The translations under genes and the position numbers were made by a program. Of a stretch of 64,000 nt of DNA, positions 1 through 64,000 are shown piece after piece; positions within the stretch are counted from its first letter, which is position 1; the number at the start of each line of letters is the position of its first letter. The stretch spans positions 124,001-188,000 of the forward strand of contig NZ_JAQGJM010000009.1 in assembly GCF_028290625.1 (NCBI RefSeq), read 5' to 3'. The stretch is from Devosia sp. Lineage in GTDB: Bacteria; Pseudomonadota; Alphaproteobacteria; Rhizobiales; Devosiaceae. The notes under the pieces were generated by a model, which saw only the letters and a program-made list of their open reading frames with translations, searched no databases and was not told the origin of the DNA.

Positions 1-543
1 TGGATCCTCGAAAAGGCCAATGCGCGCCCCGAGATCGACGCCGAGATCGTCGACATCCGCGACTTCGACCTGCCGTTCTTTGACGAAATGGCCTCCAATG
101 CCTGGATGCCTTCGGTCAACCAGAACGCCGTCAAGTGGCAGAACAAGATTGGCGAATTCGATGGCTATATCGTCGTCGCCGCCGAATACAACCGCTCGAT
201 CACCGGCGCGCTGAAGAATGCCTTCGACCAGGCCTATAAGGAATGGACCAAGAAGGTTATCGGCTTCGTGGGCTACGGCACCGTTGGTGGCGCCCGCGCT
301 ATCGAGCATGCCCGCACCATCGCGATCGAACTGCAGATGGTCCCGACCCGTTCGGCCGTTCACATCGGCGGCGCTGATTTCGCTGCGGTCCATCCCGGCT
401 TCGGCGGCACCAAGGCCATTGCCGACCTCGAGGGTTCGATCGGCAATTCGGCCAAGGACATGCTGGACCAGGTGATCTGGTGGGGCAATGCCACCAAGGC
501 CGCCCGCGCCAATGATGCCGCGCTTGCCCAGGCTGCTGAATAG
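1..543 (+). CDS. NAD(P)H-dependent FMN reductase family protein (5' partial)
   Basis: The open frame runs into the window from its left edge, so the true start is missing; the ATG at 88 is internal because the family sequence (WILEKANARPE...) continues upstream in frame. The flavodoxin-like fold is recognisable from the VVAAEYNRSITGALKNAFD segment, the substrate and flavin-binding loop typical of NADPH-dependent FMN reductases and azoreductase-like quinone reductases. Expected role is cytosolic reduction of FMN or quinones by NAD(P)H. A second, divergent family member lies at 48088-48663. The frame closes with TAG and is followed by a hairpin terminator. The family call is secure; the substrate is not known. 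Confidence 0.85.
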   Translation, partial: WILEKANARPEIDAEIVDIRDFDLPFFDEMASNAWMPSVNQNAVKWQNKIGEFDGYIVVAAEYNRSITGALKNAFDQAYKEWTKKVIGFVGYGTVGGARAIEHARTIAIELQMVPTRSAVHIGGADFAAVHPGFGGTKAIADLEGSIGNSAKDMLDQVIWWGNATKAARANDAALAQAAE

Positions 544-579
544 GCTTTACGAAGACCTCCAAAGTCGTCGTTTACCGGC

Positions 580-607
580 AGGGGCCGCTCCGAAAGGGGC
601 GGCCCTT
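580..607 (+). terminator. Rho-independent terminator after FMN reductase
   Basis: GGGCCGCTCC and GGGGCGGCCC form a 10-bp stem with one G-T pair around a GAAA loop, followed by TTACTGTTT. It lies between the FMN reductase stop and kup and probably ends the first transcript. Confidence 0.65.
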
Positions 608-704
608 ACTGTTTGGGCTTGAACCATCGCGGCGGGAAAGTGTTGTGTGTGACCGGAGCCCGGTGTAGAGAGGCGCCGCCTTTGATCAAGAGAGCGCACG
701 GTTC

Positions 705-2627
705 ATGACGCAGACGAACACGCCCGGCATAGCCGCCGGGGTCGATGCGACCGACCAATCCGGACATTCCCGCAAAGACCTCAACATGCTCATTTTGGGC
801 GCGCTGGGGGTGGTTTATGGCGATATCGGCACCAGTCCGATCTATGCATTCCGTCAGGCGATGAGCATTCGGCCGGGTGCCTCTTCAAGCACCAACGAAA
901 TCCTGGGACTGCTGTCGCTCATCGTGTGGGCGCTGACGCTGACGGTGACCGTCAAATATATTTTCTTCGTGACTCGCGCCGACAATAACGGCGAAGGCGG
1001 CACGCTGTCGCTGGTGGCGCTGGCCCGCAAGACCTTCACCAAGGCCCCGGCCTGGATCACCGGCCTGGGCGTGCTGGGCGCGGCGCTGTTTTTCGGCGAC
1101 GCCATCATCACCCCGGCAATCTCGGTGTTGTCGGCCGTCGAGGGCCTGGAACTGGTGGCGCCCGACCTAACGCGCTGGGTGGTGCCGATCACGCTGGCGA
1201 TCATCGTCGGGGTGTTTTTCGTGCAGCGCTTTGGTACGGCCAAGGTCTCCGCGGTGTTCGGACCGGTCACTGCGCTGTGGTTTATCGTGCTGGGGGTTTC
1301 GGGCCTCGTGCATATCATTGGAGAGCCCAGGGTATTGCTGGCAATCAATCCGCTCCTCGGTATCCAATTCCTGATCACCCATATCGGCATCGCCTTCGTG
1401 GTGGTCGGCGCCATTTTCCTGGCGGTCACGGGGGCCGAGGCGCTTTATGTCGACCTTGGCCATTTTGGCCGCAAGCCCATCGTCATCGCCTGGTTCGGGC
1501 TGGTTTTTCCCTGCCTGCTGCTGAACTATTTCGGGCAGGGCGCCTATGTGCTGCAGGTGGGCGTCGAGAATGTCAAAAGCCCGTTCTTCGAGATGCAGCC
1601 GGAATGGGCGCTGGGGCCGTTCGTGGTGCTGGCGACGCTGGCAACCATCATCGCCAGCCAGGCGGTGATTTCTGGCACGTTCAGCCTGGCGCAGCAGGCC
1701 ATCGCGCTCAATATGTTGCCGCGCATGGTGGTGCTGCACACCTCGGAAACCCAGAGCGGGCAGGTCTACATGCCCCAGATCAATTCCATGCTGATGGTGG
1801 GCGTGCTGGTGCTGGTGCTGGCGTTCCGCAGTTCGGAAGCGCTGTCCAATGCCTATGGCATCGCGGTGTCCGGCGTGATGATCGTGACGCTGTTGCTGTT
1901 GCTGGTGGTGATGTGGCGTAACTGGAAATGGCATCCATTGGCGGTCATCGCCTTCGGCGTGCTGTTCACGGTCATCGATCTGGGATTCTTTGCCTCCAAT
2001 GCGTCCAAGCTGTTCCAGGGCGGCTGGATGCCGGCGCTGGTGGCGGCCGCGGTGGCACTGGTCATGGCGACCTGGATTTCCGGCCGGCGGCGCCTGGCCG
2101 ACAAGACGCGGCGCGACGAGGTGCCGTTGCAATTCCTGGTGGACAATCTTTCCAAGAAAAAGCCCACCATCGTACCGGGGACTGCTATATTCCTGACCAG
2201 CGATATCGAGGGGGCGCCGACGGCGCTGCTGCATAGCCTCAAGCACTACAAGGTGCTGCACGAGCAGAATGTCATCCTGACGGTCAACACCTCGGCCTCG
2301 CCGCGCGTCAATGACGACGAGAAGGTGCGGATCGAGGCGTATAACGAGCTGTTCAGCCGCGTCATCGTGACCTTCGGCTATATGGAAACGCCCAATATTC
2401 CCAAGGCGCTGGCGCTGGGCCGCAAGCTGGGGTGGAAGTTCGATATCATGAGTACGTCGTTCTTCCTGTCGCGGCGGTCGCTCAAGGCCGGCAACAAGCA
2501 GGGCCTGCTGCGCTTCTGGCAGGATCGGCTGTTCACGCGGCTGGCCCGCAACGCCAGCGACGCGACGGAATATTTCCACATCCCGACGGGGCGCGTGGTG
2601 GAGATCGGCACGCAGGTCGTCCTCTAA
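705..2627 (+). CDS. kup: Kup-type potassium uptake transporter
   Basis: 640 residues, a normal length for the KUP/HAK/KT family of K+/H+ symporters of the inner membrane. The family hallmark GDIGTSPIYAF lies at about residues 39-49 in the first membrane helix. About twelve hydrophobic segments follow to about residue 465, and a cytosolic C-terminal domain of roughly 160 residues ends in IPTGRVVEIGTQVVL. The long antisense ORF over this gene (1167-3008) is a high-GC shadow. The start at 705 gives the usual charged N-terminal extension before the first helix. The FAD monooxygenase follows after 14 bases, so the two may be co-transcribed, although no functional link is evident. Confidence 0.95.
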   Translation: MTQTNTPGIAAGVDATDQSGHSRKDLNMLILGALGVVYGDIGTSPIYAFRQAMSIRPGASSSTNEILGLLSLIVWALTLTVTVKYIFFVTRADNNGEGGTLSLVALARKTFTKAPAWITGLGVLGAALFFGDAIITPAISVLSAVEGLELVAPDLTRWVVPITLAIIVGVFFVQRFGTAKVSAVFGPVTALWFIVLGVSGLVHIIGEPRVLLAINPLLGIQFLITHIGIAFVVVGAIFLAVTGAEALYVDLGHFGRKPIVIAWFGLVFPCLLLNYFGQGAYVLQVGVENVKSPFFEMQPEWALGPFVVLATLATIIASQAVISGTFSLAQQAIALNMLPRMVVLHTSETQSGQVYMPQINSMLMVGVLVLVLAFRSSEALSNAYGIAVSGVMIVTLLLLLVVMWRNWKWHPLAVIAFGVLFTVIDLGFFASNASKLFQGGWMPALVAAAVALVMATWISGRRRLADKTRRDEVPLQFLVDNLSKKKPTIVPGTAIFLTSDIEGAPTALLHSLKHYKVLHEQNVILTVNTSASPRVNDDEKVRIEAYNELFSRVIVTFGYMETPNIPKALALGRKLGWKFDIMSTSFFLSRRSLKAGNKQGLLRFWQDRLFTRLARNASDATEYFHIPTGRVVEIGTQVVL

Positions 2628-2641
2628 GCAGCGGAAATGCG

Positions 2642-3871
2642 ATGCCGAAAGTGCTCGACATCGCAATTTGCGGCGCCGGACCGGCTGGCCTCGCCACGGC
2701 GCTGTATCTGCAACGGCTTGGGCACAATCCAGTTGTACTCGAGCGCTTCGATGCGCCCAAGCCGATCGGCTCGGGGCTGATCCTGCAGCCGACGGGGCAG
2801 GCAGTGTTGCACGATCTGGGGCTGTTGCCGGCCGTAGTGGCGTTGGGTTCGCCGATCGACCGGTTGTGCGGCATCGACGCGCGCAGCGGCCGCATGGTGC
2901 TCGATGTCGGCTACAAGGCATTGCCGAAGCTGGGCCGGGGTCTGGGCATTCACCGGGCGGCGCTGTTCGACGTGTTGCATGACGCCGTGCGGGCCGCCCG
3001 CAGCCCAATCCGCACCAGCAGTGAAATCGTGACGCTCCGCGATGCGGCGGCGGGGAAACGCACTCTGGTGCTTACTGGCGACCAGCAGTCGGAGGGCTTC
3101 GATCTGGTGGTCGATTGCCTTGGTGCGGGCTCGCCGCTCAAGAGCCATTCGCGAGCTCCCGGCAAGTCGCGCCCGCTGACGTTCGGCGCGATCTGGGCGA
3201 CGCTGCCTTGGCATGGCGCGGGGTTCGATCCTGGCGCGCTGTTGCAGCGCTACCGAGCCGCGAGCGTGATGGCTGGGGTATTGCCGATCGGGCAATCGAG
3301 CGATGGCGCGCCGCTGGCAGCGCTGTTCTGGAGCCTGAAGGCGGCGGATTACGAGGCATTGAAGCGCGATGGCCTCGACGCCTGGAAACGGGTGGTGCTG
3401 GAGAACTGGCCGGAGACGCTGCCGTATCTCGACGCGATCGCCGATTTTGAGACCATGACGCTGGCGCGCTATGTGCACCACACCATGGCCGATCCAACCG
3501 GCGACGGGCTGGTGTTTGTCGGCGACAGCGCCCATTCGACCAGTCCGCAATTGGGGCAGGGCGCCAATATGGCGTTGCTCGATGCGCGGGCGCTGTATGT
3601 GGGCCTACGCGACAAGGATGACGATCTGGAGGGAGCGCTGGGCCATTATGCTGGGCTGCGGCGGAACCATGTGCGGCTCTATCAGGCCCTCAGCGCCATG
3701 TTCACGCCGTTCTATCAATCCGATAGCCACGTGCTGCCAGTCATTCGTGATGTGTTCGTATCGGCACTAGCGCGAGTCCCGCCAGCGCCGCAGTTTCTAG
3801 CGGCCATGGTTTCGGGGGCACTGCTGTCGCCGATCAGGAAGCTTGGCCTGGAACAACCGCCGAGGGTTTAG
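2642..3871 (+). CDS. FAD-dependent monooxygenase (UbiH/PHBH-like)
   Basis: 409 residues when started at ATG 2642, which puts the Rossmann GxGxxG motif (ICGAGPAGLATAL) at residues 9-21 as the family requires; the longer ORF-track start at 2432 lies inside kup. The second FAD-binding motif, GLVFVGDSAHSTSPQLGQG, is at about residues 290-308. This is the group A flavoprotein hydroxylase architecture: FAD is reduced by NAD(P)H and an aromatic or related substrate is hydroxylated. The substrate cannot be read from sequence. The short gap to kup suggests read-through from that gene. The next feature is an intergenic palindromic repeat. Confidence 0.85.
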   Translation: MPKVLDIAICGAGPAGLATALYLQRLGHNPVVLERFDAPKPIGSGLILQPTGQAVLHDLGLLPAVVALGSPIDRLCGIDARSGRMVLDVGYKALPKLGRGLGIHRAALFDVLHDAVRAARSPIRTSSEIVTLRDAAAGKRTLVLTGDQQSEGFDLVVDCLGAGSPLKSHSRAPGKSRPLTFGAIWATLPWHGAGFDPGALLQRYRAASVMAGVLPIGQSSDGAPLAALFWSLKAADYEALKRDGLDAWKRVVLENWPETLPYLDAIADFETMTLARYVHHTMADPTGDGLVFVGDSAHSTSPQLGQGANMALLDARALYVGLRDKDDDLEGALGHYAGLRRNHVRLYQALSAMFTPFYQSDSHVLPVIRDVFVSALARVPPAPQFLAAMVSGALLSPIRKLGLEQPPRV

Positions 3872-3890
3872 GCCGCCTCAAGACCATCAC

Positions 3891-3984
3891 CCCCACGGGG
3901 TTATTCCCGCGTAGGCGGGAACCTCCGTTGGCGGTGCTGGGAGGAAAACAGAGGTTCCCGCCTACGCGGGAATGACCCTGTGGG
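3891..3984. repeat. Palindromic intergenic repeat, family 1 copy 1
   Basis: Two arms of about 37 bases face each other, with cores TTCCCGCGTAGGCGGGAACC and GGTTCCCGCCTACGCGGGAA, around a spacer of about 20 bases. A second copy with the same arms is at 26051-26146. It lies between converging genes. It resembles a REP/MITE-like dispersed element; the hairpin could also act as a bidirectional terminator. Confidence 0.8.
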
Positions 3985-3989
3985 TTAGC

Positions 3990-4427
3990 CTACTTCACCA
4001 TGTCCGGGCACACATAAGGCACCGTCGCGGCGACGAAATGCTGTTCCTGGATGTCCTTGCCGAGCTTGAGGTTCAGCACCAGTTCGGTGGGGCTGAGCGA
4101 GGCAATATCGGCGTTGATGGTCATGCCGTCCTCTTCCCAACTGATGGCGGTGTCGGAGACCTGCTGCCACTTGGAGAGGCGGTAGGTTTCCCAGCAGCTA
4201 TCGGAAACCAGAGTGCCATCTTCGAGGAAAATCTGCATTGGACCGGGTTGGCTGGCATCGGCATCGGCGCGCACCCAGACCTTGTTGAGCAATGGGTTGT
4301 CCGTATCGTCGCCAGCATCATCGGTGGCGTCCTCGGTGTCCTGGCCCATTGCCGGGGCGGTCGCCGTAGCGCCCACGCCCCAGACGGTCAGTAGCGCGAT
4401 GATGGCCGCCTTGGTATCCATGCCCAT
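3990..4427 (-). CDS. Hypothetical exported protein
   Basis: 145 residues from ATG 4427, chosen because AGGGAGA lies about 6 bases upstream and the N-terminus (MGMDTKAAIIALLTVWGVG...APAMGQ) then reads as a signal peptide cleaved near AMGQ. The ORF-track start at 4616 adds an unlikely leader of 63 residues. A short Asp/Glu/Thr-rich linker (DTEDATDDAGDDTDN) precedes a compact domain of about 95 residues with two cysteines (SCWETYR and YVCPDMVK), which may form a periplasmic disulfide. It loosely recalls small beta-barrel domains of META or lipocalin-like proteins, but I do not recognise the family. Function unknown. Confidence 0.7.
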   Translation of the reverse strand: MGMDTKAAIIALLTVWGVGATATAPAMGQDTEDATDDAGDDTDNPLLNKVWVRADADASQPGPMQIFLEDGTLVSDSCWETYRLSKWQQVSDTAISWEEDGMTINADIASLSPTELVLNLKLGKDIQEQHFVAATVPYVCPDMVK

Positions 4428-4546
4428 GCAAATTCTCCCTTGCCCATCCTGATCTGGTGATCGGGTCGCGACGCTACAAGAGTGGCGTCGCGAAAGCGGC
4501 GATTTTGCGTTGCCGCGGGGGTCGTTTAGCGATGCTTCGGAGGATG

Positions 4547-5674
4547 TTATCCGGCGAAGGCGCGCCGCTGCAGGGAGCGGTCCATGCTCTCGACGCGCTT
4601 GGTCTGGTTGGGCCACAAATCATATTGGTCGGAGCCGAGTTCCAGCTTGGCATGGACGGCCCAATTGGGATCGTCCAGCGCACCGCGCGCCAGGGCGACG
4701 AAGTCGGCCTCGCCGCTGCTGATGATGGCCTCAGCTTCGGTCGCGCCCGAAATCAGGCCAACGGCCATGGTGGGGATATCGGCGCCCTTGCGCACGGCTT
4801 CGGCGAACGGCACCTGGTAGCTGGCGATGGATTTGATCTGGCCGCCATGGAAGCCGCCGCTGGAGCAATCGACGACATCGACGCCGCGCGCCTTGAACTC
4901 CTTGGCCAGCACCACGCTGTCCTCGACCTGCCAGCCATCGGGATGGTTGTCGCTGACCGAAATACGCACCAGCAGCGGCTTGTCGGCCGGCCAGACGGCA
5001 CGCACGGCTTCCACCACTTCCAGCGGCAAGCGCATGCGGTTCTCACGGCTGCCACCATATTGGTCGGTGCGCTTATTGGCCAGCGGCGACAGGAACTGGT
5101 TGAGCAGATAGCCGTGCGCGGCGTGAACCTCCACCGTGTCGAAGCCGGCCTGCTCGGCGCGGATCGTGGCGGCCACGAAGGCGTCGACAATGCCCTTGAT
5201 ACCGGCAAGGTCCAACTCGGCGGGCAGGGAGAAGCCCGGCTCGTCGCTGTGGGCCGCGGCGGTTGGGGCCACCGGGGTCCACTCCGTATAGGCGACAGAT
5301 TCGCGGCCTGCCTCGGTGGTCAGAATGTCCTTGTTCCAGCCGATCGGTGTCGAAGCCTTACGGCCCGCATGGGCAAGCTGGATGCCGGCAGCGGCGCCCT
5401 GGTCGTGCAGGAAGTCGATAATGCGCGCCAGCGGGGCGATCTGTTCGTCCTTCCACAGCCCGAGATCGCCATAGGAAATGCGACCCTCGGCGGTCACGCC
5501 GGTGGCTTCCACAATCACTAGTCCAAAGCCGCCAATGGCGAACCGGCCCAGATGCACCAGGTGCCAGTCATTGGCGAAGCCATCCTTGGCCGAATATTGG
5601 CACATCGGCGCAACGACCGTGCGATTTCGCAAAGTCAGGCCACGCAGAGTGGCGGGGGAGAAGAGTTGGGACAT
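4547..5674 (-). CDS. Old yellow enzyme-type NADH:flavin oxidoreductase (YqjM-like)
   Basis: 375 residues, full length for an FMN-containing ene-reductase. The N-terminal LFSPATLRGLTLRNR leads into APMCQYSA; Cys25 matches the redox-modulating cysteine of the YqjM (thermophilic-like) subclass. HAGRKAS is at residues 102-108, and HAAHGYL at 184-190 supplies the substrate-anchoring His pair and Tyr. NKRTDQYGGSRENR is the family signature for the oligomer contact and phosphate region. It reduces activated C=C bonds with NAD(P)H in the cytosol; the natural substrate is unknown. It stands alone on the minus strand, 119 bases upstream of the exported protein gene. Confidence 0.92.
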   Translation of the reverse strand: MSQLFSPATLRGLTLRNRTVVAPMCQYSAKDGFANDWHLVHLGRFAIGGFGLVIVEATGVTAEGRISYGDLGLWKDEQIAPLARIIDFLHDQGAAAGIQLAHAGRKASTPIGWNKDILTTEAGRESVAYTEWTPVAPTAAAHSDEPGFSLPAELDLAGIKGIVDAFVAATIRAEQAGFDTVEVHAAHGYLLNQFLSPLANKRTDQYGGSRENRMRLPLEVVEAVRAVWPADKPLLVRISVSDNHPDGWQVEDSVVLAKEFKARGVDVVDCSSGGFHGGQIKSIASYQVPFAEAVRKGADIPTMAVGLISGATEAEAIISSGEADFVALARGALDDPNWAVHAKLELGSDQYDLWPNQTKRVESMDRSLQRRAFAG

Positions 5675-5871
5675 TTTGGAAGCTCGTGGTTATCGCGGCG
5701 GAAGATTTTTTGGACCATGCACCGGATGGCATCCATCGGCAAGTGCCGATGGAGTGTATCTGCCGTCCATTGCCTGCATGGAACAGGCGGCGCGGGCTTG
5801 GCGATAAGCTTCCGGCGCGGTATCAATGCGCCATGGCGGGGGCCATTCTGCTTGTTGGGGAAAACGCCACC

Positions 5872-6792
5872 GTGAAAGTCACACTCGATCTGGATGCGCT
5901 GGTCGCGGCCGGCAAACTGACCGCGGCGGAAGCCGCGCGGCTCAAGACCATGGCCGCCGCCGATACCGGCGCGCTGGGCACCAATATCTTCCTCGCCTTC
6001 GGCGCAGTTGCGGTGGCACTGGGCGTGGGGATTTTCCTGCCGACCCCGCAGACCGCGATCGTCATTGGCGCGCTGCTGGCCGGCCTGGGGCTGGCGCTCA
6101 CCCTCACGCGATCCACGCATTGGGCGGTTTTCGCCCAGATCGTCACCGTGATCGGTGCGCTGGGTATTCTGGGCGGCGTGTTCCTGCTGTCGGATGGTTC
6201 GATCTGGATCAATCTCGCCATGACGGTGATCCTGGCGGCGACAGCCGTGGTGGCGTCGTCTGGATTGCTGGCGGCGCTGTCCGTGCTGATGCTGGCGGCG
6301 ACGCTGGGCAGCGGCTCGTCGTATTGGCAGCCGAGCTGGTTCCTGGGCTTCGATCGTCCGGCGCTGACCATCGGCGCGCTGTCGCTGCTGACGCTGGCGC
6401 TGTATCTTGTGTCGCTGCGGCTAAAACCGGCGCAGGAGCGGCTGGCCATCATCGCCATGCGCACCGCGATCCTGATGGTCAACGCGGTGTTCGCCATCGG
6501 CTCGGTGTTCGGGGACGGTTATTTCGGTTGGCCCGCCCCGGTGTTCAGCATCGGCTGGGCGGTGGTGCTGATCGCCGTCGGCGTCTGGGCGATCATGGTC
6601 AACCGGCGCTGGCTGGTGAACACGGTCGCGGTGTTCGCCGCGATCCACTTTTTCTTCCGCTGGTTCGAATTCCTCGGCCCCAACCCCTTCGGCGTCCTCG
6701 GCGCTGGCCTGCTGCTGATCGGTTTCGGACTGGGACTGGCGCGGTTCAATCGCTGGATCGGGGCGCGGCGCGAGGGTATCGTCGCCGCGTAG
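5872..6792 (+). CDS. Multi-pass membrane protein, DUF2157-like
   Basis: 306 residues from GTG 5872, which has GGGGAA about ten bases upstream; an in-frame ATG at 5833 would add 13 residues. The N-terminal stretch LDALVAAGKLTAAEAARLK resembles the short helical module of DUF2157 proteins. It is followed by about ten hydrophobic helices in closely spaced pairs with small loops and no charged catalytic residues. The C-terminus is basic (RFNRWIGARREGIVAA), consistent with a cytosolic end. It is probably an inner-membrane protein of unknown function. It is separated by 99 bases from the TetR gene, so a shared promoter is unlikely. Confidence 0.7.
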   Translation: MKVTLDLDALVAAGKLTAAEAARLKTMAAADTGALGTNIFLAFGAVAVALGVGIFLPTPQTAIVIGALLAGLGLALTLTRSTHWAVFAQIVTVIGALGILGGVFLLSDGSIWINLAMTVILAATAVVASSGLLAALSVLMLAATLGSGSSYWQPSWFLGFDRPALTIGALSLLTLALYLVSLRLKPAQERLAIIAMRTAILMVNAVFAIGSVFGDGYFGWPAPVFSIGWAVVLIAVGVWAIMVNRRWLVNTVAVFAAIHFFFRWFEFLGPNPFGVLGAGLLLIGFGLGLARFNRWIGARREGIVAA

Positions 6793-6841
6793 GTCCGTGG
6801 GGGCATAATAGGACACATCCTCTTTTCTGCTTGCGCAGAAC

Positions 6842-6857
6842 CGTACCGTACGGTACG
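6842..6857. promoter_or_regulatory. Perfect 16-bp palindrome, candidate TetR operator
   Basis: CGTACCGTACGGTACG equals its own reverse complement and lies 34 bases before the GTG of the TetR regulator. Its position fits an autoregulatory operator that would also control the ilvC gene downstream. The assignment is inferred from position and symmetry. Confidence 0.6.
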
Positions 6858-6891
6858 CCTGCGTTCGAAAATGTAAAATGGGAATGGGACA

Positions 6892-8582
<1,691 letters not shown>

Positions 8583-8592
8583 GCAGATAGGG

Positions 8593-8617
8593 AACGGGGG
8601 CTTCGGCCCCCGTTTTC
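8593..8617 (+). terminator. Rho-independent terminator of ilvC
   Basis: AACGGGGGC and GCCCCCGTT pair perfectly around a TTCG tetraloop and are followed by TTC TTA, right after the ilvC stop. Confidence 0.9.
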
Positions 8618-8635
8618 TTATCGGACCACTCGATC

Positions 8636-9349
8636 ATGAAACCCTCGATCACGCCCATCGCCGGCACCGACATTCGGCTGGTCCCTGGCGACTGGCCGCT
8701 GCCGGCTGATTTGCGAGCGCAGGTCGGTCCTTCCTGGGCAAAGCTGTCGTCTGCTAATCCGCATCTGTGGGACGGTCGGATCATCGGCGTTTCGTCGCCG
8801 CGCATCGATGCCGACGGCGTGCTGCGCGCCGAAGCGCGGGTGGATGCCTATTCGGCTTTCCTGACCTGGCGCGAGCTTGGCTTTCCGGAAATCGGCATGC
8901 GCAATCTGTTCGGCTCGGCGGTGATTGTGACGAGCGACAATGCGCTGATCTTCGGTGTCATGGGCGCCCAGACCGCCAATGCCGGCCGCGTCTATCCGCC
9001 CGGTGGATCGCTCGAGCCGCGCGACGTGCTGGCTGACGGACGTGTGGATGTCGCCGGCTGCACTGATCTCGAGCTTGAGGAAGAAACCGGGCTCAAGGCC
9101 AGCATGGCACGACGCGGCAAGGTCGTGGCCGTATGGGACGGCCCGCGTATTTCGATCGCCCAGCTTTATCATTTCGACGAACCGGCCGAGCGGCTGGTGA
9201 CGCGCATCCGGGCGAACCTTGACCAACAGGAGCACCGGGAACTGGCCGATGTCGTGACTATCCGCTCCGGTGCGGAGGCCAAGCGGGTGGGAGGCGTGTC
9301 GTACGCCGTGGCCGTCGCGGAAGCGTTTGCCGACGGCAGCCTCGGCTAA
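8636..9349 (+). CDS. NUDIX-like hydrolase
   Basis: 237 residues. The C-terminal half carries a NUDIX-box-like stretch: GGSLEPRD followed by DLELEEETGL at about residues 142-152. In the consensus REUXEEXGU the arginine is replaced by leucine, although both glutamates are kept. The N-terminal half (DIRLVPGDWPLPADLRAQVG and RVDAYSAFLTWRELGFPEIG) resembles the lid region of proteins annotated as NUDIX hydrolases in Rhizobiales. Expected to act on a nucleoside diphosphate derivative, but the missing arginine makes activity uncertain. The ATG lies 19 bases after the ilvC terminator. It converges with the cupin gene. Confidence 0.7.
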   Translation: MKPSITPIAGTDIRLVPGDWPLPADLRAQVGPSWAKLSSANPHLWDGRIIGVSSPRIDADGVLRAEARVDAYSAFLTWRELGFPEIGMRNLFGSAVIVTSDNALIFGVMGAQTANAGRVYPPGGSLEPRDVLADGRVDVAGCTDLELEEETGLKASMARRGKVVAVWDGPRISIAQLYHFDEPAERLVTRIRANLDQQEHRELADVVTIRSGAEAKRVGGVSYAVAVAEAFADGSLG

Positions 9350-9352
9350 AGC

Positions 9353-9724
9353 CTAAAGCAGCACCACACTTTCCTGCTCGTTGGGATCGGTGCGAGCGAT
9401 GAGGGCCCGCGCGATCTTGTCGGTCGGGTTGAAGGGCTGATGCGGCACCCCGGCGGGGATATAGACGTAGTCGCCCTCATGGACCTCATCGAGAAATTCG
9501 AGATTGGGGCCGTGGTAAAATGAGGTGCTGCCCTCGAGCTGGAAGATCGCCGTTTCGTGGGCCTCGTGATAATGCGGCTTGGCCTTGCCGCCAGGTGGCA
9601 TGACCAGCATGTGCATGCAGATGCCCGTCGATCCCGCGGATTCCGCCGAGACGCCAGCGAAGTAATCCAGTCCCTGTTTGCCATGAAATCCGGCGCCACC
9701 CCGGATCACCTTGCATTGCGCCAT
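9353..9724 (-). CDS. Small cupin-domain protein
   Basis: 123 residues forming a single cupin barrel. Motif 1 is seen as KPHYHEAHETAIFQLEG (two His then Glu and a later His) at about residues 49-65, and motif 2 as GDYVYIPAGVPHQPFNPT at about 84-101, with the metal-binding His in PHQ. Such proteins bind a divalent metal and act as isomerases, dioxygenases or sugar-modifying enzymes; the substrate cannot be assigned. It is the only full gene in this short minus-strand stretch apart from the DUF1127 ORF just upstream at 9771-9917, and it converges with the NUDIX-like gene, leaving three bases between them. Confidence 0.85.
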   Translation of the reverse strand: MAQCKVIRGGAGFHGKQGLDYFAGVSAESAGSTGICMHMLVMPPGGKAKPHYHEAHETAIFQLEGSTSFYHGPNLEFLDEVHEGDYVYIPAGVPHQPFNPTDKIARALIARTDPNEQESVVLL

Positions 9725-9770
9725 TACTGCCTCCCGCTGCTAGCAGGAGACAGCATGCCGCAATTCGCAA

Positions 9771-9917
9771 TCAGGCGGTCTTCTTTTTTGGGCTGCGGCG
9801 GAAATCTTCGCGGCTGAGGCCGATATCGGCGAGCATGCGATCGTCGAGATGGTGGATGCTCTGCACGCGGGAGCGGGTACGATAGCTGAGCAGCAGCGAG
9901 CTGATGAGATTGGTCAT
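9771..9917 (-). CDS. DUF1127 small basic protein
   Basis: A 48-residue ORF too short for the track. It reads MTNLISSLLLSYRTRSR, then LDDRMLADIGLSREDF, ending RRSPKKKTA. The LDDRxLxDIGLsRxD signature is the hallmark of DUF1127 (YjiS-like) proteins, arginine-rich peptides common in Rhizobiales. Several family members have been linked to RNA turnover and to phosphate or stress responses. AGGGA lies about nine bases before the ATG. It is 46 bases upstream of the cupin gene on the same strand, so co-transcription is possible. Confidence 0.85.
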   Translation of the reverse strand: MTNLISSLLLSYRTRSRVQSIHHLDDRMLADIGLSREDFRRSPKKKTA

Positions 9918-10085
9918 GGTGGAAATCCCTGGATGAATGACGGCGGGGCCGTCGTGTTGGGCGCTGTATGATGGGGCGTGGGTGAACCGGGACTGAATGA
10001 TCGGTTGTCGACGAAATCACCCCATGACAGGGATTTGGATTATCGATAATACAATGAACCAAAATCCAAACGGGGGAGTCGGCTC

Positions 10086-10583
10086 GTGTCTGTGCAAAGT
10101 GACCTGGAAATCATCGCCGAGCAGGAGCGTCAGCTCGTTTTAACGCAGTTTGACGAGGACATTGCCTTCGCCATCGGCGCACATGTTCGCGAGGCGGGCA
10201 GGGCGCTCGGCAAGGGCGTGGCGGTGGGCGTGACCCTTTGGGATCGCACCATGTTCTATGGCGTGACCGCGGGCGCATCGGCCGGCAATCGCGCCTGGGT
10301 CGAGCGCAAGAGCAATACCGTGCGCCTGCAGATGAAAAGCACCTATCGCATAGTGCTCGAACGTGGCGACAAGCCGCGCCTGTTCGAGGATAGCTGGGCG
10401 CTGGACCCGGCGCTCTATGTCATCGCCGGCGGCGCATTCCCCATCGTTATGAAGGGGATCGGCATTGTCGGCGCCGTGGCCACGTCCGGCCTCAGCGAGC
10501 GCGACGACCACGAATTGTCCCGCCGCGCCATCGCCGTGGCGATCGGCCGGAGCCCGGACGATTTGGCGCTGCCAGCGGTATAG
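10086..10583 (+). CDS. UPF0303 / HbpS-like heme-degrading domain protein, copy 1
   Basis: 165 residues from GTG 10086, preceded by GGGGGAG. The sequence follows the UPF0303 (YBR137W-like, HbpS/GlcG fold) pattern: an N-terminal helix (LEIIAEQERQLVLTQFDEDIAF), the conserved WDRTMFY, WVERKSNTVRL and the glycine-rich ALYVIAGGAFPIVMKGIGIVGAVATSGLSERDDHEL. Members of this fold bind small molecules or heme, though the function of UPF0303 proteins is not settled. A second full-length family member begins 79 bases downstream on the same strand, indicating an old tandem duplication. Confidence 0.8.
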   Translation: MSVQSDLEIIAEQERQLVLTQFDEDIAFAIGAHVREAGRALGKGVAVGVTLWDRTMFYGVTAGASAGNRAWVERKSNTVRLQMKSTYRIVLERGDKPRLFEDSWALDPALYVIAGGAFPIVMKGIGIVGAVATSGLSERDDHELSRRAIAVAIGRSPDDLALPAV

Positions 10584-10662
10584 TGGCCTTCTACGCCTTC
10601 GCGGATTGGGCTAAGTCTGACGCGGTTCGATCAATCCCGAGTCGACCGAGGGAGACGCTGAC

Positions 10663-11157
10663 ATGGCCGCCGCCGACGATATCGCGCTGATCAAGAGCCA
10701 GGAGCAGGAACTGGTCCTGCCGGCATTCGACGAACATGTGGCTTTCGCGCTGGGCAGTTCGATCTATCAGCGGGCGACGGCCGAGGGGTTGAGTCTCGTG
10801 GTCGATATCCGCACCTGGGACCGGCAGATGTTCTTTGCCGCGACGCCCGGCACCAGTGCCGACAATGCCGAATGGGTGCGGCGCAAGATCAATACGGTTC
10901 GCCGCTTCCAAAAGGCGAGCTATCGCCTCGTGGCCGAGCGCGGCGGCGATGCGATGTTCTCCGAGATCGTCAATGCACCGGCCACCGATTATGTCATCGC
11001 CGGTGGCGGGTTTCCGCTGCGCGTGGTGGGGGCGGGCATTGTCGGTAGCCTGACTATTTCGGGTCTGCCGGGGCGCAGCGATCACGGGGTTGCGGTCGAT
11101 GCGCTCTGCGATTTTTTGGGGCGCGACAGAACTTTGTTTGCCTTGCCGCCGGAATAG
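10663..11157 (+). CDS. UPF0303 / HbpS-like heme-degrading domain protein, copy 2
   Basis: 164 residues, paralogous to the preceding gene over its whole length: QEQELVLPAFDEHVAFALG, WDRQMFF, WVRRKINTVRRFQKASYR and DYVIAGGGFPLRVVGAGIVGSLTISGL line up with copy 1. The match in charged and glycine residues is clear but overall identity looks moderate, so the duplication is not recent. GAGGGAGACGCTGAC provides a good ribosome-binding site for ATG 10663. PhzF follows 65 bases later. Whether the two copies form a heteromer or have separate roles cannot be told from sequence. Confidence 0.8.
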   Translation: MAAADDIALIKSQEQELVLPAFDEHVAFALGSSIYQRATAEGLSLVVDIRTWDRQMFFAATPGTSADNAEWVRRKINTVRRFQKASYRLVAERGGDAMFSEIVNAPATDYVIAGGGFPLRVVGAGIVGSLTISGLPGRSDHGVAVDALCDFLGRDRTLFALPPE

Positions 11158-11222
11158 CGGCCGCGACGCGTTGACTATGGCAGTGCTTTGAGCCGTGTTG
11201 TGCGTATAGATGGGGCCTGCAA

Positions 11223-12116
11223 ATGAAACTCAATTACCTGCTGCTCGACGTGTTCACGCGGGAACCGCTCAAGGGCAATCCGCTGGCGGTGGTGCTCAAG
11301 GCTGATGGCCTGCTCGACGGCGAAATGCAGGCGATTGCGCGTGAGTTCAATCTCAGCGAAACGGTGTTCATCCAGAAGCCGCATGCCGAGCGCAACACCG
11401 CCTCGCTGCGCATTTTCACGCCAACCATTGAACTGCCCTTCGCCGGCCATCCGACTGTCGGCACGGCGGTGGTCCTCGGCCTGCAGAACAAGCTCAGCGC
11501 CGTGCGGCTTGAAGAGCAAATCGGGCTGATCACCGCGCTGTTCGAAAAGAGCGACAAGCGCTCGGGCGAGGCGCGCTTCGCGTTGCCGCGCCTGCCCAGC
11601 CAGGTCGTGCCGCTCAATGACAAGCTCATCCTGGCGCAAGCGCTCGGCATTGAAGTCGAGGATATCGGCTGCGGCTCTTACAAGCCCGGGGTGTACTCCG
11701 CTGGCGTCGAGTTCCATCTGGTGCCGGTGCGCGACGCCAACGTGCTACGCCGCATCGAGCGCAATATGGCGATCTGGACGGTGGCGTTTCCGCATGGGCG
11801 GCACTCGGTCTATGTGTTCACCGAAACGCCGAACGAGAACGACAATGACCTTGCCGCCCGCATGTTCGCGCCGGGCATGGGGCTGGGCGAGGATCCAGGC
11901 ACTGGAGCCGCGGCGGCCGCGCTGATCGGGCTGTTGTCCGAGCATGTGCCGCTCGGCACCGGCCAGGCCGATTTTGTGCTGCGCCAGGGCGTCGAGATGG
12001 GCCGGCCCTGCCGCATCATGATCCAGCTGCGCAAGGACAATGATGTTCTCGTCCATGGCGGCATTGGCGGGAATGCCGTGATCGTGGGTGAGGGCGTGCT
12101 GGATTTGGGCGACTAA
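11223..12116 (+). CDS. PhzF family isomerase
   Basis: 297 residues with the double hot-dog-like PhzF/diaminopimelate epimerase fold pattern. The N-terminal block YLLLDVFTREPLKGNPLAVVL is diagnostic, and FNLSETVF contains the conserved catalytic glutamate (E45 type); FTPTIELPFAGHPTVGTA and the C-terminal GEDPGTGAAAAAL are the other family signatures. True PhzF acts in phenazine synthesis, but no phenazine genes are nearby, so this is probably a generic family member with unknown substrate. The sequence is complete and the ATG follows GGGGCCTGCAA. Confidence 0.92.
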   Translation: MKLNYLLLDVFTREPLKGNPLAVVLKADGLLDGEMQAIAREFNLSETVFIQKPHAERNTASLRIFTPTIELPFAGHPTVGTAVVLGLQNKLSAVRLEEQIGLITALFEKSDKRSGEARFALPRLPSQVVPLNDKLILAQALGIEVEDIGCGSYKPGVYSAGVEFHLVPVRDANVLRRIERNMAIWTVAFPHGRHSVYVFTETPNENDNDLAARMFAPGMGLGEDPGTGAAAAALIGLLSEHVPLGTGQADFVLRQGVEMGRPCRIMIQLRKDNDVLVHGGIGGNAVIVGEGVLDLGD

Positions 12117-12226
12117 AACGCTCGGCTAGCAACGGAGCGTAAAGGAAAAAATCAGGATATGCGGTTGGTTGTGCTTGCACGGCACGCTGGATTCGCGCAT
12201 TCTACGGACGAACCGGGATCGGACCT

Positions 12227-12349
12227 ATGCAGCGCAAGCGCGCTATCGCCATCGCAATCGAGCAGCAACAGACCCACAAGGTCCGCTTGATCGTGGCTTC
12301 CGGCCTGCTGCTCAGCACGGCGCTTCTCCTCCTTCTTATCAGCCCCTGA
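12227..12349 (+). CDS. Putative leucine-rich leader peptide of leuA
   Basis: A 40-codon ORF absent from the track. It has nine Leu, five Ile and two Val codons; the block CTG CTG CTC ... CTT CTC CTC CTT CTT lies eight to sixteen codons before the TGA. It ends 112 bases before the leuA start and its stop codon is inside the first of two hairpins, the layout expected for ribosome-mediated attenuation by leucyl-tRNA supply. The same composition could describe a one-pass membrane peptide (MQRKRAIAIAIEQQQTHK then LIVASGLLLSTALLLLLISP). GGATCGG just upstream is a weak ribosome-binding site. The regulatory role is inferred from position and codon content. Confidence 0.6.
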   Translation: MQRKRAIAIAIEQQQTHKVRLIVASGLLLSTALLLLLISP

Positions 12350-12443
12350 TAACCGACAGCTCGCCAGGCGAGCGGGTGGTCAGGGGATTGCGTCACATGC
12401 CGAACAGCAAATGTCCGGCCTGCAGAGCTTTGACTCTGGGCCG
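12343..12443 (+). promoter_or_regulatory. Candidate transcription attenuator of leuA
   Basis: CCCCTGA at 12343-12349, containing the leader stop codon, pairs with TCAGGGG at 12380-12386 and encloses GCTCG/CGAGC, forming a pause-like hairpin. CGGCC-TG-CAGAG and CTCTG-GGCCG at 12416-12443 form a second stem with a 6-base loop followed by TTT, a weak terminator just before the leuA ribosome-binding site. CAGGC at 12365-12369 could instead pair with GCCTG at 12418-12422, a possible antiterminator. The pairings were drawn by eye. Confidence 0.5.
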
Positions 12444-12461
12444 TTTGATAGGAAGAAATCG

Positions 12462-14024
12462 ATGTCCGCCGTAACCTCCGACACCAATAAAGACCGCATC
12501 TTCATTTTCGACACCACGCTGCGCGACGGCGAGCAATCGCCCGGCGCCACCATGACGCTGGAAGAAAAGCTGCAAGTCGCCGAAGCGCTCGACGAAATGG
12601 GCGTCGATATCATCGAAGCCGGCTTCCCCATCGCCTCCAATGGCGATTTCGAGGCGGTAGTTGCCGTCGCCAAGCGCGCCAAGAACTCGGTGATTGCCGG
12701 GCTGGCCCGCGCCATTCCGGCGGATATCGACCGGGCGGCCGAAGCCGTGCGCCATGCGCCGCGTGGCCGTATCCATACCTTCGTGTCCACCTCGCCGATC
12801 CATCTGGCCCACCAGATGCGCAAAACGCAGGACGAAGTGCTGGAGATCATTTCCAAGACCGTCGCGCAGGCGCGCAACCTGATCGACGACGTCGAATGGT
12901 CGGCAATGGACGCCACCCGCACGCCGATCGAGTACCTGATGCGCTGCGTCGAGGCGGCCATCAAGGCCGGTGCGACAACCATCAACCTGCCCGATACCGT
13001 GGGTTATGCGATCCCCGAAGAACATTTCCAGATGTTCAAGACCATCATTGAAAAGGTGCCGGGGGCGGACAAGGCGATCTTTTCCACCCACTGCCACAAT
13101 GACCTGGGCCTGGCTGTCGCCAATTCGCTGGCTGGCGTGCGCGGCGGTGCTCGCCAGATCGAATGCACCATCAACGGCCTTGGGGAACGCGCCGGCAATG
13201 CGGCGCTGGAAGAGGTGGTGATGGCGCTGCGCACGCGCGGCGATGCCATGCCGTACCAGACCCAGATCGAGACCACGCATCTAGCGCGTGCCAGCAAGAT
13301 CGTTTCGGCAGCGGCCAATTTCCCGGTGCAGTACAATAAGGCAATCGTCGGCAAGAACGCGTTCGCCCATGAGAGCGGCATCCATCAGGATGGCATGCTC
13401 AAGAATGCCGAGACCTATGAAATCATGACCCCGGCCAGTGTCGGGATCAAGGAAACCACCCTGGTGATGGGCAAGCATTCGGGCCGCGCCGCCTTCAAGG
13501 ACAAGTTGAAGGAACTGGGCTACGAGCTGGGCGACAATGCGTTTCAGGAAGCCTTCGTGCGCTTCAAGGACCTGGCCGATCGCAAGAAGCATGTCTACGA
13601 CGCCGATATCGTGGCGCTGGTGGATGACGAAGTCGGCTCGGTCGGCGACCGTATCCGCATCGTCGCCATGGAGGTCGTCTCCAAGATCGGCGGCGTCCAC
13701 AAATGCGATATGACGCTGACTATCGATGGCGACGAAACCAGTGTCACCTACGAGGGCACCGGTTCCGTCGACGCCATTTTCAACGCCATCAAGCTGGCGG
13801 TGGGGCAGGAACCGAACCTGGTGCTCTACGCCGTCGATGGCGTCACCGGCGGTACCGACGCGCAGGCCAGCGCCCACGTGCGGCTCGAGATGAATGGCCG
13901 CATCGTATCCGGCAACGCCGCCGAGCCCGATACGCTGGTGGCCTCGGCCCGCGCCTATCTCAACGCCTACAACCGCCTGCTGATCGAACGCGGCGCGGCG
14001 GCGCAGGGCGCTATGGCTGGCTAG
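12462..14024 (+). CDS. leuA: 2-isopropylmalate synthase
   Basis: 520 residues from ATG 12462, which has AGGAAG about eight bases upstream; the ATG at 12411 would have no ribosome-binding site and lies inside the terminator-like hairpin. FDTTLRDGEQSPG at residues 16-28 is the acetyl-CoA/ketoacid aldolase signature of LeuA, and THCHNDLGLAVAN at about 209-221 supplies metal ligands. HESGIHQDG and the C-terminal regulatory domain from about residue 390 (leucine feedback) are present. It condenses acetyl-CoA with 2-ketoisovalerate, the first step specific to leucine. The upstream leader ORF and hairpins suggest leucine-dependent attenuation. Confidence 0.97.
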   Translation: MSAVTSDTNKDRIFIFDTTLRDGEQSPGATMTLEEKLQVAEALDEMGVDIIEAGFPIASNGDFEAVVAVAKRAKNSVIAGLARAIPADIDRAAEAVRHAPRGRIHTFVSTSPIHLAHQMRKTQDEVLEIISKTVAQARNLIDDVEWSAMDATRTPIEYLMRCVEAAIKAGATTINLPDTVGYAIPEEHFQMFKTIIEKVPGADKAIFSTHCHNDLGLAVANSLAGVRGGARQIECTINGLGERAGNAALEEVVMALRTRGDAMPYQTQIETTHLARASKIVSAAANFPVQYNKAIVGKNAFAHESGIHQDGMLKNAETYEIMTPASVGIKETTLVMGKHSGRAAFKDKLKELGYELGDNAFQEAFVRFKDLADRKKHVYDADIVALVDDEVGSVGDRIRIVAMEVVSKIGGVHKCDMTLTIDGDETSVTYEGTGSVDAIFNAIKLAVGQEPNLVLYAVDGVTGGTDAQASAHVRLEMNGRIVSGNAAEPDTLVASARAYLNAYNRLLIERGAAAQGAMAG

Positions 14025-14076
14025 AATCATATTTGCTCGTGCCCCGGTCCGAGGTGGGCCGGGGCAGGAGGAAAGA

Positions 14077-14526
14077 TTGGGCTATACCCTTATCGAAGTT
14101 ACCGAGCCTGCCGACTGGCAGGCTTATCACGCCATTCGCCGCCAGGAGCTGTTCGAGGCCCGCGGCCGGCATGGTGTCTATGACGAAAACTATCCCGGCG
14201 AGCGCGCCGACAACATGCATCCCTATCTGCTAAAGCTCGACGGCAGGCCGCTGGGTACGACCCGGCTCGACGTGCGAGAGGACCGCAGCGCGATTTTCCG
14301 CCTGGTCGCTATCACAGCCGCCGAGCAGGGGCGCGGGCATGGCCGGGTCCTCGCGCAAATGGTGGAAGAGCGCGCCCGCGCCTTTGGCGCCAGCATTCTC
14401 TATGTCAACGCCGCCGTGACTGCGGTCGGCTTTTACCAGGCGACCGGGTGGCACGATCATGTGTGGGACCCGAGCGAGCTTGTGGGCATCGCCACCGCCT
14501 GCCAGCAGATGCGCAAGCTTTTGTGA
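14077..14526 (+). CDS. GNAT family N-acetyltransferase
   Basis: 149 residues from a TTG start that is well supported: AGGAGG sits five bases upstream. The fold is recognisable from FRLVAITAAEQGRGHGRVLAQMVEERAR, where the acetyl-CoA-binding motif A appears as QGRGHG, and from the later ILYVNAAVTAVGFYQATGW (motif B with the conserved NAxxxAxxFYxxxGW pattern). The acceptor is unknown. It is encoded 52 bases after leuA on the same strand and might be read with it, but the role is probably unrelated. It converges with the HisC-like gene, leaving 13 bases between the stops. Confidence 0.88.
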   Translation: MGYTLIEVTEPADWQAYHAIRRQELFEARGRHGVYDENYPGERADNMHPYLLKLDGRPLGTTRLDVREDRSAIFRLVAITAAEQGRGHGRVLAQMVEERARAFGASILYVNAAVTAVGFYQATGWHDHVWDPSELVGIATACQQMRKLL

Positions 14527-14539
14527 GTGCGGCGTAGGG

Positions 14540-15646
14540 TCAGCGAGGGGCTAGCGCCAATACCTCCGGCAGCGCGGCTTCCAGCACGTCCAGCATGGCG
14601 TCCGTGCCTGCGGTGATGCGGATGCAGCGGTCGAGCCTGGGCACCATCGGCTTGCGGATGAAGACGCCAAGTCCGGCAAGGGCGTCGAGTATGCGTTGCG
14701 CGAAGGGGCCGTCAGCACCGCAATCGATTGTCACAAAATTAGTCGCGGAGGGCAGGGGGATGAGGCCATTGGCGCGCGCCATTGTCTCGATGCGTTCGCG
14801 TGCTGCGGCAGTCATCGTCACCACCGAGGCCAAGTAATCCTGATCGGCCAGGGCCGCCAAGGCCGCGGCCTGGGCGATGCTGGCGACGCCGAAATGATTG
14901 CGGACGCGGTTGAAGGCATCGATCATAGGCGCGGCTCCGATAGCGTAACCGCAGCGCAGTCCGGCCAGCCCATAGGCTTTGGAGAAGGTGCGCAGGCGCA
15001 GGACATTGCCTTGACCGGTATCGATTGGTGGCATTGTGCCCGGCGGAGCGAATTCGCCATAGGCTTCATCGAGCAGCAAGAGCGTTGTTTCTGGCAGGGC
15101 ATTGGCGAAGGCCGTGACAGCGTCTGCATCCCACCAGGTGCCCATCGGGTTATCGGGATTGGCGAGGTAGACGATTTTCGCGTTCGTTTCGCGCACGGCC
15201 GCTAATAGGGCGTCGAGGTCTTCGCGATCGTCATGGTAGGGCACGGCGTGCAAGCGCGCTCCGAAGCCGGCCACGTGATAGTTGAAGGTCGGGTAGGCGC
15301 CGATGGAGCTGACCACCACATCGCCTGGGGCGGCGAACAGCCGAATGCAATGGCCCAACAGTCCATCGATGCCTTCGCCGACGCTGACCTCATCGGGCCC
15401 AACGCCGTGATGGCGGGCCAGCGACTGGCGCAGGTCGAACACTTCGGGATCGCAGTATTTCCAGCTTTCGGGCGCTGCGGCGGCGATGGCGGCGATCACT
15501 GCAGGTGAGGGGCCGAAGCTGGATTCATTGGCGCCTAGCCGGGCGCGAAACCGAATGCCCCTCGTTCGCTCGACGGTTTCCGGGCCGATGAAGGGCACGG
15601 TTTCGGGCAGGCTGGCGGCAAGCGGCGTCAGTGCGGGCAGGGGCAT
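14540..15646 (-). CDS. HisC-like PLP-dependent aminotransferase
   Basis: 368 residues from ATG 15646, chosen because the family N-terminus begins at MPLPALTPLAASLPETVPFIG; the track start at 15886 adds 80 unrelated residues. Fold-type I features are seen in order: LGANESSFGPSP (substrate arm), the NPDNPMGTWW cofactor-binding asparagine, LLLDEAYGEF with the aspartate, and RTFSKAYGLAGLRCGYAIG with the Schiff-base lysine. It matches histidinol-phosphate or aromatic aminotransferases of the HisC type. No other his genes are near, so the substrate may be phenylalanine, tyrosine or histidinol phosphate. The ribosome-binding site is weak. Confidence 0.85.
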   Translation of the reverse strand: MPLPALTPLAASLPETVPFIGPETVERTRGIRFRARLGANESSFGPSPAVIAAIAAAAPESWKYCDPEVFDLRQSLARHHGVGPDEVSVGEGIDGLLGHCIRLFAAPGDVVVSSIGAYPTFNYHVAGFGARLHAVPYHDDREDLDALLAAVRETNAKIVYLANPDNPMGTWWDADAVTAFANALPETTLLLLDEAYGEFAPPGTMPPIDTGQGNVLRLRTFSKAYGLAGLRCGYAIGAAPMIDAFNRVRNHFGVASIAQAAALAALADQDYLASVVTMTAAARERIETMARANGLIPLPSATNFVTIDCGADGPFAQRILDALAGLGVFIRKPMVPRLDRCIRITAGTDAMLDVLEAALPEVLALAPR

Positions 15647-15934
15647 CGGGCGGCCTTGATTCGGGACTGCGCCATCGTAAATCCCGATTTGGCGGCCGCG
15701 CCAAGTGCGCTTCGGCGGTGATGCAGAGCGCGGCGCACCGGTTATGCACAGGGCGGGTAATTGGATCACGCGGCCTATCCCTTGTCCCATGGGGCCTTGC
15801 GCCGGCTTGTCCGTTACCTGGCATTTGCAACAAATTGCGCCGTTCCCGGCAAGCTTCAGGAAGGCATGACGGCCCACATTGGGCACGTGCTGGTGCAGGC
15901 ACTCTCCCCTTTAAACGATCAAGGAGCTTCGTCG

Positions 15935-16141
15935 ATGCCGCCAACCTTTGTGCATGCCCGCGACCATCTGGAACGCGCGGTGGCAATCCTGCAGGGGTCC
16001 GACAGCCGCTCCCGGCAGCTGCGCCATATCATTGAACGCACCATCGGACTGATCGAGGAATTCGACGGTCACGTGCCGCCTGAAGGCGACAATGTGCTCG
16101 ATCTCGACGCCTTCCGTCGCACCCGCCAAGGCTGGATGTGA
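15935..16141 (+). CDS. Small conserved-looking acidic protein
   Basis: 68 residues from ATG 15935 with AAGGAG eight bases upstream, which rules out the longer track starts. The sequence is amphipathic and helical, without cysteines or membrane segments: DHLERAVAILQGSDSRSRQLRHIIERTIGLIEEFDG, then DNVLDLDAFRRTRQGWM. It looks like a small soluble helical protein of the kind annotated as hypothetical in Rhizobiales. I do not recognise the family. It sits alone between the divergent aminotransferase gene and the convergent MscS gene. Confidence 0.7.
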   Translation: MPPTFVHARDHLERAVAILQGSDSRSRQLRHIIERTIGLIEEFDGHVPPEGDNVLDLDAFRRTRQGWM

Positions 16142-16235
16142 CGCATTAAACTGCCGGCGCGAACGCATTCTGCGCCAGCGCCGGTGTTTACCTCGGGCTC
16201 GACGCGCGCCAGCAATGCCGAGCGCGCCAATGACC

Positions 16236-17096
16236 TCAGTCGCGCACCGGCGCTGGCTGGTTTTCGGGGCTCGGCGTTGCCGGATTGGGGGCGACCGAAA
16301 TGTTGGATTTGTCCTCGGCGCTGCCGATCAGTTCGCGGTTCAGCGCCAGCTTGGCTTCTTCCGTCAGCGCATAAAGCGTCGGCAGATAGTCCGGCGTCAG
16401 CACCCAGGCGCGCAGTTGCATATTGACGGCGGCGCCGCTGAAGTTTTCGACATGCACGGTCGGTGTCGGGTCTACCAGCACGCGCTTGTCCATGGTGGCG
16501 ATGCGCAGCAGGATCTTGCGCGATTTGGGAATGTCGATGGTGTCGGGCACGCTGACATTGACGTCGATGCGGCGGCGCGGCTCGCGGCTGTGATTGGTGA
16601 TCGCCGAGGCCCACAGCTTCTGGTTGGGGGTGAAGATATAGAGCCCGCTGCTTGAGCGCAGCCGCGTACCGAACAGGCCGATTTCCACCACCACGCCGGC
16701 CACGCCATCGCCCTGGATGAATTCGCCGATGGCAATCGGGCGCAGCCAGATCAGCATGATGCCCGCCGCGATATTGGCCAGCGTGCCCTGCAGGGCCAGT
16801 GCCACGGCCAGGCCCGCCGCGCCCAGCACGGTCAGTATCGAATTGTTGGCGACGCCCAGCAGGTTCAGCGCCGTCACTACCGCGAAGATGATGATGGCGT
16901 AGCGGGCGGCTTGCGACAGCAGCGGCGCGAAATTCTTGTCCACGCCGTAGGCGAGCGGCAAAAAGCGCTTGATGGCCCGCGCCGCGACACGCGCCACATA
17001 CCAGCCCACCACTAAAACCACGATGGCGGCCAGTAGGCTCCCGCCGTTATCGAGCAGCCAATTGCCGGCGAGAATTAAAAAATCGGGCATGTGCAT
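16236..17096 (-). CDS. Small-conductance mechanosensitive channel (MscS family)
   Basis: 286 residues. Two N-terminal membrane segments (LLAAIVVLVVGWYVARVAARA and YAIIIFAVVTALNLLGVA) precede the pore-lining TM3, ILTVLGAAGLAVALALQGTLANIAAGIMLIW, whose alternating Gly/Ala packing is diagnostic of MscS. The beta domain (GEFIQGDGVAGVVVEIGLFGTRLRS) and the IFTPNQKLWASAITNHS block follow. The C-terminal tail is proline-rich (NPATPSPENQPAPVRD). It is an inner-membrane channel releasing solutes on hypo-osmotic shock. The length is normal and the gene stands alone, upstream of a divergently oriented tRNA. Confidence 0.94.
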   Translation of the reverse strand: MHMPDFLILAGNWLLDNGGSLLAAIVVLVVGWYVARVAARAIKRFLPLAYGVDKNFAPLLSQAARYAIIIFAVVTALNLLGVANNSILTVLGAAGLAVALALQGTLANIAAGIMLIWLRPIAIGEFIQGDGVAGVVVEIGLFGTRLRSSSGLYIFTPNQKLWASAITNHSREPRRRIDVNVSVPDTIDIPKSRKILLRIATMDKRVLVDPTPTVHVENFSGAAVNMQLRAWVLTPDYLPTLYALTEEAKLALNRELIGSAEDKSNISVAPNPATPSPENQPAPVRD

Positions 17097-17235
17097 GTGG
17101 AAAAGCCTGACGCTGGCGGGCAGAAGCGCCCCATTATCATCCTAACAAAGCCTCGTCCGCAGGAAAGTGGCTCTGGGCTGTAGACAGGGGAGAATCCCTT
17201 TGCTAGAGAGCGTCCACTTTGGAAGCCCAAGCAAT

Positions 17236-17311
17236 GGGCGAGTAGCTCAGCTGGTAGAGCAGACGACTCTTAATCGTCGGGTCCACGGTTCGAATCCGTG
17301 CTCGCCCACCA
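17236..17311 (+). tRNA. tRNA-Lys (anticodon CTT)
   Basis: A complete 76-base cloverleaf including encoded CCA. GGGCGAG pairs with CTCGCCC in the acceptor stem; the D arm is GCTCAGCTGGTAGAGC, the anticodon arm ACGACTCTTAATCGT gives the CTT anticodon flanked by T and A, and the T arm has GGTTCGAATCC. It reads AAG codons. No integrated element is seen beside it. Confidence 0.97.
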
Positions 17312-17462
17312 AAGTATCCCCTTGATATCGATATGATTTCGGCAACGCGTGAGCGTTGTCGGCGGCGTGTGGAAATGTGATCTTCACGATCGCCGAACGC
17401 GTATTGTTTTACGCAAATACCAGCTAAGTATTGCGCATCTTAAATTCCCATGTGGAACAAAA

Positions 17463-18326
17463 ATGCGCAAAGTCGCCCGGTCTCTCGTCCTCATCGCCGC
17501 CGCCGCCCATCTGGCCGTCGCGCCCATCGCCTATTCGACGCAGTCGTTCGCGCTGGCGGGCGATGTTCAATTGCCCAGTCCCTATGTATCGCGGGCACTC
17601 GATGCGGTCTTGATCCCAATCGACGCCGTCGTGCGCACCACCTTCGCACTCGATGCCAAGGATCAGGGCGTGCTGGTGCTGTCGGTGCAGCCCGGCGGCG
17701 TTGCCGACCAGCAGGGCATTCTGCCCGGCGATGTCATCTCGCAGCTGCGTGGCCACAAAATCGTCAACCCGATCGATCTGGACGAGGTGGTCTATTATTG
17801 GATCAACCACGGCAGCTACGATTTCTCGTTCAACTATTATCGCGCCGGGCTCATCGCCACGTCCACGGCCCTGATCACGCTGGAACTCTACAGCGAAGTC
17901 TTCGACATCGCTTCGATCGCAACCTGGCAGTCCTGGTCGGTCGCGACCAGCTTTAGCTATGCGGAGTTCTATTCGGAATATTCCGAGGAGATCACCTCCA
18001 GCTACGAAAGCTCCGAGACCACGATCGAAGAGACCACCAGCTCCGAGGAATTCGCGAGCGAAGTGACCTCCGAGGAAACCGCAACCGAAGAAGATGCCGC
18101 TAATGACCACGACGGTGACGGCATCGACGACGCGGTCGATACCGAGGACGGCAATGAGGGCACCGACGACGCGGCGGACGCTGACGACAGCGGCGATGAC
18201 GCAGCCGCGGATGACGCTGGCGATGACACCGCAGACGACAGTGACGACGCTGCTGACGACAGCGATGATGGCGGTGACGATAGCGGTGACGATAGTGGTG
18301 GTGACGACGGCGCCGAGGAAGAATAA
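17463..18326 (+). CDS. Secreted PDZ-domain protein with acidic calcium-binding-like tail
   Basis: 287 residues from ATG 17463 (GTGGAAC upstream). Residues 1-31 form a signal peptide ending near SFALAGD. A PDZ-like domain follows at about 55-130 (LDAKDQGVLVLSVQPGGVADQQGILPGDVISQLRG), then a Tyr/Ser/Glu-rich segment (about 160-210), then a Glu/Thr run and an Asp-rich tail from about residue 216. DHDGDGIDDAVD matches the DxDxDGxxDxxD calcium-binding loop of thrombospondin type-3-like repeats. The tail is low complexity, with the rest almost only Asp, Gly, Ala, Ser and Glu. It is periplasmic or surface-exposed; function unknown. No protease domain is present. Confidence 0.78.
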   Translation: MRKVARSLVLIAAAAHLAVAPIAYSTQSFALAGDVQLPSPYVSRALDAVLIPIDAVVRTTFALDAKDQGVLVLSVQPGGVADQQGILPGDVISQLRGHKIVNPIDLDEVVYYWINHGSYDFSFNYYRAGLIATSTALITLELYSEVFDIASIATWQSWSVATSFSYAEFYSEYSEEITSSYESSETTIEETTSSEEFASEVTSEETATEEDAANDHDGDGIDDAVDTEDGNEGTDDAADADDSGDDAAADDAGDDTADDSDDAADDSDDGGDDSGDDSGGDDGAEEE

Positions 18327-18347
18327 TACCGCGCCTGATTGATTGAA

Positions 18348-18375
18348 CGGCCCCGACCTTGACCGGTCGGGGCCG
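18348..18375 (+). terminator. Strong hairpin after PDZ protein gene
   Basis: CGGCCCCGACC and GGTCGGGGCCG form a perfect 11-bp stem with a 6-base loop, 22 bases after the stop. It lacks a T-run, so it could be either a terminator or an mRNA-end stabiliser. Confidence 0.65.
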
Positions 18376-18541
18376 CTCTCCCGCCAACCCGCCAAATGGC
18401 CTGCCCCTCTTGCAAACCGCTCATGCGACCTTAATTTACGGTAAAGTCTGCAACTTTTGTAGCATCTGCCCGGTTCGGTCTTTCCCTGCAGCATCGTGAC
18501 CGCTATAGCGCCAGCAACTGATTTTCGTCCCGAGGTCACTC

Positions 18542-19240
18542 ATGCCGTTTCTCGACCCCAGCTTTCTCAGCTCGCTGCTGCAAGTGATCCTCATCGACTT
18601 GGTGCTGGCCGGCGATAATGCGGTGGTGATCGGGCTGGCGGCCGCGGGCCTGGCCTCGGACGTACGCCGCAAGGCCATTCTGATCGGCATCCTGGCCGCG
18701 ACAGTGCTGCGCATCTTCTTCGCCCTGATCACCACGCAATTGCTAGCGCTGGGCGGTGGGCTGCTGATCGCCGGCGGCGTGTTGCTGCTCTATGTCTGCT
18801 GGAAGATGTACCGCGAGCTCACGACTTCCCAGAGCGATGAGCACGAAGCGCAGGAAGCGCTGGAAAACGTCGATACCAACGCCGACGGCACCATCGGCGG
18901 CAAGCGCCGCAAGACACTGCGGCAGGCCGTCATCCAGATCATCATTGCCGACGTCTCGATGTCGCTCGACAACGTGCTGGCCGTGGCTGGCGCGGCGGCG
19001 CACCACTTCGAAGCCCTCATCATCGGGCTGGGTCTCTCGGTGGTGATGATGGGCGTGGCCGCCACGTTCATCGCGGGCCTGCTGCACAAGCATCGCTGGA
19101 TTGCCTGGGTCGGCCTGGCCATCATCCTGTTCGTGGCCGTCCGCATGGCGCTCGAAGGTCTGGGCGCGTTCGTCACCATCCCGGAAATTCCCTTGCTCTA
19201 CACGCCCCACGCCATCGCCGCCGCCGCCGCCGCACATTAG
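18542..19240 (+). CDS. TerC/YjbE family integral membrane protein
   Basis: 232 residues with about seven membrane helices. The family motif DLVLAGDNAVVIGLAAAGL at residues 20-38 is followed by RRKAILIGILAATVLRI, and its repeat half IADVSMSLDNVLAVAGAA lies at about 137-154; the paired acidic/asparagine motifs in the two halves are the hallmark of TerC-like proteins. Relatives are implicated in manganese efflux (MntX/YkoY, Alx) or tellurite resistance; no tellurite genes are here, so a metal-transport role is the better guess. The loop LENVDTNADGTIGGKRRKTL between the halves is charged and cytosolic. Confidence 0.88.
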   Translation: MPFLDPSFLSSLLQVILIDLVLAGDNAVVIGLAAAGLASDVRRKAILIGILAATVLRIFFALITTQLLALGGGLLIAGGVLLLYVCWKMYRELTTSQSDEHEAQEALENVDTNADGTIGGKRRKTLRQAVIQIIIADVSMSLDNVLAVAGAAAHHFEALIIGLGLSVVMMGVAATFIAGLLHKHRWIAWVGLAIILFVAVRMALEGLGAFVTIPEIPLLYTPHAIAAAAAAH

Positions 19241-19348
19241 CCTTTGGTAACCAAGGGCCGAGTTTTGCGGCATTTGTCGGGGCGGAATAGGGATTTGCTC
19301 ATCTTGCGGGATTAGTTTTGCGGCGATTGCTCCGCCGGAACCCGCAAG

Positions 19349-20530
19349 ATGTCCGCCATTGCCGACCGCCTGGCCCCAGCCGCCGCAGTTCTGCCCGCGC
19401 GCCAGACCAGCGTTTTGGCGGGGCTTCGGCTCGAAATGCGCCTTGTTGGCGGGCCGGAATGGGACCGCACGATCGCCGAGTTCGACGAGGTCTGCCAGGA
19501 GCAGTTGCACGTCTTCGCCACCGCGCGCTGGCCTGCCGTGGAGCAGGAGCCGGTGCTTTTCCTCGCCGATGGCGAGGTGGTCGGCGGCTCGCTGATGATG
19601 GTGCAACGGCTACCGCTGGGGATCGCCAAGATCGCCGTCTCCAAATGGGGTCCGATGCTCAAGGACGCCGCCGTCGCCAATGCTGCCGCGATCCGTGCCG
19701 GCATGATCGAAGCGCTGATCGCCGAATATGCCGTGCGCCGGGGGTTGATGCTGTCGGTGCTGCCGCGCGCCTCGCTGACGCCGGGCAATCCCGAATATGC
19801 CAACCTGATCACCCGCGGCTTCCAGCGCGGGTCCGAATTGGGTTTCCCTAGCCGCTACATTGTCAACCTGCGGCTCAGCGATGCCGAGCAGCGCAAGAGT
19901 TTTGCGCAGAAGTGGCGCTACCATCTCAACAAGTCCGAACGGTCGGGACTGACCTTCGAGCATGCCGGCCCGGAGCGGATGGGCGAGTTCGACGCCCTGT
20001 ATGCAGCGATGACCGACCGCAAGAAATTCACCGACCATTCGGCCTATGACACCGTGCAGCAATTGATGGCGACCGAGGTCGAGGCCCTGCGCCCCGAACT
20101 GTTCTTCGTGCGGCACGAAGGCGAAGTCGTCGCCGGGGCGCTGATCTTCAAGGCCGGCGACCGCGCCGTTTATCTTTACGGCGCCACCAGCGACAAGGCG
20201 CTACCCCTCCGCGCCGGCTATTTTATCCACGCCAAGGTCATCTCCTGGCTGCGCGATAACACCAAGGCCAAGTGGTACGATCTCGGCGGCACGGACGGTT
20301 TCCACGGCCTGCACCAGTTCAAGAAGGGCATGGTGGGGGAGGCGGGGATCATCACGCCGGTGCCTCCGGTCGCCAATTATGCCTCGCGGCCGTTGCCATA
20401 CCTGTTCGGCACAGCAGCGTTTTGGGGTCGTGACGTGATCCATCGCAGCCGCGCCAAGCTCAAGGGCCTGCTGCAGCCCAAAGCGCGGCCCGACCAGGCG
20501 CCGATCGCCCCGGATGCGAGCGCGCCATGA
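19349..20530 (+). CDS. FemAB-like / GNAT-fold transferase
   Basis: 393 residues. The C-terminal half carries the GNAT-like core of FemAB/BioF2-like acyltransferases: LRPELFFVRHEGEVVAGALIF, then AVYLYGATSDKALPLRAGYFIHAKVISWL and KWYDLGGTDGF, HGLHQFKKGM, which is the typical end of this group. The N-terminal half (EQEPVLFLADGEVVGGSLMMVQRLP) is the second, degenerate GNAT subdomain. Such enzymes transfer an aminoacyl or acyl group onto peptidoglycan or exopolysaccharide precursors. The stop overlaps the start of the flippase gene by four bases, so the two products are probably made together and act on the same envelope polymer. Substrate unknown. Confidence 0.8.
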   Translation: MSAIADRLAPAAAVLPARQTSVLAGLRLEMRLVGGPEWDRTIAEFDEVCQEQLHVFATARWPAVEQEPVLFLADGEVVGGSLMMVQRLPLGIAKIAVSKWGPMLKDAAVANAAAIRAGMIEALIAEYAVRRGLMLSVLPRASLTPGNPEYANLITRGFQRGSELGFPSRYIVNLRLSDAEQRKSFAQKWRYHLNKSERSGLTFEHAGPERMGEFDALYAAMTDRKKFTDHSAYDTVQQLMATEVEALRPELFFVRHEGEVVAGALIFKAGDRAVYLYGATSDKALPLRAGYFIHAKVISWLRDNTKAKWYDLGGTDGFHGLHQFKKGMVGEAGIITPVPPVANYASRPLPYLFGTAAFWGRDVIHRSRAKLKGLLQPKARPDQAPIAPDASAP

Positions 20531-21843
20531 GTCTGCAACGGCGCCTGGCCTCGCAATCCACCATGATCTTTGGCGCCCGTCTCGGCGGCTCCGGGCTGGT
20601 GTTTCTCACCCAGGCCTTGATCGCGCGCTTCTGGGGCGCGGAACTATTGGGCGAATATCTCCTGGTCACCGCCACGGTCAACCTGATCGCCGTGGTGATG
20701 CCTCTCGGCTTTCATACCGTCGGCGCTTACTTCGCCGCCGATTATCGGGCGCGCGGCGAAAAGCGCCAGCTCACTCAATTCATGATCCGCGCCTACGGCC
20801 ACGTGCTGGGCACGTTCGCCCTGCTGCTGGTGGCCGGCTATCCGCTGCTCAGCCTGCTCGGCCAGACCGACTCGGCACTGGGCCAGCATTTCGCGCCGCT
20901 GGTGCTGCTGGCGCTCAGCACAGGCCTCGTCCATGTCAACGGCTCGGTGCTGATCGGGCTCAAGCGACCGCTGGCCGGCTATTTCGCCGATGCGATTTTC
21001 CGGCCCATGGTGGTGCTCGCAGCGTTCCTCGTCGCATTGTCCTTCGCAGTGCCGGCCGAGGCGTTCGACCATATGCTTTGGATTATCGCCATTGCCTATG
21101 TGGCCGTGGCGCTTGGGCATTTCGGGTTCGTGATGACGACGCTCAAGACCGTGCCGGATACCGCCGCCGTGCGCACCGAGGATGTGCGCCGCTGGTGGCG
21201 TTTTGCGCTGCCCTGGGTACTGATTTCGCTGGCGACCGATTTCTTCTTCGACATCGACCTGCTGCTGTTGTCGCACTCGTTGCCCAAGGAGGAGCTGGCG
21301 ATCTTTGGCGTGTGCACGCGCATTTTCTCGCTGGTGTCGTTCGGCGTCGCCGCCGTCTACTCGGTGACCCTGCCGGATATTTTCGAGAGCGAGGTCAATG
21401 CCGACCGTGCTGCGTTCAATCGCAAGATCGGCGACGCCAACCTCGTCGCCAGCGGGTTGTCGCTGCTGCTGTTCGCGGGCATGGCCGTTGTTGGCCCGTT
21501 CGCGCTGATGCTGTTCGGTCCCAGCTTCACTGCCGGTGCCATGCCACTGGCGATCCTGTGCCTGGCGCTGGTGGTCCGCTCGGTGATGGGGCCGGCTTCG
21601 GTGGTGCTCTCGATGCACGATCGGCCCTATGCGAGCCTGCCGGCCGTGGGGCTGGGGATTGTTGCTCTTGTGGCGCTGAACTGGCTGCTGGTGCCGACCA
21701 TGGGCCTGCTGGGTGCGGCGATGGCGGCGACATTGGCGATCACGCTGTGGTCGGTGGCGCTGTGGTGGACCGCGTTGCGGACCGCCAAGCTCGATGTGTC
21801 GATCATGCAGCGGTTTCGGCGGGCTGCGACGGTGTCGGCCTAG
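20527..21843 (+). CDS. Polysaccharide flippase (MATE/MOP superfamily, Wzx-like)
   Basis: 438 residues with about 12-14 hydrophobic helices, starting LASQSTMIFGARLGGSGLVFLTQALIARFWG, the usual opening of oligosaccharide flippases of the MVF/PST group. It would move a lipid-linked oligosaccharide across the inner membrane. The ATG overlaps the stop of the FemAB-like gene in an ATGA, a sign of translational coupling. There are no glycosyltransferase or polymerase genes next to it, so the exported glycan is unidentified. A divergent repeat element and a convergent GNAT gene follow. Confidence 0.85.
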   Translation: MSLQRRLASQSTMIFGARLGGSGLVFLTQALIARFWGAELLGEYLLVTATVNLIAVVMPLGFHTVGAYFAADYRARGEKRQLTQFMIRAYGHVLGTFALLLVAGYPLLSLLGQTDSALGQHFAPLVLLALSTGLVHVNGSVLIGLKRPLAGYFADAIFRPMVVLAAFLVALSFAVPAEAFDHMLWIIAIAYVAVALGHFGFVMTTLKTVPDTAAVRTEDVRRWWRFALPWVLISLATDFFFDIDLLLLSHSLPKEELAIFGVCTRIFSLVSFGVAAVYSVTLPDIFESEVNADRAAFNRKIGDANLVASGLSLLLFAGMAVVGPFALMLFGPSFTAGAMPLAILCLALVVRSVMGPASVVLSMHDRPYASLPAVGLGIVALVALNWLLVPTMGLLGAAMAATLAITLWSVALWWTALRTAKLDVSIMQRFRRAATVSA

Positions 21844-21848
21844 AAACA

Positions 21849-21990
21849 CCCCTCATCCGCCCTTCGGGCACCTTCTCCCACAAGGGGAGAAGGGGATGGA
21901 GCCGGGAATTTTCAGTCGTCAACCCTCGCCCCTTGTGGGAGAGGGATAGCTCGCGGCGCGTTCAGCGGAGCAAGCAGGGTGAGGGGGCTC
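21849..21990. repeat. Palindromic intergenic repeat, family 2
   Basis: The region carries CACCCCTCATCCGCCCTTCGGG, TTCTCCCACAAGGGGAGAA and, further on, CCCCTTGTGGGAGAGGG and AGGGTGAGGGGG. These are the stem halves of the CTCATCCGCC...GGTGAGGGG element familiar from Rhizobiales genomes. It separates the flippase and GNAT stops and could act as a bidirectional terminator. Confidence 0.75.
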
Positions 21991-21991
21991 T

Positions 21992-22558
21992 TCAAGCCCC
22001 CACCAATGCCCCCAACCTCTGCTTCAACCGCCCCAACCGTCCCAAATTCACCCCGTGGTCATAGCCCTCGCTGACCTTGGTGTATTGCTTTTCCACGAAC
22101 ACATAATCCTGCCCGAACAGGTGCTTTTCCATGGTGAATAGCGCTTTGTAGCCGTAGCGTCGCAGCAGGAGCAGGGCGACCTCGTTTTCGGGGCGCACGA
22201 AGGTGTAGGCCTTGTGGAAGCGACCGTTGTCCCAGTGCTCGTCGAAGGCGCGCATGCCGAACATGCCCAGCTTGGTGTCACGGAATTTAGGGAACACCCA
22301 GCTCCAATAGCGGAAAATCGCGCCATATTCTGGCCCCGAGACCATAGCGCCGCCGGGCTTGCCGTCGCTCATCATGATCATGATGTGCCAGGGGTCGTGG
22401 GCAATCAGCGCGCGCAGGAAGGGCTTGGTCAGCCGGCCCATTTCGTGGGCCTTGAAGATGTCGTTATAGTGCGGCGAGCTGGCGATCACGTCCATCAGTT
22501 CGGCATGGATCATGTCGATATCGGCGTTGGTCGCCGGTCGGATCTGCATTTCGGCCAT
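21992..22558 (-). CDS. GNAT family N-acetyltransferase
   Basis: 188 residues from ATG 22558 with GAGGTGA six bases upstream. The start IRPATNADIDMIHAELMDVIASSPHYND is the usual beta1-alpha1 of GNAT enzymes; YGAIFRYWSWVFPKFRDTKLGMFGMRAFDEHW occupies the acetyl-CoA-binding region and FVRPENEVALLLLRRYGYKALFTMEKHLFG is the conserved beta5-alpha4 ending. The glycine-rich P-loop is weak, so the family call is less certain than the fold. Target unknown; not obviously linked to its neighbours. Confidence 0.65.
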   Translation of the reverse strand: MAEMQIRPATNADIDMIHAELMDVIASSPHYNDIFKAHEMGRLTKPFLRALIAHDPWHIMIMMSDGKPGGAMVSGPEYGAIFRYWSWVFPKFRDTKLGMFGMRAFDEHWDNGRFHKAYTFVRPENEVALLLLRRYGYKALFTMEKHLFGQDYVFVEKQYTKVSEGYDHGVNLGRLGRLKQRLGALVGA

Positions 22559-22724
22559 GGCATCACCTCATCTGTCGAACATTGTAGCAAATTGAGAGCA
22601 CAGCTCGAAGCGCGTGCCGCTGCCGCAGTTAATGGGTTGTACTAGCGCGCCTTGGGAAACCTGCTTGCCCGGCGCGGAGCCGGTCACTAGAACAGGGGCG
22701 GGAGAGCCGAAGGGAGCCAAATCC

Positions 22725-24668
22725 ATGACCGAACAACACATATTTCCGCCCAGCGCGGCCACCATCGATCACGCGTTGGTCAATCCGGAACAATATGCGG
22801 AAATGTATGCCCGCTCGGTCAGCGACCCCGATGGCTTCTGGGCCGAACAGGCCAAGCGCATCGACTGGATCAAGGCGCCGACCACGATCAAGAACTCGAG
22901 CTTTGCCTATCCCGATGTCTCGATCAAATGGTTCGAGGACGGGGTGCTCAACATCTCGGCCAATTGCATCGACCGACATCTGGCGACGCGCGGCGACCAG
23001 GTGGCGCTGATCTGGGAAGGTGACACCCCCGGCAGCGACGCCAAGATTACTTATAATCAGCTTTATGCCGAGGTCTGCCGCTTCGCCAATGTGCTCAAGG
23101 CCCAGGGCGTCAAGAAGGGCGATCGCGTCACCATCTACATGCCGATGATCCCGGCAGCGGCTTACGCGATGCTGGCATGCGCGCGCATCGGCGCGGTGCA
23201 TTCCGTGGTGTTCGGCGGCTTTTCCCCCGATGCCGTCGCTGGCCGCATCGAGGATTGCGCCAGCACCATCGTCATCACCGCCGACGAAGGCCGTCGTGGC
23301 GGCAAGACCATTCCGCTCAAGGCTAATGTGGATGCGGCTTTGGCCAAGGCGCCGGGCGTCACGTCTGTAATCGTGATCAAGAACACTGGTGCGGACGTTG
23401 CCATGCAAGGCGGCCGCGACCTTTGGTACGAGGACGCCGCCAAGGGCGTGGCCGCCGAATGCGCGCCGGAGCCGATGAATGCGGAAGACCCGCTGTTCAT
23501 CCTTTACACGTCGGGCTCCACAGGCAAGCCCAAGGGCGTGCTGCATACCACCGGCGGCTACATCGTCTATGCGGCGATGACGCACGAGCTGACCTTCGAC
23601 TACCACGATGGCGATATCTATTGGTGCACGGCCGACGTCGGCTGGGTCACCGGCCACACCTATATCGTCTATGGCCCGCTCGCCAACGGCGCCACCAGCC
23701 TGATGTTCGAGGGCATTCCGACCTATCCGGATGCTGGCCGCTCGTGGGCTATCGTCGACAAATACAAGGTCAATATCTACTACACCGCCCCCACCGCGAT
23801 CCGCTCGCTGATGGGGATCGGGACGCAGTTCCTCGACGCGGCGGACCTCTCCAGCCTGCGCGTAATCGGTTCGGTGGGTGAGCCGATCAATCCGGAAGCC
23901 TGGATGTGGTATCATACTCATGTCGGCCGCGGTCGCTGCGCGGTGGTCGATACCTGGTGGCAGACCGAGACGGGCGGGCACATGATTACCTCGCTGCCCG
24001 GCGCCATCGCTACCAAGCCCGGTTCGGCGAGCTTCCCGTTCTTCGGGGTGCAGCCGGTCGTGCTGTCGCCTGAGGGCAAGCTGCAGGAGCAGACCAAGGC
24101 CGAGGGCGTTCTGGCCATCAAGGATAGCTGGCCGGGGCAGGCGCGCACCATCTGGGGCGATCATGCGCGGTTCGTCTCGACCTATTTCGAGACCTATAAG
24201 GGCTACTATTTCACCGGCGACGGCTGCCGCCGCGACGAGGACGGCTATTACTGGATCACCGGCCGCGTCGATGACGTGCTGAACGTTTCGGGCCACCGCC
24301 TCGGCACCGCCGAAGTCGAAAGCGCGCTGGTGGCCCATCCCAAGGTTTCCGAGGCCGCGGTCGTGGGCTATCCGCACGACATCAAGGGGCAGGGCATCTA
24401 CTGCTACGTCACCCTGATGGGCGGCGAAGTCGGTACCGACGCGCTCAAGACGGAATTGCGCAACTGGGTGCGCAAGGAAATCGGCCCCATTGCTTCGCCG
24501 GACCTGATCCAGTTCGCCCCCGGCCTGCCCAAGACCCGCAGCGGCAAGATCATGCGGCGGATTCTGCGCAAGGTGGCCGAGAACGATTTTGGCTCATTGG
24601 GGGATACGTCGACGCTGGCGGATCCGGCGGTGGTGACGGATTTGATCGAGAACCGGCAGAATCGGTAG
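22725..24668 (+). CDS. acs: Acetyl-CoA synthetase
   Basis: 647 residues from ATG 22725 with AGGGAG upstream; the track start at 22614 is upstream of the ribosome-binding site. The ANL adenylation fold is complete: [11 protein letters not shown] at about residues 261-271 (ATP loop), the WWQTETGG motif and [19 protein letters not shown] (hinge Asp), and [11 protein letters not shown] near residue 604 with the lysine whose acetylation inactivates the enzyme in other bacteria. It activates acetate to acetyl-CoA via acetyl-AMP in the cytosol. It is a single gene; the minus-strand ORF over it (22629-24377) is a shadow. Confidence 0.97.
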
Positions 24669-24685
24669 GGTACCCGCCAGTAAAA

Positions 24686-24715
24686 TCGGACGGGGACCCC
24701 AAGATCCCCGCCCGA
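24686..24715 (+). terminator. Possible terminator after acs
   Basis: TCGGACGGGGA and TCCCCGCCCGA make an 11-bp stem with one mismatch, 18 bases after the acs stop. There is no T-run. The remaining sequence up to 24926 holds further GC-rich hairpins and no gene that I can support. Confidence 0.4.
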
Positions 24716-24926
24716 CAATTCGGCGGCAGCCCCGGGCCGAAAGGTTGAAGAACGGCGCGGGCCCCTAGCCGCCATCGCCAGCATCTCACTCTTTGGACGA
24801 AGCCAGCATCCCCCGTTCGGGGGGTGTGGCCGAAAAATCTGATCCGTATCAGTCTGCGCGCGCCATTGTTTCGGCTGGTTTCCCGCATCATCGTGCGGCC
24901 AGCGAATCGTCACCGGGATCCCCGTC

Positions 24927-26024
24927 TTGCCCCCATTCCTGCCTAGGCTGCTGCTGGCGCTGGCCTTGCTTGCCGCGCCGCTCGTTCCGGCCCACGCGGC
25001 GACGCTCGAAAAGATGGCCGGGCAGATGATCGTGATCGGCTTTCAGGGCGACGATGCCGACGATGCCTCGGTCAAGGCGCTGCGCGACGAGATCGCGGCT
25101 GGGCGCCTGGGCGGCGTGATGTATCTCAAGACCAATGTGAAAAGCCTCGATGCGGTCAAGGCGATGAACACGGAATTCAAGGCGGCCTCGCCCGAATTGC
25201 CGCCCTTCATTACCCTCGACCAGGAGGGCGGCTCGGTGGAGCGGCTGACCCGCGATGTCGGGTTTCTGGAAGTTCCCAGTGCGGTCACCGTGGCGGCCAG
25301 CGATTCGACGGCCAAGGCCGAGGCGATCTATTCCAGCATGGCGCAGGATATCGCCGCGCTTGGTTTCACGGTCAATTTCGGACCAGTTGCCGACGTCAAC
25401 GTCAATCCGAACAACCAGGTCATCGCCAAGTTCGGGCGCTCGTTCAGCCCCGATCCTGCGGTGGTGACGCAATATGACCAGGCCTTCATCAATGCCCACC
25501 ACAAGGCGGGGCTGCTGACCTCGCTCAAGCATTTCCCCGGCCATGGCTCGTCCACCGCCGATAGCCATGCCGGTTTCGTCGACATCACCGGCACTTGGAG
25601 CAAGGCCGAACTCGATCCCTATCGCGGGCTGATCGCGGCTGGTTATGCCGATATGATCATGGTCGGCCATCTCTACCATGCCGATTATTCCGGCACAGAT
25701 CAAAAGCTGCCGGCGTCGCTGTCGCCGCAATGGATCACCGGGGTGCTGCGCGACGAGCTGGGTTTCAAGGGTGTGGTCATCAGTGACGACCTGGAAATGG
25801 GCGCTATCCGCAAGCTGTTCAACTTGCACGATACGGTCATCCGCGCCGTCAGCGCCGGCACAGATGTGTTGCTGTTTTCCAATACCGCGGACTATCACGC
25901 CGGGCTGGGCAAGGAGATTTTGACCATCCTGGTGGATGAAGCCGGCAAGGACCCCGCCTTCGCCGCTCGGATCGAGGAAAGCTATAACCGCATCGTCGCG
26001 CTGAAGTCGCGGTTGCCACATTAG
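24927..26024 (+). CDS. Exported glycoside hydrolase family 3 (NagZ-like)
   Basis: 365 residues from a TTG start; the codons after it encode a clear signal peptide (PPFLPRLLLALALLAAPLVPAHAA). ITLDQEGGSVERL is the substrate Asp/Arg region, KHFPGHGSSTADSH at about residue 200 is the catalytic loop found in bacterial GH3 beta-N-acetylhexosaminidases, and VVISDDLEMGA carries the nucleophile aspartate. Cytosolic NagZ recycles GlcNAc-anhydroMurNAc peptides; this copy seems to be exported to the periplasm, and may be lipid-free as no lipobox cysteine is seen. It is followed by a palindromic repeat and the LpxH-like gene. Confidence 0.85.
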   Translation: MPPFLPRLLLALALLAAPLVPAHAATLEKMAGQMIVIGFQGDDADDASVKALRDEIAAGRLGGVMYLKTNVKSLDAVKAMNTEFKAASPELPPFITLDQEGGSVERLTRDVGFLEVPSAVTVAASDSTAKAEAIYSSMAQDIAALGFTVNFGPVADVNVNPNNQVIAKFGRSFSPDPAVVTQYDQAFINAHHKAGLLTSLKHFPGHGSSTADSHAGFVDITGTWSKAELDPYRGLIAAGYADMIMVGHLYHADYSGTDQKLPASLSPQWITGVLRDELGFKGVVISDDLEMGAIRKLFNLHDTVIRAVSAGTDVLLFSNTADYHAGLGKEILTILVDEAGKDPAFAARIEESYNRIVALKSRLPH

Positions 26025-26050
26025 GGCGTAGTCACCACGGCGCTATCCAG

Positions 26051-26146
26051 CCCCACATAGTCATCCCTGGCAGGCGGGGACCTCCGTTTCCTTGCTGCAT
26101 CGCCAAACAGAGGTTCCCGCCTGCGCGGGAATGACCCGGTGGGTGG
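26051..26146. repeat. Palindromic intergenic repeat, family 1 copy 2
   Basis: Arms CAGGCGGGGACCTCCGTTT and AAACAGAGGTTCCCGCCTGCG correspond to the arms of the element at 3891-3984, including the flanking ATGACCC and GTGGG. It lies in the 263-base gap after the GH3 gene. Confidence 0.78.
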
Positions 26147-26287
26147 GTCGATTCGGTCCCACACGCGGTCGGCGCTGCTCAATCCACCAGTAATTCCGGC
26201 CATTTCGCCGTCGCTGTTCCTTCTTGCGCGCGTGGCGGATAAGATAGCCGTCCGCGCTGGTCGCGGGGGCAGCAGGAGACAGCGCGC

Positions 26288-27088
26288 TTGACGATCGAAG
26301 GCCGGGAAACGCGCCATGTGCGCGCGATATTCATTTCCGACGTCCATCTGGGCATGCGACCGATTCGGGTCGGGCAATTGATCGCGTTTCTGCGCGCCCA
26401 TGATGCCGATACCATCTATCTGGTCGGCGATATTCTCGATGGCTGGCGACTGGCCAAATCCTGGCACTGGCCCAGCGAATACAATGTGCTGGTGCAATTG
26501 CTGCTCGACAAGGCGCTGGCCGGCACGCGCGTGGTCTATCTGCCTGGAAACCATGACGAATTCCTGCGCGAATATCTCGGCACTTATTTCGGCGAAGTCG
26601 AGATCATCGATCGCACTATCCACACCACGGCGCTCGGCAAGACCTATCTGGTCATCCATGGCGACCAGTTCGACGTGGTGGTGATGAACGCCAAATGGCT
26701 CGCCCATGTGGGGGACTGGGCCTACAATTTCGCCCTGCGCGTCAACATCGCCATCAATTGGACCCGCCGCCGGCTGGGGCTGCAATATTGGTCGCTGTCG
26801 GCCTGGGCCAAGCAAAAGGTCAAGAACGCGGTCAGTATTATCGGCCGTTTCGAGGAGGCTTTGGTGCACGAAGCCAAGGTTTCGGGGGTCGATGGCGTTA
26901 TTTGCGGCCACATTCATTTTGCCGACATGCACGACAGGTTAGGTATCCACTACATCAATACGGGTGACTGGGTGGAATCGTGCACAGCGATCGTGGAAAC
27001 CCCGGATGGCCAGTTCGAACTGGTCAAATGGACCGAGATGGCGGCTGGAGAGCCGCGCAAATTCAGGCTGCGGCGCGCCGCGTCCTGA
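26288..27088 (+). CDS. LpxH-like metallophosphoesterase (UDP-2,3-diacylglucosamine diphosphatase family)
   Basis: 266 residues from a TTG start with AGGAGA 12 bases upstream. The calcineurin-like two-metal motifs are all present in order: ISDVHLG, GDILDGWRL, PGNHDE, HGDQFD and GHIHFADMH. This set matches the LpxH/LpxI-type hydrolases that cleave UDP-2,3-diacylglucosamine in lipid A synthesis, although several Rhizobiales homologues act elsewhere. A glycosyltransferase gene overlaps its end by 61 bases in another frame, a neighbour pair I recall from rhizobia and Brucella. The other lpx genes are not in the window. Confidence 0.85.
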   Translation: MTIEGRETRHVRAIFISDVHLGMRPIRVGQLIAFLRAHDADTIYLVGDILDGWRLAKSWHWPSEYNVLVQLLLDKALAGTRVVYLPGNHDEFLREYLGTYFGEVEIIDRTIHTTALGKTYLVIHGDQFDVVVMNAKWLAHVGDWAYNFALRVNIAINWTRRRLGLQYWSLSAWAKQKVKNAVSIIGRFEEALVHEAKVSGVDGVICGHIHFADMHDRLGIHYINTGDWVESCTAIVETPDGQFELVKWTEMAAGEPRKFRLRRAAS

Positions 27089-28107
27089 TCGTCACCGATG
27101 CGTGGCGGCCCCAGACCAATGGTGTGGTTCGCACGCTCGAATCACTGGGGCGCGAACTTGAGCGACGTGACATCGAGGTCCGCTACCTGACGCCGGAGCG
27201 GTTCTGGACACTGCCGGTGCCGACTTATCCCGAAATAAGGCTGTCGCTGGCGACGCAGAGCAGCGTCGCGGCCTTCATCGACGGGGTTGCGCCGCACCAT
27301 ATCCACATCGCGACCGAAGGCCCGTTGGGGCTGCAGGCGCGGCAATATTGCCTCGATCGGGGCCTCGCCTTCACCACCAGCTTCCACACCCGGTTTCCCG
27401 AATATCTGGCGGCTCGCATGCCGGTGCATCCGGACTGGAGCTATGGCTATTTCCGCTGGTTCCATCAGCCCGCCACCCGCACCATGGTGCCGACGCCATC
27501 GCTGCTGGCCGAATTGTCCGAGCGCGGCCTGGGCAATCTGGCGCTGTGGTCGCGCGGCGTTGATTCGTCCCGCTTCTCGCCGGGGCCCAAATCGCGCTTT
27601 CTCGATCTGCCGGGGCCGCACCTGCTCTATGTCGGCCGCGTCGCCGCCGAAAAATCCATCGAGGATTTTTTGCGGTTGAAGGTCGAGGGCACCAAGATCG
27701 TGGTCGGTGACGGGCCGGATCGCGCGGCGTTGCAGCACAACTATCCGGACGCGGTGTTTCTCGGCTATCAGTTTGGCGAGGAACTGGCGGCGCTCTACCG
27801 CAGCGCCGATGTGTTCGTCTTCCCCAGCCGCACCGACACGTTTGGCAATGTGTTGATCGAGGCACTGGCTTCGGGCGTGCCGGTGGCGGCCTATCCGGTC
27901 ACGGGTCCTAAAGATATCGTCACCGATTTCCAGGCTGGCGCGCTCGACCTGGACCTCGGCGCCGCGGTTAGCCGGGCTCTCACGCTGTCACGCACGGCCG
28001 CCCGCAAGCTGGGCGAAAGCTTCACCTATTCGGCCAGTGCCGGGCAGTTTCTTGGCGCCCTGGTGCCGGTGGGGCAGATGCTTTCACAATTGGCCACTGC
28101 CGGCTGA
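27028..28107 (+). CDS. Family GT4/GT1-like glycosyltransferase
   Basis: The conserved protein begins at RRVLIVTDAWRPQTNGVVRTLESLG, typical of GT4 (SqdX/MgtA-like) transferases; GRVAAEKSIEDFL, FLGYQFGEELAALYRSADVFVFPSRTDTFGNVLIEALASGVPVAAYP contains the C-terminal EX7E nucleotide-sugar motif. It would transfer a sugar onto a lipid or polysaccharide acceptor. The start is doubtful: ATG 27028 is the nearest in-frame ATG and has no clear ribosome-binding site, whereas GGAGAG at about 27047 precedes the conserved core but only an ATT codon follows it. It overlaps the phosphoesterase gene and is therefore translated from within it. 359 residues if started at 27028. Confidence 0.82.
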   Translation: MDRDGGWRAAQIQAAARRVLIVTDAWRPQTNGVVRTLESLGRELERRDIEVRYLTPERFWTLPVPTYPEIRLSLATQSSVAAFIDGVAPHHIHIATEGPLGLQARQYCLDRGLAFTTSFHTRFPEYLAARMPVHPDWSYGYFRWFHQPATRTMVPTPSLLAELSERGLGNLALWSRGVDSSRFSPGPKSRFLDLPGPHLLYVGRVAAEKSIEDFLRLKVEGTKIVVGDGPDRAALQHNYPDAVFLGYQFGEELAALYRSADVFVFPSRTDTFGNVLIEALASGVPVAAYPVTGPKDIVTDFQAGALDLDLGAAVSRALTLSRTAARKLGESFTYSASAGQFLGALVPVGQMLSQLATAG

Positions 28108-28201
28108 AATCCCGGCCCCTGTGGCCGATCCGCCCTTGCGCAGCAGCGCGGTTGGCGTCAGGACACCACTCGGGTGGTTATTTTCGCCCGGAGTTCATTT
28201 C

Positions 28202-29392
28202 ATGTCGGCTGTATTGGCGCGCTGGGCGAGCCCAGAATTACGCGCGTCGGTCTTTCATTTCACGGTCTTCGGCACCGGTGCCGTCGCCTCGGTTTATCTG
28301 GGCATCTGGCTGACGCTGAAAGGCATTCACCCCGACCAGATCGGCGTGATCAGCGCCTTGCCGGTGTTTGGCCTTTTGGTCCTCAACCTGTTTATCGGGC
28401 GCTTGGCCGACAAAGCCGGTGACTGGCGCACGGTCATTCTCATTCTGTCGCTGCTGGGCGCAGCCTTTCCCATCGGCCTGTTCTTCGTCAATGAGTTCTG
28501 GGGCATCCTGCTGGTCTGGGCCTTCTGCACCATGTCGGCCGGGGCCATTCCGCCCGTGATCGATGCGGCGACAGTGCGGTTGACCCAGCGTAATGGCACC
28601 GATTTCGGCGCCGTGCGCGCCTGGGGCACCGTGGGCTATGTGGTCGGCGCCGCTGGCACGGGCGTGGTCGCCACCGTTTTCGGCCCGCATGCCTTCGTCC
28701 CGCTATTCTTTGCGATGTCCGTGTTCCGCGCGCTGACGGCTTTGCAATTGCCACGGTTCCGGGCGCCGCCGCAGGCAGCGACTCTGGCCGCCGTCAATGC
28801 GCGGCCTGGCGCCAGCAGATTGCGCGAAGTGCTCAAGCCGTGGTTTGTGCTGCCGCTATTGGCGTTCGCGCTGGTCAATTCCAGTCACGCCATCATCGGC
28901 ACGTTTTCGGCCCTGCTCTGGCATGTCGATGGCGTGCCCGACTACTATATCGGCCCCTTGCTGGCGATTTCGGCCGCCGCGGAAGCGGTGATGATGTTCG
29001 TCTGGCGGCGCATCGGCGGCCGTTTCAGTGCCCGCAACATGATTCTGCTGGCCGCCATTGCGGCTATCGTGCGCTATGCCATCATGGCATTTAGCCCACC
29101 GGTGGCGGTGCTGTTCGCCATTCAAATGCTGCACGCGCTGACCTTTGGGGTGGGCTATTTCGGCGTCGTGCATTTCATCGCCAACTGGACGCGCGAGGAA
29201 ATCGCCGCCGAGGCGCAGGGGTTTGCCAATGTTCTGCAACAGGGTGTTTCCGTTGTCGCGCTGATGGGATTTGGTCTGCTCATCACCCATTTTGGCACGC
29301 ATTCGTTCCTGGCATCCTCGATTGCCGGCGCCCTGGCCGTGGCCTGCGTGCTGATTTCTCTGCGCTTGCGGCCAGCCAAGGATGCGCATTGA
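28202..29392 (+). CDS. MFS transporter, tandem copy 1
   Basis: 396 residues from ATG 28202 with twelve predicted membrane helices. The pattern, with the loop GVISALPVFGLLVLNLFIGRLADKAGDWR after TM2-3, is that of the MFS_1-like subgroup (nucleoside/LacY-like, HcaT-related). RNGTDFGAVRAWGTVGYVVGA and FANWTREEIAAEAQGF are recognisable. The direct downstream gene is a paralog with the same blocks (RNGTDFGTIRAWGTVGY, IANWTSEDIAAETQSY). Substrate unknown. The ORF-track extension upstream to 28037 overlaps the glycosyltransferase gene and is not used. Confidence 0.85.
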   Translation: MSAVLARWASPELRASVFHFTVFGTGAVASVYLGIWLTLKGIHPDQIGVISALPVFGLLVLNLFIGRLADKAGDWRTVILILSLLGAAFPIGLFFVNEFWGILLVWAFCTMSAGAIPPVIDAATVRLTQRNGTDFGAVRAWGTVGYVVGAAGTGVVATVFGPHAFVPLFFAMSVFRALTALQLPRFRAPPQAATLAAVNARPGASRLREVLKPWFVLPLLAFALVNSSHAIIGTFSALLWHVDGVPDYYIGPLLAISAAAEAVMMFVWRRIGGRFSARNMILLAAIAAIVRYAIMAFSPPVAVLFAIQMLHALTFGVGYFGVVHFIANWTREEIAAEAQGFANVLQQGVSVVALMGFGLLITHFGTHSFLASSIAGALAVACVLISLRLRPAKDAH

Positions 29393-29490
29393 CTGGCCCT
29401 CTGAAATCGATATGGCTGGTTCGATATTGACAGTTCTCTGATTTGCCGCCGCTCGAGCGCGGGCCGCATGCAACCGAGTTTATCTTCAGC

Positions 29491-30690
29491 ATGGCTTTGA
29501 CCGAGGCTGCTCCGCGCGTTTCCCCCGAACTGCGCACGACCGCCTTCTATTTCACCTATTTCATGGCCGGTGGCGCCTCCGTGGTGTTCCTGCCGATCTG
29601 GCTGGCGCAGAAGGGCATCAATCCCGAGCAGACCGGTATCATCAATGCGCTGCCGATTTTTCTGATCATAGCGCTCAACCTGGTGGTGGGGCGCATTGCC
29701 GACCGGGCCAGCGACTGGCGCCAGGTGATCGTTATCGGCGCACTGATCGCCGGCATCATTCCCATCGGCCTGCTCTGGGTCAATGAATTCTGGGGTATCC
29801 TGCTGGTCTGGACGCTGGCCTCGCTGCCGCCCGGAGCCATCGGCCCGGTGATGGACGCCGCCACCATGCGCATGACCCGTCGCAACGGTACCGATTTCGG
29901 CACGATTCGCGCTTGGGGCACGGTCGGCTATATGCTGCTCAACGCCGGGACGGGGTTCCTGGTGGTGTGGTTCGGTTTCGATATTTTCGTGCCGCTATTC
30001 ATCGGCCTGGTGCTGTTGCGCGCGGCGGTGGCACTGTTCCTGCCCAAATTCCGCGCGCCGGTGAACGAGGCCACGATCGGCGCTGCCCGGCCGGTGGCGG
30101 GCAAGCTGCGCGAAGTGCTGAAACCCTGGTTCCTGCTGCCGCTGGCCGGGTTTTCGATCATTTACGGCACTCACTGGATTCTGAACGCCTTCGCGGCCTT
30201 GCTGTGGAAGCAGCAGGGCATTTCCGAGGACATTATTGGCCCGCTGATTGCGCTGGGCGCCTTCTCCGAGGCCGCAATGATGTTTGCCTGGCGGTTCTTT
30301 GGCGGAAGGGTATCCGCGCGAACCGTGCTGCTGATCTCGGCGGTCGTCACCGTGCTGCGCTGGGTTGCGATGGCGTTTTCGCCGCCGGTCTGGCTGCTGA
30401 TTCCGTTGCAGATGCTGCACGGCGTCACCTTTGCGCTGGGCTATCTCGGCGGTGTGCATTTCATCGCCAACTGGACCAGCGAGGACATCGCCGCGGAAAC
30501 CCAGAGCTATTTCGTGGTGGCGCAGCAGGCTATGTCGGTCATCGCGCTGGTCGGCTTCGGCTGGATCGTCGGCGCCCTGGGGCCGCACGGCTATTTCGTC
30601 GCGGCGGCCTTCGCTGCCGTGGGCGCGCTCTGCATCTGGCTGTCCAAGGCCATGGTGGCGCCCAAGAAGGACGCGCTGAGCGGCAGCTAA
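29491..30690 (+). CDS. MFS transporter, tandem copy 2
   Basis: 399 residues from ATG 29491; the ribosome-binding site is weak. Twelve helices, and clear similarity to the preceding gene over the full length: FWGILLVWTLASLPPGAIGPVMDAATMR, RNGTDFGTIRAWGTVGY and LLVGALGPHGYFVAAAF-like ending. The two are tandem duplicates and most likely both in the inner membrane; an active heteromer or different substrates are equally possible. The stop overlaps the convergent ltrA-like stop by four bases. Confidence 0.85.
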   Translation: MALTEAAPRVSPELRTTAFYFTYFMAGGASVVFLPIWLAQKGINPEQTGIINALPIFLIIALNLVVGRIADRASDWRQVIVIGALIAGIIPIGLLWVNEFWGILLVWTLASLPPGAIGPVMDAATMRMTRRNGTDFGTIRAWGTVGYMLLNAGTGFLVVWFGFDIFVPLFIGLVLLRAAVALFLPKFRAPVNEATIGAARPVAGKLREVLKPWFLLPLAGFSIIYGTHWILNAFAALLWKQQGISEDIIGPLIALGAFSEAAMMFAWRFFGGRVSARTVLLISAVVTVLRWVAMAFSPPVWLLIPLQMLHGVTFALGYLGGVHFIANWTSEDIAAETQSYFVVAQQAMSVIALVGFGWIVGALGPHGYFVAAAFAAVGALCIWLSKAMVAPKKDALSGS

Positions 30691-31868
30691 GCTTGTGCGG
30701 CTGATCGGCGTTCCCGCGCCACCGTATCCCACGCGCCAAGGCCCACCAGCACCAGCGCCGTCATCGCGGCCAGCGGCAGTGGCTCGAGATTGCCGCCGAC
30801 CAGGCATAGCCCTACCAGCAGCACGATCGCCACGCCGGTGGAAACGGGCCATTGCCGGCGCAGCGTGCCCTGGAACAGGCTGGTGCCGCACAGATAGAGC
30901 AGGGGGCCACCCACAATGGTCAGCAGCGTGCCGAGATCGGCATGGTGGCCGGTCGGATGGGCCAACAGCAGCTCGTCCCCCACGGCGGAGACGATGATGC
31001 CGGCGACGATGATGGTGTGGAAATACGTATAGGCGTTGCGCGCCAGGTCGCTAGTGCGCTTGACCGTTCCGGCATCGACATGATCGGGGACGTGATGCTC
31101 GGCGCTGTTGTTGAAATAGATCCACCACATGGCCACCGAGCCGATAAATGCCACGATGAACGCCGTGAGGGTCAGCCCGTCGAAATGCGCGTCGGCGAAG
31201 GTAGCGCCGGTGACTAGGATTGATTCGCCCAGCGCGATGATGATGAACAGGCCCGCGCGTTCGGCCATGTGGCCGCCCTCGACGTCCAGTGCATTGAGCG
31301 CCGTCTTGCCCAACCATGGTGTCCAGAAGGCCAGCGCCGGGGAGGCGTACTCGACGATCACCGCAATGGTCCAGACGATCATGCGCTGTTCCACCGGGAG
31401 GAAAGCGCCGATGATCCAGAACAGGCCGCCGAATGCTTGCCATGAGGTAATGCGGAGGAAATTGACGGCATTGCCGGGCGTGTCGCGCCGCATGGCCCAG
31501 GCGGTGAACAGGCAGCGGCCGACCTGCATGAACACATAGGCCAGCGCAAAGGGCAGGCCGCGCTCGCCAAAGGCCTCGGGGATGGAGGTGGAAAACACCA
31601 GTCCCGCCAGCATCAGCGCGAACAGCATCAGCCGGACCACGGGGCGGGTCGGATCGAGCCAATTGGTCGCCCAGGCGGTATAGATCCACACCCACCACAT
31701 GGCGAACAGCACGATCGCCGCCTGGATCGCCCCCTGCCAGCTCAAATGCGCCAGCAGCGTATGTGACACCTGCGTGACCGCGAACACGAACACCAGATCG
31801 AAGAACAGCTCGGCAAAATCCACGCGGGCCGCCTCGCCGACGACGCGCTGGCGCAGATAACTTCTCAT
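30687..31868 (-). CDS. LtrA family (low-temperature requirement protein A) membrane protein
   Basis: 393 residues, about ten membrane helices. The N-terminal block FAELFFDLVFVFAVTQVSH, the first helix of LtrA proteins, and HVDGGHMAERAGLFIIIALGESILVTG at the middle are diagnostic of the family (here seen as VEGGHMAERAGLFIIIALGES). The family was named from a Listeria cold-growth mutant; its biochemical role is unknown. The C-terminus overlaps the MFS gene stop by four bases. It is transcribed convergently with that gene. Confidence 0.9.
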   Translation of the reverse strand: MRSYLRQRVVGEAARVDFAELFFDLVFVFAVTQVSHTLLAHLSWQGAIQAAIVLFAMWWVWIYTAWATNWLDPTRPVVRLMLFALMLAGLVFSTSIPEAFGERGLPFALAYVFMQVGRCLFTAWAMRRDTPGNAVNFLRITSWQAFGGLFWIIGAFLPVEQRMIVWTIAVIVEYASPALAFWTPWLGKTALNALDVEGGHMAERAGLFIIIALGESILVTGATFADAHFDGLTLTAFIVAFIGSVAMWWIYFNNSAEHHVPDHVDAGTVKRTSDLARNAYTYFHTIIVAGIIVSAVGDELLLAHPTGHHADLGTLLTIVGGPLLYLCGTSLFQGTLRRQWPVSTGVAIVLLVGLCLVGGNLEPLPLAAMTALVLVGLGAWDTVARERRSAAQA

Positions 31869-31976
31869 GGCGTTCCCCGCGGCTCTATCCGACCGTGAGC
31901 CTAGATGGCCGATGTGCCGCTGTCATCGGGCGACGTTCATCTTGCACAGCCTCTGTCTCTTTAGCCCCCACAAACC

Positions 31977-32002
31977 AAAACGGCCCCGGTTTCCCGGGGC
32001 CG
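31977..32002 (-). terminator. Rho-independent terminator of the giant gene
   Basis: Read on the minus strand, CGGCCCCGG-GAAA-CCGGGGCCG is a perfect 9-bp stem followed by TTTTGGTTTG. It lies 24 bases beyond the stop of the 1822-residue gene. Confidence 0.85.
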
Positions 32003-32026
32003 CTTCGCGACGTTGACTGTGAAAGC

Positions 32027-35000
32027 CTAGTTCAGGCGGCCGCTGGCATGGGCCAGGGTGGTATAGACCTTGCCGCGGTCGGAGAGCAGGTATTCGCGGG
32101 TTTCGGCGGCTGCGCGGGGGCCGGCGGCGGCACGCTTCAGGAGTTGTTCGAACTCGGACATATAGGCGTTAGCGGTGCGGGCGAAGTCGGCGTCGCGTTG
32201 GAACTTCTTGCGCACTTCGTCATAGGTGCCCTGGCCGGTCAGCGAGTAGATGCGGCGCGAGAACACGTTGGATTCACCGGCCTGGTAGCGGGTCCAGGCA
32301 TCGGCAAGGGCCGCGTCGTCGATCGAGCGGGCGATCTCGTCGGTCAGGCCGGACAGGCTCTGCTGCTGTGGCTGGGCGCTGGCCTGCTTGGCCGTGGCAT
32401 TGCGCAGCACGTCGCGGAGCCAGCCGCCATCGCCGGACTGCGCTGCCGGTGCAGCTTCCGCGACCACGGGCTGAGCTTCAGGCTCGCGCTGCGGCGGCAC
32501 CTGGCGCTGGGGCTCAGGACGGTAGGCGTCCTGGCGAGCCGGTTCCTGCCGCTGCGGGGTGGGGCGCAATACGTCCTGGATGGCCGATTCCTGACGTACC
32601 GGTTCCTGGCGGACTGGTTCTTGACGAGGCGGCTCCTGCCGCTGGGGCTCGGGGCGATAGGCCTCGGGCTGGCGCGGCGCCTGATAGGGGGCCTCGGCAC
32701 GCGGTTCCGAGCGGCTCGGGGTCGGTGGGCGGCGGTCGTTGAGGTCGCGCGTTGCGGGCTGGGCCCGCACGATGGCGTTGAGTTCGCTCAGCGCCTCGAT
32801 CTGCTCTGCCACGACGCGGCGCATGGCGGCAGCGCTGGCGCGGGTTTCCTCAGGCAGTTCGCTGACGCCGCGCTGCAGTTCGGAACGGGTGGCTTCGAGT
32901 TCGCTGCCCACTTCCTTGGCGGTGTCGCGCATGGCCTTGGCGGTATCGTTGAAGCGCACGGTGGCTTCCTCGATGGCCTTCTGCATTTCGGCGATCATGG
33001 TCTGCTGCGCCTGGCGCAGGACAGCATTGGCGCGCTGGCCCTGGGTGTCGGCGGTGTCGCGGAAATCGCCGAGACGGGCCGCCACTTCCTCGGTGGTCTG
33101 ATCCATGGCCTGGCGGAACGTGCCGGTGGTCTGGTCCAGCGCCTGGCGCAACTGGCCGGTATGGGAAGCCACCGTGTTGCGCACATTGGCCGAGCTTTCG
33201 CTGATCGCATCAGCCAGCGTGCCGGTGGTCGAGTTGAGCACGTCATTGACGTTGCCGGTGGTGATGGCCAGAACTTCGCTGACCCGCTCGCTGGTGTGGC
33301 TGAGGGTCTCGCCGATCCGGGCGCTGGTCTGATTGAGGGCTTCGTCGACGCGTGCCGCATTGCTGTTGAGCGCCGCGTTGACCCGCGAGGTGTTGTCCGA
33401 CAGCACCGAGCCGATCTGCGCGGAATTGTCGGAGAGCGCGTTCTTGACCACGTTGGTGGTCTGGCTGAGCGCTGCGGCCGCGGCATCGCTGGCACGGAGC
33501 AGGGCGCCATCGACCTGGGCAGAGTTGGCATTCAGTGTCGTGGTGAAGCGCTCGCTGGTCGAATACATCGCGTCGTTGACGCTCGAGGTGGTCGAGGTCA
33601 GCACGTCGGTGATGTTGACCGAAGTGGTGGTCAGTGCCTCATTGACGGCTGCCGTCGTGGTCGAGAGCGCGTTGGTCACGGTGTGGGTCGTGGCCTGCAG
33701 GGCATCGTCCATGGCGCGGCGAGCGCCGATCAGGCGGCGTTCGGTATCGTTGACGGTATCGGCAATCGACTGCGCAAACAGGCGCATGCGGCCATCGATA
33801 TCGTCGGCGCGCGAGGCGAAGCTCGAGGCCAGCGCATCCATGGCGCCGCGACGGTCTTCGAGGGTTTCGAGAGCCACGCTGCTGGTATTGGACAGCGAGT
33901 CCGAGGCCTGCTGCATATTGACGGCTTCGGCGTCGAGCTTGCCCAGGACGCTGGAGAATTCGCCGACCATCGAGCGGATGGTGGCCTGCAATGCCCCGAC
34001 ATGCTGGCTGACCATGGCGCCGGCCTGTTCGGTCTGGCCGATGGCGTCGCGGACGGTCGATGAGTAGGTCGAAGTCTGCTGCGCGACCGTGGATTCAAGG
34101 TTCGCCAGGTTAGCAGTGGAGGCATCCAGCACGCGTTGCAGCAGCAGGTTGCTGTCGTTGAGCTTGCCCAAAGCGGCGGTGACGTCGGTGAGGATGCGCG
34201 AGGTCGAGACCGACATGATGGCCTCGGCTTCGCGGGCATTCTCGCCCAAGGCGTCGCGCAACAGGTTGCCATGGCCCTGCAGGGCGTTCTGCAACTGGTC
34301 GGACTTTTCGCTGACCAGCGCCGCGAAGGCATTGGTCTGCTGATCGACGGAGCGGTTCACATCGGCCAGGCGCTGGCTGATGGTATCGACGGCGCCGACG
34401 GCGCGCACCGAAACCAGTTGGTCGATATCGGTGGCGGCGACGCGGATCTGGTCGAGCGCCGAACGGACGGCCAGGTCCATGCGGTTGGCGGTGTTGGTGA
34501 CGTCGGTCGAGATGGCTTCGGTCGCCAACGTGATGCGGGTCGAGATGGTTTCCTCGATCCGGTCGGCGCCTGCCTCGAGATCAGCCATCGATTGGGTGAT
34601 CGAGGTGTTGATCGAGGCATTGAGGGCCGAGAGGCGCTCGGCAGTGATGTCGGCGCGCGCGGTGATGGCCTCGGGCAGGGTGCCCAGGCGCTGGTCGACC
34701 AGGTCGGTGATGGTCTTGCGGGCCGAATTGACGTTGCTTTCGATCAGGTCGGCGGCCTTGCGGGCGCTATCGCTGACGGTCTGGCTGGCGTGGTCGATGC
34801 GGGCGGTGACGCCGGCTTCGGCATCGGAGATGCGCTTGACCGCGGTGTCGATGCCCTGGCCGAGGTTGTCGTTCACTTCGGCAACCTTGAGGGCGATCAT
34901 GTCCGACATGGACGAGACGCGGTCGGTCATGGCGTCGGTGGCGGTGCGCATCGAGCCGTCGATCTTGGCGCGGGCTTCGTCACTCTGGTGAATGAGGGTG

Positions 35001-37495
35001 TCCGCCAGCTCGCTGGTGCGCAGGCCGATGGTCTCGCCAATCGAGGTGGTGTGGGTCGCCAGGGTGTCGGAAAGCTGTTGTGTGCGGGCGCCGAGGGCGT
35101 CTGCAAGCTGTTGGGTACGGGTGCCTACGGCACCGGCCAGCTTTTGCGTGCCGCCATCCAGTGCGCTGGTCAGGGCCGCGCCGCGTTCGTCCAATTGGCT
35201 GGTGAGCAGGCCGGCGCGCTCGTCGATCTGGGTCGAGAGTTCCGTCGTGCGTTCGGCCAGCGTATCGGCAAGGCGCTGCGTGCGGCCGGAAATGGCCTGA
35301 TCGAATGCCGAAGTACCGCCGGCGAGGGTTTCGCCCAGCTCCTGCGAGCGTAGCCGGATGGCCTCGCTCATGTCCTGGCTGCGGCCGGACAGGGTTTCGT
35401 TCAGTTCCTGAGTCCGGGTATCGAGCGCCGAATTGATTTCGCCGGCGCGCGTGGTCAGCAACTCATCGAGCCGCTGCGTGCGGCCATCCATGGCCTCGGT
35501 GATGAGGTCGGCATGGCCGAGCAGCGAGTCGGTGATTTCGCGCGAATGGCCTTCCAGCGTGTCATGGATGGCCTTGGTGCGGCCTTCCAAAGCGTCGTTG
35601 AGCGTCCTGGTGCGACTTTCGAGGGCCGCGCTGAGGGCCACGGTGCGACCTTCCAGTGTATCGCCCAGGGTAGCAGTGCGGCTTTCCAGGGTATCGCTGA
35701 GGGTCTGGGCGCGGCCTTCCAGCGTGTCGCTGAGGGTCTTGGTGCGGCTGTCCAGCGTGTCGTTGACGAGCTTGGTGCCGCTCTCCATCGCTGCCGCTAT
35801 ATCGGCAGTGCGCAGGGTGACGACGTCGTTGAAGCGACCCGATTGTTCGTCCAACGCCATTTCCAGCACATTGGCGCGGGCGGCAAAGCTTGTGCCCTGC
35901 GCATCGAGACGCTGGATCAGATTGTCGCCCTTGTCGCCGATGACGCCGTCCAGCGTCTGCAGGCGCGAGTCGAGGATGCCGGCAATTTCGGTCAGCCGGG
36001 CATCGAACTGACCCAGCGAGTCGGCGCCGGCCGAGCTGAGGGTGATGCGGGCGCGTTCGGAGGTATCGTCCAGCGCGCCGTTGATTTCGATCAGCGCCGA
36101 TTGCAGGCGGCTGTCGAGGGAGTTGAGCTGGATCGACACGCTCTCGTCGAGCTGGCGCGTCAGCGAGGTCAGCATCGACTCGGCCTCGTTCGAGCGCAGG
36201 CCGATATTCTCGGCAATGCGCGAGCCGACCAGGTCGAGCGCGGTGCTCACCTGCTCGCCGCGGTCGCGGAGCTGTTCGAGCAGCGTCGAGCCGCCGTCGG
36301 TCAGCACGCTCGACAGCGCATTGGTGCGCTCTTCGATGGCGCCCGAGAGGGTGGTGGAGCGGCTGTCGAGGGCATCGGTCAGAGCCGTCATGCGGCCGTC
36401 GATGATCGAGGACAGTTCGATCGTGCGCGTTTCAAAGTCGCGCGACATGGTGGAGGAATGGTCTTCGAAAGTCAGCGCCAGGCGGCCGGCGCTGTCATCG
36501 ATAGCCGACAGGAATTCACCGGTGCGGTTATCCACCAGCGAGACAAAACCTTCGGTGCGGTCGCCGAACGCATTGGTCAGCGTGTTGCCGGCGGTTTCCA
36601 GAGCCTTGGTGAGGTTGCCGCCGCTTTCCACGATAGTGCCGGCAATGCGCTGGCTGATCATGTCGAGGTCGAACACCAGCCCGGTATGGCTCTCGGTGAT
36701 GGCTTCGCGGACCCGCTCGGTATTGGTCAAGACGCTTTCGCGCTGGCTGGCCAGTTCGGAGATCAGCGCGCGCATGCGCGATTCGTTGTCCGAATAGGTG
36801 CGTTCGAGCGCGGTGACCTCGTTGTGGATCATCACTTCGAGCTCGCCGGCGCGCGACAGGGCGCGTTCCAACCCGTCGCCCAGAGCGTTCACTTCGCGGC
36901 GAACGGCCTGGCCCACCGAGGCGACCTTGTCGGCTGCGGTGACTTCGGGTTCGGCCAGCCGGATCGCGGCCTGGGTGATCGAGGAGGCGGCGTTGCGCAG
37001 GTCGGCGGCGCGGCGGAACAGCGTCGCGACAGCGAAAAAGCCGAGGACCGGCAACACCAGCACGGCGACCATGCCGATGAAATCGAGGGTGCCGACAAAG
37101 CTGCCCAGATTGTTCAGCTGGGTGCCATAGCGGATATAGGCCGCGGCGCCGGTGGCCACCAGCCAGATGATCGACAGCACCAGCGCGATCACGGTCGGCG
37201 CATTGGACGACTTGTTCTGCAGGCCGTAGAGGATCTTGGAGGTCGGAAAGCGGTCGTCATTGGCGATATTGCCGGCCTGGCTCGCGATCTTGTCGGCGGC
37301 GCGCAGGCGTTCGGAACGACCGGGCGAGGGCGAAGAGCTGGTCGAGGCTGACGACGAATCAGTCAGGCGCCGTTCGGAAGAAGTTTCCTTGGGCGTCGGT
37401 GCATCCAGGCCAAAAACCGATTCCTTGAGAGCGTCTTCAACCGCCGAAAATGCCAAGGCGGCGGGATCGTTTGCTGGGGTGGGGTTATTCGCCAT
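32027..37495 (-). CDS. Giant two-TM hendecad-repeat protein, GPR/RgsE-like polar growth factor
   Basis: 1822 residues. After a Ser-rich cytosolic N-terminus, two membrane helices occur at about residues 99-165 (VIALVLSIIWLVATGAAAYI and FIGMVAVLVLPVLGFFAVATL). The next 1300 residues are almost wholly alpha-helical; 11-residue repeats (TLSDTLEGRAQ TLSDTLESRTA type) run from about 295 to 838 and again about 1268-1475. A Pro/Gln/Glu-rich linker (about 1575-1690, EPQRQEPPRQEPVRQEPVRQE) leads to a C-terminal domain of about 130 residues (LTDEIARSIDDAALADAWTRYQAGES...FQRDADFARTANAYM). This architecture fits the apolipoprotein-like Growth Pole Ring protein of Agrobacterium (RgsE in Sinorhizobium), essential for unipolar growth. 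The identification rests on memory of the family, not on a search. Confidence 0.75.
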   Translation of the reverse strand: MANNPTPANDPAALAFSAVEDALKESVFGLDAPTPKETSSERRLTDSSSASTSSSPSPGRSERLRAADKIASQAGNIANDDRFPTSKILYGLQNKSSNAPTVIALVLSIIWLVATGAAAYIRYGTQLNNLGSFVGTLDFIGMVAVLVLPVLGFFAVATLFRRAADLRNAASSITQAAIRLAEPEVTAADKVASVGQAVRREVNALGDGLERALSRAGELEVMIHNEVTALERTYSDNESRMRALISELASQRESVLTNTERVREAITESHTGLVFDLDMISQRIAGTIVESGGNLTKALETAGNTLTNAFGDRTEGFVSLVDNRTGEFLSAIDDSAGRLALTFEDHSSTMSRDFETRTIELSSIIDGRMTALTDALDSRSTTLSGAIEERTNALSSVLTDGGSTLLEQLRDRGEQVSTALDLVGSRIAENIGLRSNEAESMLTSLTRQLDESVSIQLNSLDSRLQSALIEINGALDDTSERARITLSSAGADSLGQFDARLTEIAGILDSRLQTLDGVIGDKGDNLIQRLDAQGTSFAARANVLEMALDEQSGRFNDVVTLRTADIAAAMESGTKLVNDTLDSRTKTLSDTLEGRAQTLSDTLESRTATLGDTLEGRTVALSAALESRTRTLNDALEGRTKAIHDTLEGHSREITDSLLGHADLITEAMDGRTQRLDELLTTRAGEINSALDTRTQELNETLSGRSQDMSEAIRLRSQELGETLAGGTSAFDQAISGRTQRLADTLAERTTELSTQIDERAGLLTSQLDERGAALTSALDGGTQKLAGAVGTRTQQLADALGARTQQLSDTLATHTTSIGETIGLRTSELADTLIHQSDEARAKIDGSMRTATDAMTDRVSSMSDMIALKVAEVNDNLGQGIDTAVKRISDAEAGVTARIDHASQTVSDSARKAADLIESNVNSARKTITDLVDQRLGTLPEAITARADITAERLSALNASINTSITQSMADLEAGADRIEETISTRITLATEAISTDVTNTANRMDLAVRSALDQIRVAATDIDQLVSVRAVGAVDTISQRLADVNRSVDQQTNAFAALVSEKSDQLQNALQGHGNLLRDALGENAREAEAIMSVSTSRILTDVTAALGKLNDSNLLLQRVLDASTANLANLESTVAQQTSTYSSTVRDAIGQTEQAGAMVSQHVGALQATIRSMVGEFSSVLGKLDAEAVNMQQASDSLSNTSSVALETLEDRRGAMDALASSFASRADDIDGRMRLFAQSIADTVNDTERRLIGARRAMDDALQATTHTVTNALSTTTAAVNEALTTTSVNITDVLTSTTSSVNDAMYSTSERFTTTLNANSAQVDGALLRASDAAAAALSQTTNVVKNALSDNSAQIGSVLSDNTSRVNAALNSNAARVDEALNQTSARIGETLSHTSERVSEVLAITTGNVNDVLNSTTGTLADAISESSANVRNTVASHTGQLRQALDQTTGTFRQAMDQTTEEVAARLGDFRDTADTQGQRANAVLRQAQQTMIAEMQKAIEEATVRFNDTAKAMRDTAKEVGSELEATRSELQRGVSELPEETRASAAAMRRVVAEQIEALSELNAIVRAQPATRDLNDRRPPTPSRSEPRAEAPYQAPRQPEAYRPEPQRQEPPRQEPVRQEPVRQESAIQDVLRPTPQRQEPARQDAYRPEPQRQVPPQREPEAQPVVAEAAPAAQSGDGGWLRDVLRNATAKQASAQPQQQSLSGLTDEIARSIDDAALADAWTRYQAGESNVFSRRIYSLTGQGTYDEVRKKFQRDADFARTANAYMSEFEQLLKRAAAGPRAAAETREYLLSDRGKVYTTLAHASGRLN
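33080..33690 (-). repeat. 33-bp periodic coding repeats, block 2
   Basis: Residues about 1268-1475 of the giant protein show the same 11-residue period with a different consensus: NALSDNSAQIG, VLSDNTSRVN, ALNSNAARVD, ALNQTSARIG. Asn, Ser and Thr replace the Arg-rich end of block 1, which suggests separate expansions of an ancestral unit. Confidence 0.85.
34981..36620 (-). repeat. 33-bp periodic coding repeats (11-residue helical repeat, block 1)
   Basis: Residues about 295-838 of the giant protein are built of consecutive 11-residue units with hydrophobic positions 2, 5 and sometimes 9, an Arg/Thr or Arg/Ala pair near the end, and Thr/Ser/Asp at unit starts. The corresponding DNA has a 33-base rhythm, most regular at 35000-35760 where units such as CTTCCAGCGTGTCGCTGAGG recur. 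It is a hendecad (11/3) pattern. Confidence 0.85.
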
Positions 37496-37855
37496 ACTCT
37501 TTACAACTCTCGCGTCGGCTCGGCAGCGACTATGCGGCTATGATGAGTTGTAATGACGCCATAGCCCTTTTCGGACCGCTCGCCATTTGGAGACAATTTG
37601 ATGCAAAGGCATCCAACCGTCCCCCCAACCCTCCGCCGCCGCGCGCTGGTTAATTGTCAGTAATACATTCAATTTGAACCAAACCGAATGCTTTCTTACC
37701 CAAAGGTTAATTTTTTGAGTGGGAAACTCGGCGCACCAAACGGGCTAACAAAGGCGAACGTGTGGCTTAATGACCTGTTCACCCGCCTCTTCTAGGGTTG
37801 TGGGACGCGGAATTTTCCACAGCAGAAGCTGGCCGCGTGAACGAGGTGACGCCGG
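37496..37855. promoter_or_regulatory. Divergent intergenic region between giant gene and Hpt gene
   Basis: 360 bases without a gene. It must hold the promoters of both genes. Two GGTTAA copies (37648-37653 and 37705-37710) read TTAACC on the giant-gene strand; these are half-sites of the kind bound by CtrA in alphaproteobacteria (TTAACCAT, TTAA-N7-TTAA). AT-rich stretches occur at 37650-37720, the only such stretch nearby. No confident -35/-10 pair was found. Confidence 0.4.
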
Positions 37856-38248
37856 ATGGCCCAGAACGCATTCTCTGCCGAAAATCCGGGCCCCGACCTC
37901 GCCCGACGTCCTGCGCGGCCGATCGACCTGGTTCATCTGGCGCGCCAATGCCTGGGCGATGCGGGCCTCGAACAGGAAATCCTGCGGCTGTTCGACACCA
38001 CCGCCAAGACCTATTTCGCCCGCCTGCAGCAATCGAGCACCTTCGATGAGCTGGCTTTGAACCTGCACTCGCTTAAGGGCGCCGCCAGTGGCGTTGGCGC
38101 CTGGTCTATCGCCGAACTGGCCCGCGCCGCCGAAACCGACCTCAAAGTCGGCCGCCCCCTCACTCCCGAACAGATCGACGATATCGGCGTCGCGGTAGAA
38201 GAGGTCAGCGCGTTCGTGGCCGAAATGCTGAGCAAAGAGCCGATCTAG
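37856..38248 (+). CDS. Hpt (histidine phosphotransfer) domain protein
   Basis: 130 residues from ATG 37856, with GAGGTGA seven bases upstream. A four-helix Hpt domain is seen, with the phospho-accepting histidine at about residue 71 in ALNLHSLKGAASGVGAWSIAELA; the xxHxLKGAAxxxG pattern is decisive. It has no kinase or receiver domain, so it must shuttle phosphate between partners encoded elsewhere. Position next to the polar growth gene (divergent, 360 bases) and prfC offers no proof of a partner. In alphaproteobacteria such proteins belong to cell-cycle or stress phosphorelays. Confidence 0.9.
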   Translation: MAQNAFSAENPGPDLARRPARPIDLVHLARQCLGDAGLEQEILRLFDTTAKTYFARLQQSSTFDELALNLHSLKGAASGVGAWSIAELARAAETDLKVGRPLTPEQIDDIGVAVEEVSAFVAEMLSKEPI

Positions 38249-38420
38249 GTCAGCGCTAGCCGCAGCGGGGAAACTGGGTGAGGGGCTCCTATTCCGCCCA
38301 CTCATTTGACCAAAACCCTTGCTTGCGCCTATAGAGCGCCCAATATCCACGATACGAATGCCATGGTCCGCGCAGGCTTCCTGCTGCCGGGTCATCGTCA
38401 CATAAGGCCAAGCACTTCTC

Positions 38421-40028
38421 ATGAGCATGTCCAACCTCGCGGCCGAGACCCAGGCGCGGGCTATTCCCAAGGAAGCGTTCCGCACCCGCCGGACCTTCGC
38501 CATCATCTCGCATCCGGACGCCGGCAAGACGACGCTGACGGAACGGCTGCTGTCGGCTGCCGGAGCGATCCAGCAGGCCGGCGCGGTGCGCGGCAAGGCT
38601 GGCGCGCGCTCTACCCGTTCGGACTGGATGGAAATCGAGCAGCAGCGCGGCATTTCCATCACGTCGTCGGTGATGACCTTCGAGTTCGACGGGCTCACCA
38701 TGAACCTGCTCGACACGCCCGGCCACTCGGACTTTTCCGAGGACACCTATCGCACCCTGACTGCCGTCGACGCCGCCATCATGGTGATCGACGCCGCGAA
38801 GGGCATTGAATCCCAGACGCTCAAGCTGTTCGAAGTCTGCCGCCTGCGCGATATTCCCATCATCACCTTCATCAATAAGGTGGACCGCGAAGGCCTGGCG
38901 CCGCTGGACCTGATCGATGAAATCCAGAGCAAGCTGGCGCTCGACCTGACGCCGGTGCTGTGGCCGATCGGCCAGGGCGTCGATTTCGGCGGTTATCTCG
39001 ATTTGCAGGAAAAGCGCGTCGTCAGCCCGCAGGGCAAGCCGATCGCTGAATATGAGGCGATCGAGGACCTGCTCGACAACGACGCACTGGTCGATAATGC
39101 CGTGTTCATGACGGCGATCGAGACGCTGGAAATGGCGACCGCGATGCTGCCGGCATTCGATCTGAAAACTTTCCACGAGGGCCATTTGAGCCCGGTTTTG
39201 TTCGGTTCCGCGCTCAAGGGCATCGGCGTTGCCGAGCTGCTGCGCACGCTGGGCGAATGGGGGCCGGAGCCGCGGCCGCAACCGGCCATTCCCGCGCCGA
39301 TCCAGCCCGATGACTCCAAGGTGAGCGGCTTCGTGTTCAAGGTTCAGGCCAATATGGACGCCAATCACCGCGACCGGATCGCGTTCGTGCGGCTGTGCTC
39401 GGGCACGTTCGTGCGCGGCATGCGGCTGAAGAATGTGCGCTCGGGCAAGGACATGGCTGTGTCCAACCCGATGTTCTTCTTCGGTCATGATCGCGAGCTG
39501 GCGGAGCAGGCGGTGGCGGGCGATATCGTGGGTATTCCGAACCATGGCACGCTCAGCGTTGGCGATACGCTGACCGAGGGCGCCAATATCAACGTGACGG
39601 GCATTCCGAACTTCGCGCCGGAAATCATTCGCCGCGTGCGCCTGACCGATCACATGAAGACCAAGCAGATGGCCAAGGCCTTGAGCGACCTCGCAGAAGA
39701 GGGCGTGGCCCAGGTGTTCCGGCGCATTCTTGGCTCGGACTGGATCGTGGGTGTGGTGGGTCCACTGCAGCTTGAAGTGCTAGGGGCTCGGATCGCCAAG
39801 GAATATGGCGTGCCGATCACCTTTGAGAGCCTCAATTTCGAGGTCGCGCGCTGGATCGAGAGTGACGATCCCGAAGAGCTGAAGAAGTTCATCGCCGTGC
39901 AGAAAACCAACATTGCCGAGGACCGTACGGGGGCGCCGGTGTTCCTGGCGCAGAACGCTTGGTGGGCCGATCGGGCGAAGCAGGACTTTCCGAAATTGCG
40001 GTTCATGACCACCAAGGAACGGCATTGA
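38421..40028 (+). CDS. prfC: Peptide chain release factor 3
   Basis: 535 residues, the normal length of RF3. GTPase motifs are complete: HPDAGKTTL (G1, about residues 30-38), RGISITSSV (switch I), DTPGHSDFSED (G3) and NKVDRE (G4). The EF-Tu-like and RF3-specific C-terminal domains follow (QVFRRILGSDWIVGVVGPLQLEVL). It recycles RF1/RF2 after termination. Its stop overlaps the TTG start of a methyltransferase gene by four bases (TTGA), so the two are translationally coupled. AAGGCCAAGC lies before the ATG. Confidence 0.97.
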   Translation: MSMSNLAAETQARAIPKEAFRTRRTFAIISHPDAGKTTLTERLLSAAGAIQQAGAVRGKAGARSTRSDWMEIEQQRGISITSSVMTFEFDGLTMNLLDTPGHSDFSEDTYRTLTAVDAAIMVIDAAKGIESQTLKLFEVCRLRDIPIITFINKVDREGLAPLDLIDEIQSKLALDLTPVLWPIGQGVDFGGYLDLQEKRVVSPQGKPIAEYEAIEDLLDNDALVDNAVFMTAIETLEMATAMLPAFDLKTFHEGHLSPVLFGSALKGIGVAELLRTLGEWGPEPRPQPAIPAPIQPDDSKVSGFVFKVQANMDANHRDRIAFVRLCSGTFVRGMRLKNVRSGKDMAVSNPMFFFGHDRELAEQAVAGDIVGIPNHGTLSVGDTLTEGANINVTGIPNFAPEIIRRVRLTDHMKTKQMAKALSDLAEEGVAQVFRRILGSDWIVGVVGPLQLEVLGARIAKEYGVPITFESLNFEVARWIESDDPEELKKFIAVQKTNIAEDRTGAPVFLAQNAWWADRAKQDFPKLRFMTTKERH

Positions 40029-41203
40029 GTTCCTCCGAGCGCATTGAAGAATTTCTGGGTGAAGTCAAAAGCTCCTTTGCTAACAATGCGTTAGTGAAGC
40101 TGAAGCTTGCTGGTTATCACGGGGGTGAGGTCGACCTGAAGTCGATCGACGTCAAGAAGATCGTGGTCAAGGGCGGGGATAAGTTCAGCTTTACGTTCCA
40201 CTACAAGACGCGCGACATCATCAAGAACCTGATCCAACCCGAGGCGATCGGGGCTTTGCGGACGGCGCTGACGAGCGAATTCCGCAGTGCGCAATTGGCG
40301 ACGACGGGGTTCGATATGAGCTTCGAGCGGAACGGGGAAAAGATCCGGCTGAAGCGGACCGAGGTCGAGGGACGCGAGGCGCCGTCGGGCGATCATGATC
40401 GCGCCAAGAACCGCATGATCGATGCAGGCAAGAAGCCGTATCTGCATGCGCTCAAGATCACCGGTGCCGATGGCAACGTGCTTAGCGGCAGCCAGGACAA
40501 GTTTCGACAAATCAACAAGATGGTCGAAATCTTTGCGCCGCTGATTCAGGCCATTCCGGGCGATGTGCCCAAGATTATCGATATGGGCGCGGGCAAGGGT
40601 TACCTGACGTTTGCGCTATATGATTACCTGGTCAACGTCGCCAAGCGGCCGGTCGAAATGGTGGGTGTCGAGTATCGAGCAGAGCTGGTTGGGCTGTGCA
40701 ACGAGATCGCCCGACAGTCGGGCTTTGATGGCCTTCGTTTCGAGCAAGGGTCGATCATCGACTATGATGCCAGGGGCGCTGATGCAGTCATTGCATTACA
40801 CGCCTGCGATACGGCCACTGACGACGCCATCTTCAAGGGGATAAGTTCCGGGGCGTCCCTGATCACAGTTGCGCCTTGCTGCCACAAACAGATCCGCCGC
40901 CAGATGGAATCTCACCCAAATTCTACCAGCACGCTGGATTTCTTGCTGCGACACGGCACCTTCCTCGAGCGTCAGGCCGAAATGGTGACTGACGGGCTGC
41001 GCTCGCTGCTGCTGGAACAGCATGGCTACAAGACCAAAGTCTTCGAATTCATCTCCGATGCGCATACGCCCAAGAATGTGCTGATCGTGGCGGAGAAGCA
41101 GAACAAGCCTGCCGACACGCAAGCGGTGGCCGACAAGATCGCGGCGACCAAGGCGTTCTTCGGCATCGACTACCATCATCTCGAACGGCTGCTCAACGCT
41201 TGA
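40025..41203 (+). CDS. Class I SAM-dependent methyltransferase (METTL25/Methyltransf_32-like)
   Basis: 392 residues from TTG 40025 with AAGGAAC six bases upstream; the codon overlaps the prfC stop (TTGA). The Rossmann core starts at IIDMGAGKGYLTFALYDYL (motif I), followed by GVEYRAELVGLCN and ADAVIALHACDTATDDAI. VAPCCHKQIRRQM gives the CCH motif shared with METTL25 and the tRNA methyltransferase Trm13 families. The N-terminal 150 residues are basic and unique. Known relatives mostly act on RNA, so an RNA substrate is the inference; coupling to RF3 hints at a translation role. The exact target is unknown. Confidence 0.8.
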   Translation: MSSSERIEEFLGEVKSSFANNALVKLKLAGYHGGEVDLKSIDVKKIVVKGGDKFSFTFHYKTRDIIKNLIQPEAIGALRTALTSEFRSAQLATTGFDMSFERNGEKIRLKRTEVEGREAPSGDHDRAKNRMIDAGKKPYLHALKITGADGNVLSGSQDKFRQINKMVEIFAPLIQAIPGDVPKIIDMGAGKGYLTFALYDYLVNVAKRPVEMVGVEYRAELVGLCNEIARQSGFDGLRFEQGSIIDYDARGADAVIALHACDTATDDAIFKGISSGASLITVAPCCHKQIRRQMESHPNSTSTLDFLLRHGTFLERQAEMVTDGLRSLLLEQHGYKTKVFEFISDAHTPKNVLIVAEKQNKPADTQAVADKIAATKAFFGIDYHHLERLLNA

Positions 41204-41224
41204 GCGCCTCTGTAAGGTTTTGAC

Positions 41225-41545
41225 ATGGCTAAAGTGACTTTCGTCGAGCCCGATGGCGAGCGCATCGAGACCGAGGCGCAGAACGGGTCGACCGTGATGG
41301 AGACCGCCGTCATCAATGGCGTTCCAGGCATTATCGGCGAGTGCGGCGGCGCCTGCACCTGCGCGACGTGCCATGTCTATGTCGACGACGCCTGGACCGA
41401 AGTGGTCGGTCCGCCGTCGAACATGGAAGAGGACATGCTGGACTTCGCCTTCGACGTGAAGCCGACCAGCCGGCTGGGTTGCCAAATCAAGATCAAGGAC
41501 GTTCTCGACGGCTTGGTGCTGCACGTGCCGACGCGGCAGGGGTGA
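41225..41545 (+). CDS. [2Fe-2S] ferredoxin, copy 1
   Basis: 106 residues of the adrenodoxin/FdxB type. Cluster ligands are seen at GECGGACTCATCHVYV (C-X5-C-X2-C) and near RLGCQIKI. It is paralogous to the ferredoxin at 47592-47924, which ends the sulfate-assimilation operon. The start ATG is 21 bases after the methyltransferase stop, so they may share a transcript. It would carry one electron at low potential; the partner is unknown, but isc-type iron-sulfur or P450-like systems use this type elsewhere. A palindromic repeat starts at its stop codon. Confidence 0.92.
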   Translation: MAKVTFVEPDGERIETEAQNGSTVMETAVINGVPGIIGECGGACTCATCHVYVDDAWTEVVGPPSNMEEDMLDFAFDVKPTSRLGCQIKIKDVLDGLVLHVPTRQG

Positions 41546-41664
41546 TCGGGGGCACGCCCTCGTGGTTCGAGGCTCGCAAGAGCTCGCTGGGGTGTGACCT
41601 TTGAGTAGTCCTCATGGTGAGGTGGGAGCGAAGCGACCCTCGAACCACGAGGACGTGTCCCGAT
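41545..41664. repeat. Palindromic intergenic repeat, family 3
   Basis: GCCCTCGTGGTTCGAGGCTCGC and GCGACCCTCGAACCACGAGG face each other, with CTCATGGTGAGG between. This is the CCTCGTGGTTCGAGG...CCTCACCATGAGG element common in Rhizobiales. About 120 bases between the ferredoxin and cysG. Confidence 0.78.
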
Positions 41665-41733
41665 GTTCCAGAGCAGAATTTTCTTCTCGCTGCCTGCGCA
41701 AAGATTCTTTTAGCGGCTTTGGGGGATAGTGTC

Positions 41734-41790
41734 GTGCGGCGTTCTAAGTGCGGCGTTCTGCGGGAAATATAAAAGCGATTGAATTTCAAT
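41734..41790. promoter_or_regulatory. Candidate regulatory site upstream of cysG
   Basis: GTGCGGCGTTCT occurs twice, at 41734-41745 and 41748-41759, spaced by AA (14-base period). Just downstream is the perfect palindrome ATTGAA-T-TTCAAT at 41778-41790, 58 bases before the cysG ATG. Both look like protein-binding sites for the sulfur operon. The binding protein is unknown. Confidence 0.45.
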
Positions 41791-41847
41791 GCCTTGTTGT
41801 GAAGTCCGGTTCTGCTGTAGTTTCCGGCTCTCACAGACAGGAATCCA

Positions 41848-43242
41848 ATGGGCGACCTCAACACATTTCCGTTGAGCTACAAAGTTCAGGGCAAGCGCAT
41901 CGTCATCATCGGCGGTGGTGAAGAAGCCCTCAACAAAGTCCGATTGGTCACTAAGACGACCGCTAAGGTCGTGATTATCTCCCAGCACATCGAGATCGAT
42001 TTTTCGGCCTTCGCCGTCGAGGTTTTCGAGCGGGCATTCGTGGCCGCCGACCTCGACAATGCGGCGCTGGTGTTTGTCGCCGAGGAAGGCGTTGACGCCG
42101 AGGCGGCCAAGGCCGGGGCGCGGGCGCGGAATATTCCGCTCAATGTGGTCGATGTGCCGGCCGAGTGCGATTTCTACACCCCGTCCATTATCGATCGCGC
42201 GCCGCTGACGGTGGCGATTTCGACCGAGGGCGATGCCCCGGTGCTGGCGCGGCTGGTGCGGGCGCGGATCGAGGCTATGCTGTCGCCGCGGATCGGCAAA
42301 ATTGCCAGGCTGGCCGGTGGGTTACGGCAAAAGGTCGAGAGCCTGATTCACGAAGGCGCGGCGCGTCGGCGGTTCTATGAAACTCTGGTGACCTCTCCAC
42401 AGATTGAAGCCGCCGAACTGCGCGGCGAGGGCGAGGCGGCAGCGTCGGCCTTGCTGGAGCAGCACATCGCGAGCCAGCAAAGGCAGGGCGTGGTCTGGCT
42501 GATCGGTGCTGGTCCGGGCTCCGAGGATTTGTTGACCCTGCGGGCGCAACGGCTGCTGCAGGAAGCCGATGTGATCGTGCATGACCAATTGGTGCCCATG
42601 GCCGTGGTGCAGATGGGCCGCCGCGATGCCGAGCAGATCGATGTCGGCAAGGCCAAGGGCCATCATTCGTTTTCTCAGGCGCAGATCAATACGCTGATCG
42701 TGCGGCTGGCCCGCGAGGGCAAGAAGGTGGCGCGTCTCAAGTCGGGCGACCCGATGATTTTCGGGCGGGCCGGCGAGGAAATCGCCGCCCTGCGCAGGGC
42801 GGGTATCGGCTACCAGATCGTGCCGGGTATCAGCGCCGCGTTGGCGGCTGCGGCCGATACAGCGACGCCGGTGACGTTGCGCAAGGTGTCCAGCGGCTTC
42901 GTGATGGCAACGGCCCATGGCGCCGATGACAGCGATCTGGCCCATTGGGCCTCGCTGGCGCAGTCGGGGCTGACACTGGCGCTTTACATGGGCAAGTCGA
43001 TTGCGCCGGAAGTGGCGGACCGGCTGATCGGGCACGGCGCAGCTGCGGCGTTGCCGGTGGGTGTGGTGGTCAATGCCGGGCGCGCCAACAAGTCATTCTA
43101 TCGCAGCACTTTGGGCGCAGTATCGGCCGGGGCACTGGAACTGGCCGATGGGCCGGCAATCATTTTCGTAGGCGAAGCCGTTGCGGCTGGCGATTGGGCG
43201 GACAATGCCGTGATCGCCGCGCAGGGCTTCAAGGTGGCATGA
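41848..43242 (+). CDS. cysG: Siroheme synthase
   Basis: 464 residues: a fused enzyme. The N-terminal part (about 1-200) is precorrin-2 dehydrogenase/ferrochelatase with IVIIGGGEEALNKVRL as the NAD-binding loop. The C-terminal part (about 215-464) is uroporphyrinogen-III methyltransferase with LIGAGPGSEDLLTLRAQRLL, VHDQLV, and LKSGDPMIFGRAGEE. It makes siroheme, the cofactor of CysI encoded two genes on. The stop overlaps the next ATG (ATGA). A longer CGxx-type regulator is not seen nearby; the repeats at 41734-41790 are possible control sites. Confidence 0.95.
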   Translation: MGDLNTFPLSYKVQGKRIVIIGGGEEALNKVRLVTKTTAKVVIISQHIEIDFSAFAVEVFERAFVAADLDNAALVFVAEEGVDAEAAKAGARARNIPLNVVDVPAECDFYTPSIIDRAPLTVAISTEGDAPVLARLVRARIEAMLSPRIGKIARLAGGLRQKVESLIHEGAARRRFYETLVTSPQIEAAELRGEGEAAASALLEQHIASQQRQGVVWLIGAGPGSEDLLTLRAQRLLQEADVIVHDQLVPMAVVQMGRRDAEQIDVGKAKGHHSFSQAQINTLIVRLAREGKKVARLKSGDPMIFGRAGEEIAALRRAGIGYQIVPGISAALAAAADTATPVTLRKVSSGFVMATAHGADDSDLAHWASLAQSGLTLALYMGKSIAPEVADRLIGHGAAAALPVGVVVNAGRANKSFYRSTLGAVSAGALELADGPAIIFVGEAVAAGDWADNAVIAAQGFKVA

Positions 43243-43565
43243 GCATGGAAATACTAGCTGGCAACGAGCTGACTTCGGGAGCAGCGGTTTATCTCGACAG
43301 GCACGGAGATTGGCAGGACAGCCTGCAATCCGCGCGGCTGTTCGGCAAGGACGAGACCGAGGCGCGGGACGCCGCAATCGCCGCGACCAAGGCCACCGGC
43401 CGTATCGTCGGCATTGAAATCGAAGAGGTCGAGGACTTCGGCGGGCATGTCGTGCCCAAGCGCATGCGCGAGCGCATCCGCGCGGCGGGCCCGACGACAA
43501 TCGCGTGGAACGGCGAGACTTTTGGCCGCCAGCATCTGGATGAGGACGGTCATGTATCGATATGA
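43239..43565 (+). CDS. DUF2849 protein
   Basis: 108 residues starting MSMEILAGNELTSGAAVYLDRHGDWQDS. DUF2849 proteins typically sit between cysG and cysI in alphaproteobacteria, exactly as here. The start codon overlaps the cysG stop by four bases, and its stop overlaps cysI by 14 bases, so it is translationally coupled to both. Its role is unknown; a regulatory or assembly function for sulfite reductase is the usual guess from position. No cofactor motif is visible. Confidence 0.85.
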   Translation: MSMEILAGNELTSGAAVYLDRHGDWQDSLQSARLFGKDETEARDAAIAATKATGRIVGIEIEEVEDFGGHVVPKRMRERIRAAGPTTIAWNGETFGRQHLDEDGHVSI

Positions 43566-45210
43566 CGAATTCGACGCGGCTTTCGTAGAAGGCCGCACGG
43601 CGCAGTTTGCCGACCAGGTGGCCCGCCGCCTGTCGGGCGAATTGAGCGAAGACCAGTTCCGGCCGCTGCGGCTGATGAACGGTCTCTACCTGCAATTGCA
43701 CGCCTATATGCTGCGCATCGCCGTGCCCTACGGCACGCTGAACTCGCGCCAGATGCGCAAGTTCGCCCATATCGCGCGCACCTATGATCGCGGCTATGGC
43801 CACTTCACCACGCGGCAGAATATCCAGTTCAACTGGCCCAAGCTGCGCGACGTGCCGGCCATTCTGGGCGAGCTGGCATCAGTCGAAATGCACGCTATCC
43901 AGACTTCGGGCAATTGCATCCGCAACACCACAGCTGACCAGTTTGCTGGCGCGGCGGCCGACGAGATCATCGATCCGCGCCCGATTGCCGAGATCATCCG
44001 GCAGTGGTCGAGCTTGCATCCCGAATTCACCTACCTGCCGCGCAAGTTCAAGATTGCGATGACGGGCGCGCCGAACGATCGCGCGGCCATTCGTTTCCAC
44101 GATATCGGCTTGCAGGCGGCCACCAATGGCGCCGGCGATATCGGCTGGGAAGTGTGGGTTGGCGGTGGCCTCGGCCGTACGCCGATGATTGCCAAGTTGA
44201 TCAACAGCTTCGTGCCCAACGAACATCTGCTGGCCTATCTCGAATCCATCATGCGCGTTTACAACCGCTATGGCCGCCGGGACAACAAGTACAAGGCGCG
44301 CATCAAGATCCTGGTGCACGAAGAGGGCCTGGAGACCATCAAGGGCCAGGTGGAGGCCGAATTCGCTGAAGTGCGCGGGGGCGTTTTGACGCTGCCGGCC
44401 GAAGAGGTGGATCGCATCACCGCCTATTTCGCGCCGCCGGAATTCAAGACCGGGACCGCGACCAAGATCGATGTGGCCTACGAGTCCATCATCGATCCGG
44501 CCTATGGCCGCTGGCTCGACCACAACATCAATTCCCATCGCCAGCCGGGCTACGCCTCGGTGACGATTTCGCTCAAGCCAATCGGCGGCGCGCCGGGCGA
44601 CGCCACGGATGCCCAGATGGACGCCGTGGCCGATATTGCCGAGCGCTATGCGTTTGACGAATTGCGCGTCAGCCATGAGCAGAACCTGGTGTTGCCGCAT
44701 GTGGCAATCAGCGACCTGCGCACGGTTTACGATGCACTGGTGGCGGCCCAGCTGGCCGAAGGCAATGCCGGGTTGATCACCGACATCATCTGCTGCCCGG
44801 GCATGGACTTTTGTTCCTTGGCGACGGCGCGTTCGATCCCCATCGCGCAGGAAATTGGGCGCAAGTTCGCCTCTGCCGAGCGGCAGGCGGATATCGGCGA
44901 TCTCAAGATCAAGATTTCCGGCTGCATCAATGCCTGCGGCCACCACCACGTGGCCCATATCGGCATTCTGGGCGTCGAGAAGAAGGGTGGCGAGCTGTAC
45001 CAGATCACGCTGGGCGGGGACGCTACCGAGAATGCCTCGGTCGGCAAGATCATCGGCCCCGGCTTCGAGGCCGAGCAGGTGCCCGACGCTATCGAGACGC
45101 TGGTCGACACCTACATTGCGCGGCGCACCAGCGCCGACGAGAGTTTTATCGCTGCCTATCGGCGATTGGGCGAAGCGCCCTTCAAGGAGGCGCTGTATGG
45201 CAACGCTTAA
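43552..45210 (+). CDS. cysI: Ferredoxin-type nitrite/sulfite reductase (sulfite reductase hemoprotein)
   Basis: 552 residues from ATG 43552 (MYRYDEFDAAFVEGRTAQF); the earlier track start would only extend into DUF2849. The two [4Fe-4S]-siroheme cysteine motifs are CCPGMDFCSLA and SGCINACGHHHVAHIG at about 420-465, as in nitrite/sulfite reductases. TRQNIQFNW near residue 80 and RNTTADQFAG are conserved siroheme- and substrate-binding blocks. It reduces sulfite to sulfide with six electrons. No cysJ flavoprotein is present; the ferredoxin and ferredoxin reductase genes below are the likely electron source. The next start overlaps its stop. Confidence 0.93.
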   Translation: MYRYDEFDAAFVEGRTAQFADQVARRLSGELSEDQFRPLRLMNGLYLQLHAYMLRIAVPYGTLNSRQMRKFAHIARTYDRGYGHFTTRQNIQFNWPKLRDVPAILGELASVEMHAIQTSGNCIRNTTADQFAGAAADEIIDPRPIAEIIRQWSSLHPEFTYLPRKFKIAMTGAPNDRAAIRFHDIGLQAATNGAGDIGWEVWVGGGLGRTPMIAKLINSFVPNEHLLAYLESIMRVYNRYGRRDNKYKARIKILVHEEGLETIKGQVEAEFAEVRGGVLTLPAEEVDRITAYFAPPEFKTGTATKIDVAYESIIDPAYGRWLDHNINSHRQPGYASVTISLKPIGGAPGDATDAQMDAVADIAERYAFDELRVSHEQNLVLPHVAISDLRTVYDALVAAQLAEGNAGLITDIICCPGMDFCSLATARSIPIAQEIGRKFASAERQADIGDLKIKISGCINACGHHHVAHIGILGVEKKGGELYQITLGGDATENASVGKIIGPGFEAEQVPDAIETLVDTYIARRTSADESFIAAYRRLGEAPFKEALYGNA

Positions 45211-46468
45211 TATGCTCCATTCGGAACGCAAACCCGACAAGCTGCGCTCGCTGGGCATTCTGGCGCTTAACGGCATGTTCGACGAGATGGACGCCGTCGG
45301 CGTGCTGCGTCAGGCCGCGCAGGACATCCTGCCGGGCGACCTTGCGATCGTGTCGTCGTTCGGCGCCGACTCGGCCGTGCTGCTGCATCTGGTGGCACAG
45401 GTTGATCCGAGCCTGCCGGTGTATTTCCTCGAAACCGGCAAGCATTTCCCCGAAACGCTGGCTTATGTCGAGACGCTGAAGAAGCAGCTCGGGCTGATGA
45501 ATGTCATCGCCATTCATCCCGATCCGGCTGATATCAAGCGCTTCGATCCGACGGGCGAATTGTGGGAAACCGACCCGGATTCGTGCTGCCATATCCGCAA
45601 GACCGAGCCCCTGGAGCCCATTACCGAGCAGTTCGGCGGCTGGGTGACCGGGCGCAAGCGCTTCCAGACCAAGGAACGCGGCGTGCTGCCGCATTTCGAA
45701 CTGACCAGCGACGACCGCATCAAGGTCAATCCTCTGGCCTATTTCAGCGACGCCGATGTCAACCAGTACAAGATCGATCACGGCTTGCCCGAGCATCCGC
45801 TGTTCTCTATGGGCTACAAGTCAATCGGCTGCGCGCCTTGCACCTCGGTGGTTGCCGAGGGGGAAGACCCGCGCGCCGGACGGTGGCGCGGCCTCAACAA
45901 GAAGGAGTGCGGCATCCACTTCGATTTCAACGGAGCAATTGCCTCGCCGATGAACGCCGCCAAGTTCACGCTCTACAAGGATGGCGCCTTTATCGCCGAC
46001 CCCTTCCATGCCTGGGAGGACGGCGACGACGCCGCGACCGCGCGTTATAAGCACGTGCCGGTAACGGTGTTCCTCGCCAATCGCGAGGCGTTTTTGGATA
46101 ACCAGGCGCCGCTGGGGCTGCTGGTGTCGCCGGGCGAAAAGATCGAGGATGTCGAGCAGGACTTGTCCCGCTTTTCCTCGATCGCCATTAAGTTCCCGGC
46201 GTTCACTGACGGTAGGGGCTATTCGACAGCCCGTTTGCTAGCGGAACGCTATCACTATGATGGCGAAATCCGCGCTGTGGGTGACGTGTTGCAGGACCAG
46301 ATTCCGCTGATGCGCCGCTGCGGCGTCAACGCCTTCGTGGTGACGCACCAGCCGACCCGCGAGGCTCTGGAAGAGAACCGCTTGCCGGAAGTGGCGATCT
46401 TTTACCAGCCCGTCGGCATCGCCGAAGTGCCGGTGGGCACGCGGCCCTACCTGCGCCGGGCGCACTAA
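45197..46468 (+). CDS. cysH: CysH (APS/PAPS reductase) fused to DUF934
   Basis: 423 residues from ATG 45197 with AAGGAGG six bases upstream. Residues about 1-245 are CysH: SSFGADSAVLLHL (nucleotide loop), SCCHIRK with adjacent cysteines 130-131, GCAPC at 212-215 and ECGIH at 238. CC plus CxxC marks the [4Fe-4S] adenylylsulfate-reductase type. Residues about 252-423, from MNAAKFTLYKDG, match DUF934, normally a separate gene after cysH in alphaproteobacteria. No stop separates the two; the joint is ASPMNAAKF. An internal start at ATG 45950 could also yield DUF934 alone. It overlaps cysI by 14 bases. Confidence 0.85.
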   Translation: MATLNMLHSERKPDKLRSLGILALNGMFDEMDAVGVLRQAAQDILPGDLAIVSSFGADSAVLLHLVAQVDPSLPVYFLETGKHFPETLAYVETLKKQLGLMNVIAIHPDPADIKRFDPTGELWETDPDSCCHIRKTEPLEPITEQFGGWVTGRKRFQTKERGVLPHFELTSDDRIKVNPLAYFSDADVNQYKIDHGLPEHPLFSMGYKSIGCAPCTSVVAEGEDPRAGRWRGLNKKECGIHFDFNGAIASPMNAAKFTLYKDGAFIADPFHAWEDGDDAATARYKHVPVTVFLANREAFLDNQAPLGLLVSPGEKIEDVEQDLSRFSSIAIKFPAFTDGRGYSTARLLAERYHYDGEIRAVGDVLQDQIPLMRRCGVNAFVVTHQPTREALEENRLPEVAIFYQPVGIAEVPVGTRPYLRRAH

Positions 46469-46527
46469 AGACGGGCTTGCCCTCTGGCGCGAAGGTTGGC
46501 AGAACGCGCCGACTCCCTGACCATTGA

Positions 46528-47591
<1,064 letters not shown>

Positions 47592-47592
<1 letters not shown>

Positions 47593-47924
47593 TGATCGTC
47601 AACGTCACCGACCAGGCCGGGGAGCAGCACGAGCTTGAAGCGCTCGACGGCTGGCGCGTGATGGAAGTGATCCGCGACTGGGGCCTCAACATCAAGGCCG
47701 AGTGCGGCGGGGCCATGGCTTGCGCCACCTGCCACGTCTATGTCGATGCCGACTGGTTCGACAAGGTCGGCGCGCCCAGCGATGAGGAGGAGGACATGCT
47801 CGATACAGTCGGCGATGTCCGCTCGAACTCGCGGCTGAGCTGCCAGATTTTGATGAGCGATGAGCTTGATGGCCTCAAGGTCACGTTGGCGGCCAGTGCG
47901 GCCAAGGATGATGTCGCGGCCTAG
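47592..47924 (+). CDS. [2Fe-2S] ferredoxin, copy 2
   Basis: 110 residues, paralogous to the ferredoxin at 41225-41545. Ligands appear in KAECGGAMACATCHVYV and SRLSCQIL. The start overlaps the ferredoxin reductase stop (TGATG). It is the likely immediate electron carrier from that reductase to CysI, or also APS reductase, in the same operon. EEEDMLDTVGDVRSNSRLSCQ is the conserved C-terminal cluster arm. The gene ends the operon; a palindromic repeat follows. Confidence 0.92.
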
Positions 47925-47950
47925 GCTGCTGATTTCGTTCCCCGATCTAG

Positions 47951-48055
47951 CCCACCCACTGTTCTTCCCGCGGACTTGATCCGCGGGCCACTCTCAACAC
48001 GGCACAAGCGGCGAGAGGCCCACGGATCAAGTCCGCGGGAAGGATCGTGGGTGGG
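47951..48055. repeat. Palindromic intergenic repeat, family 4
   Basis: CTTCCCGCGGACTTGATCCG and CGGATCAAGTCCGCGGGAAG face each other, with CACTCTC / GAGAGG inside and CCCACCCA / TGGGTGGG outside. It separates the ferredoxin from the convergent FMN reductase gene and could terminate both. It matches the CGCGGACTTGATCCGCGGG element seen across Rhizobiales. Confidence 0.8.
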
Positions 48056-48087
48056 GAAGGGCTGGCGATTATTCTGTCCCGAAGTGA

Positions 48088-48663
48088 TTATTCCGCTGCA
48101 ACCGACAGCACTTCGCGCGGGCCGTGGTGGTTGATGAAGTTGGCGAACTTGTCGAGATAGCCAGTAAGGAAGCCGCGGGTGGTGTCGTCGGTGACCTCGA
48201 AGTGCTCATCGATCAGGCCTGGCTTGGTCTGGAAGTAGACTTCGGGCTGGCCCATGACGACCAGATCGAACAGGGGCAGGATTTGGCGGAGGTGGCCCTG
48301 GCCGACGGCGGTGCCGATGGCGCCCGGCGTGGTGCCGACGAGCGAGACGGGCTTGCCCAGCCAGGCGCTCTGACCCCAAGGGCGCGAACCCCAATCGAGG
48401 GCGTTCTTGATCACGCCGGGGAAGGAGCGGTTGATTTCCGGCATGACGATCAGCACGGCATCGGCGGCGGTGATCTGAGCCTTAAGCTTGGTGACGGCCT
48501 CGGGCGGGTTATCCCACAGGTCGTTATTGTAATGGGGCAGGCTGCCGATATCGAGATAATCGAACTTGAGCTGTCCGGCTGCCAGCTTTTCCAGCGTCTT
48601 GGCAAAAGTGGCGTTGATGGAATTCTTGGTCAGGCTCCCGACCATAACTGCGACAGTTTTCAC
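48088..48663 (-). CDS. NADPH-dependent FMN reductase family protein
   Basis: 191 residues of the flavodoxin-like fold. MVGSLTKNSINATFAKTL is the phosphate-binding loop for FMN, VLIVMPEINRSFPGVIKNALDWGSRP is the substrate loop and LVGTTPGAIGTAVGQGHLRQIL the isoalloxazine-binding segment. It reduces FMN or quinones with NADPH and resembles the ChrR/azoreductase group. It is divergent from an HxlR regulator at 48759, a common regulatory pairing, which implies inducible expression by an electrophile or quinone. It is related to the partial gene at 1-543. Confidence 0.9.
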   Translation of the reverse strand: MKTVAVMVGSLTKNSINATFAKTLEKLAAGQLKFDYLDIGSLPHYNNDLWDNPPEAVTKLKAQITAADAVLIVMPEINRSFPGVIKNALDWGSRPWGQSAWLGKPVSLVGTTPGAIGTAVGQGHLRQILPLFDLVVMGQPEVYFQTKPGLIDEHFEVTDDTTRGFLTGYLDKFANFINHHGPREVLSVAAE

Positions 48664-48758
48664 GATAATCTCACTGGTATCCGTTGGTAACTGACGCTAT
48701 ATGAGTGCCTATGAAATTCGCCGCAAGACGGCACTTTTTCGATACATCAGGCACCAAA
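48664..48758. promoter_or_regulatory. Divergent promoter region with TGGTA direct repeat
   Basis: 95 bases between the divergent FMN reductase and HxlR genes. TGGTA occurs at 48675-48679 and 48685-48689, a 10-base spacing that would place both on one DNA face. It could be a regulator site; the evidence is positional. Confidence 0.35.
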
Positions 48759-49175
48759 ATGAAACCAATTGACGAACATCACGATTGCCGCCCGGTTGGC
48801 GAAATCCTGCACCAGATCGGCGGCAAGTGGACCGTGCTGATCATCACCAAGCTGGCCGACGGGCCGATGCGTTTTGGCGAGATCAAGCGCATGATCGGCG
48901 GCATCAGCCAGAAGGTTCTGACCGCGACGCTGCGTGATTTGGAGATGGATGGGTTTGTGACCCGCACGGTGACGCCGTCGATCCCGCCGCGGGTGGATTA
49001 TGAACTGACCGATCTGGGCTATGACCTGCAGGTGCCGCTCAAGGCTATCGGGCAATGGGCCACCATCAACCGGCCAAAGGTGCTCGATGCCCGCCGGCAA
49101 TATTTCGCCGAGCATCCCGATGCCATGCCCGCCCGGATGGGGCGGATAGCGGAGCTCAAGCAGGCAGCGGAGTAG
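48759..49175 (+). CDS. HxlR family transcriptional regulator
   Basis: 138 residues from ATG 48759 (MKPIDEHHDCRPVGEILHQIGGKWTVLII); the GTG at 48705 would add an 18-residue basic extension and cannot be excluded. The winged helix is GKWTVLIITKLADGPMRFGEIKRMIGGISQKVLTATLRDLEMDGFVTRTV, the diagnostic HxlR block. The cysteine in HHDCRPVG sits where redox- or electrophile-sensing HxlR proteins such as HypR and QorR carry their reactive cysteine. It is divergent from the FMN reductase gene, which is its most likely target. Confidence 0.9.
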   Translation: MKPIDEHHDCRPVGEILHQIGGKWTVLIITKLADGPMRFGEIKRMIGGISQKVLTATLRDLEMDGFVTRTVTPSIPPRVDYELTDLGYDLQVPLKAIGQWATINRPKVLDARRQYFAEHPDAMPARMGRIAELKQAAE

Positions 49176-49221
49176 CCCAAAGCGTGACCGGGTGGCGCCG
49201 CGCGCCGTGGCGTGCCTGGCA

Positions 49222-50030
49222 CGGCGCCGCCGACCCAAGGCGGCCAGCGGTGTCGGTTATTCGCATCTTGTGGGATAGGTAGTCGGAGGGGCGGCTCGCC
49301 TACTCCGGCCCGGAGCGCTGCGACAAATCCGGGTCGGGGTGTACAGTGGTCAGCCAGAGATTGCCTGGCGCTCATAGGCACCTGGCATCGTGATGGATTA
49401 GTCGCCCATGATGCTCAGCGGCATATCGTATTTGGGCGTTTCCACAGGGGTCTTCGGGGCCACCTTGACCGCCTTGGCGCCGGGCTGGCGGACCGAAACT
49501 TCTGACGCCACGACATCGCAGCGGAAACCCTTGGCATTGGCTGCCGTGACGGCATCCTGGATCGCACTGCTGTGCTCGACCAACGACTGGCTGGACTGCT
49601 CAGGGGTCAGGCAGCCGGGGGCGGCATAGGCAGAACCGCCCGTCGCCAGAATCCCTAGGCCGATAGCGGCGGCAGCAAAACCCGATTTCACAAATGTGTG
49701 CATTTATTTTTCCTTTACTTCGGCCGTACCCGACAGTGGGCAATCCAGCGAGGCTGGTGGCCTTTGGGCAGAGTTGCAATGGCGGCTGATTTTCTTTTGT
49801 TTTCAGTCGTCTAACGCAATCTAAGACCGTGCTGAGACGGCTTTCAAGTTAAGAAGTGGTCATGCTTTGGCCATCTACGGGCAGAACCCGAGCAGACGTG
49901 GTGCCGCACGAGGCGTAGACGCCGGAGCGGTCTAAAGTATCTTCGAAGAAACTACCTGGTGTTCCGTAGTATGCAGGCAGATCATTCCAGCCATGCATCT
50001 GTGTGCTGGCGTTGGGGCAATGCGCAAAAC
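49222..50030. repeat. Tandem duplication, copy A
   Basis: Aligned by eye with 50031-50830. Shared blocks are CTACTCCGGCCCGGAGC, CCGGGTCGGGGT, CCTGGCATCGTGAT-type 3' ends, the secreted protein gene, and the upstream ATCATTCCAGC-CATGC-TCT tail. The 500-base stretch 49704-50203 holds no gene: it consists of the copy A upstream part and the copy B 3' part. Divergence is large, so the duplication is old. Confidence 0.75.
49398..49703 (-). CDS. Small secreted two-cysteine protein, copy A
   Basis: 101 residues. MHTFVKSGFAAAAIGLGILATGGSAYAAPG is a signal peptide; the mature protein of about 73 residues holds two cysteines, in GCLTPEQ and in GFRCDVV, which could form a disulfide in the periplasm. The rest is Ala/Val/Lys-rich without a known domain. 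AAGGA lies ten bases before the ATG. It is the older or younger sister of 50204-50497: both share SGFAAA, GCLTP, QSL, ANxKGFRCDVVAS and a C-terminal region that differs. Function unknown. Confidence 0.8.
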   Translation of the reverse strand: MHTFVKSGFAAAAIGLGILATGGSAYAAPGCLTPEQSSQSLVEHSSAIQDAVTAANAKGFRCDVVASEVSVRQPGAKAVKVAPKTPVETPKYDMPLSIMGD

Positions 50031-50830
50031 AGCGCGCCGCCGACCCCGGGAGGGCAAGCGGTGTGCTTGTTCAGGTTTTGTGTGGGTCAGGTGGTCGGCG
50101 CTTCCGCCTACTCCGGCCCGGAGCCCCTGCAATTCCGGGTCGGGGTATACATGCGTCGGCGAAAGATTACCTGGCGCCTAGGGCGCCTTGGCATCGTGAT
50201 CAATTAGTCCATCAGGCTGGTAGGCGTTGCCTGCTCAGGAGCGGCCTGGAAGTAGACCTTGGGGGTCACTTTGGTAGCGGGCTGCTGAACCGAATAGTCG
50301 GAAGCAACGACATCGCAACGGAAGCCCTTAACGTTGGCTGCAGCGGCGGCATCATAGTCTGCGTCGCTGGAGTCGATCAGCGACTGGGCGGTCTGGTCGG
50401 GGGTGAGGCAACCAGCGGCAAACGCAGAACCGGCGCTGGCGAAAATGCCCAGACCAACAACTGCAGCGGCGAAACCAGATTTCAAATAGGTGTTCATTTT
50501 ACTTTTCCTTTACTTTGGGCACAGCTACCCTCCCGGTCCTCAGCTATGCCGAGACCCGTTAGACGCTACTGTGGTAGCGAGTGATTTTTCAGTGTTATCA
50601 ATCGCCTACGGTGAAGGTAAGTACACTTACGATCGCTTTCAAGTCATCAGATCGTCATGTTTTTGCGGTCTATGGGAAGCTTCCCGCATAGATGTTGTGG
50701 CTCCGGATCGGCAGACGCCCGGAATATCCAAAAGTATCTTGGAAGAAACTGCCCACATCTAGAAGATATGCAGCAAGATCATTCCAGCTATGCGTCTATG
50801 TGGTGGGTTGGGCGACTTTGGTCAGCTCGG
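50031..50830. repeat. Tandem duplication, copy B
   Basis: Partner of 49222-50030. Its far end (TCATTCCAGCTATGCGTCTATGTGG) runs into the last codons of the YcjF-like gene, and the equivalent tail of copy A is ATCATTCCAGCCATGCATCTG; this suggests that B is the original position and A the derived copy. The 298 bases 50498-50795 hold no gene. Confidence 0.75.
50204..50497 (-). CDS. Small secreted two-cysteine protein, copy B
   Basis: 97 residues. The signal peptide MNTYLKSGFAAAVVGLGIFASAGSAFAAG precedes a mature domain with GCLTPDQTAQSLIDSSDADY and ANVKGFRCDVVASDYSVQQ. The cysteine spacing equals copy A. The C-terminal 25 residues (VYFQAAPEQATPTSLMD) differ from copy A, which ends KTPVETPKYDMPLSIMGD. 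Expected to be periplasmic or secreted. No family was recognised, but the conserved ANxKGFRCDVVAS patch implies selection. It precedes the YcjF-like gene on the same strand. Confidence 0.8.
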   Translation of the reverse strand: MNTYLKSGFAAAVVGLGIFASAGSAFAAGCLTPDQTAQSLIDSSDADYDAAAAANVKGFRCDVVASDYSVQQPATKVTPKVYFQAAPEQATPTSLMD

Positions 50831-51803
50831 GGATGAAGTCGCGCACCATGGGCTGCTTTTGCGTTTCGAACGGAAGTGGGCGGACGACGCGCATGGCGGC
50901 GATGCCGACGCGAACCGTCATCAGGCCGTTAACAACGCCTTCGCCCAAGCGGGCCGAGAGCTTGGCTGCAATGCCCTGGCCGACCAATTGCTCGACGATG
51001 CCATCGGTCAGCACTAGGCCGCCGGTGACTGCGAGATGGGCGAGGATGGCGCCGGTGAGCCGCCAGAAGCCAAAGAAGCCTGGGCGGGCGCCGTAGAGGG
51101 CCGCAATGGCGCCGGCAAGGCGGACGCTTTCGTAGACGACGAAGGCGATATCGACCAGCGCGCGAGGCGACACGGCGGTGACCAGGGCCACGCGGCGGGC
51201 GGAGGCGGCAGTCAGGGCCTTGGCGCGGGCGTCGAGCGGGGCCATGAGGCTGCGTTCGGCGAGGGCGACGATTTCATGGCCGTCGAACAAGTGGGGCACG
51301 TTGTTGGCGACGGACTGGCGCGCGCGGGCAAGGTCCGGCCGGCCGGCATAGATACCCTCCAGGCGGCTGACGACGTGCTGGGCGGCGTGTTGATCATTGT
51401 TGGCGGTTGCGAGTGCTGCATCGCGCTTGAGGCCGTCCAGGACCTTCAGGCGGCGCAGGGCGAAGATTTCGCGGGCGGCGAGGATGATAACGGCGAGCAC
51501 GAAGATGGCCAGCACGCCGATGCCGGCCCAGCCGAGCCATTCATTGGCGGCGAAGAGATCACGGATGAGGCGGTCGGCTGCAAGGCTGATGCCGGCGGAC
51601 ACCAGAATGCTGCCAGCGGTCCAGGCGGCGCGGCCGACCCAGCCCATCGGCTTTGCGGCGGGGGCAACGAGGGTTTCGTCGGCGGCGGGGTCGAAGTCGG
51701 TCTCGGTGATCTCGACCTTGGCGGGAAGAAAGGCGCGGGGCAGGCGGATACTGTCGTCGGGCTCGGCGGCAGCGGCGGTGGGGCGAGCAATGGGGCGCTT
51801 CAT
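50796..51803 (-). CDS. YcjF/TIGR01620 family membrane protein (DUF697)
   Basis: 335 residues. The acidic N-terminus is followed by two membrane helices (WTAGSILVSAGISLAADRLI and WAGIGVLAIFVLAVIILAAREIFAL) and a C-terminal amphipathic DUF697 region (YESVRLAGAIAALYGARPGFFGFWRLTGAILAHLAVTG). Members are encoded beside YcjX, as here; the two overlap by ATGA at 51800-51803. In enterobacteria the pair is linked to envelope-stress response; in alphaproteobacteria the role is not defined. It is the second gene of the transcript. Confidence 0.9.
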   Translation of the reverse strand: MKRPIARPTAAAAEPDDSIRLPRAFLPAKVEITETDFDPAADETLVAPAAKPMGWVGRAAWTAGSILVSAGISLAADRLIRDLFAANEWLGWAGIGVLAIFVLAVIILAAREIFALRRLKVLDGLKRDAALATANNDQHAAQHVVSRLEGIYAGRPDLARARQSVANNVPHLFDGHEIVALAERSLMAPLDARAKALTAASARRVALVTAVSPRALVDIAFVVYESVRLAGAIAALYGARPGFFGFWRLTGAILAHLAVTGGLVLTDGIVEQLVGQGIAAKLSARLGEGVVNGLMTVRVGIAAMRVVRPLPFETQKQPMVRDFIPELTKVAQPTT

Positions 51804-53251
51804 TTGAGCCAGTCTCCGATGAGGAAATCCAGCGCCCGGTCGAAGCGGATATGCGGCAGGATGGGGTCGCCGGCCGCGTTACGGTCGAGCTTTTGCGGCG
51901 GCACGAAGCGCAGGAAGTTCAGCGAAACCGGCGCGCCGTCTTCGAAAAGTGAATCCGGACGCTCGGGCAAGTCACCGGGAAATAGAGCGATTTCGGTCTT
52001 GCCGTCGTATTTTGTGCCGTCCAGCGCCTCGCCCGCCATAGGGGTGCCGATAATGGTGGGTAGGGTTTCACCGGCCTCGCTAATGGTGCCTTCGCGGGTG
52101 GCGCGGATGGCGGCCAGGGCTATGGAGCGGGTTTCGGCGCCGACGAAGCGGGCGCGCTTGCTGGCGTCGGCGACGAGGCGGTTGAGGATACTCTCCAGCC
52201 GGTCGTGGCTGGTGTGGTGGACGTGATCAGCCTTGGTGGCGGCAAACAGAATGCGGTCGATCTTGCGCACGAAGGGGCGCAGCAGGGGATTGGTATCGCC
52301 CTGGCGGAAGCAGGAGAGCACCGAGGTTAGTGCGGTTTCCAGATCGGCGACGGCGGCCGGGCCGGCATTCAGCGCGCGCAGGGTATCGACCAGCACGATC
52401 TGGCGATCGAGGCGGGCGAAGTGGTCCTTGAAGAACGGGCGGACCACCTGATCCTTATAGGCCTCGTAGCGGTGTTCCAGCATGGCGTAGAGGCTGGCAT
52501 TGCGGACCGGCTGGGTTGGTGGCGGCAGCGGCGCGAAGGTGAGCGCTGGCGAGCCCTCCAGATCGCCGGGCAGCAGGAAGCGGCCGGGGGGGAGGGTGGA
52601 GAGCGCGCCGTGTTCGCGGCTGCGCCGGAGGTAGTCGGTGAAGGCGGCGGCGAGCTTTTCGGCGTCGGGGTCGTTGGCCTCCTTCTTGGTGTCGATGCTG
52701 GCCAGGACTTCGAGGAAGGGGCCGGCTTCCTTGCCCGAGCCGGGGCGCTGGGCGCGCTCCAGGGCGTCGCGGCTCCAGTCGGCAAAGCTCATGGTCAGGA
52801 GGGGGAGGTCGAGGAGCCATTCGCCAGGATAGTCGACGATGTCGAGATTGAGCGTCGAGGGGCCGCGCAGGCCGGAGAACCAGGCGGTGGACTGGTATTT
52901 GAGCACGATGCGCAATTGGGAAATGCGGCGGGTGCTGTCGGGCCAGGTCGGGGTCCTGCCGGTGAGGGCCTCAAGATGTTGCTCGTAAGCGAAGCGCGGA
53001 ATGGTGGCTTCGGGATATTCGGCGAGGCGGGCGCCGATGAAGCGGCCCTCGGCCAGCGGAGCAAAGCCGGGCAGGCGGCCGCCGGTCAGCAGGTTATGGA
53101 TTAGCGCGGTGATGAAAATGGTCTTGCCGGCCCGGCTGAGGCCGGTGACGCCAAGGCGCAGGGTGGGGGTGAAATTGCCGGTGGCGGCATCGGCGAGATT
53201 GGTGAGGGCGATGCCCAGTTCGTCGACGATGGTCGTCGGAGATTGTGCCAA
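51800..53251 (-). CDS. YcjX family P-loop GTPase-like protein
   Basis: 483 residues from TTG 53251, chosen because GAGGA lies eight bases upstream; the track start at 53299 (also TTG) has none. The P-loop GVTGLSRAGKTIFIT is at about residues 36-50 and LDIVDYPGEWLLDLPLL the Walker B/G3-like block, both typical of DUF463 (YcjX). VDTLRALNAG and ATKADHVHHT (NKxD-like, TKAD) support GTP binding. Its stop overlaps the start of the YcjF-like gene. Likely associated with the inner membrane through YcjF. Confidence 0.88.
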   Translation of the reverse strand: MAQSPTTIVDELGIALTNLADAATGNFTPTLRLGVTGLSRAGKTIFITALIHNLLTGGRLPGFAPLAEGRFIGARLAEYPEATIPRFAYEQHLEALTGRTPTWPDSTRRISQLRIVLKYQSTAWFSGLRGPSTLNLDIVDYPGEWLLDLPLLTMSFADWSRDALERAQRPGSGKEAGPFLEVLASIDTKKEANDPDAEKLAAAFTDYLRRSREHGALSTLPPGRFLLPGDLEGSPALTFAPLPPPTQPVRNASLYAMLEHRYEAYKDQVVRPFFKDHFARLDRQIVLVDTLRALNAGPAAVADLETALTSVLSCFRQGDTNPLLRPFVRKIDRILFAATKADHVHHTSHDRLESILNRLVADASKRARFVGAETRSIALAAIRATREGTISEAGETLPTIIGTPMAGEALDGTKYDGKTEIALFPGDLPERPDSLFEDGAPVSLNFLRFVPPQKLDRNAAGDPILPHIRFDRALDFLIGDWLK

Positions 53252-53355
53252 GCGATCATCCTCGGTGTGCGGGCAGAAAATAGGGTGTTGGCGGGGCAAT
53301 GCAAGGGCGGAACGGGTGCGGGGCCCAGGCGTTTTCCTACGAAAGGAGACGTGCC

Positions 53356-53796
53356 ATGCAAAAACCTGTTGTCGAAGTCGATACCATCATCGCGGCTGAT
53401 CCCAAGGCCGTGTGGTCAGCCATGACCGCAAAGGGCAAGTCAGCGCTGTTCGCCGGAACCGACGTGAAGACCGATTGGAAAGTTGGCCACAAGATCACCT
53501 TCTCGGGTGACTGGAAGGGGAAGAAATTTGAGGACCACGGAGAGATTCAGCGGTTCGACGAGGGCAAGGAGCTCAGCTTCACCCACTGGAGCGCGATGAG
53601 CGGCGAGCCGGACCGGCCGGAGAATTACCACGTCGTGCGCTATGTGCTGGAGCCCACCGGAAGCAAGACGAGGGTGCGGCTGAGCCAGCTCAATATGGGC
53701 GAGGCGGCCGACATCGATGCCAAGACCAAGGCGGAATACACCAAGAACTGGAAGATGATGCTGGATGGATTGAAGGAGAGCGTGGAGAAGCATTGA
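53356..53796 (+). CDS. SRPBCC/AHSA1-like domain protein
   Basis: 146 residues from ATG 53356, with AAAGGAG eight bases upstream. The helix-grip fold shows TIIAADPKAVWSAMTAKGKSALFAGTDVKTDWKVGHKITFSGDW, then EDHGEIQRFDEGKELSFTHWS and an ending NWKMMLDGLKESVEKH; the Ahsa1/START-like pattern is clear. Such proteins bind hydrophobic ligands or act as Hsp90-like co-chaperones in eukaryotes; the bacterial role is generally unknown. Single gene, convergent with metA. Confidence 0.87.
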   Translation: MQKPVVEVDTIIAADPKAVWSAMTAKGKSALFAGTDVKTDWKVGHKITFSGDWKGKKFEDHGEIQRFDEGKELSFTHWSAMSGEPDRPENYHVVRYVLEPTGSKTRVRLSQLNMGEAADIDAKTKAEYTKNWKMMLDGLKESVEKH

Positions 53797-53817
53797 GGGC
53801 GCCGAAGCGCCCCCATC

Positions 53818-54729
53818 CTATTTCCCGATCTCTTCCATCTCGTATGGCGTGGTCTGGTACATCTCGTTGATCCAGTTCTGGAACAACAGATGCGCGTGAC
53901 TACGCCAGCGGTTTTCGGGAACGGCGGTGACGTCCCCATTGGGGAACAGGTTGGCGGGCGGGGGCGTGCCCAGGCCCGCCTTGACGTCGCGTTCGTATTC
54001 GTCGGCCAGTGAGCGGTTGTCGTATTCCAGGTGATTGAGGAAATAGATCGCGCGCCGCTGCAGGTCCCCCAGCATGCAAACGCCGATTTCGGCGTTGTCG
54101 ATCAGCACTTCCAGGTTGGCGCCCAGCGTCGATTTGTCGATGTCGTTGTAACGGGACACCGGGATCATCGGGCTATCTGAAAAACCGCGGAGGAACGGCG
54201 AAAGCGGGTTCGTTACCTGGTGACGGAACACGCCGAAGGCCTTGTCCTTCATGCGGTAGCGCTGGGCGCCATGGAAATGGTGCAGGGCCGCCTGCGCGCC
54301 CCAGCAGATGAACATGGTCTGGTGCACGTTGGTCTTGGTCCAGTCCATGATTTCGAGCATTTCGGGCCAGTAGCGGACCTCCTCGAAGGGCATATTGGCG
54401 ACCGGCGCGCCGGTGACGATGAAGCCGTCGAACTTCTGCGTGCGCACCTCTTCCCAGGTTTTGTAGAAGGTGTTGAGGTAGTCCTCCGAGGTGTTCTTGG
54501 ACTTGTGGTCGGAGACGCGCACCAGCGTCAGTTCGATCTGCAGCGGCGTCGAGCCGATCAGGCGGGCGAACTGGGTTTCGGTGCGTTCCTTGTTGGGCAT
54601 CAGGTTGAGCAGGCCGACATGGAGCGGGCGGATGTCCTGCCGCGCGGCGCGGGTGGAATCCATGACGTTGACGCCCTCGGCCTCGAGCGTCTTGCGGGCG
54701 GGCAGATCATCAGGAATGCGAATAGGCAT
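53818..54729 (-). CDS. metA: Homoserine O-acyltransferase (MetA)
   Basis: 303 residues with AGAGGG eight bases before ATG 54729. FICWGAQAAL holds the nucleophile Cys142, and YFLNHLEYD holds the partner His and Glu. LMPNKERTETQFARLIGSTPLQIELTLVR is the conserved N-terminal block. The residue at position 111, which sets acyl-CoA choice in this family (Glu for acetyl, Gly for succinyl in E. coli), is Ala in GAPVANMPFEEV. It thus looks more like a succinyl-type enzyme, by inference only. It starts methionine synthesis from homoserine. No SAM-II riboswitch was seen upstream. Confidence 0.93.
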   Translation of the reverse strand: MPIRIPDDLPARKTLEAEGVNVMDSTRAARQDIRPLHVGLLNLMPNKERTETQFARLIGSTPLQIELTLVRVSDHKSKNTSEDYLNTFYKTWEEVRTQKFDGFIVTGAPVANMPFEEVRYWPEMLEIMDWTKTNVHQTMFICWGAQAALHHFHGAQRYRMKDKAFGVFRHQVTNPLSPFLRGFSDSPMIPVSRYNDIDKSTLGANLEVLIDNAEIGVCMLGDLQRRAIYFLNHLEYDNRSLADEYERDVKAGLGTPPPANLFPNGDVTAVPENRWRSHAHLLFQNWINEMYQTTPYEMEEIGK

Positions 54730-54779
54730 ATGACCCTCTTTCGGGTTCGTAGTTGGCGATAGGGCGTAATGCAGGCTGG

Positions 54780-54803
54780 CGCGTCTCCAATGGGAGGCGC
54801 GCT
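54780..54803 (-). terminator. Hairpin between P-loop gene and metA
   Basis: GCGCGTCTCC and GGGAGGCGCGC form a ten-bp stem with one G-T pair and a short AAT loop directly after the P-loop gene stop. No T-run; it may attenuate read-through into metA. Confidence 0.4.
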
Positions 54804-55668
54804 AGCGCATTCGCGCCTCGATCGCTGCGGCCATCAGGTCGACGAATTCGTCGCCGTCGCGCACGATGGCGAGGTCGGAGGCTTCCACCACATAGCCGAA
54901 ATTGTCGGCCAGCGTCTGGTAACGCGGCAGGCGGTCATGCAGCAGAGCTTCGAAGCCCCAGGCGCCGAAAGCGGCGGGGTCGACGTCGCAGTCTTCCGCG
55001 ATTTTGTTGAGCGCCTTGTATTCCGCCCAGATCCGCACCAGGAATTCCGGGGTGTAGTAGAGCGGCTTGGGGCTTTGCTTGAACCGCGCAATGAGCTGGC
55101 CCGCGTCCTTTTCGGTGCCCCGGATGTAGAGCAGGGCGGTGCTGGCGGTCAGCGTCTCTATCACCGGATCATGGGGATCGGTGGGGTCGACCACCTCGAT
55201 CAGCGAACCACCCGTGTCGGTGATAAAATCGTCATAGCCATAGAGCGCCTTGGCCCGCTCGATGAAGTGCGGCACGTCGCGTAGGGCCGCGATTTCGGAG
55301 ACGCGATGCTGCTCTTGGCGGCGCTGGTATTCCTCCAGCGGCAGGCCACCTTTGTCGGGATTGCCAGGCGTGCCAAGGTAGGTCGACAGCGGGTCGAGAT
55401 TGGCGAAGGTGATGTTGGACGAGATGTAGATCGAATCCGAGCGCAGCAGTTCGGCCAGGAAGGGGTTCTTCATGGCTTCGCGCTTGAAGTTGTCGACGAT
55501 ATGCTCGCCCATATAGCGGGTGCCGATGCGATAATCGGCCGAATAGTGGAACCAGTTCGAGCTGCGCAGCATGGCGCTCAGCCGCGTCTTGCCGACGCCG
55601 GCCATGCCGAACACGGTCACCGCGCGATGCGGGGATTTGACGAACTCATCGGCATTCTTGAACAGCAT
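54802..55668 (-). CDS. P-loop ATPase-like protein of unknown role
   Basis: 288 residues from ATG 55668, with GGAAGGG upstream; the track start at 55704 has no ribosome-binding site. TVFGMAGVGKTRLSAMLR gives a Walker A at about residues 19-36. SIYISSNITFANLDPLS and FITDTGGSLIEVVDPTDP include hydrophobic strands with aspartates that might be Walker B. The C-terminal FEALLHDRLPRYQTLADNFGYVVEASDLAIVRDGDEFVDL resembles kinase-like proteins of alphaproteobacteria annotated as ATPase or shikimate-kinase-like. I do not recognise a named function. It is followed by metA in the same direction. Confidence 0.72.
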   Translation of the reverse strand: MLFKNADEFVKSPHRAVTVFGMAGVGKTRLSAMLRSSNWFHYSADYRIGTRYMGEHIVDNFKREAMKNPFLAELLRSDSIYISSNITFANLDPLSTYLGTPGNPDKGGLPLEEYQRRQEQHRVSEIAALRDVPHFIERAKALYGYDDFITDTGGSLIEVVDPTDPHDPVIETLTASTALLYIRGTEKDAGQLIARFKQSPKPLYYTPEFLVRIWAEYKALNKIAEDCDVDPAAFGAWGFEALLHDRLPRYQTLADNFGYVVEASDLAIVRDGDEFVDLMAAAIEARMR

Positions 55669-55862
55669 CGCGGCCCTTCCATCCCACCACGCCACGCCTT
55701 GCAAAAGGGGGAATGACGCCGGGGAGCAACTGGCTTTGCGTTTAATCGAATGGCGGCAACTTCACAAGCAGGCGGCAATTTCTACCATCGGCCCGGACGG
55801 AGTTGCCGGTCTGGATCGGCCCCTAGCCATGCGCTCTGGCGATTGTTCAATAAAATCAACGG

Positions 55863-55888
55863 TTAACCAAGTTGGCACCGCAATTGCA
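55863..55888 (+). promoter_or_regulatory. Sigma-54 promoter and TTAACC half-site of flgE
   Basis: TTGGCAC-CGCAA-TTGCA at 55872-55888 matches the RpoN consensus TGGCAC-N5-TTGCA exactly, with GG and GC separated by ten bases. A TTAACCA site at 55863-55869 lies directly upstream within the GGTTAACC palindrome and resembles a CtrA half-site. The transcription start would be near 55899, about 43 bases before flgE. Confidence 0.75.
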
Positions 55889-55941
55889 TTGATTTGAGCG
55901 AAGGCGTCGCCTGGCGCCAATAGCTTCTACGGAGTTTTTTG

Positions 55942-57711
55942 ATGGGCATTTACGGGGCACTTTCCACTGCGGTCAGCGGTTTGCGGGCTCAGTCCCATGC
56001 GCTGGAGAACATTTCGGGCAACATCGCCAACTCGCAGACCACGGGTTACAAGCGCATCGAAACCTCGTTCTCCGATATGATTGCCGATGCCCCGGTCAAG
56101 CAGCAGGTGGCCGGCGCGGTAGCGGCGCAATCGCGCGGCACCAATGGCGAGCAGGGCGATATCAAGGCCGTTACCAACGAGACCTTTATCGCGCTCAATT
56201 CCAACGGTTTCTTCGTGGTCGAGCCGAAAAACGGTACAACGGACGGTGTGCCGACTTTTGCCGGCAGCAACTACTATACCCGTCGCGGCGACTTCGAAAT
56301 CGACAAGGACGGCCTCCTGGTCAATGGCGCGGGCTATTACCTCAAGGGCCTGCCGGTCGACACCAAGACCGGTAACGTCTCCGGTGCCGTGCCGGACGTG
56401 ATCAGGCTGTCCAACGCCTTCCTGCCGGCCCAGCAGACGACGCGCATCAACTACCAGGCCAATCTGCCCCAGTTGCCGAAGAACGCGAGCTATGACGCGA
56501 CCGTCAAGGGTAGCGAGCTGATGAACACGGTCGATTACGCCGCTCCGGCGACGACGATCGGTACGGCAGGCCTGGATGGCTCGGCTGCGATGGACACCAT
56601 CGTGAATGCCGGCGATATGGTCACAGTCAAGGCCAGCACCGGCACCGCGGTGGTCTTTGAATTCTTCGATGGTGCGGCCGGTGCCTATGCGGGCGCCAAT
56701 ACCGGCATCGACATCCGGACCGTCCCGCCCGTCAGCATCGATGCGGCGCTTGCCGACATGCAGACCAAGTTCCGGGCCCTTGGCGGTACCGGTGCTGAAA
56801 GCGCGACCATTGGGCTGAGCGGCGGGCAGATTTCGGTTACCCTCGGCGCCAACAAGACCGCGACGTTGGGGGCGACGTCCGCCGGTGGCGTGCTCGGCCT
56901 GCCGGCGACGGGTAGCCCCGATGCCACTCCGGCTCCGGTCTTGCCGCGCCTCTCCACCATCCCGGCAAGCAGCAATTCGCAGTTCCTGGCCGACTCCGTC
57001 CCGGGTGGGTCGATCACCACCTACGCCAAGAACGGCGCGCCGGCCGTCGTCGTCCTGCAATGGGCCAAGGTGGACAGCGCGGCTTCGGGCGTCGGTCACG
57101 CCGATACCTGGAACCTCTATTACATGTCGGACAGCACCGCGACCGGCAGCGCCACAATGTGGACGCAGGCGGGCGGCGACTATACCTTTGGCCCCGATGG
57201 CTCGATGTCTCCGTCCATCCCCACCACCACCATTACCGGGCTCACCGTCAACGGCGTCAATGTCGGCAATGTCGAGTTGCAGCATGGCAATGGTGGCATG
57301 TCGCAGCAGGCCGACGTCAACGGCAAGGTCAGCACCTCGACGCTGAACCAGAATGGCTATGGCGCCGGCGAATTCGTGTCCGTGGGCATCAGCGACAACG
57401 GCCGTGTCGTGGCGACCTATTCCAACGGCGAGCGCATCGACATGGCGCAGGTGGTGACGGCACAGTTCAACGCCGTCAACCAGCTCAAGCGCATGGATGG
57501 TGGCGTGTTCGCGGCGACCTCGGAGTCGGGCGAGCCGATGCTGGACACCACTGGCAACGGCATCCTGGGCGGTTCGCTGGAAGCCTCCAACTCCGACATC
57601 TCTGACGAATTCACCAAGCTCATCATCACCCAGCAGGCCTATGCGGCCGGCACCAAGATTGTCAGCACGGCAAACGACATGCTGCAGCAGGCTCTTAGCA
57701 TGATCCGCTGA
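55942..57711 (+). CDS. flgE: Flagellar hook protein FlgE
   Basis: 589 residues from ATG 55942, with GGAG eight bases upstream. The N-terminal rod/hook signature GIYGALSTAVSGLRAQSHALENISGNIANSQTTGYKR is typical of FlgE. NGFFVVEP and DFEIDKDGLLVNGAGYYLKGLP are the flagellar basal-body motifs. The C-terminal DISDEFTKLIITQQAYAAGTKIVSTANDMLQQAL matches the D0 helix. It is longer than enterobacterial FlgE (about 400) because of a variable central region. It forms the hook outside the cell. Upstream is a near-perfect sigma-54 promoter; downstream a hairpin precedes flgK. Confidence 0.95.
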   Translation: MGIYGALSTAVSGLRAQSHALENISGNIANSQTTGYKRIETSFSDMIADAPVKQQVAGAVAAQSRGTNGEQGDIKAVTNETFIALNSNGFFVVEPKNGTTDGVPTFAGSNYYTRRGDFEIDKDGLLVNGAGYYLKGLPVDTKTGNVSGAVPDVIRLSNAFLPAQQTTRINYQANLPQLPKNASYDATVKGSELMNTVDYAAPATTIGTAGLDGSAAMDTIVNAGDMVTVKASTGTAVVFEFFDGAAGAYAGANTGIDIRTVPPVSIDAALADMQTKFRALGGTGAESATIGLSGGQISVTLGANKTATLGATSAGGVLGLPATGSPDATPAPVLPRLSTIPASSNSQFLADSVPGGSITTYAKNGAPAVVVLQWAKVDSAASGVGHADTWNLYYMSDSTATGSATMWTQAGGDYTFGPDGSMSPSIPTTTITGLTVNGVNVGNVELQHGNGGMSQQADVNGKVSTSTLNQNGYGAGEFVSVGISDNGRVVATYSNGERIDMAQVVTAQFNAVNQLKRMDGGVFAATSESGEPMLDTTGNGILGGSLEASNSDISDEFTKLIITQQAYAAGTKIVSTANDMLQQALSMIR

Positions 57712-57732
57712 TCCAGAATTTGGATCATCTCC

Positions 57733-57759
57733 GGGCCCGGTCAATTTTGACCCGGGCCC
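57733..57759 (+). terminator. Strong hairpin between flgE and flgK
   Basis: GGGCCCGGTCA and TGACCCGGGCCC form an 11-bp stem with one bulged base and an ATTT loop, 22 bases after the flgE stop and 25 before flgK. It may terminate part of the transcripts so that hook protein is made in excess over FlgK. Confidence 0.55.
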
Positions 57760-57783
57760 AAACCCTTTGTGAGGAACTCAAGA

Positions 57784-59649
57784 ATGGGTCTTACAACGTC
57801 GCTGAATAATGCGGTTTCCGGCCTGCACGTCAATCAGGACGCGCTGGCGGTACTGAGCCGCAATATCTCCAATGCCGGCACGCCGGGCTACCACAAGCAG
57901 TCGCTGAACATCATCGACTACAACTCGGCCAATTCGACCTATGGCCGGACGGCGGGTATCAACCGGGCATTCAACACCAGCCTGCAGACCTATTATACGC
58001 GGCAGGTTTCCGACACAGCGACGTCCAGCGTGCAGGCGAACTATCTGGATCGCCTGCAGGGCATGATGGGCAAGCCGGGCTCGGCGGGTTCGCTGGATAC
58101 GCTGTTCGGCAAGCTGCAGAACTCGTTGCAGACCCTGGCGACCAGCCCCGACGACTATACGGCGCGCGGGCAGGCGGTGCAGACGGCCCAGGACATGGCC
58201 AGCAACCTCAACCGGCTCTCCGCCTCCGTCCAGGACTTGCGTCGGGAGACGGAAGGGCAGATCGCGGTCGACGTCGAGAGCCTCAATGGGCTGATGTCAT
58301 CGCTGCAGGACGTCAACTCGCGCCTGCTCGACCTGGGCACTGGCGATGCGTCGCGCTCGGCGCTGATGGATCAGCGCGATCGGCTGGTCTCATCAGTGTC
58401 CGAACTGATCGACGTGCAGGCTGACTATCGCCCCAACGGCACCGTGGCGCTGATGACCCGTTCCGGCGTCGGCCTCATCGATGGCGCCGTGTCGGTCTTC
58501 AGTTTCGAGAGCGCCGGGAGCCTGGCGGCCACCTCGCAGTTCGATACCGATCCGAGCAAGGTCAAGGTCGGCAAGCTGACGCTGACGACGCCATCCGGCC
58601 TCAAGGTGGACCTGGTTGAGCATAGCGTGATCCAGGGCGGCGAGCTGGGTGGGCTGTTGACGCTGCGCGACAAGACGCTGGTCGAGGCGCAATCGCAACT
58701 GGACGAAATTGCCGGCAATCTGGCCCAGGCATTTTCGACGGTGCAGACGCCCGGCACCGCGATACTCAATGCCAGCGTTCCACCCGCAACCATCGGCTAT
58801 TCGTCGAATACCACCAACGTGGCTCCCGGCAACGATTTGATGCTGAAGGTCAAGGTCAACGGCGTCGAGCAGACGGTCAAGATCGTCAACACCACCCAGC
58901 CTGGCATGGACTACCGCGATGCCTCGGGAAACCGTGTCGTCGGCGTCAATATGGCGCAAGGCGACGCGGCCGTGGTCAGCCAGTTGACCGCAGCGTTTGC
59001 CAGCACCGCCAACGGGCCGGCGTTGGGAGTAACCGTCGTTTCCAATGCCGGCGCGCTCGATTTTACCGGTGCCGGCTCCACCCAGGTCACCGGCCTGACC
59101 AAGCGCAGCACCTCCACGGGACTGCAAGGGCAGGGCCTGGCCCTCAACCTGTTCGTGGATTCCGACAACGGCGCCTTCACCAACAACCTGGACGGCAATC
59201 CGCCACAGAAGGTGGGCTTTGCGGCGCGCATCTCCATCAACAATGCGGTGCTGGCGGACAATAGCCTGATGGTGCAGGCGGTGCCCGGGCAGACCCTGGG
59301 CGACGCCGCGCGGCCGAACATGTTGATCGACCAGCTCAACAGCATGCAGTTCGTCGGCGGCGGTAATCCGGCGGCCGACAAGGGGCAGTTCCAGCTCAGC
59401 GGCAAGCTCGGCGACGTCATCAGCCAGGTTATCGGCTTCCAGGGCTCCAGTACGCAGAAGGTGCTGACCCAGAGTTCCGATCGGCAGCTCGCCCTGGACA
59501 CGATTATTCAACAGATGGACGTTGAATATGGGGTCAATGTCGATGAGGAAATGGCGCGCCTGATGGACTTGCAGAACTCCTATTCCGCCAATGCCCAGGT
59601 CGTGGGCGTGGTCAAGGAACTGCTCACCGCCCTGCTGAACGCTGTCTGA
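57784..59649 (+). CDS. flgK: Flagellar hook-associated protein 1 (FlgK)
   Basis: 621 residues from ATG 57784 with GAGGAAC upstream. The N-terminal GLTTSLNNAVSGLHVNQDALAVLSRNISNAGTPGYHKQ is the FlgK signature, and the C-terminal NVDEEMARLMDLQNSYSANAQVVGVVKELLTALLNAV matches the last helix of hook-junction proteins. The middle (about 130-540) is the variable exposed domain. It joins hook and filament. Transcribed downstream of flgE after a strong hairpin and 11 bases before flgL. Confidence 0.95.
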   Translation: MGLTTSLNNAVSGLHVNQDALAVLSRNISNAGTPGYHKQSLNIIDYNSANSTYGRTAGINRAFNTSLQTYYTRQVSDTATSSVQANYLDRLQGMMGKPGSAGSLDTLFGKLQNSLQTLATSPDDYTARGQAVQTAQDMASNLNRLSASVQDLRRETEGQIAVDVESLNGLMSSLQDVNSRLLDLGTGDASRSALMDQRDRLVSSVSELIDVQADYRPNGTVALMTRSGVGLIDGAVSVFSFESAGSLAATSQFDTDPSKVKVGKLTLTTPSGLKVDLVEHSVIQGGELGGLLTLRDKTLVEAQSQLDEIAGNLAQAFSTVQTPGTAILNASVPPATIGYSSNTTNVAPGNDLMLKVKVNGVEQTVKIVNTTQPGMDYRDASGNRVVGVNMAQGDAAVVSQLTAAFASTANGPALGVTVVSNAGALDFTGAGSTQVTGLTKRSTSTGLQGQGLALNLFVDSDNGAFTNNLDGNPPQKVGFAARISINNAVLADNSLMVQAVPGQTLGDAARPNMLIDQLNSMQFVGGGNPAADKGQFQLSGKLGDVISQVIGFQGSSTQKVLTQSSDRQLALDTIIQQMDVEYGVNVDEEMARLMDLQNSYSANAQVVGVVKELLTALLNAV

Positions 59650-59660
59650 GGAGAACCAAG

Positions 59661-61277
59661 ATGATCGTCAACAAAACGATGTTCCCGGTGCAGACCGGTT
59701 TCTCCGTGATCTCGCAGATGCAGCAGCAGCTGTCCGACATGCAGATGCAGCTCGGCAGTGGCCAGAAGGCATCAACGCTGGCTGGCATGGGGCGCGACCT
59801 GCCGATGTCGCTCAGCGTGCGCTCGCGGCTCGACAAGATCGAAGGCTATTCGGGCAATATCGACATCATCGATCTGCGCCTGAGCTTTCTCGACAAAGCC
59901 ATGAGCCGGTTCGACGCGATCGAAAGTGAAGCGCGCACCGCAGTCACCACCGGTGACTATGGCACCAACGACATCAACATGGCGACGCTGCCGGGCCTGT
60001 CCCTTGCCCGGCTCGACGAAGTCGTCACCATGCTGAACCAGGATGTTGCCGGGCGCTACCTGTTCGGTGGCAATGTCACCGACAAGCCGCCGGTCCAGAC
60101 TACCGACGTATTGCTAAACGGCGAAGGCGGCCGGCTTGGCTATCGGCAGATCCTGTCCGAGCGCCTGGCGGCCGACCAGGGCACGGACGGATTGGGGCGG
60201 CTGAGCCTGCCCGCCGTCGTCGCCGGCAGTGGCGCGGTCCACCTGGCCGAGGATGGCACGCATCCGTTTGGCTACAAGCTCTCCACGGTCTCCACCAACG
60301 GCGCTCCGGCCATTGCGGTGACCCAACCCGCCGGGACGCCGAAAGACCTGTCGGTGACCTTCTCTGCAGAGCCTACGCCGGGCCAGCATGTCATCATCGG
60401 CATGACATTGCCCGATGGCAGCGAGACGCAGATTACCCTGACGGCCACAACCGACGCCATTCCCGGCGACGGCGGCTTCCAGATCGATGCCGATCCGGAC
60501 GTGATGGCCGCCAATTTCCGTACGGCGCTGGAGACCAGCCTCAAGCAGAAGACCAGCGGAGAACTGCAGGCGGCATCGACCTTCGCCGCCGCCAAGGACT
60601 TCTTTGATGAGGCAGGCATACCCAAGCGTCCCGCGGGCGGCCCGCCGGCCACTAGCCTCGTGGATGCCGATCCTGCTGAGGTGGTGTTCTGGTATGCTGG
60701 CGAAACCAGCGCCGATCCGCGCTCCAGCGTTGCGGCCAAGGTCGATGATGCAACGACGGCCAAATATGGCATCCAAGCCACCGAAAGCGGGCTGCTGAAG
60801 CTGGTTCGAACGCAGGCGGCTCTGGCGGTGACCACGTATCCGGTCGAAGCCGATGTGCGGGCCACGCCCGCCATCGAGCAGATCAGGCTCGATGCCATGG
60901 CGCTGCCGGATGACGCTACCCGCGTCGCCAAGCTGGAAGAGTACGAAGCCGCGGTCAGCGCGGGCTATCGGCAATCGCGGGATTTGTTCGATGGCATGGC
61001 CAGCCGGCAACAAAAGGCGATGTCGGAAGGCCACAATGCCGAGGCCGGCTCGATCGAGCGCATCACCATGGATCTGGCGGTGGCCACCATGGCCAGCCAC
61101 AGCGCCTCGGAACGCCACACCAACTACAAGAACCAGCTGGAAAATCTGCTGACCAATGTCGAAACGGTCAGCCAGAACGACACGGCGATGGCGATCCTGG
61201 CGCTGCAGACCCGGTTGCAGGCGAGCTACCAGGTGACCGCAGCGGTGAGCAAACTCAGCCTGTCGAATTATATGTAG
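59661..61277 (+). CDS. flgL: Flagellar hook-associated protein 3 (FlgL)
   Basis: 538 residues from ATG 59661 with GAGGAGAACC upstream, 11 bases after flgK. The flagellin-like N-terminus QTGFSVISQMQQQLSDMQMQLGSGQKASTLAGMGRDLPMSLSVRSRLDKI and the C-terminal AMAILALQTRLQASYQVTAAVSKLSLSNYM are the conserved D0/D1 helices. It is clearly longer than typical FlgL (about 300-400), with a large variable insert from about residue 150 to 400. It forms the second hook-filament junction. A terminator follows. Confidence 0.92.
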   Translation: MIVNKTMFPVQTGFSVISQMQQQLSDMQMQLGSGQKASTLAGMGRDLPMSLSVRSRLDKIEGYSGNIDIIDLRLSFLDKAMSRFDAIESEARTAVTTGDYGTNDINMATLPGLSLARLDEVVTMLNQDVAGRYLFGGNVTDKPPVQTTDVLLNGEGGRLGYRQILSERLAADQGTDGLGRLSLPAVVAGSGAVHLAEDGTHPFGYKLSTVSTNGAPAIAVTQPAGTPKDLSVTFSAEPTPGQHVIIGMTLPDGSETQITLTATTDAIPGDGGFQIDADPDVMAANFRTALETSLKQKTSGELQAASTFAAAKDFFDEAGIPKRPAGGPPATSLVDADPAEVVFWYAGETSADPRSSVAAKVDDATTAKYGIQATESGLLKLVRTQAALAVTTYPVEADVRATPAIEQIRLDAMALPDDATRVAKLEEYEAAVSAGYRQSRDLFDGMASRQQKAMSEGHNAEAGSIERITMDLAVATMASHSASERHTNYKNQLENLLTNVETVSQNDTAMAILALQTRLQASYQVTAAVSKLSLSNYM

Positions 61278-61297
61278 CTGCCGATCAGCAATGACGA

Positions 61298-61324
61298 AGC
61301 CCCTGGCCTTGGCCGGGGGCTTTT
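61298..61324 (+). terminator. Rho-independent terminator after flgL
   Basis: AGCCCCTGGCC and GGCCGGGGGCT form an 11-bp stem with one mismatch-type G-T pair, followed by TTTTCG. It closes the flgE-flgK-flgL transcript. Confidence 0.88.
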
Positions 61325-61382
61325 CGTTTGCCGGTGAAAGTCACCGTCGGCGACGCGCTAGATGTTCAATATCCCCAAACAA

Positions 61383-61412
61383 AAAAGCCCCCGACCGAAG
61401 TCAGGGGCTTTT
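61383..61412 (-). terminator. Bidirectional terminator for flaF
   Basis: AAAAGCCCCCGAC and GTCAGGGGCTTTT pair with one mismatch around CGAA. T-runs occur in both directions, so it ends the flaF side transcript and insulates it from flgL. Confidence 0.88.
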
Positions 61413-61430
61413 CATTATCGGTCCTGCCGA

Positions 61431-61802
61431 TCAGGCCGGCATGGCGCGGAGGCCGGCGGCGATCTGGCGGTTGATGTTGATGATGCCGTCGAGTTTCTGC
61501 GGCTGGGGTTCCATGGTCAATTCGCGTGTCTGGTTCAGGATGAACAGGCCGAGGTTGACGATGTTCTGGCGAGTCTGGTGGGGGAGGGGGCTATCTTCCA
61601 TGGCGGCCGAGCTCATGAAGATGGTCCAGAGCTTGCGGTTGAACGTGAGCGCCTTGCTCAGCTGATCGAAGTCCTGGGGCCAGGTGTCTCGAATATTCTG
61701 CAGGGAAGCCGCGGCTTTGATCAGCAGGGCCGCTTCACGCTCGCGGGGGGTCTCAACGGTCTTGGTCACCTGCTGATAAGCTTGCGCCCCGTGATGCTGC
61801 AT
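61431..61802 (-). CDS. flaF: Flagellar biosynthesis regulator FlaF
   Basis: 123 residues matching FlaF of alphaproteobacteria: AYQQVTKTVETPREREAALLIKAAASLQ, then TFNRKLWTIFMSSA and LPHQTRQNIVNLGLFILNQTRELTMEPQPQKL. FlaF promotes flagellin synthesis or secretion and works against FlbT. Its start lies inside flbT (50-base overlap), so the two are translationally coupled. It is read downstream of flagellin but behind its own terminator at 62260-62286, so it may need its own promoter or be read from flbT. Confidence 0.95.
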   Translation of the reverse strand: MQHHGAQAYQQVTKTVETPREREAALLIKAAASLQNIRDTWPQDFDQLSKALTFNRKLWTIFMSSAAMEDSPLPHQTRQNIVNLGLFILNQTRELTMEPQPQKLDGIININRQIAAGLRAMPA

Positions 61803-62184
61803 TTTCGATAAGTTCCTGTTCGAATTGAATAAGTTGCTTCGCCGACTTAAGAGCTTTGTACAATGTGCCCGTTAAGATGTCGTTACTAATTCGATCCACA
61901 ATGGCCATACTGGACGGGGCGGCGGTGACGATGTCGTTGATCAGAGAGAAGTATTCCCGACGCAAGACATCAGTATTATTCTCTATATACATGATCTGCA
62001 CCGCCAGGTAGACGCGCTTGGCGGGCGTATCCGCGGTAGTTGGTGTCAGGATGTCCTTTTCACGAAGAATAGGCGCCTGGCCCTCTATAAATAGTCGCGT
62101 GCGCTGGTCCGAGTTGGTGATGATGCAATTGCCCACCAGCAGCTTCTCACCCGGCTTCAGTTCGACCTTGAGTGCCAATTGCAT
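61753..62184 (-). CDS. flbT: Flagellin translation repressor FlbT
   Basis: About 143 residues: LALKVELKPGEKLLVGNCIITNSDQRTRLFIEG and VRLxVQIMYIE-like YLAVQIMYIENNTDVLRREYFSLINDIVTAAP are FlbT signatures. FlbT binds flagellin mRNA in Caulobacter and favours its decay when secretion is blocked. The start is ambiguous: the ATG 62184 has GGAGG only one base upstream, while the TTG at 62178 has the ideal seven-base spacing; the track start (TTG 62223) gives an extra 13 residues not found in the family. It overlaps flaF by 50 bases. The C-terminal 15 residues are extra. Confidence 0.92.
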   Translation of the reverse strand: MQLALKVELKPGEKLLVGNCIITNSDQRTRLFIEGQAPILREKDILTPTTADTPAKRVYLAVQIMYIENNTDVLRREYFSLINDIVTAAPSSMAIVDRISNDILTGTLYKALKSAKQLIQFEQELIENAASRGASLSAGDQDR

Positions 62185-62259
62185 GCCTCCGAATTGAATC
62201 AATTCGTAATCGTTGTAGCCCAAACCGTCCCGGCGTGCCGATAGGGGAGGCGAAAAAAG

Positions 62260-62286
62260 AAAAGGCGGGCACGAGGCCCGCCTTTT
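62260..62286 (-). terminator. Rho-independent terminator of flagellin
   Basis: AAAAGGCGGGC and GCCCGCCTTTT pair perfectly around ACGAG. Read on the minus strand it is followed by CTTTTTTCG, 22 bases after the flagellin stop; it also works in the other direction. Confidence 0.92.
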
Positions 62287-62307
62287 CCGATAGTTGCCGA
62301 GCCGTGA

Positions 62308-63735
62308 TTAACGGAGCAGCTGGAGCACGCCCTGGTCGGCCTGGTTGGCCATCGACAGGGTCGACTGAGCCAGGGACTGACGGGTCTGAAGAGCCAGCAT
62401 GTTGGCGGCTTCCAGGTTCATGTCGGCCAGGGTCAGGTTGCCAGCACCGGTTTCCAGAGTGTTGGTCATGGACTTGGTGAAGTCCTGACGGTTCTGGACG
62501 ATCGACAGGTTCGAGCCGAAGGACGAAGCCTGCGAACGAACCGAAGTCAGAGCGGTGCCGATCTGAGCGATGTACTTGTCGATGTTGTCGTCGCTATCCA
62601 GATCCTTGGCAGCAAGCGTCGTCGTGACCTTGAGGTTCGACGAGTTGACGGCCTTCTGGCCCTTGGTGCTGATGTCGATCGAGGAGGTGCCGGTTTCGTT
62701 GAAGGTGATCTTCAACTTGTCGCCACGCAGCAGGTTGATACCGTTGAACGAAGCATCGTCCGACAGCTTGTCGAGCTGGTCACGCAGCTGGTTGAACTGG
62801 GTGGCCAGGTCGGAACGGACGGTGTTGCCAGCGATGCTGGCCGAACCGCTCATGAAGGTGGTGCCGGCAACGGTCAGGGCCTGGGTCGAGTCGTTTTCGA
62901 TACGGAGCTTGCCGTTGTCGTTCGACGCACGAACCTTGCCCTGAAGCGAAACGGTGTCGTTGATGGTGTTGACCATTTCGTCGGCAGTCTTGGTCGCAAA
63001 GGTCTGCACGGCAGTGCCGAAGCTGGCGGCCATACCACCAGTTACGGTGCCTTCCGTCAGAGCTGCAGCGGTAACAGCAGTCGCGGTGCTGTCCATTTTG
63101 GTGACTACCAGCTTGCCGGTGGCGTCGACCGAAGCTGTAACTTTCACACTGGCAGTATCGGTAGCGGAGTTGATCTTATCGGCGATCATCTGCTGGGTGT
63201 CACCAGTGGCCAAGGTGATATCGGCCGTGGTGTTCGTGCCGTCGCCGACCTTGAACTGCTTGCCATTGTCGGCAAGGAGAACCGTGCCTGCAACGACGCT
63301 GGAGGTCGAGACTGCCTTGGAGGTCAGAACGCTGGCAGTACCGAGCGAACCGCCGGTCAGCGTGATGGCGCTGCCCACGAGAGCAGTCGGGGGAGGGGAA
63401 GCCAGGGTGTAGGACGCGGTCGCGAAGGACTTGTCCTGGCGAGCCTGACGCAGAGTGGACTGCATCGATTCCAGGTTCTTGGTGATCGAGGTCAGGCCGT
63501 TATTGGCAGCTTCGATGGTCTTGACGCCATTGGCCATCGAATCCATCAGGTTGTTCAGGTCGTTCGAACGGCTGTTCAGCGAAGCGGCCGTAAAGAAGTT
63601 GGTCGGGTTGTCGAGGGCCGAGTTGACCTTGTTGCCGGTCGACAGGCGGTCCTGGGTCTTGTTCATCAGGGTCGCAGTGCCCTGGAGAGCCGACAGGTTT
63701 GAACGGACGGCTGCCGTCAAATTGATATTGGCCAT
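62308..63735 (-). CDS. Flagellin
   Basis: 475 residues. The conserved N-terminal D0/D1 region ANINLTAAVRSNLSALQGTATLMNKTQDRLSTGNKVNSALDNPTNFFTAASLNSRSNDL and the C-terminal AANMLALQTRQSLAQSTLSMANQADQGVLQLLR are intact. The middle (about 130-340) is a long Thr/Ala/Val-rich variable domain, the surface part of the filament. AAGGACTACAAGAATG supplies the ribosome-binding site. No cysteine is seen. A terminator follows the stop, and FlbT/FlaF lie downstream on the same strand as post-transcriptional controllers. Confidence 0.96.
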   Translation of the reverse strand: MANINLTAAVRSNLSALQGTATLMNKTQDRLSTGNKVNSALDNPTNFFTAASLNSRSNDLNNLMDSMANGVKTIEAANNGLTSITKNLESMQSTLRQARQDKSFATASYTLASPPPTALVGSAITLTGGSLGTASVLTSKAVSTSSVVAGTVLLADNGKQFKVGDGTNTTADITLATGDTQQMIADKINSATDTASVKVTASVDATGKLVVTKMDSTATAVTAAALTEGTVTGGMAASFGTAVQTFATKTADEMVNTINDTVSLQGKVRASNDNGKLRIENDSTQALTVAGTTFMSGSASIAGNTVRSDLATQFNQLRDQLDKLSDDASFNGINLLRGDKLKITFNETGTSSIDISTKGQKAVNSSNLKVTTTLAAKDLDSDDNIDKYIAQIGTALTSVRSQASSFGSNLSIVQNRQDFTKSMTNTLETGAGNLTLADMNLEAANMLALQTRQSLAQSTLSMANQADQGVLQLLR

Positions 63736-64000
63736 TCTTGTAGTCCTTTTCTAGGATTCGATTAGTTACGAACGCCTCTTCCTGAGACGCCCTAATCCTT
63801 GCCCGACAGGATATAAAAATTGGTTAATTGGACCCGTGCATTGGCAACTATCTGTACGATTTCAACGGCCGGTTAATGGCGTGTGAAGAGGCAGGTTTTG
63901 CCCGGAAACGCCTGATAGCGCGGGCGCTCGGCAAGGTTTGCCGAGTGGCTTGTGGACAGATTGAGAATGCCGGGACGTCGTGGCGCCGGCCCTGCGCTAT
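63736..64000. promoter_or_regulatory. Flagellin upstream region with two TTAACC half-sites
   Basis: 265 bases up to the window end hold no gene. Read toward flagellin, TTAACC occurs at 63871-63876 and 63822-63827 on the minus strand, 49 bases apart, in an otherwise GC-rich sequence. TATATCC-type AT-rich stretch at 63810-63820 may be a -10. No sigma-54 site like that of flgE was found here. Confidence 0.4.

Follow-up and report, generated by a model that had tools for sequence, protein, structure and literature searches.

The leuA leader region

The window analysed here is a stretch of 64,000 nucleotides of Devosia sp. DNA. It carries leuA, which annotated homologues identify as the gene for 2-isopropylmalate synthase, and the gene is preceded by a short leucine-rich ORF and two hairpins. 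The features of the region, all on the + strand, are as follows.

12227..12349, +: leader ORF of 40 codons, ATG to TGA, encoding the Leu-rich leader peptide MQRKRAIAIAIEQQQTHKVRLIVASGLLLSTALLLLLISP; recognised by its Leu tail, by coding selection and by the same layout in relatives
12305..12313, +: first Leu run in the codon listing, CTG CTG CTC
12323..12337, +: second Leu run in the codon listing, CTT CTC CTC CTT CTT; its final CTT (12335-12337) is the control codon, almost invariant in relatives
12332..12342, +: 5' strand of the pairing P0, CTTCTTATCAG, putative anti-Shine-Dalgarno strand within and just past the Leu codons
12343..12386, +: hairpin P1, whose stem includes the stop codon; recognised by pairing in 94% of cells, by covariation and by a match to model R1 at 12314-12389 (74.8 bits)
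12343-12349 with 12380-12386, +: P1 outer stem CCCCTGA/TCAGGGG, which holds the TGA
12352-12354 with 12375-12377, +: P1 middle stem ACC/GGT
12355-12358, facing 12374-12376, +: P1 asymmetric bulge GACA; GNCN opposite GGG is kept in most loci
12359-12364 with 12368-12373, +: P1 inner stem GCTCGC/GCGAGC
12416..12443, +: hairpin P2, CGGCC..CAGAG/CTCTG..GGCCG, directly upstream of the leuA Shine-Dalgarno sequence; present in most aligned Devosiaceae, no U-tract
12445..12455, +: 3' strand of P0, TTGATAGGAAG, containing the leuA Shine-Dalgarno sequence AGGAA
12462..14024, +: leuA, 2-isopropylmalate synthase, the presumed regulated gene

The LeuA protein of the window shares 99% identity with its counterpart in a Devosia MAG (locus L034). 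A preliminary description of this DNA had proposed a leader ORF with nine Leu, five Ile and two Val codons that ends 112 bases before leuA; the composition of the 40 codons and the distance from the leader TGA to the ATG at 12462 are both as it gave them. Elsewhere in the window lie a tRNA gene (17236-17308, Rfam match), two neighbouring ORFs that by eye resemble tandem paralogues (10086-10583, 165 aa, and 10663-11157, 164 aa) and an ORF of 325 aa (17349-18326) whose sequence, by eye, suggests a PDZ-like segment and a long tail rich in Asp and Glu.

A leucine-rich leader under selection

The leucine-rich leader before leuA is real and far beyond chance, which we estimated from the ORF tails of the window and of 80 related loci. 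Leucine takes 8 of the last 14 codons of the leader ORF, and the runner-up among the 1,415 ORF tails of the window has 4. In the 80 related loci, 16 of 11,481 ORF tails reach 8 leucines, and those among the matches listed are leuA leaders. Codon choice is also skewed. Within the last twelve codons of the leader, CTT accounts for 50% of the Leu codons compared with 3.8% in leuA itself. In 97% of the 151 loci compared the final Leu codon is CTT, and in 149 of the 151 the final Leu codon keeps a constant codon position relative to the stop, with CTT fixed 12 nt before it.

Within Devosiaceae the whole leader peptide is kept, with a pN/pS of 0.50 in its reading frame and of 1.06 and 1.68 in the two alternative frames. 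Thus, the leader ORF is under coding selection in this family. One alternative is that the ORF encodes a small hydrophobic membrane peptide that has its own function, for which the conserved N-terminus (MQRxRAIAIA) and the hydrophobic C-terminal half of the Devosiaceae leaders could be cited. Outside Devosiaceae, however, the N-terminal half is unrelated and the kept parts are the Leu tail and the RNA structure only, which makes an independent peptide function very improbable.

Conservation and distribution

Conservation of the ORF and its Leu block in related leuA loci had been named as a check on the attenuator proposal. The same layout is found at nearly every leuA locus fetched from Hyphomicrobiales: a Leu-rich ORF with the fixed CTT before the stop, and a covarying P1 whose stem contains that stop. 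In these leaders the Leu run is followed mostly by two residues, a proline and the stop, and the leader lies roughly 80-160 nt before leuA; a few loci depart from the pattern (for example L073 and L102).

We described the element with a covariance model, R1, and rebuilt it with more distant members as R3. In the window's genome R1 finds a single strong copy (3e-17), and the next match has 15 bits and an E value of 0.9. R1 matches 133 of 150 Hyphomicrobiales genomes, with one copy per genome, and 64 of 241 genomes of Alphaproteobacteria. With R3, 119 of 387 sampled Alphaproteobacteria are matched, again with one copy per genome, and in a phylum-wide sample of 398 the 87 matched genomes are alphaproteobacterial without exception. 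Among 59 fetched loci with R1 matches, the element lies about 80-190 nt before leuA in almost all; the exceptions are L115, a weak second match with no leuA, and L162 and L167, where leuA is further off. At L163 the script did not resolve the leader. In three loci of another family, f58 (L324-L326), the hairpin and CTTA are kept, the leader stop lies beyond the 5' arm and the leader tail reads LTRPWA; by eye, the downstream protein there resembles the other type of 2-isopropylmalate synthase.

The families of Rfam 15 leave the element unmatched in the window at the gathering threshold and in ten loci at E values up to 1. The open-access papers searched hold no account of it for Alphaproteobacteria. 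Outside that search lies a survey by Vitreschak et al. (FEMS Microbiol Lett, 2004), reportedly a comparative study of proteobacterial attenuators that may mention leuA.

The stop codon is held in a conserved hairpin

The TGA of the leader had been described as buried in the stem CCCCTGA/TCAGGGG. It is, and the hairpin is conserved in relatives. The folding energy of the whole leader is unexceptional (z -1.6, with 16 of 200 shuffles equally good), and the case therefore rests on comparison and not on that energy. In an alignment of 74 loci, 94% of the P1 cells are paired, 11 pairs are changed on both sides, and the covariation score is 0.374 compared with 0.169 after shuffling, a value that none of 500 shuffles reaches. 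Extension to 98 loci gives 94.6% paired cells and a score of 0.391, in an alignment biased towards the structure to which it was fitted. The stop codon itself covaries with its partner in the stem (TGA with TCA, TAG with CTA or TTA), and CCTC in the stem is accompanied by GAGG. The terminal proline of the leader is lost in f66, a family that we take as Rhodobacterales since its leader is shared by Phaeobacter inhibens (L282), but the P1 stem is retained there. Selection thus acts on the RNA. The loss of the terminal proline in f66 and Phaeobacter leaders is also the reason why we rejected ribosome arrest at a Pro-stop.

P1 keeps one feature for which an attenuation model has no need, the asymmetric GNCN bulge and the GGG that faces it. 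This would be understandable if a protein bound P1 to block or free leuA, with the leader peptide mattering little, and Seliverstov et al. have proposed protein binding for the LEU element of Actinobacteria (PMC1262725). A protein that reads P1 does not, however, predict selection on Leu codons, fixed spacing, a bias towards rare codons or coding selection in the leader. We consider this explanation quite improbable.

The Leu codons are complementary to the leuA Shine-Dalgarno sequence

In the window the Leu-codon block and the leuA Shine-Dalgarno sequence can form a helix of 11 bp (P0). Pyrimidine-rich Leu codons partly complement any Shine-Dalgarno sequence, and we take as evidence only the excess over partners swapped between loci, an excess that kinship of the sequences may somewhat inflate. 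The mean duplex energy is -14.84 for native partners and -13.09 for swapped ones (sd 0.23, z -7.6). In the same test four other segments gave z values of 0.0 to -1.6, and the upstream leader segment paired with the Shine-Dalgarno sequence gave -2.0. In a wider set of segment pairs, the Leu block with the Shine-Dalgarno sequence reached z -8.4 and the two P1 arms -13.1, with the remaining pairs between -4.0 and +3.5. Among the latter, the Leu block with the segment right after P1 shows a weaker excess (z -4.0), for which we offer no explanation, and the 3' arm of P1 with the Shine-Dalgarno region gives -3.3. The effect recurs in 30 separate loci, mostly of f66, that had not been used to find it (z -4.2, 0 of 200 shuffles, control +1.0).

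The register of P0 differs between clades and none is fixed. The pairing reaches the codon after the last Leu codon and follows its changes, as the pairs in Devosiaceae (TTCTTATC/GATAGGAA), in L096 (GTCCTTAGA/TCTAAGGAC) and in f66 (TCCTTAGC/GCTAAGGA and TCCTAATC/GATTAGGA) illustrate. This covariation of the Leu block with the leuA Shine-Dalgarno sequence points to control of translation initiation. Some f66 genomes (L260, L261, L302) have another ORF between the element and leuA, cupin-like by eye in L260 and L261. The Shine-Dalgarno sequence of this intervening first gene has an 8-bp match to the Leu block in L260 and L261; in L261 the leuA Shine-Dalgarno region has a stronger pairing, with another leader segment, than the region of the first gene has.

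Intrinsic terminators are rare at leuA

In classical transcription attenuation, as in the enterobacterial leu operon, stalling at the Leu codons would favour an antiterminator over an intrinsic terminator, here P2. The Leu leader, the hairpins that follow it and the position of P2 close to leuA, followed in the window by GTTT, are all consistent with such a switch. We searched all leaders with one script for terminator-like sites, defined as a GC hairpin with at least 5 T in 8. Sites of this kind occur in 6 of 151 leuA leaders (1.4 expected), five of which have their T-stretch within or ahead of the Leu codons. Among ilvB leaders of the same order, that of the window's own genome included, 22 of 30 have one. 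The script finds terminators in only 1 of 7 trpE leaders and can miss real ones, so the contrast between leuA and ilvB is the informative comparison. A scan of the window region for intrinsic terminators and promoters found none. Transcription attenuation through an intrinsic terminator, as the preliminary description had suggested, is therefore unsupported.

The individual parts of that proposal point the same way. The second stem before the leuA ribosome-binding site is present, but the short T-run assigned to it amounts to the three T of GTTTGAT before AGGAA and is absent from most Devosiaceae. The suggested antiterminator strands CAGGC (12365-12369) and GCCTG (12418-12422) both exist in the window but are not conserved in relatives. 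The 3' arm of P1 does not covary with intergenic segments (z 1.6 to -1.6 for the P1 arms). Classical attenuation is an unlikely account of this leader.

The scarcity of terminator-like sites would suit another mechanism, in which translation of the leader governs Rho-dependent termination within the 5' UTR and stalling or release at the stop codon sets the access of Rho, as in tnaC. The stop codon inside a conserved hairpin and the Pro-stop that ends most Hyphomicrobiales leaders would fit as well. The terminal proline is not conserved, though, since most leaders of f66 and Phaeobacter have SRL or IRL as their last residues; the stop varies between TGA, TAG and TAA together with its stem partner; and the complementarity of the Leu block to the Shine-Dalgarno sequence is left unexplained. 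We therefore regard control through Rho access as improbable.

A probable translational attenuator at leuA

A leader-peptide translational attenuator is the best-supported reading of the element, and we put its probability at about 0.7. Intrinsic termination, Rho, a binding protein and a functional peptide are less favoured because each leaves one main finding unexplained. In what follows, stalling, the sense of the response and the parts played by P1 and Rho are inferred. The leuA mRNA would begin with the small ORF and its many Leu codons. With leucyl-tRNA in good supply, the leader would be translated fast and the stop-codon hairpin P1 would reform; the Leu-codon block would then fold back on the leuA Shine-Dalgarno sequence through P0, and leuA would be poorly translated, which Rho-dependent polarity may follow. 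When charged tRNA-Leu is scarce, above all the reader of CTT and CTC, a ribosome would stall in the Leu block. Such a ribosome would mask the P0 strand, together with the 5' arm of P1 when it stands at the last CTT, and so leave the Shine-Dalgarno sequence free for translation of leuA.

Both the native complementarity and modelling of a ribosome footprint support a Shine-Dalgarno sequence that would be sequestered and then freed by a stalled leader ribosome. In the model the mean cost to open the leuA Shine-Dalgarno sequence is 8.0 kcal/mol. A 30-nt footprint that starts 40 or 30 nt before the stop lowers the mean by 2.7 and 2.5 kcal/mol, and in the window by 4.6 and 3.8 kcal/mol. With starts 65-95 nt before the stop the mean shifts by -0.3 to +0.05 kcal/mol; starts at -50, -24 and -15 give -1.3, -2.1 and -1.8, and a footprint just before the Shine-Dalgarno sequence gives -0.9. 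Thus, the modelling supports the notion that a ribosome on the Leu block would make the leuA Shine-Dalgarno sequence easier to open. Against the reading weigh the small gain from the footprint at -30 in about 40% of loci (less than 1 kcal/mol), the lack of a fixed P0 register and the stronger alternative pairing in L261.

We think it rather likely that the element represents a widespread alphaproteobacterial RNA family, unmatched in Rfam 15 and in the open-access papers searched, in which the Leu control codons themselves serve as the anti-Shine-Dalgarno strand. Sensor (the codons) and lock would then reside in one sequence, and the usual pair of terminator and antiterminator would be dispensed with. 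If this reading is right, leucine synthesis in a large bacterial class is controlled at translation initiation without the textbook terminator, and the leuA switch stands beside ilv operons of the same order that do have one. The RNA family model would then also be ready for use in annotation.

Comparison with known systems

The enterobacterial leu leader (the leuL attenuator, Leu_leader in Rfam) works by transcription attenuation with an intrinsic terminator. What the alphaproteobacterial element shares with it is a leader peptide with Leu codons before a leu gene, that is, the control codons of the regulated pathway typical of classical attenuators, and the presumed signal, the charging of tRNA-Leu. 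The difference lies in the terminator-like sites, which are rare at alphaproteobacterial leuA. The Leu_leader model itself gave no match in the window at the gathering threshold or in ten loci at E values up to 1, and attenuation of the enterobacterial type is not borne out.

The proposed mechanism resembles that of the ermC and cat leaders, where ribosome stalling in the leader ORF opens a sequestered Shine-Dalgarno sequence. In those leaders, however, an antibiotic provides the signal, and amino-acid control codons do not make up the sequestering strand.

Attenuators of ilvB and ilvIH in Alphaproteobacteria, reported for Caulobacter (PMC4117421), likewise have branched-chain leader peptides and come from the same class. 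They carry a GC-rich hairpin and a T-run for transcription termination, which are mostly missing at leuA. The ilvB of the window's own genome (L222, G000:C18, around 116 kb, outside the window) has a leader with the tail SILVVRTRIGTVG together with a terminator, AGGTCCCAAACGGGGCCT-TTTTTATT, an arrangement that resembles a classical attenuator.

The element model has no match in the sampled genomes of family f21, which we take to be Rhizobiaceae because LeuA of L279 (genome G080) shares 97.5% identity with a protein of Rhizobium leguminosarum. These genomes have the other 2-isopropylmalate synthase type (26-27% identical). The absence of the element from the sampled Rhizobiaceae, the best-studied group of the order, may explain why it escaped notice. 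A Leu-rich leader does precede the other synthase type in Rhizobiaceae (L276-L279, L283 of S. meliloti and L287 of R. leguminosarum). In several of these loci a stem CGGTTGCCGGGT/GCCCGGCGGCCG encloses TGAGGAGC, which is able to pair with the downstream GCTCCTCG, and an apparent H-type pseudoknot resembling the actinobacterial LEU element can be drawn. Stems can be drawn in the same way in Nocardia farcinica (L284) and Tsukamurella (L286).

The LEU element of Actinobacteria (Seliverstov et al. 2005, PMC1262725) lies upstream of leuA and has a pseudoknot fold, and no terminator is described for it. Its plan is similar to that of the alphaproteobacterial element: both stand upstream of leuA, have a leader ORF with a run of Leu codons and form a base stem of Leu codons with the leuA Shine-Dalgarno sequence. 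In place of the LEU pseudoknot, however, the element here has one hairpin, which carries the stop codon in its stem and for which no pseudoknot partner is supported, and for this reason we do not file the alphaproteobacterial element as a LEU element. In the test as cited in PMC1262725, mutations in the leuA leader of Streptomyces coelicolor had effects inconsistent with classical attenuation, a result that we count against the translational attenuator reading. If that reading is right for Alphaproteobacteria, it offers a direct test of whether the unexplained actinobacterial LEU element works alike.
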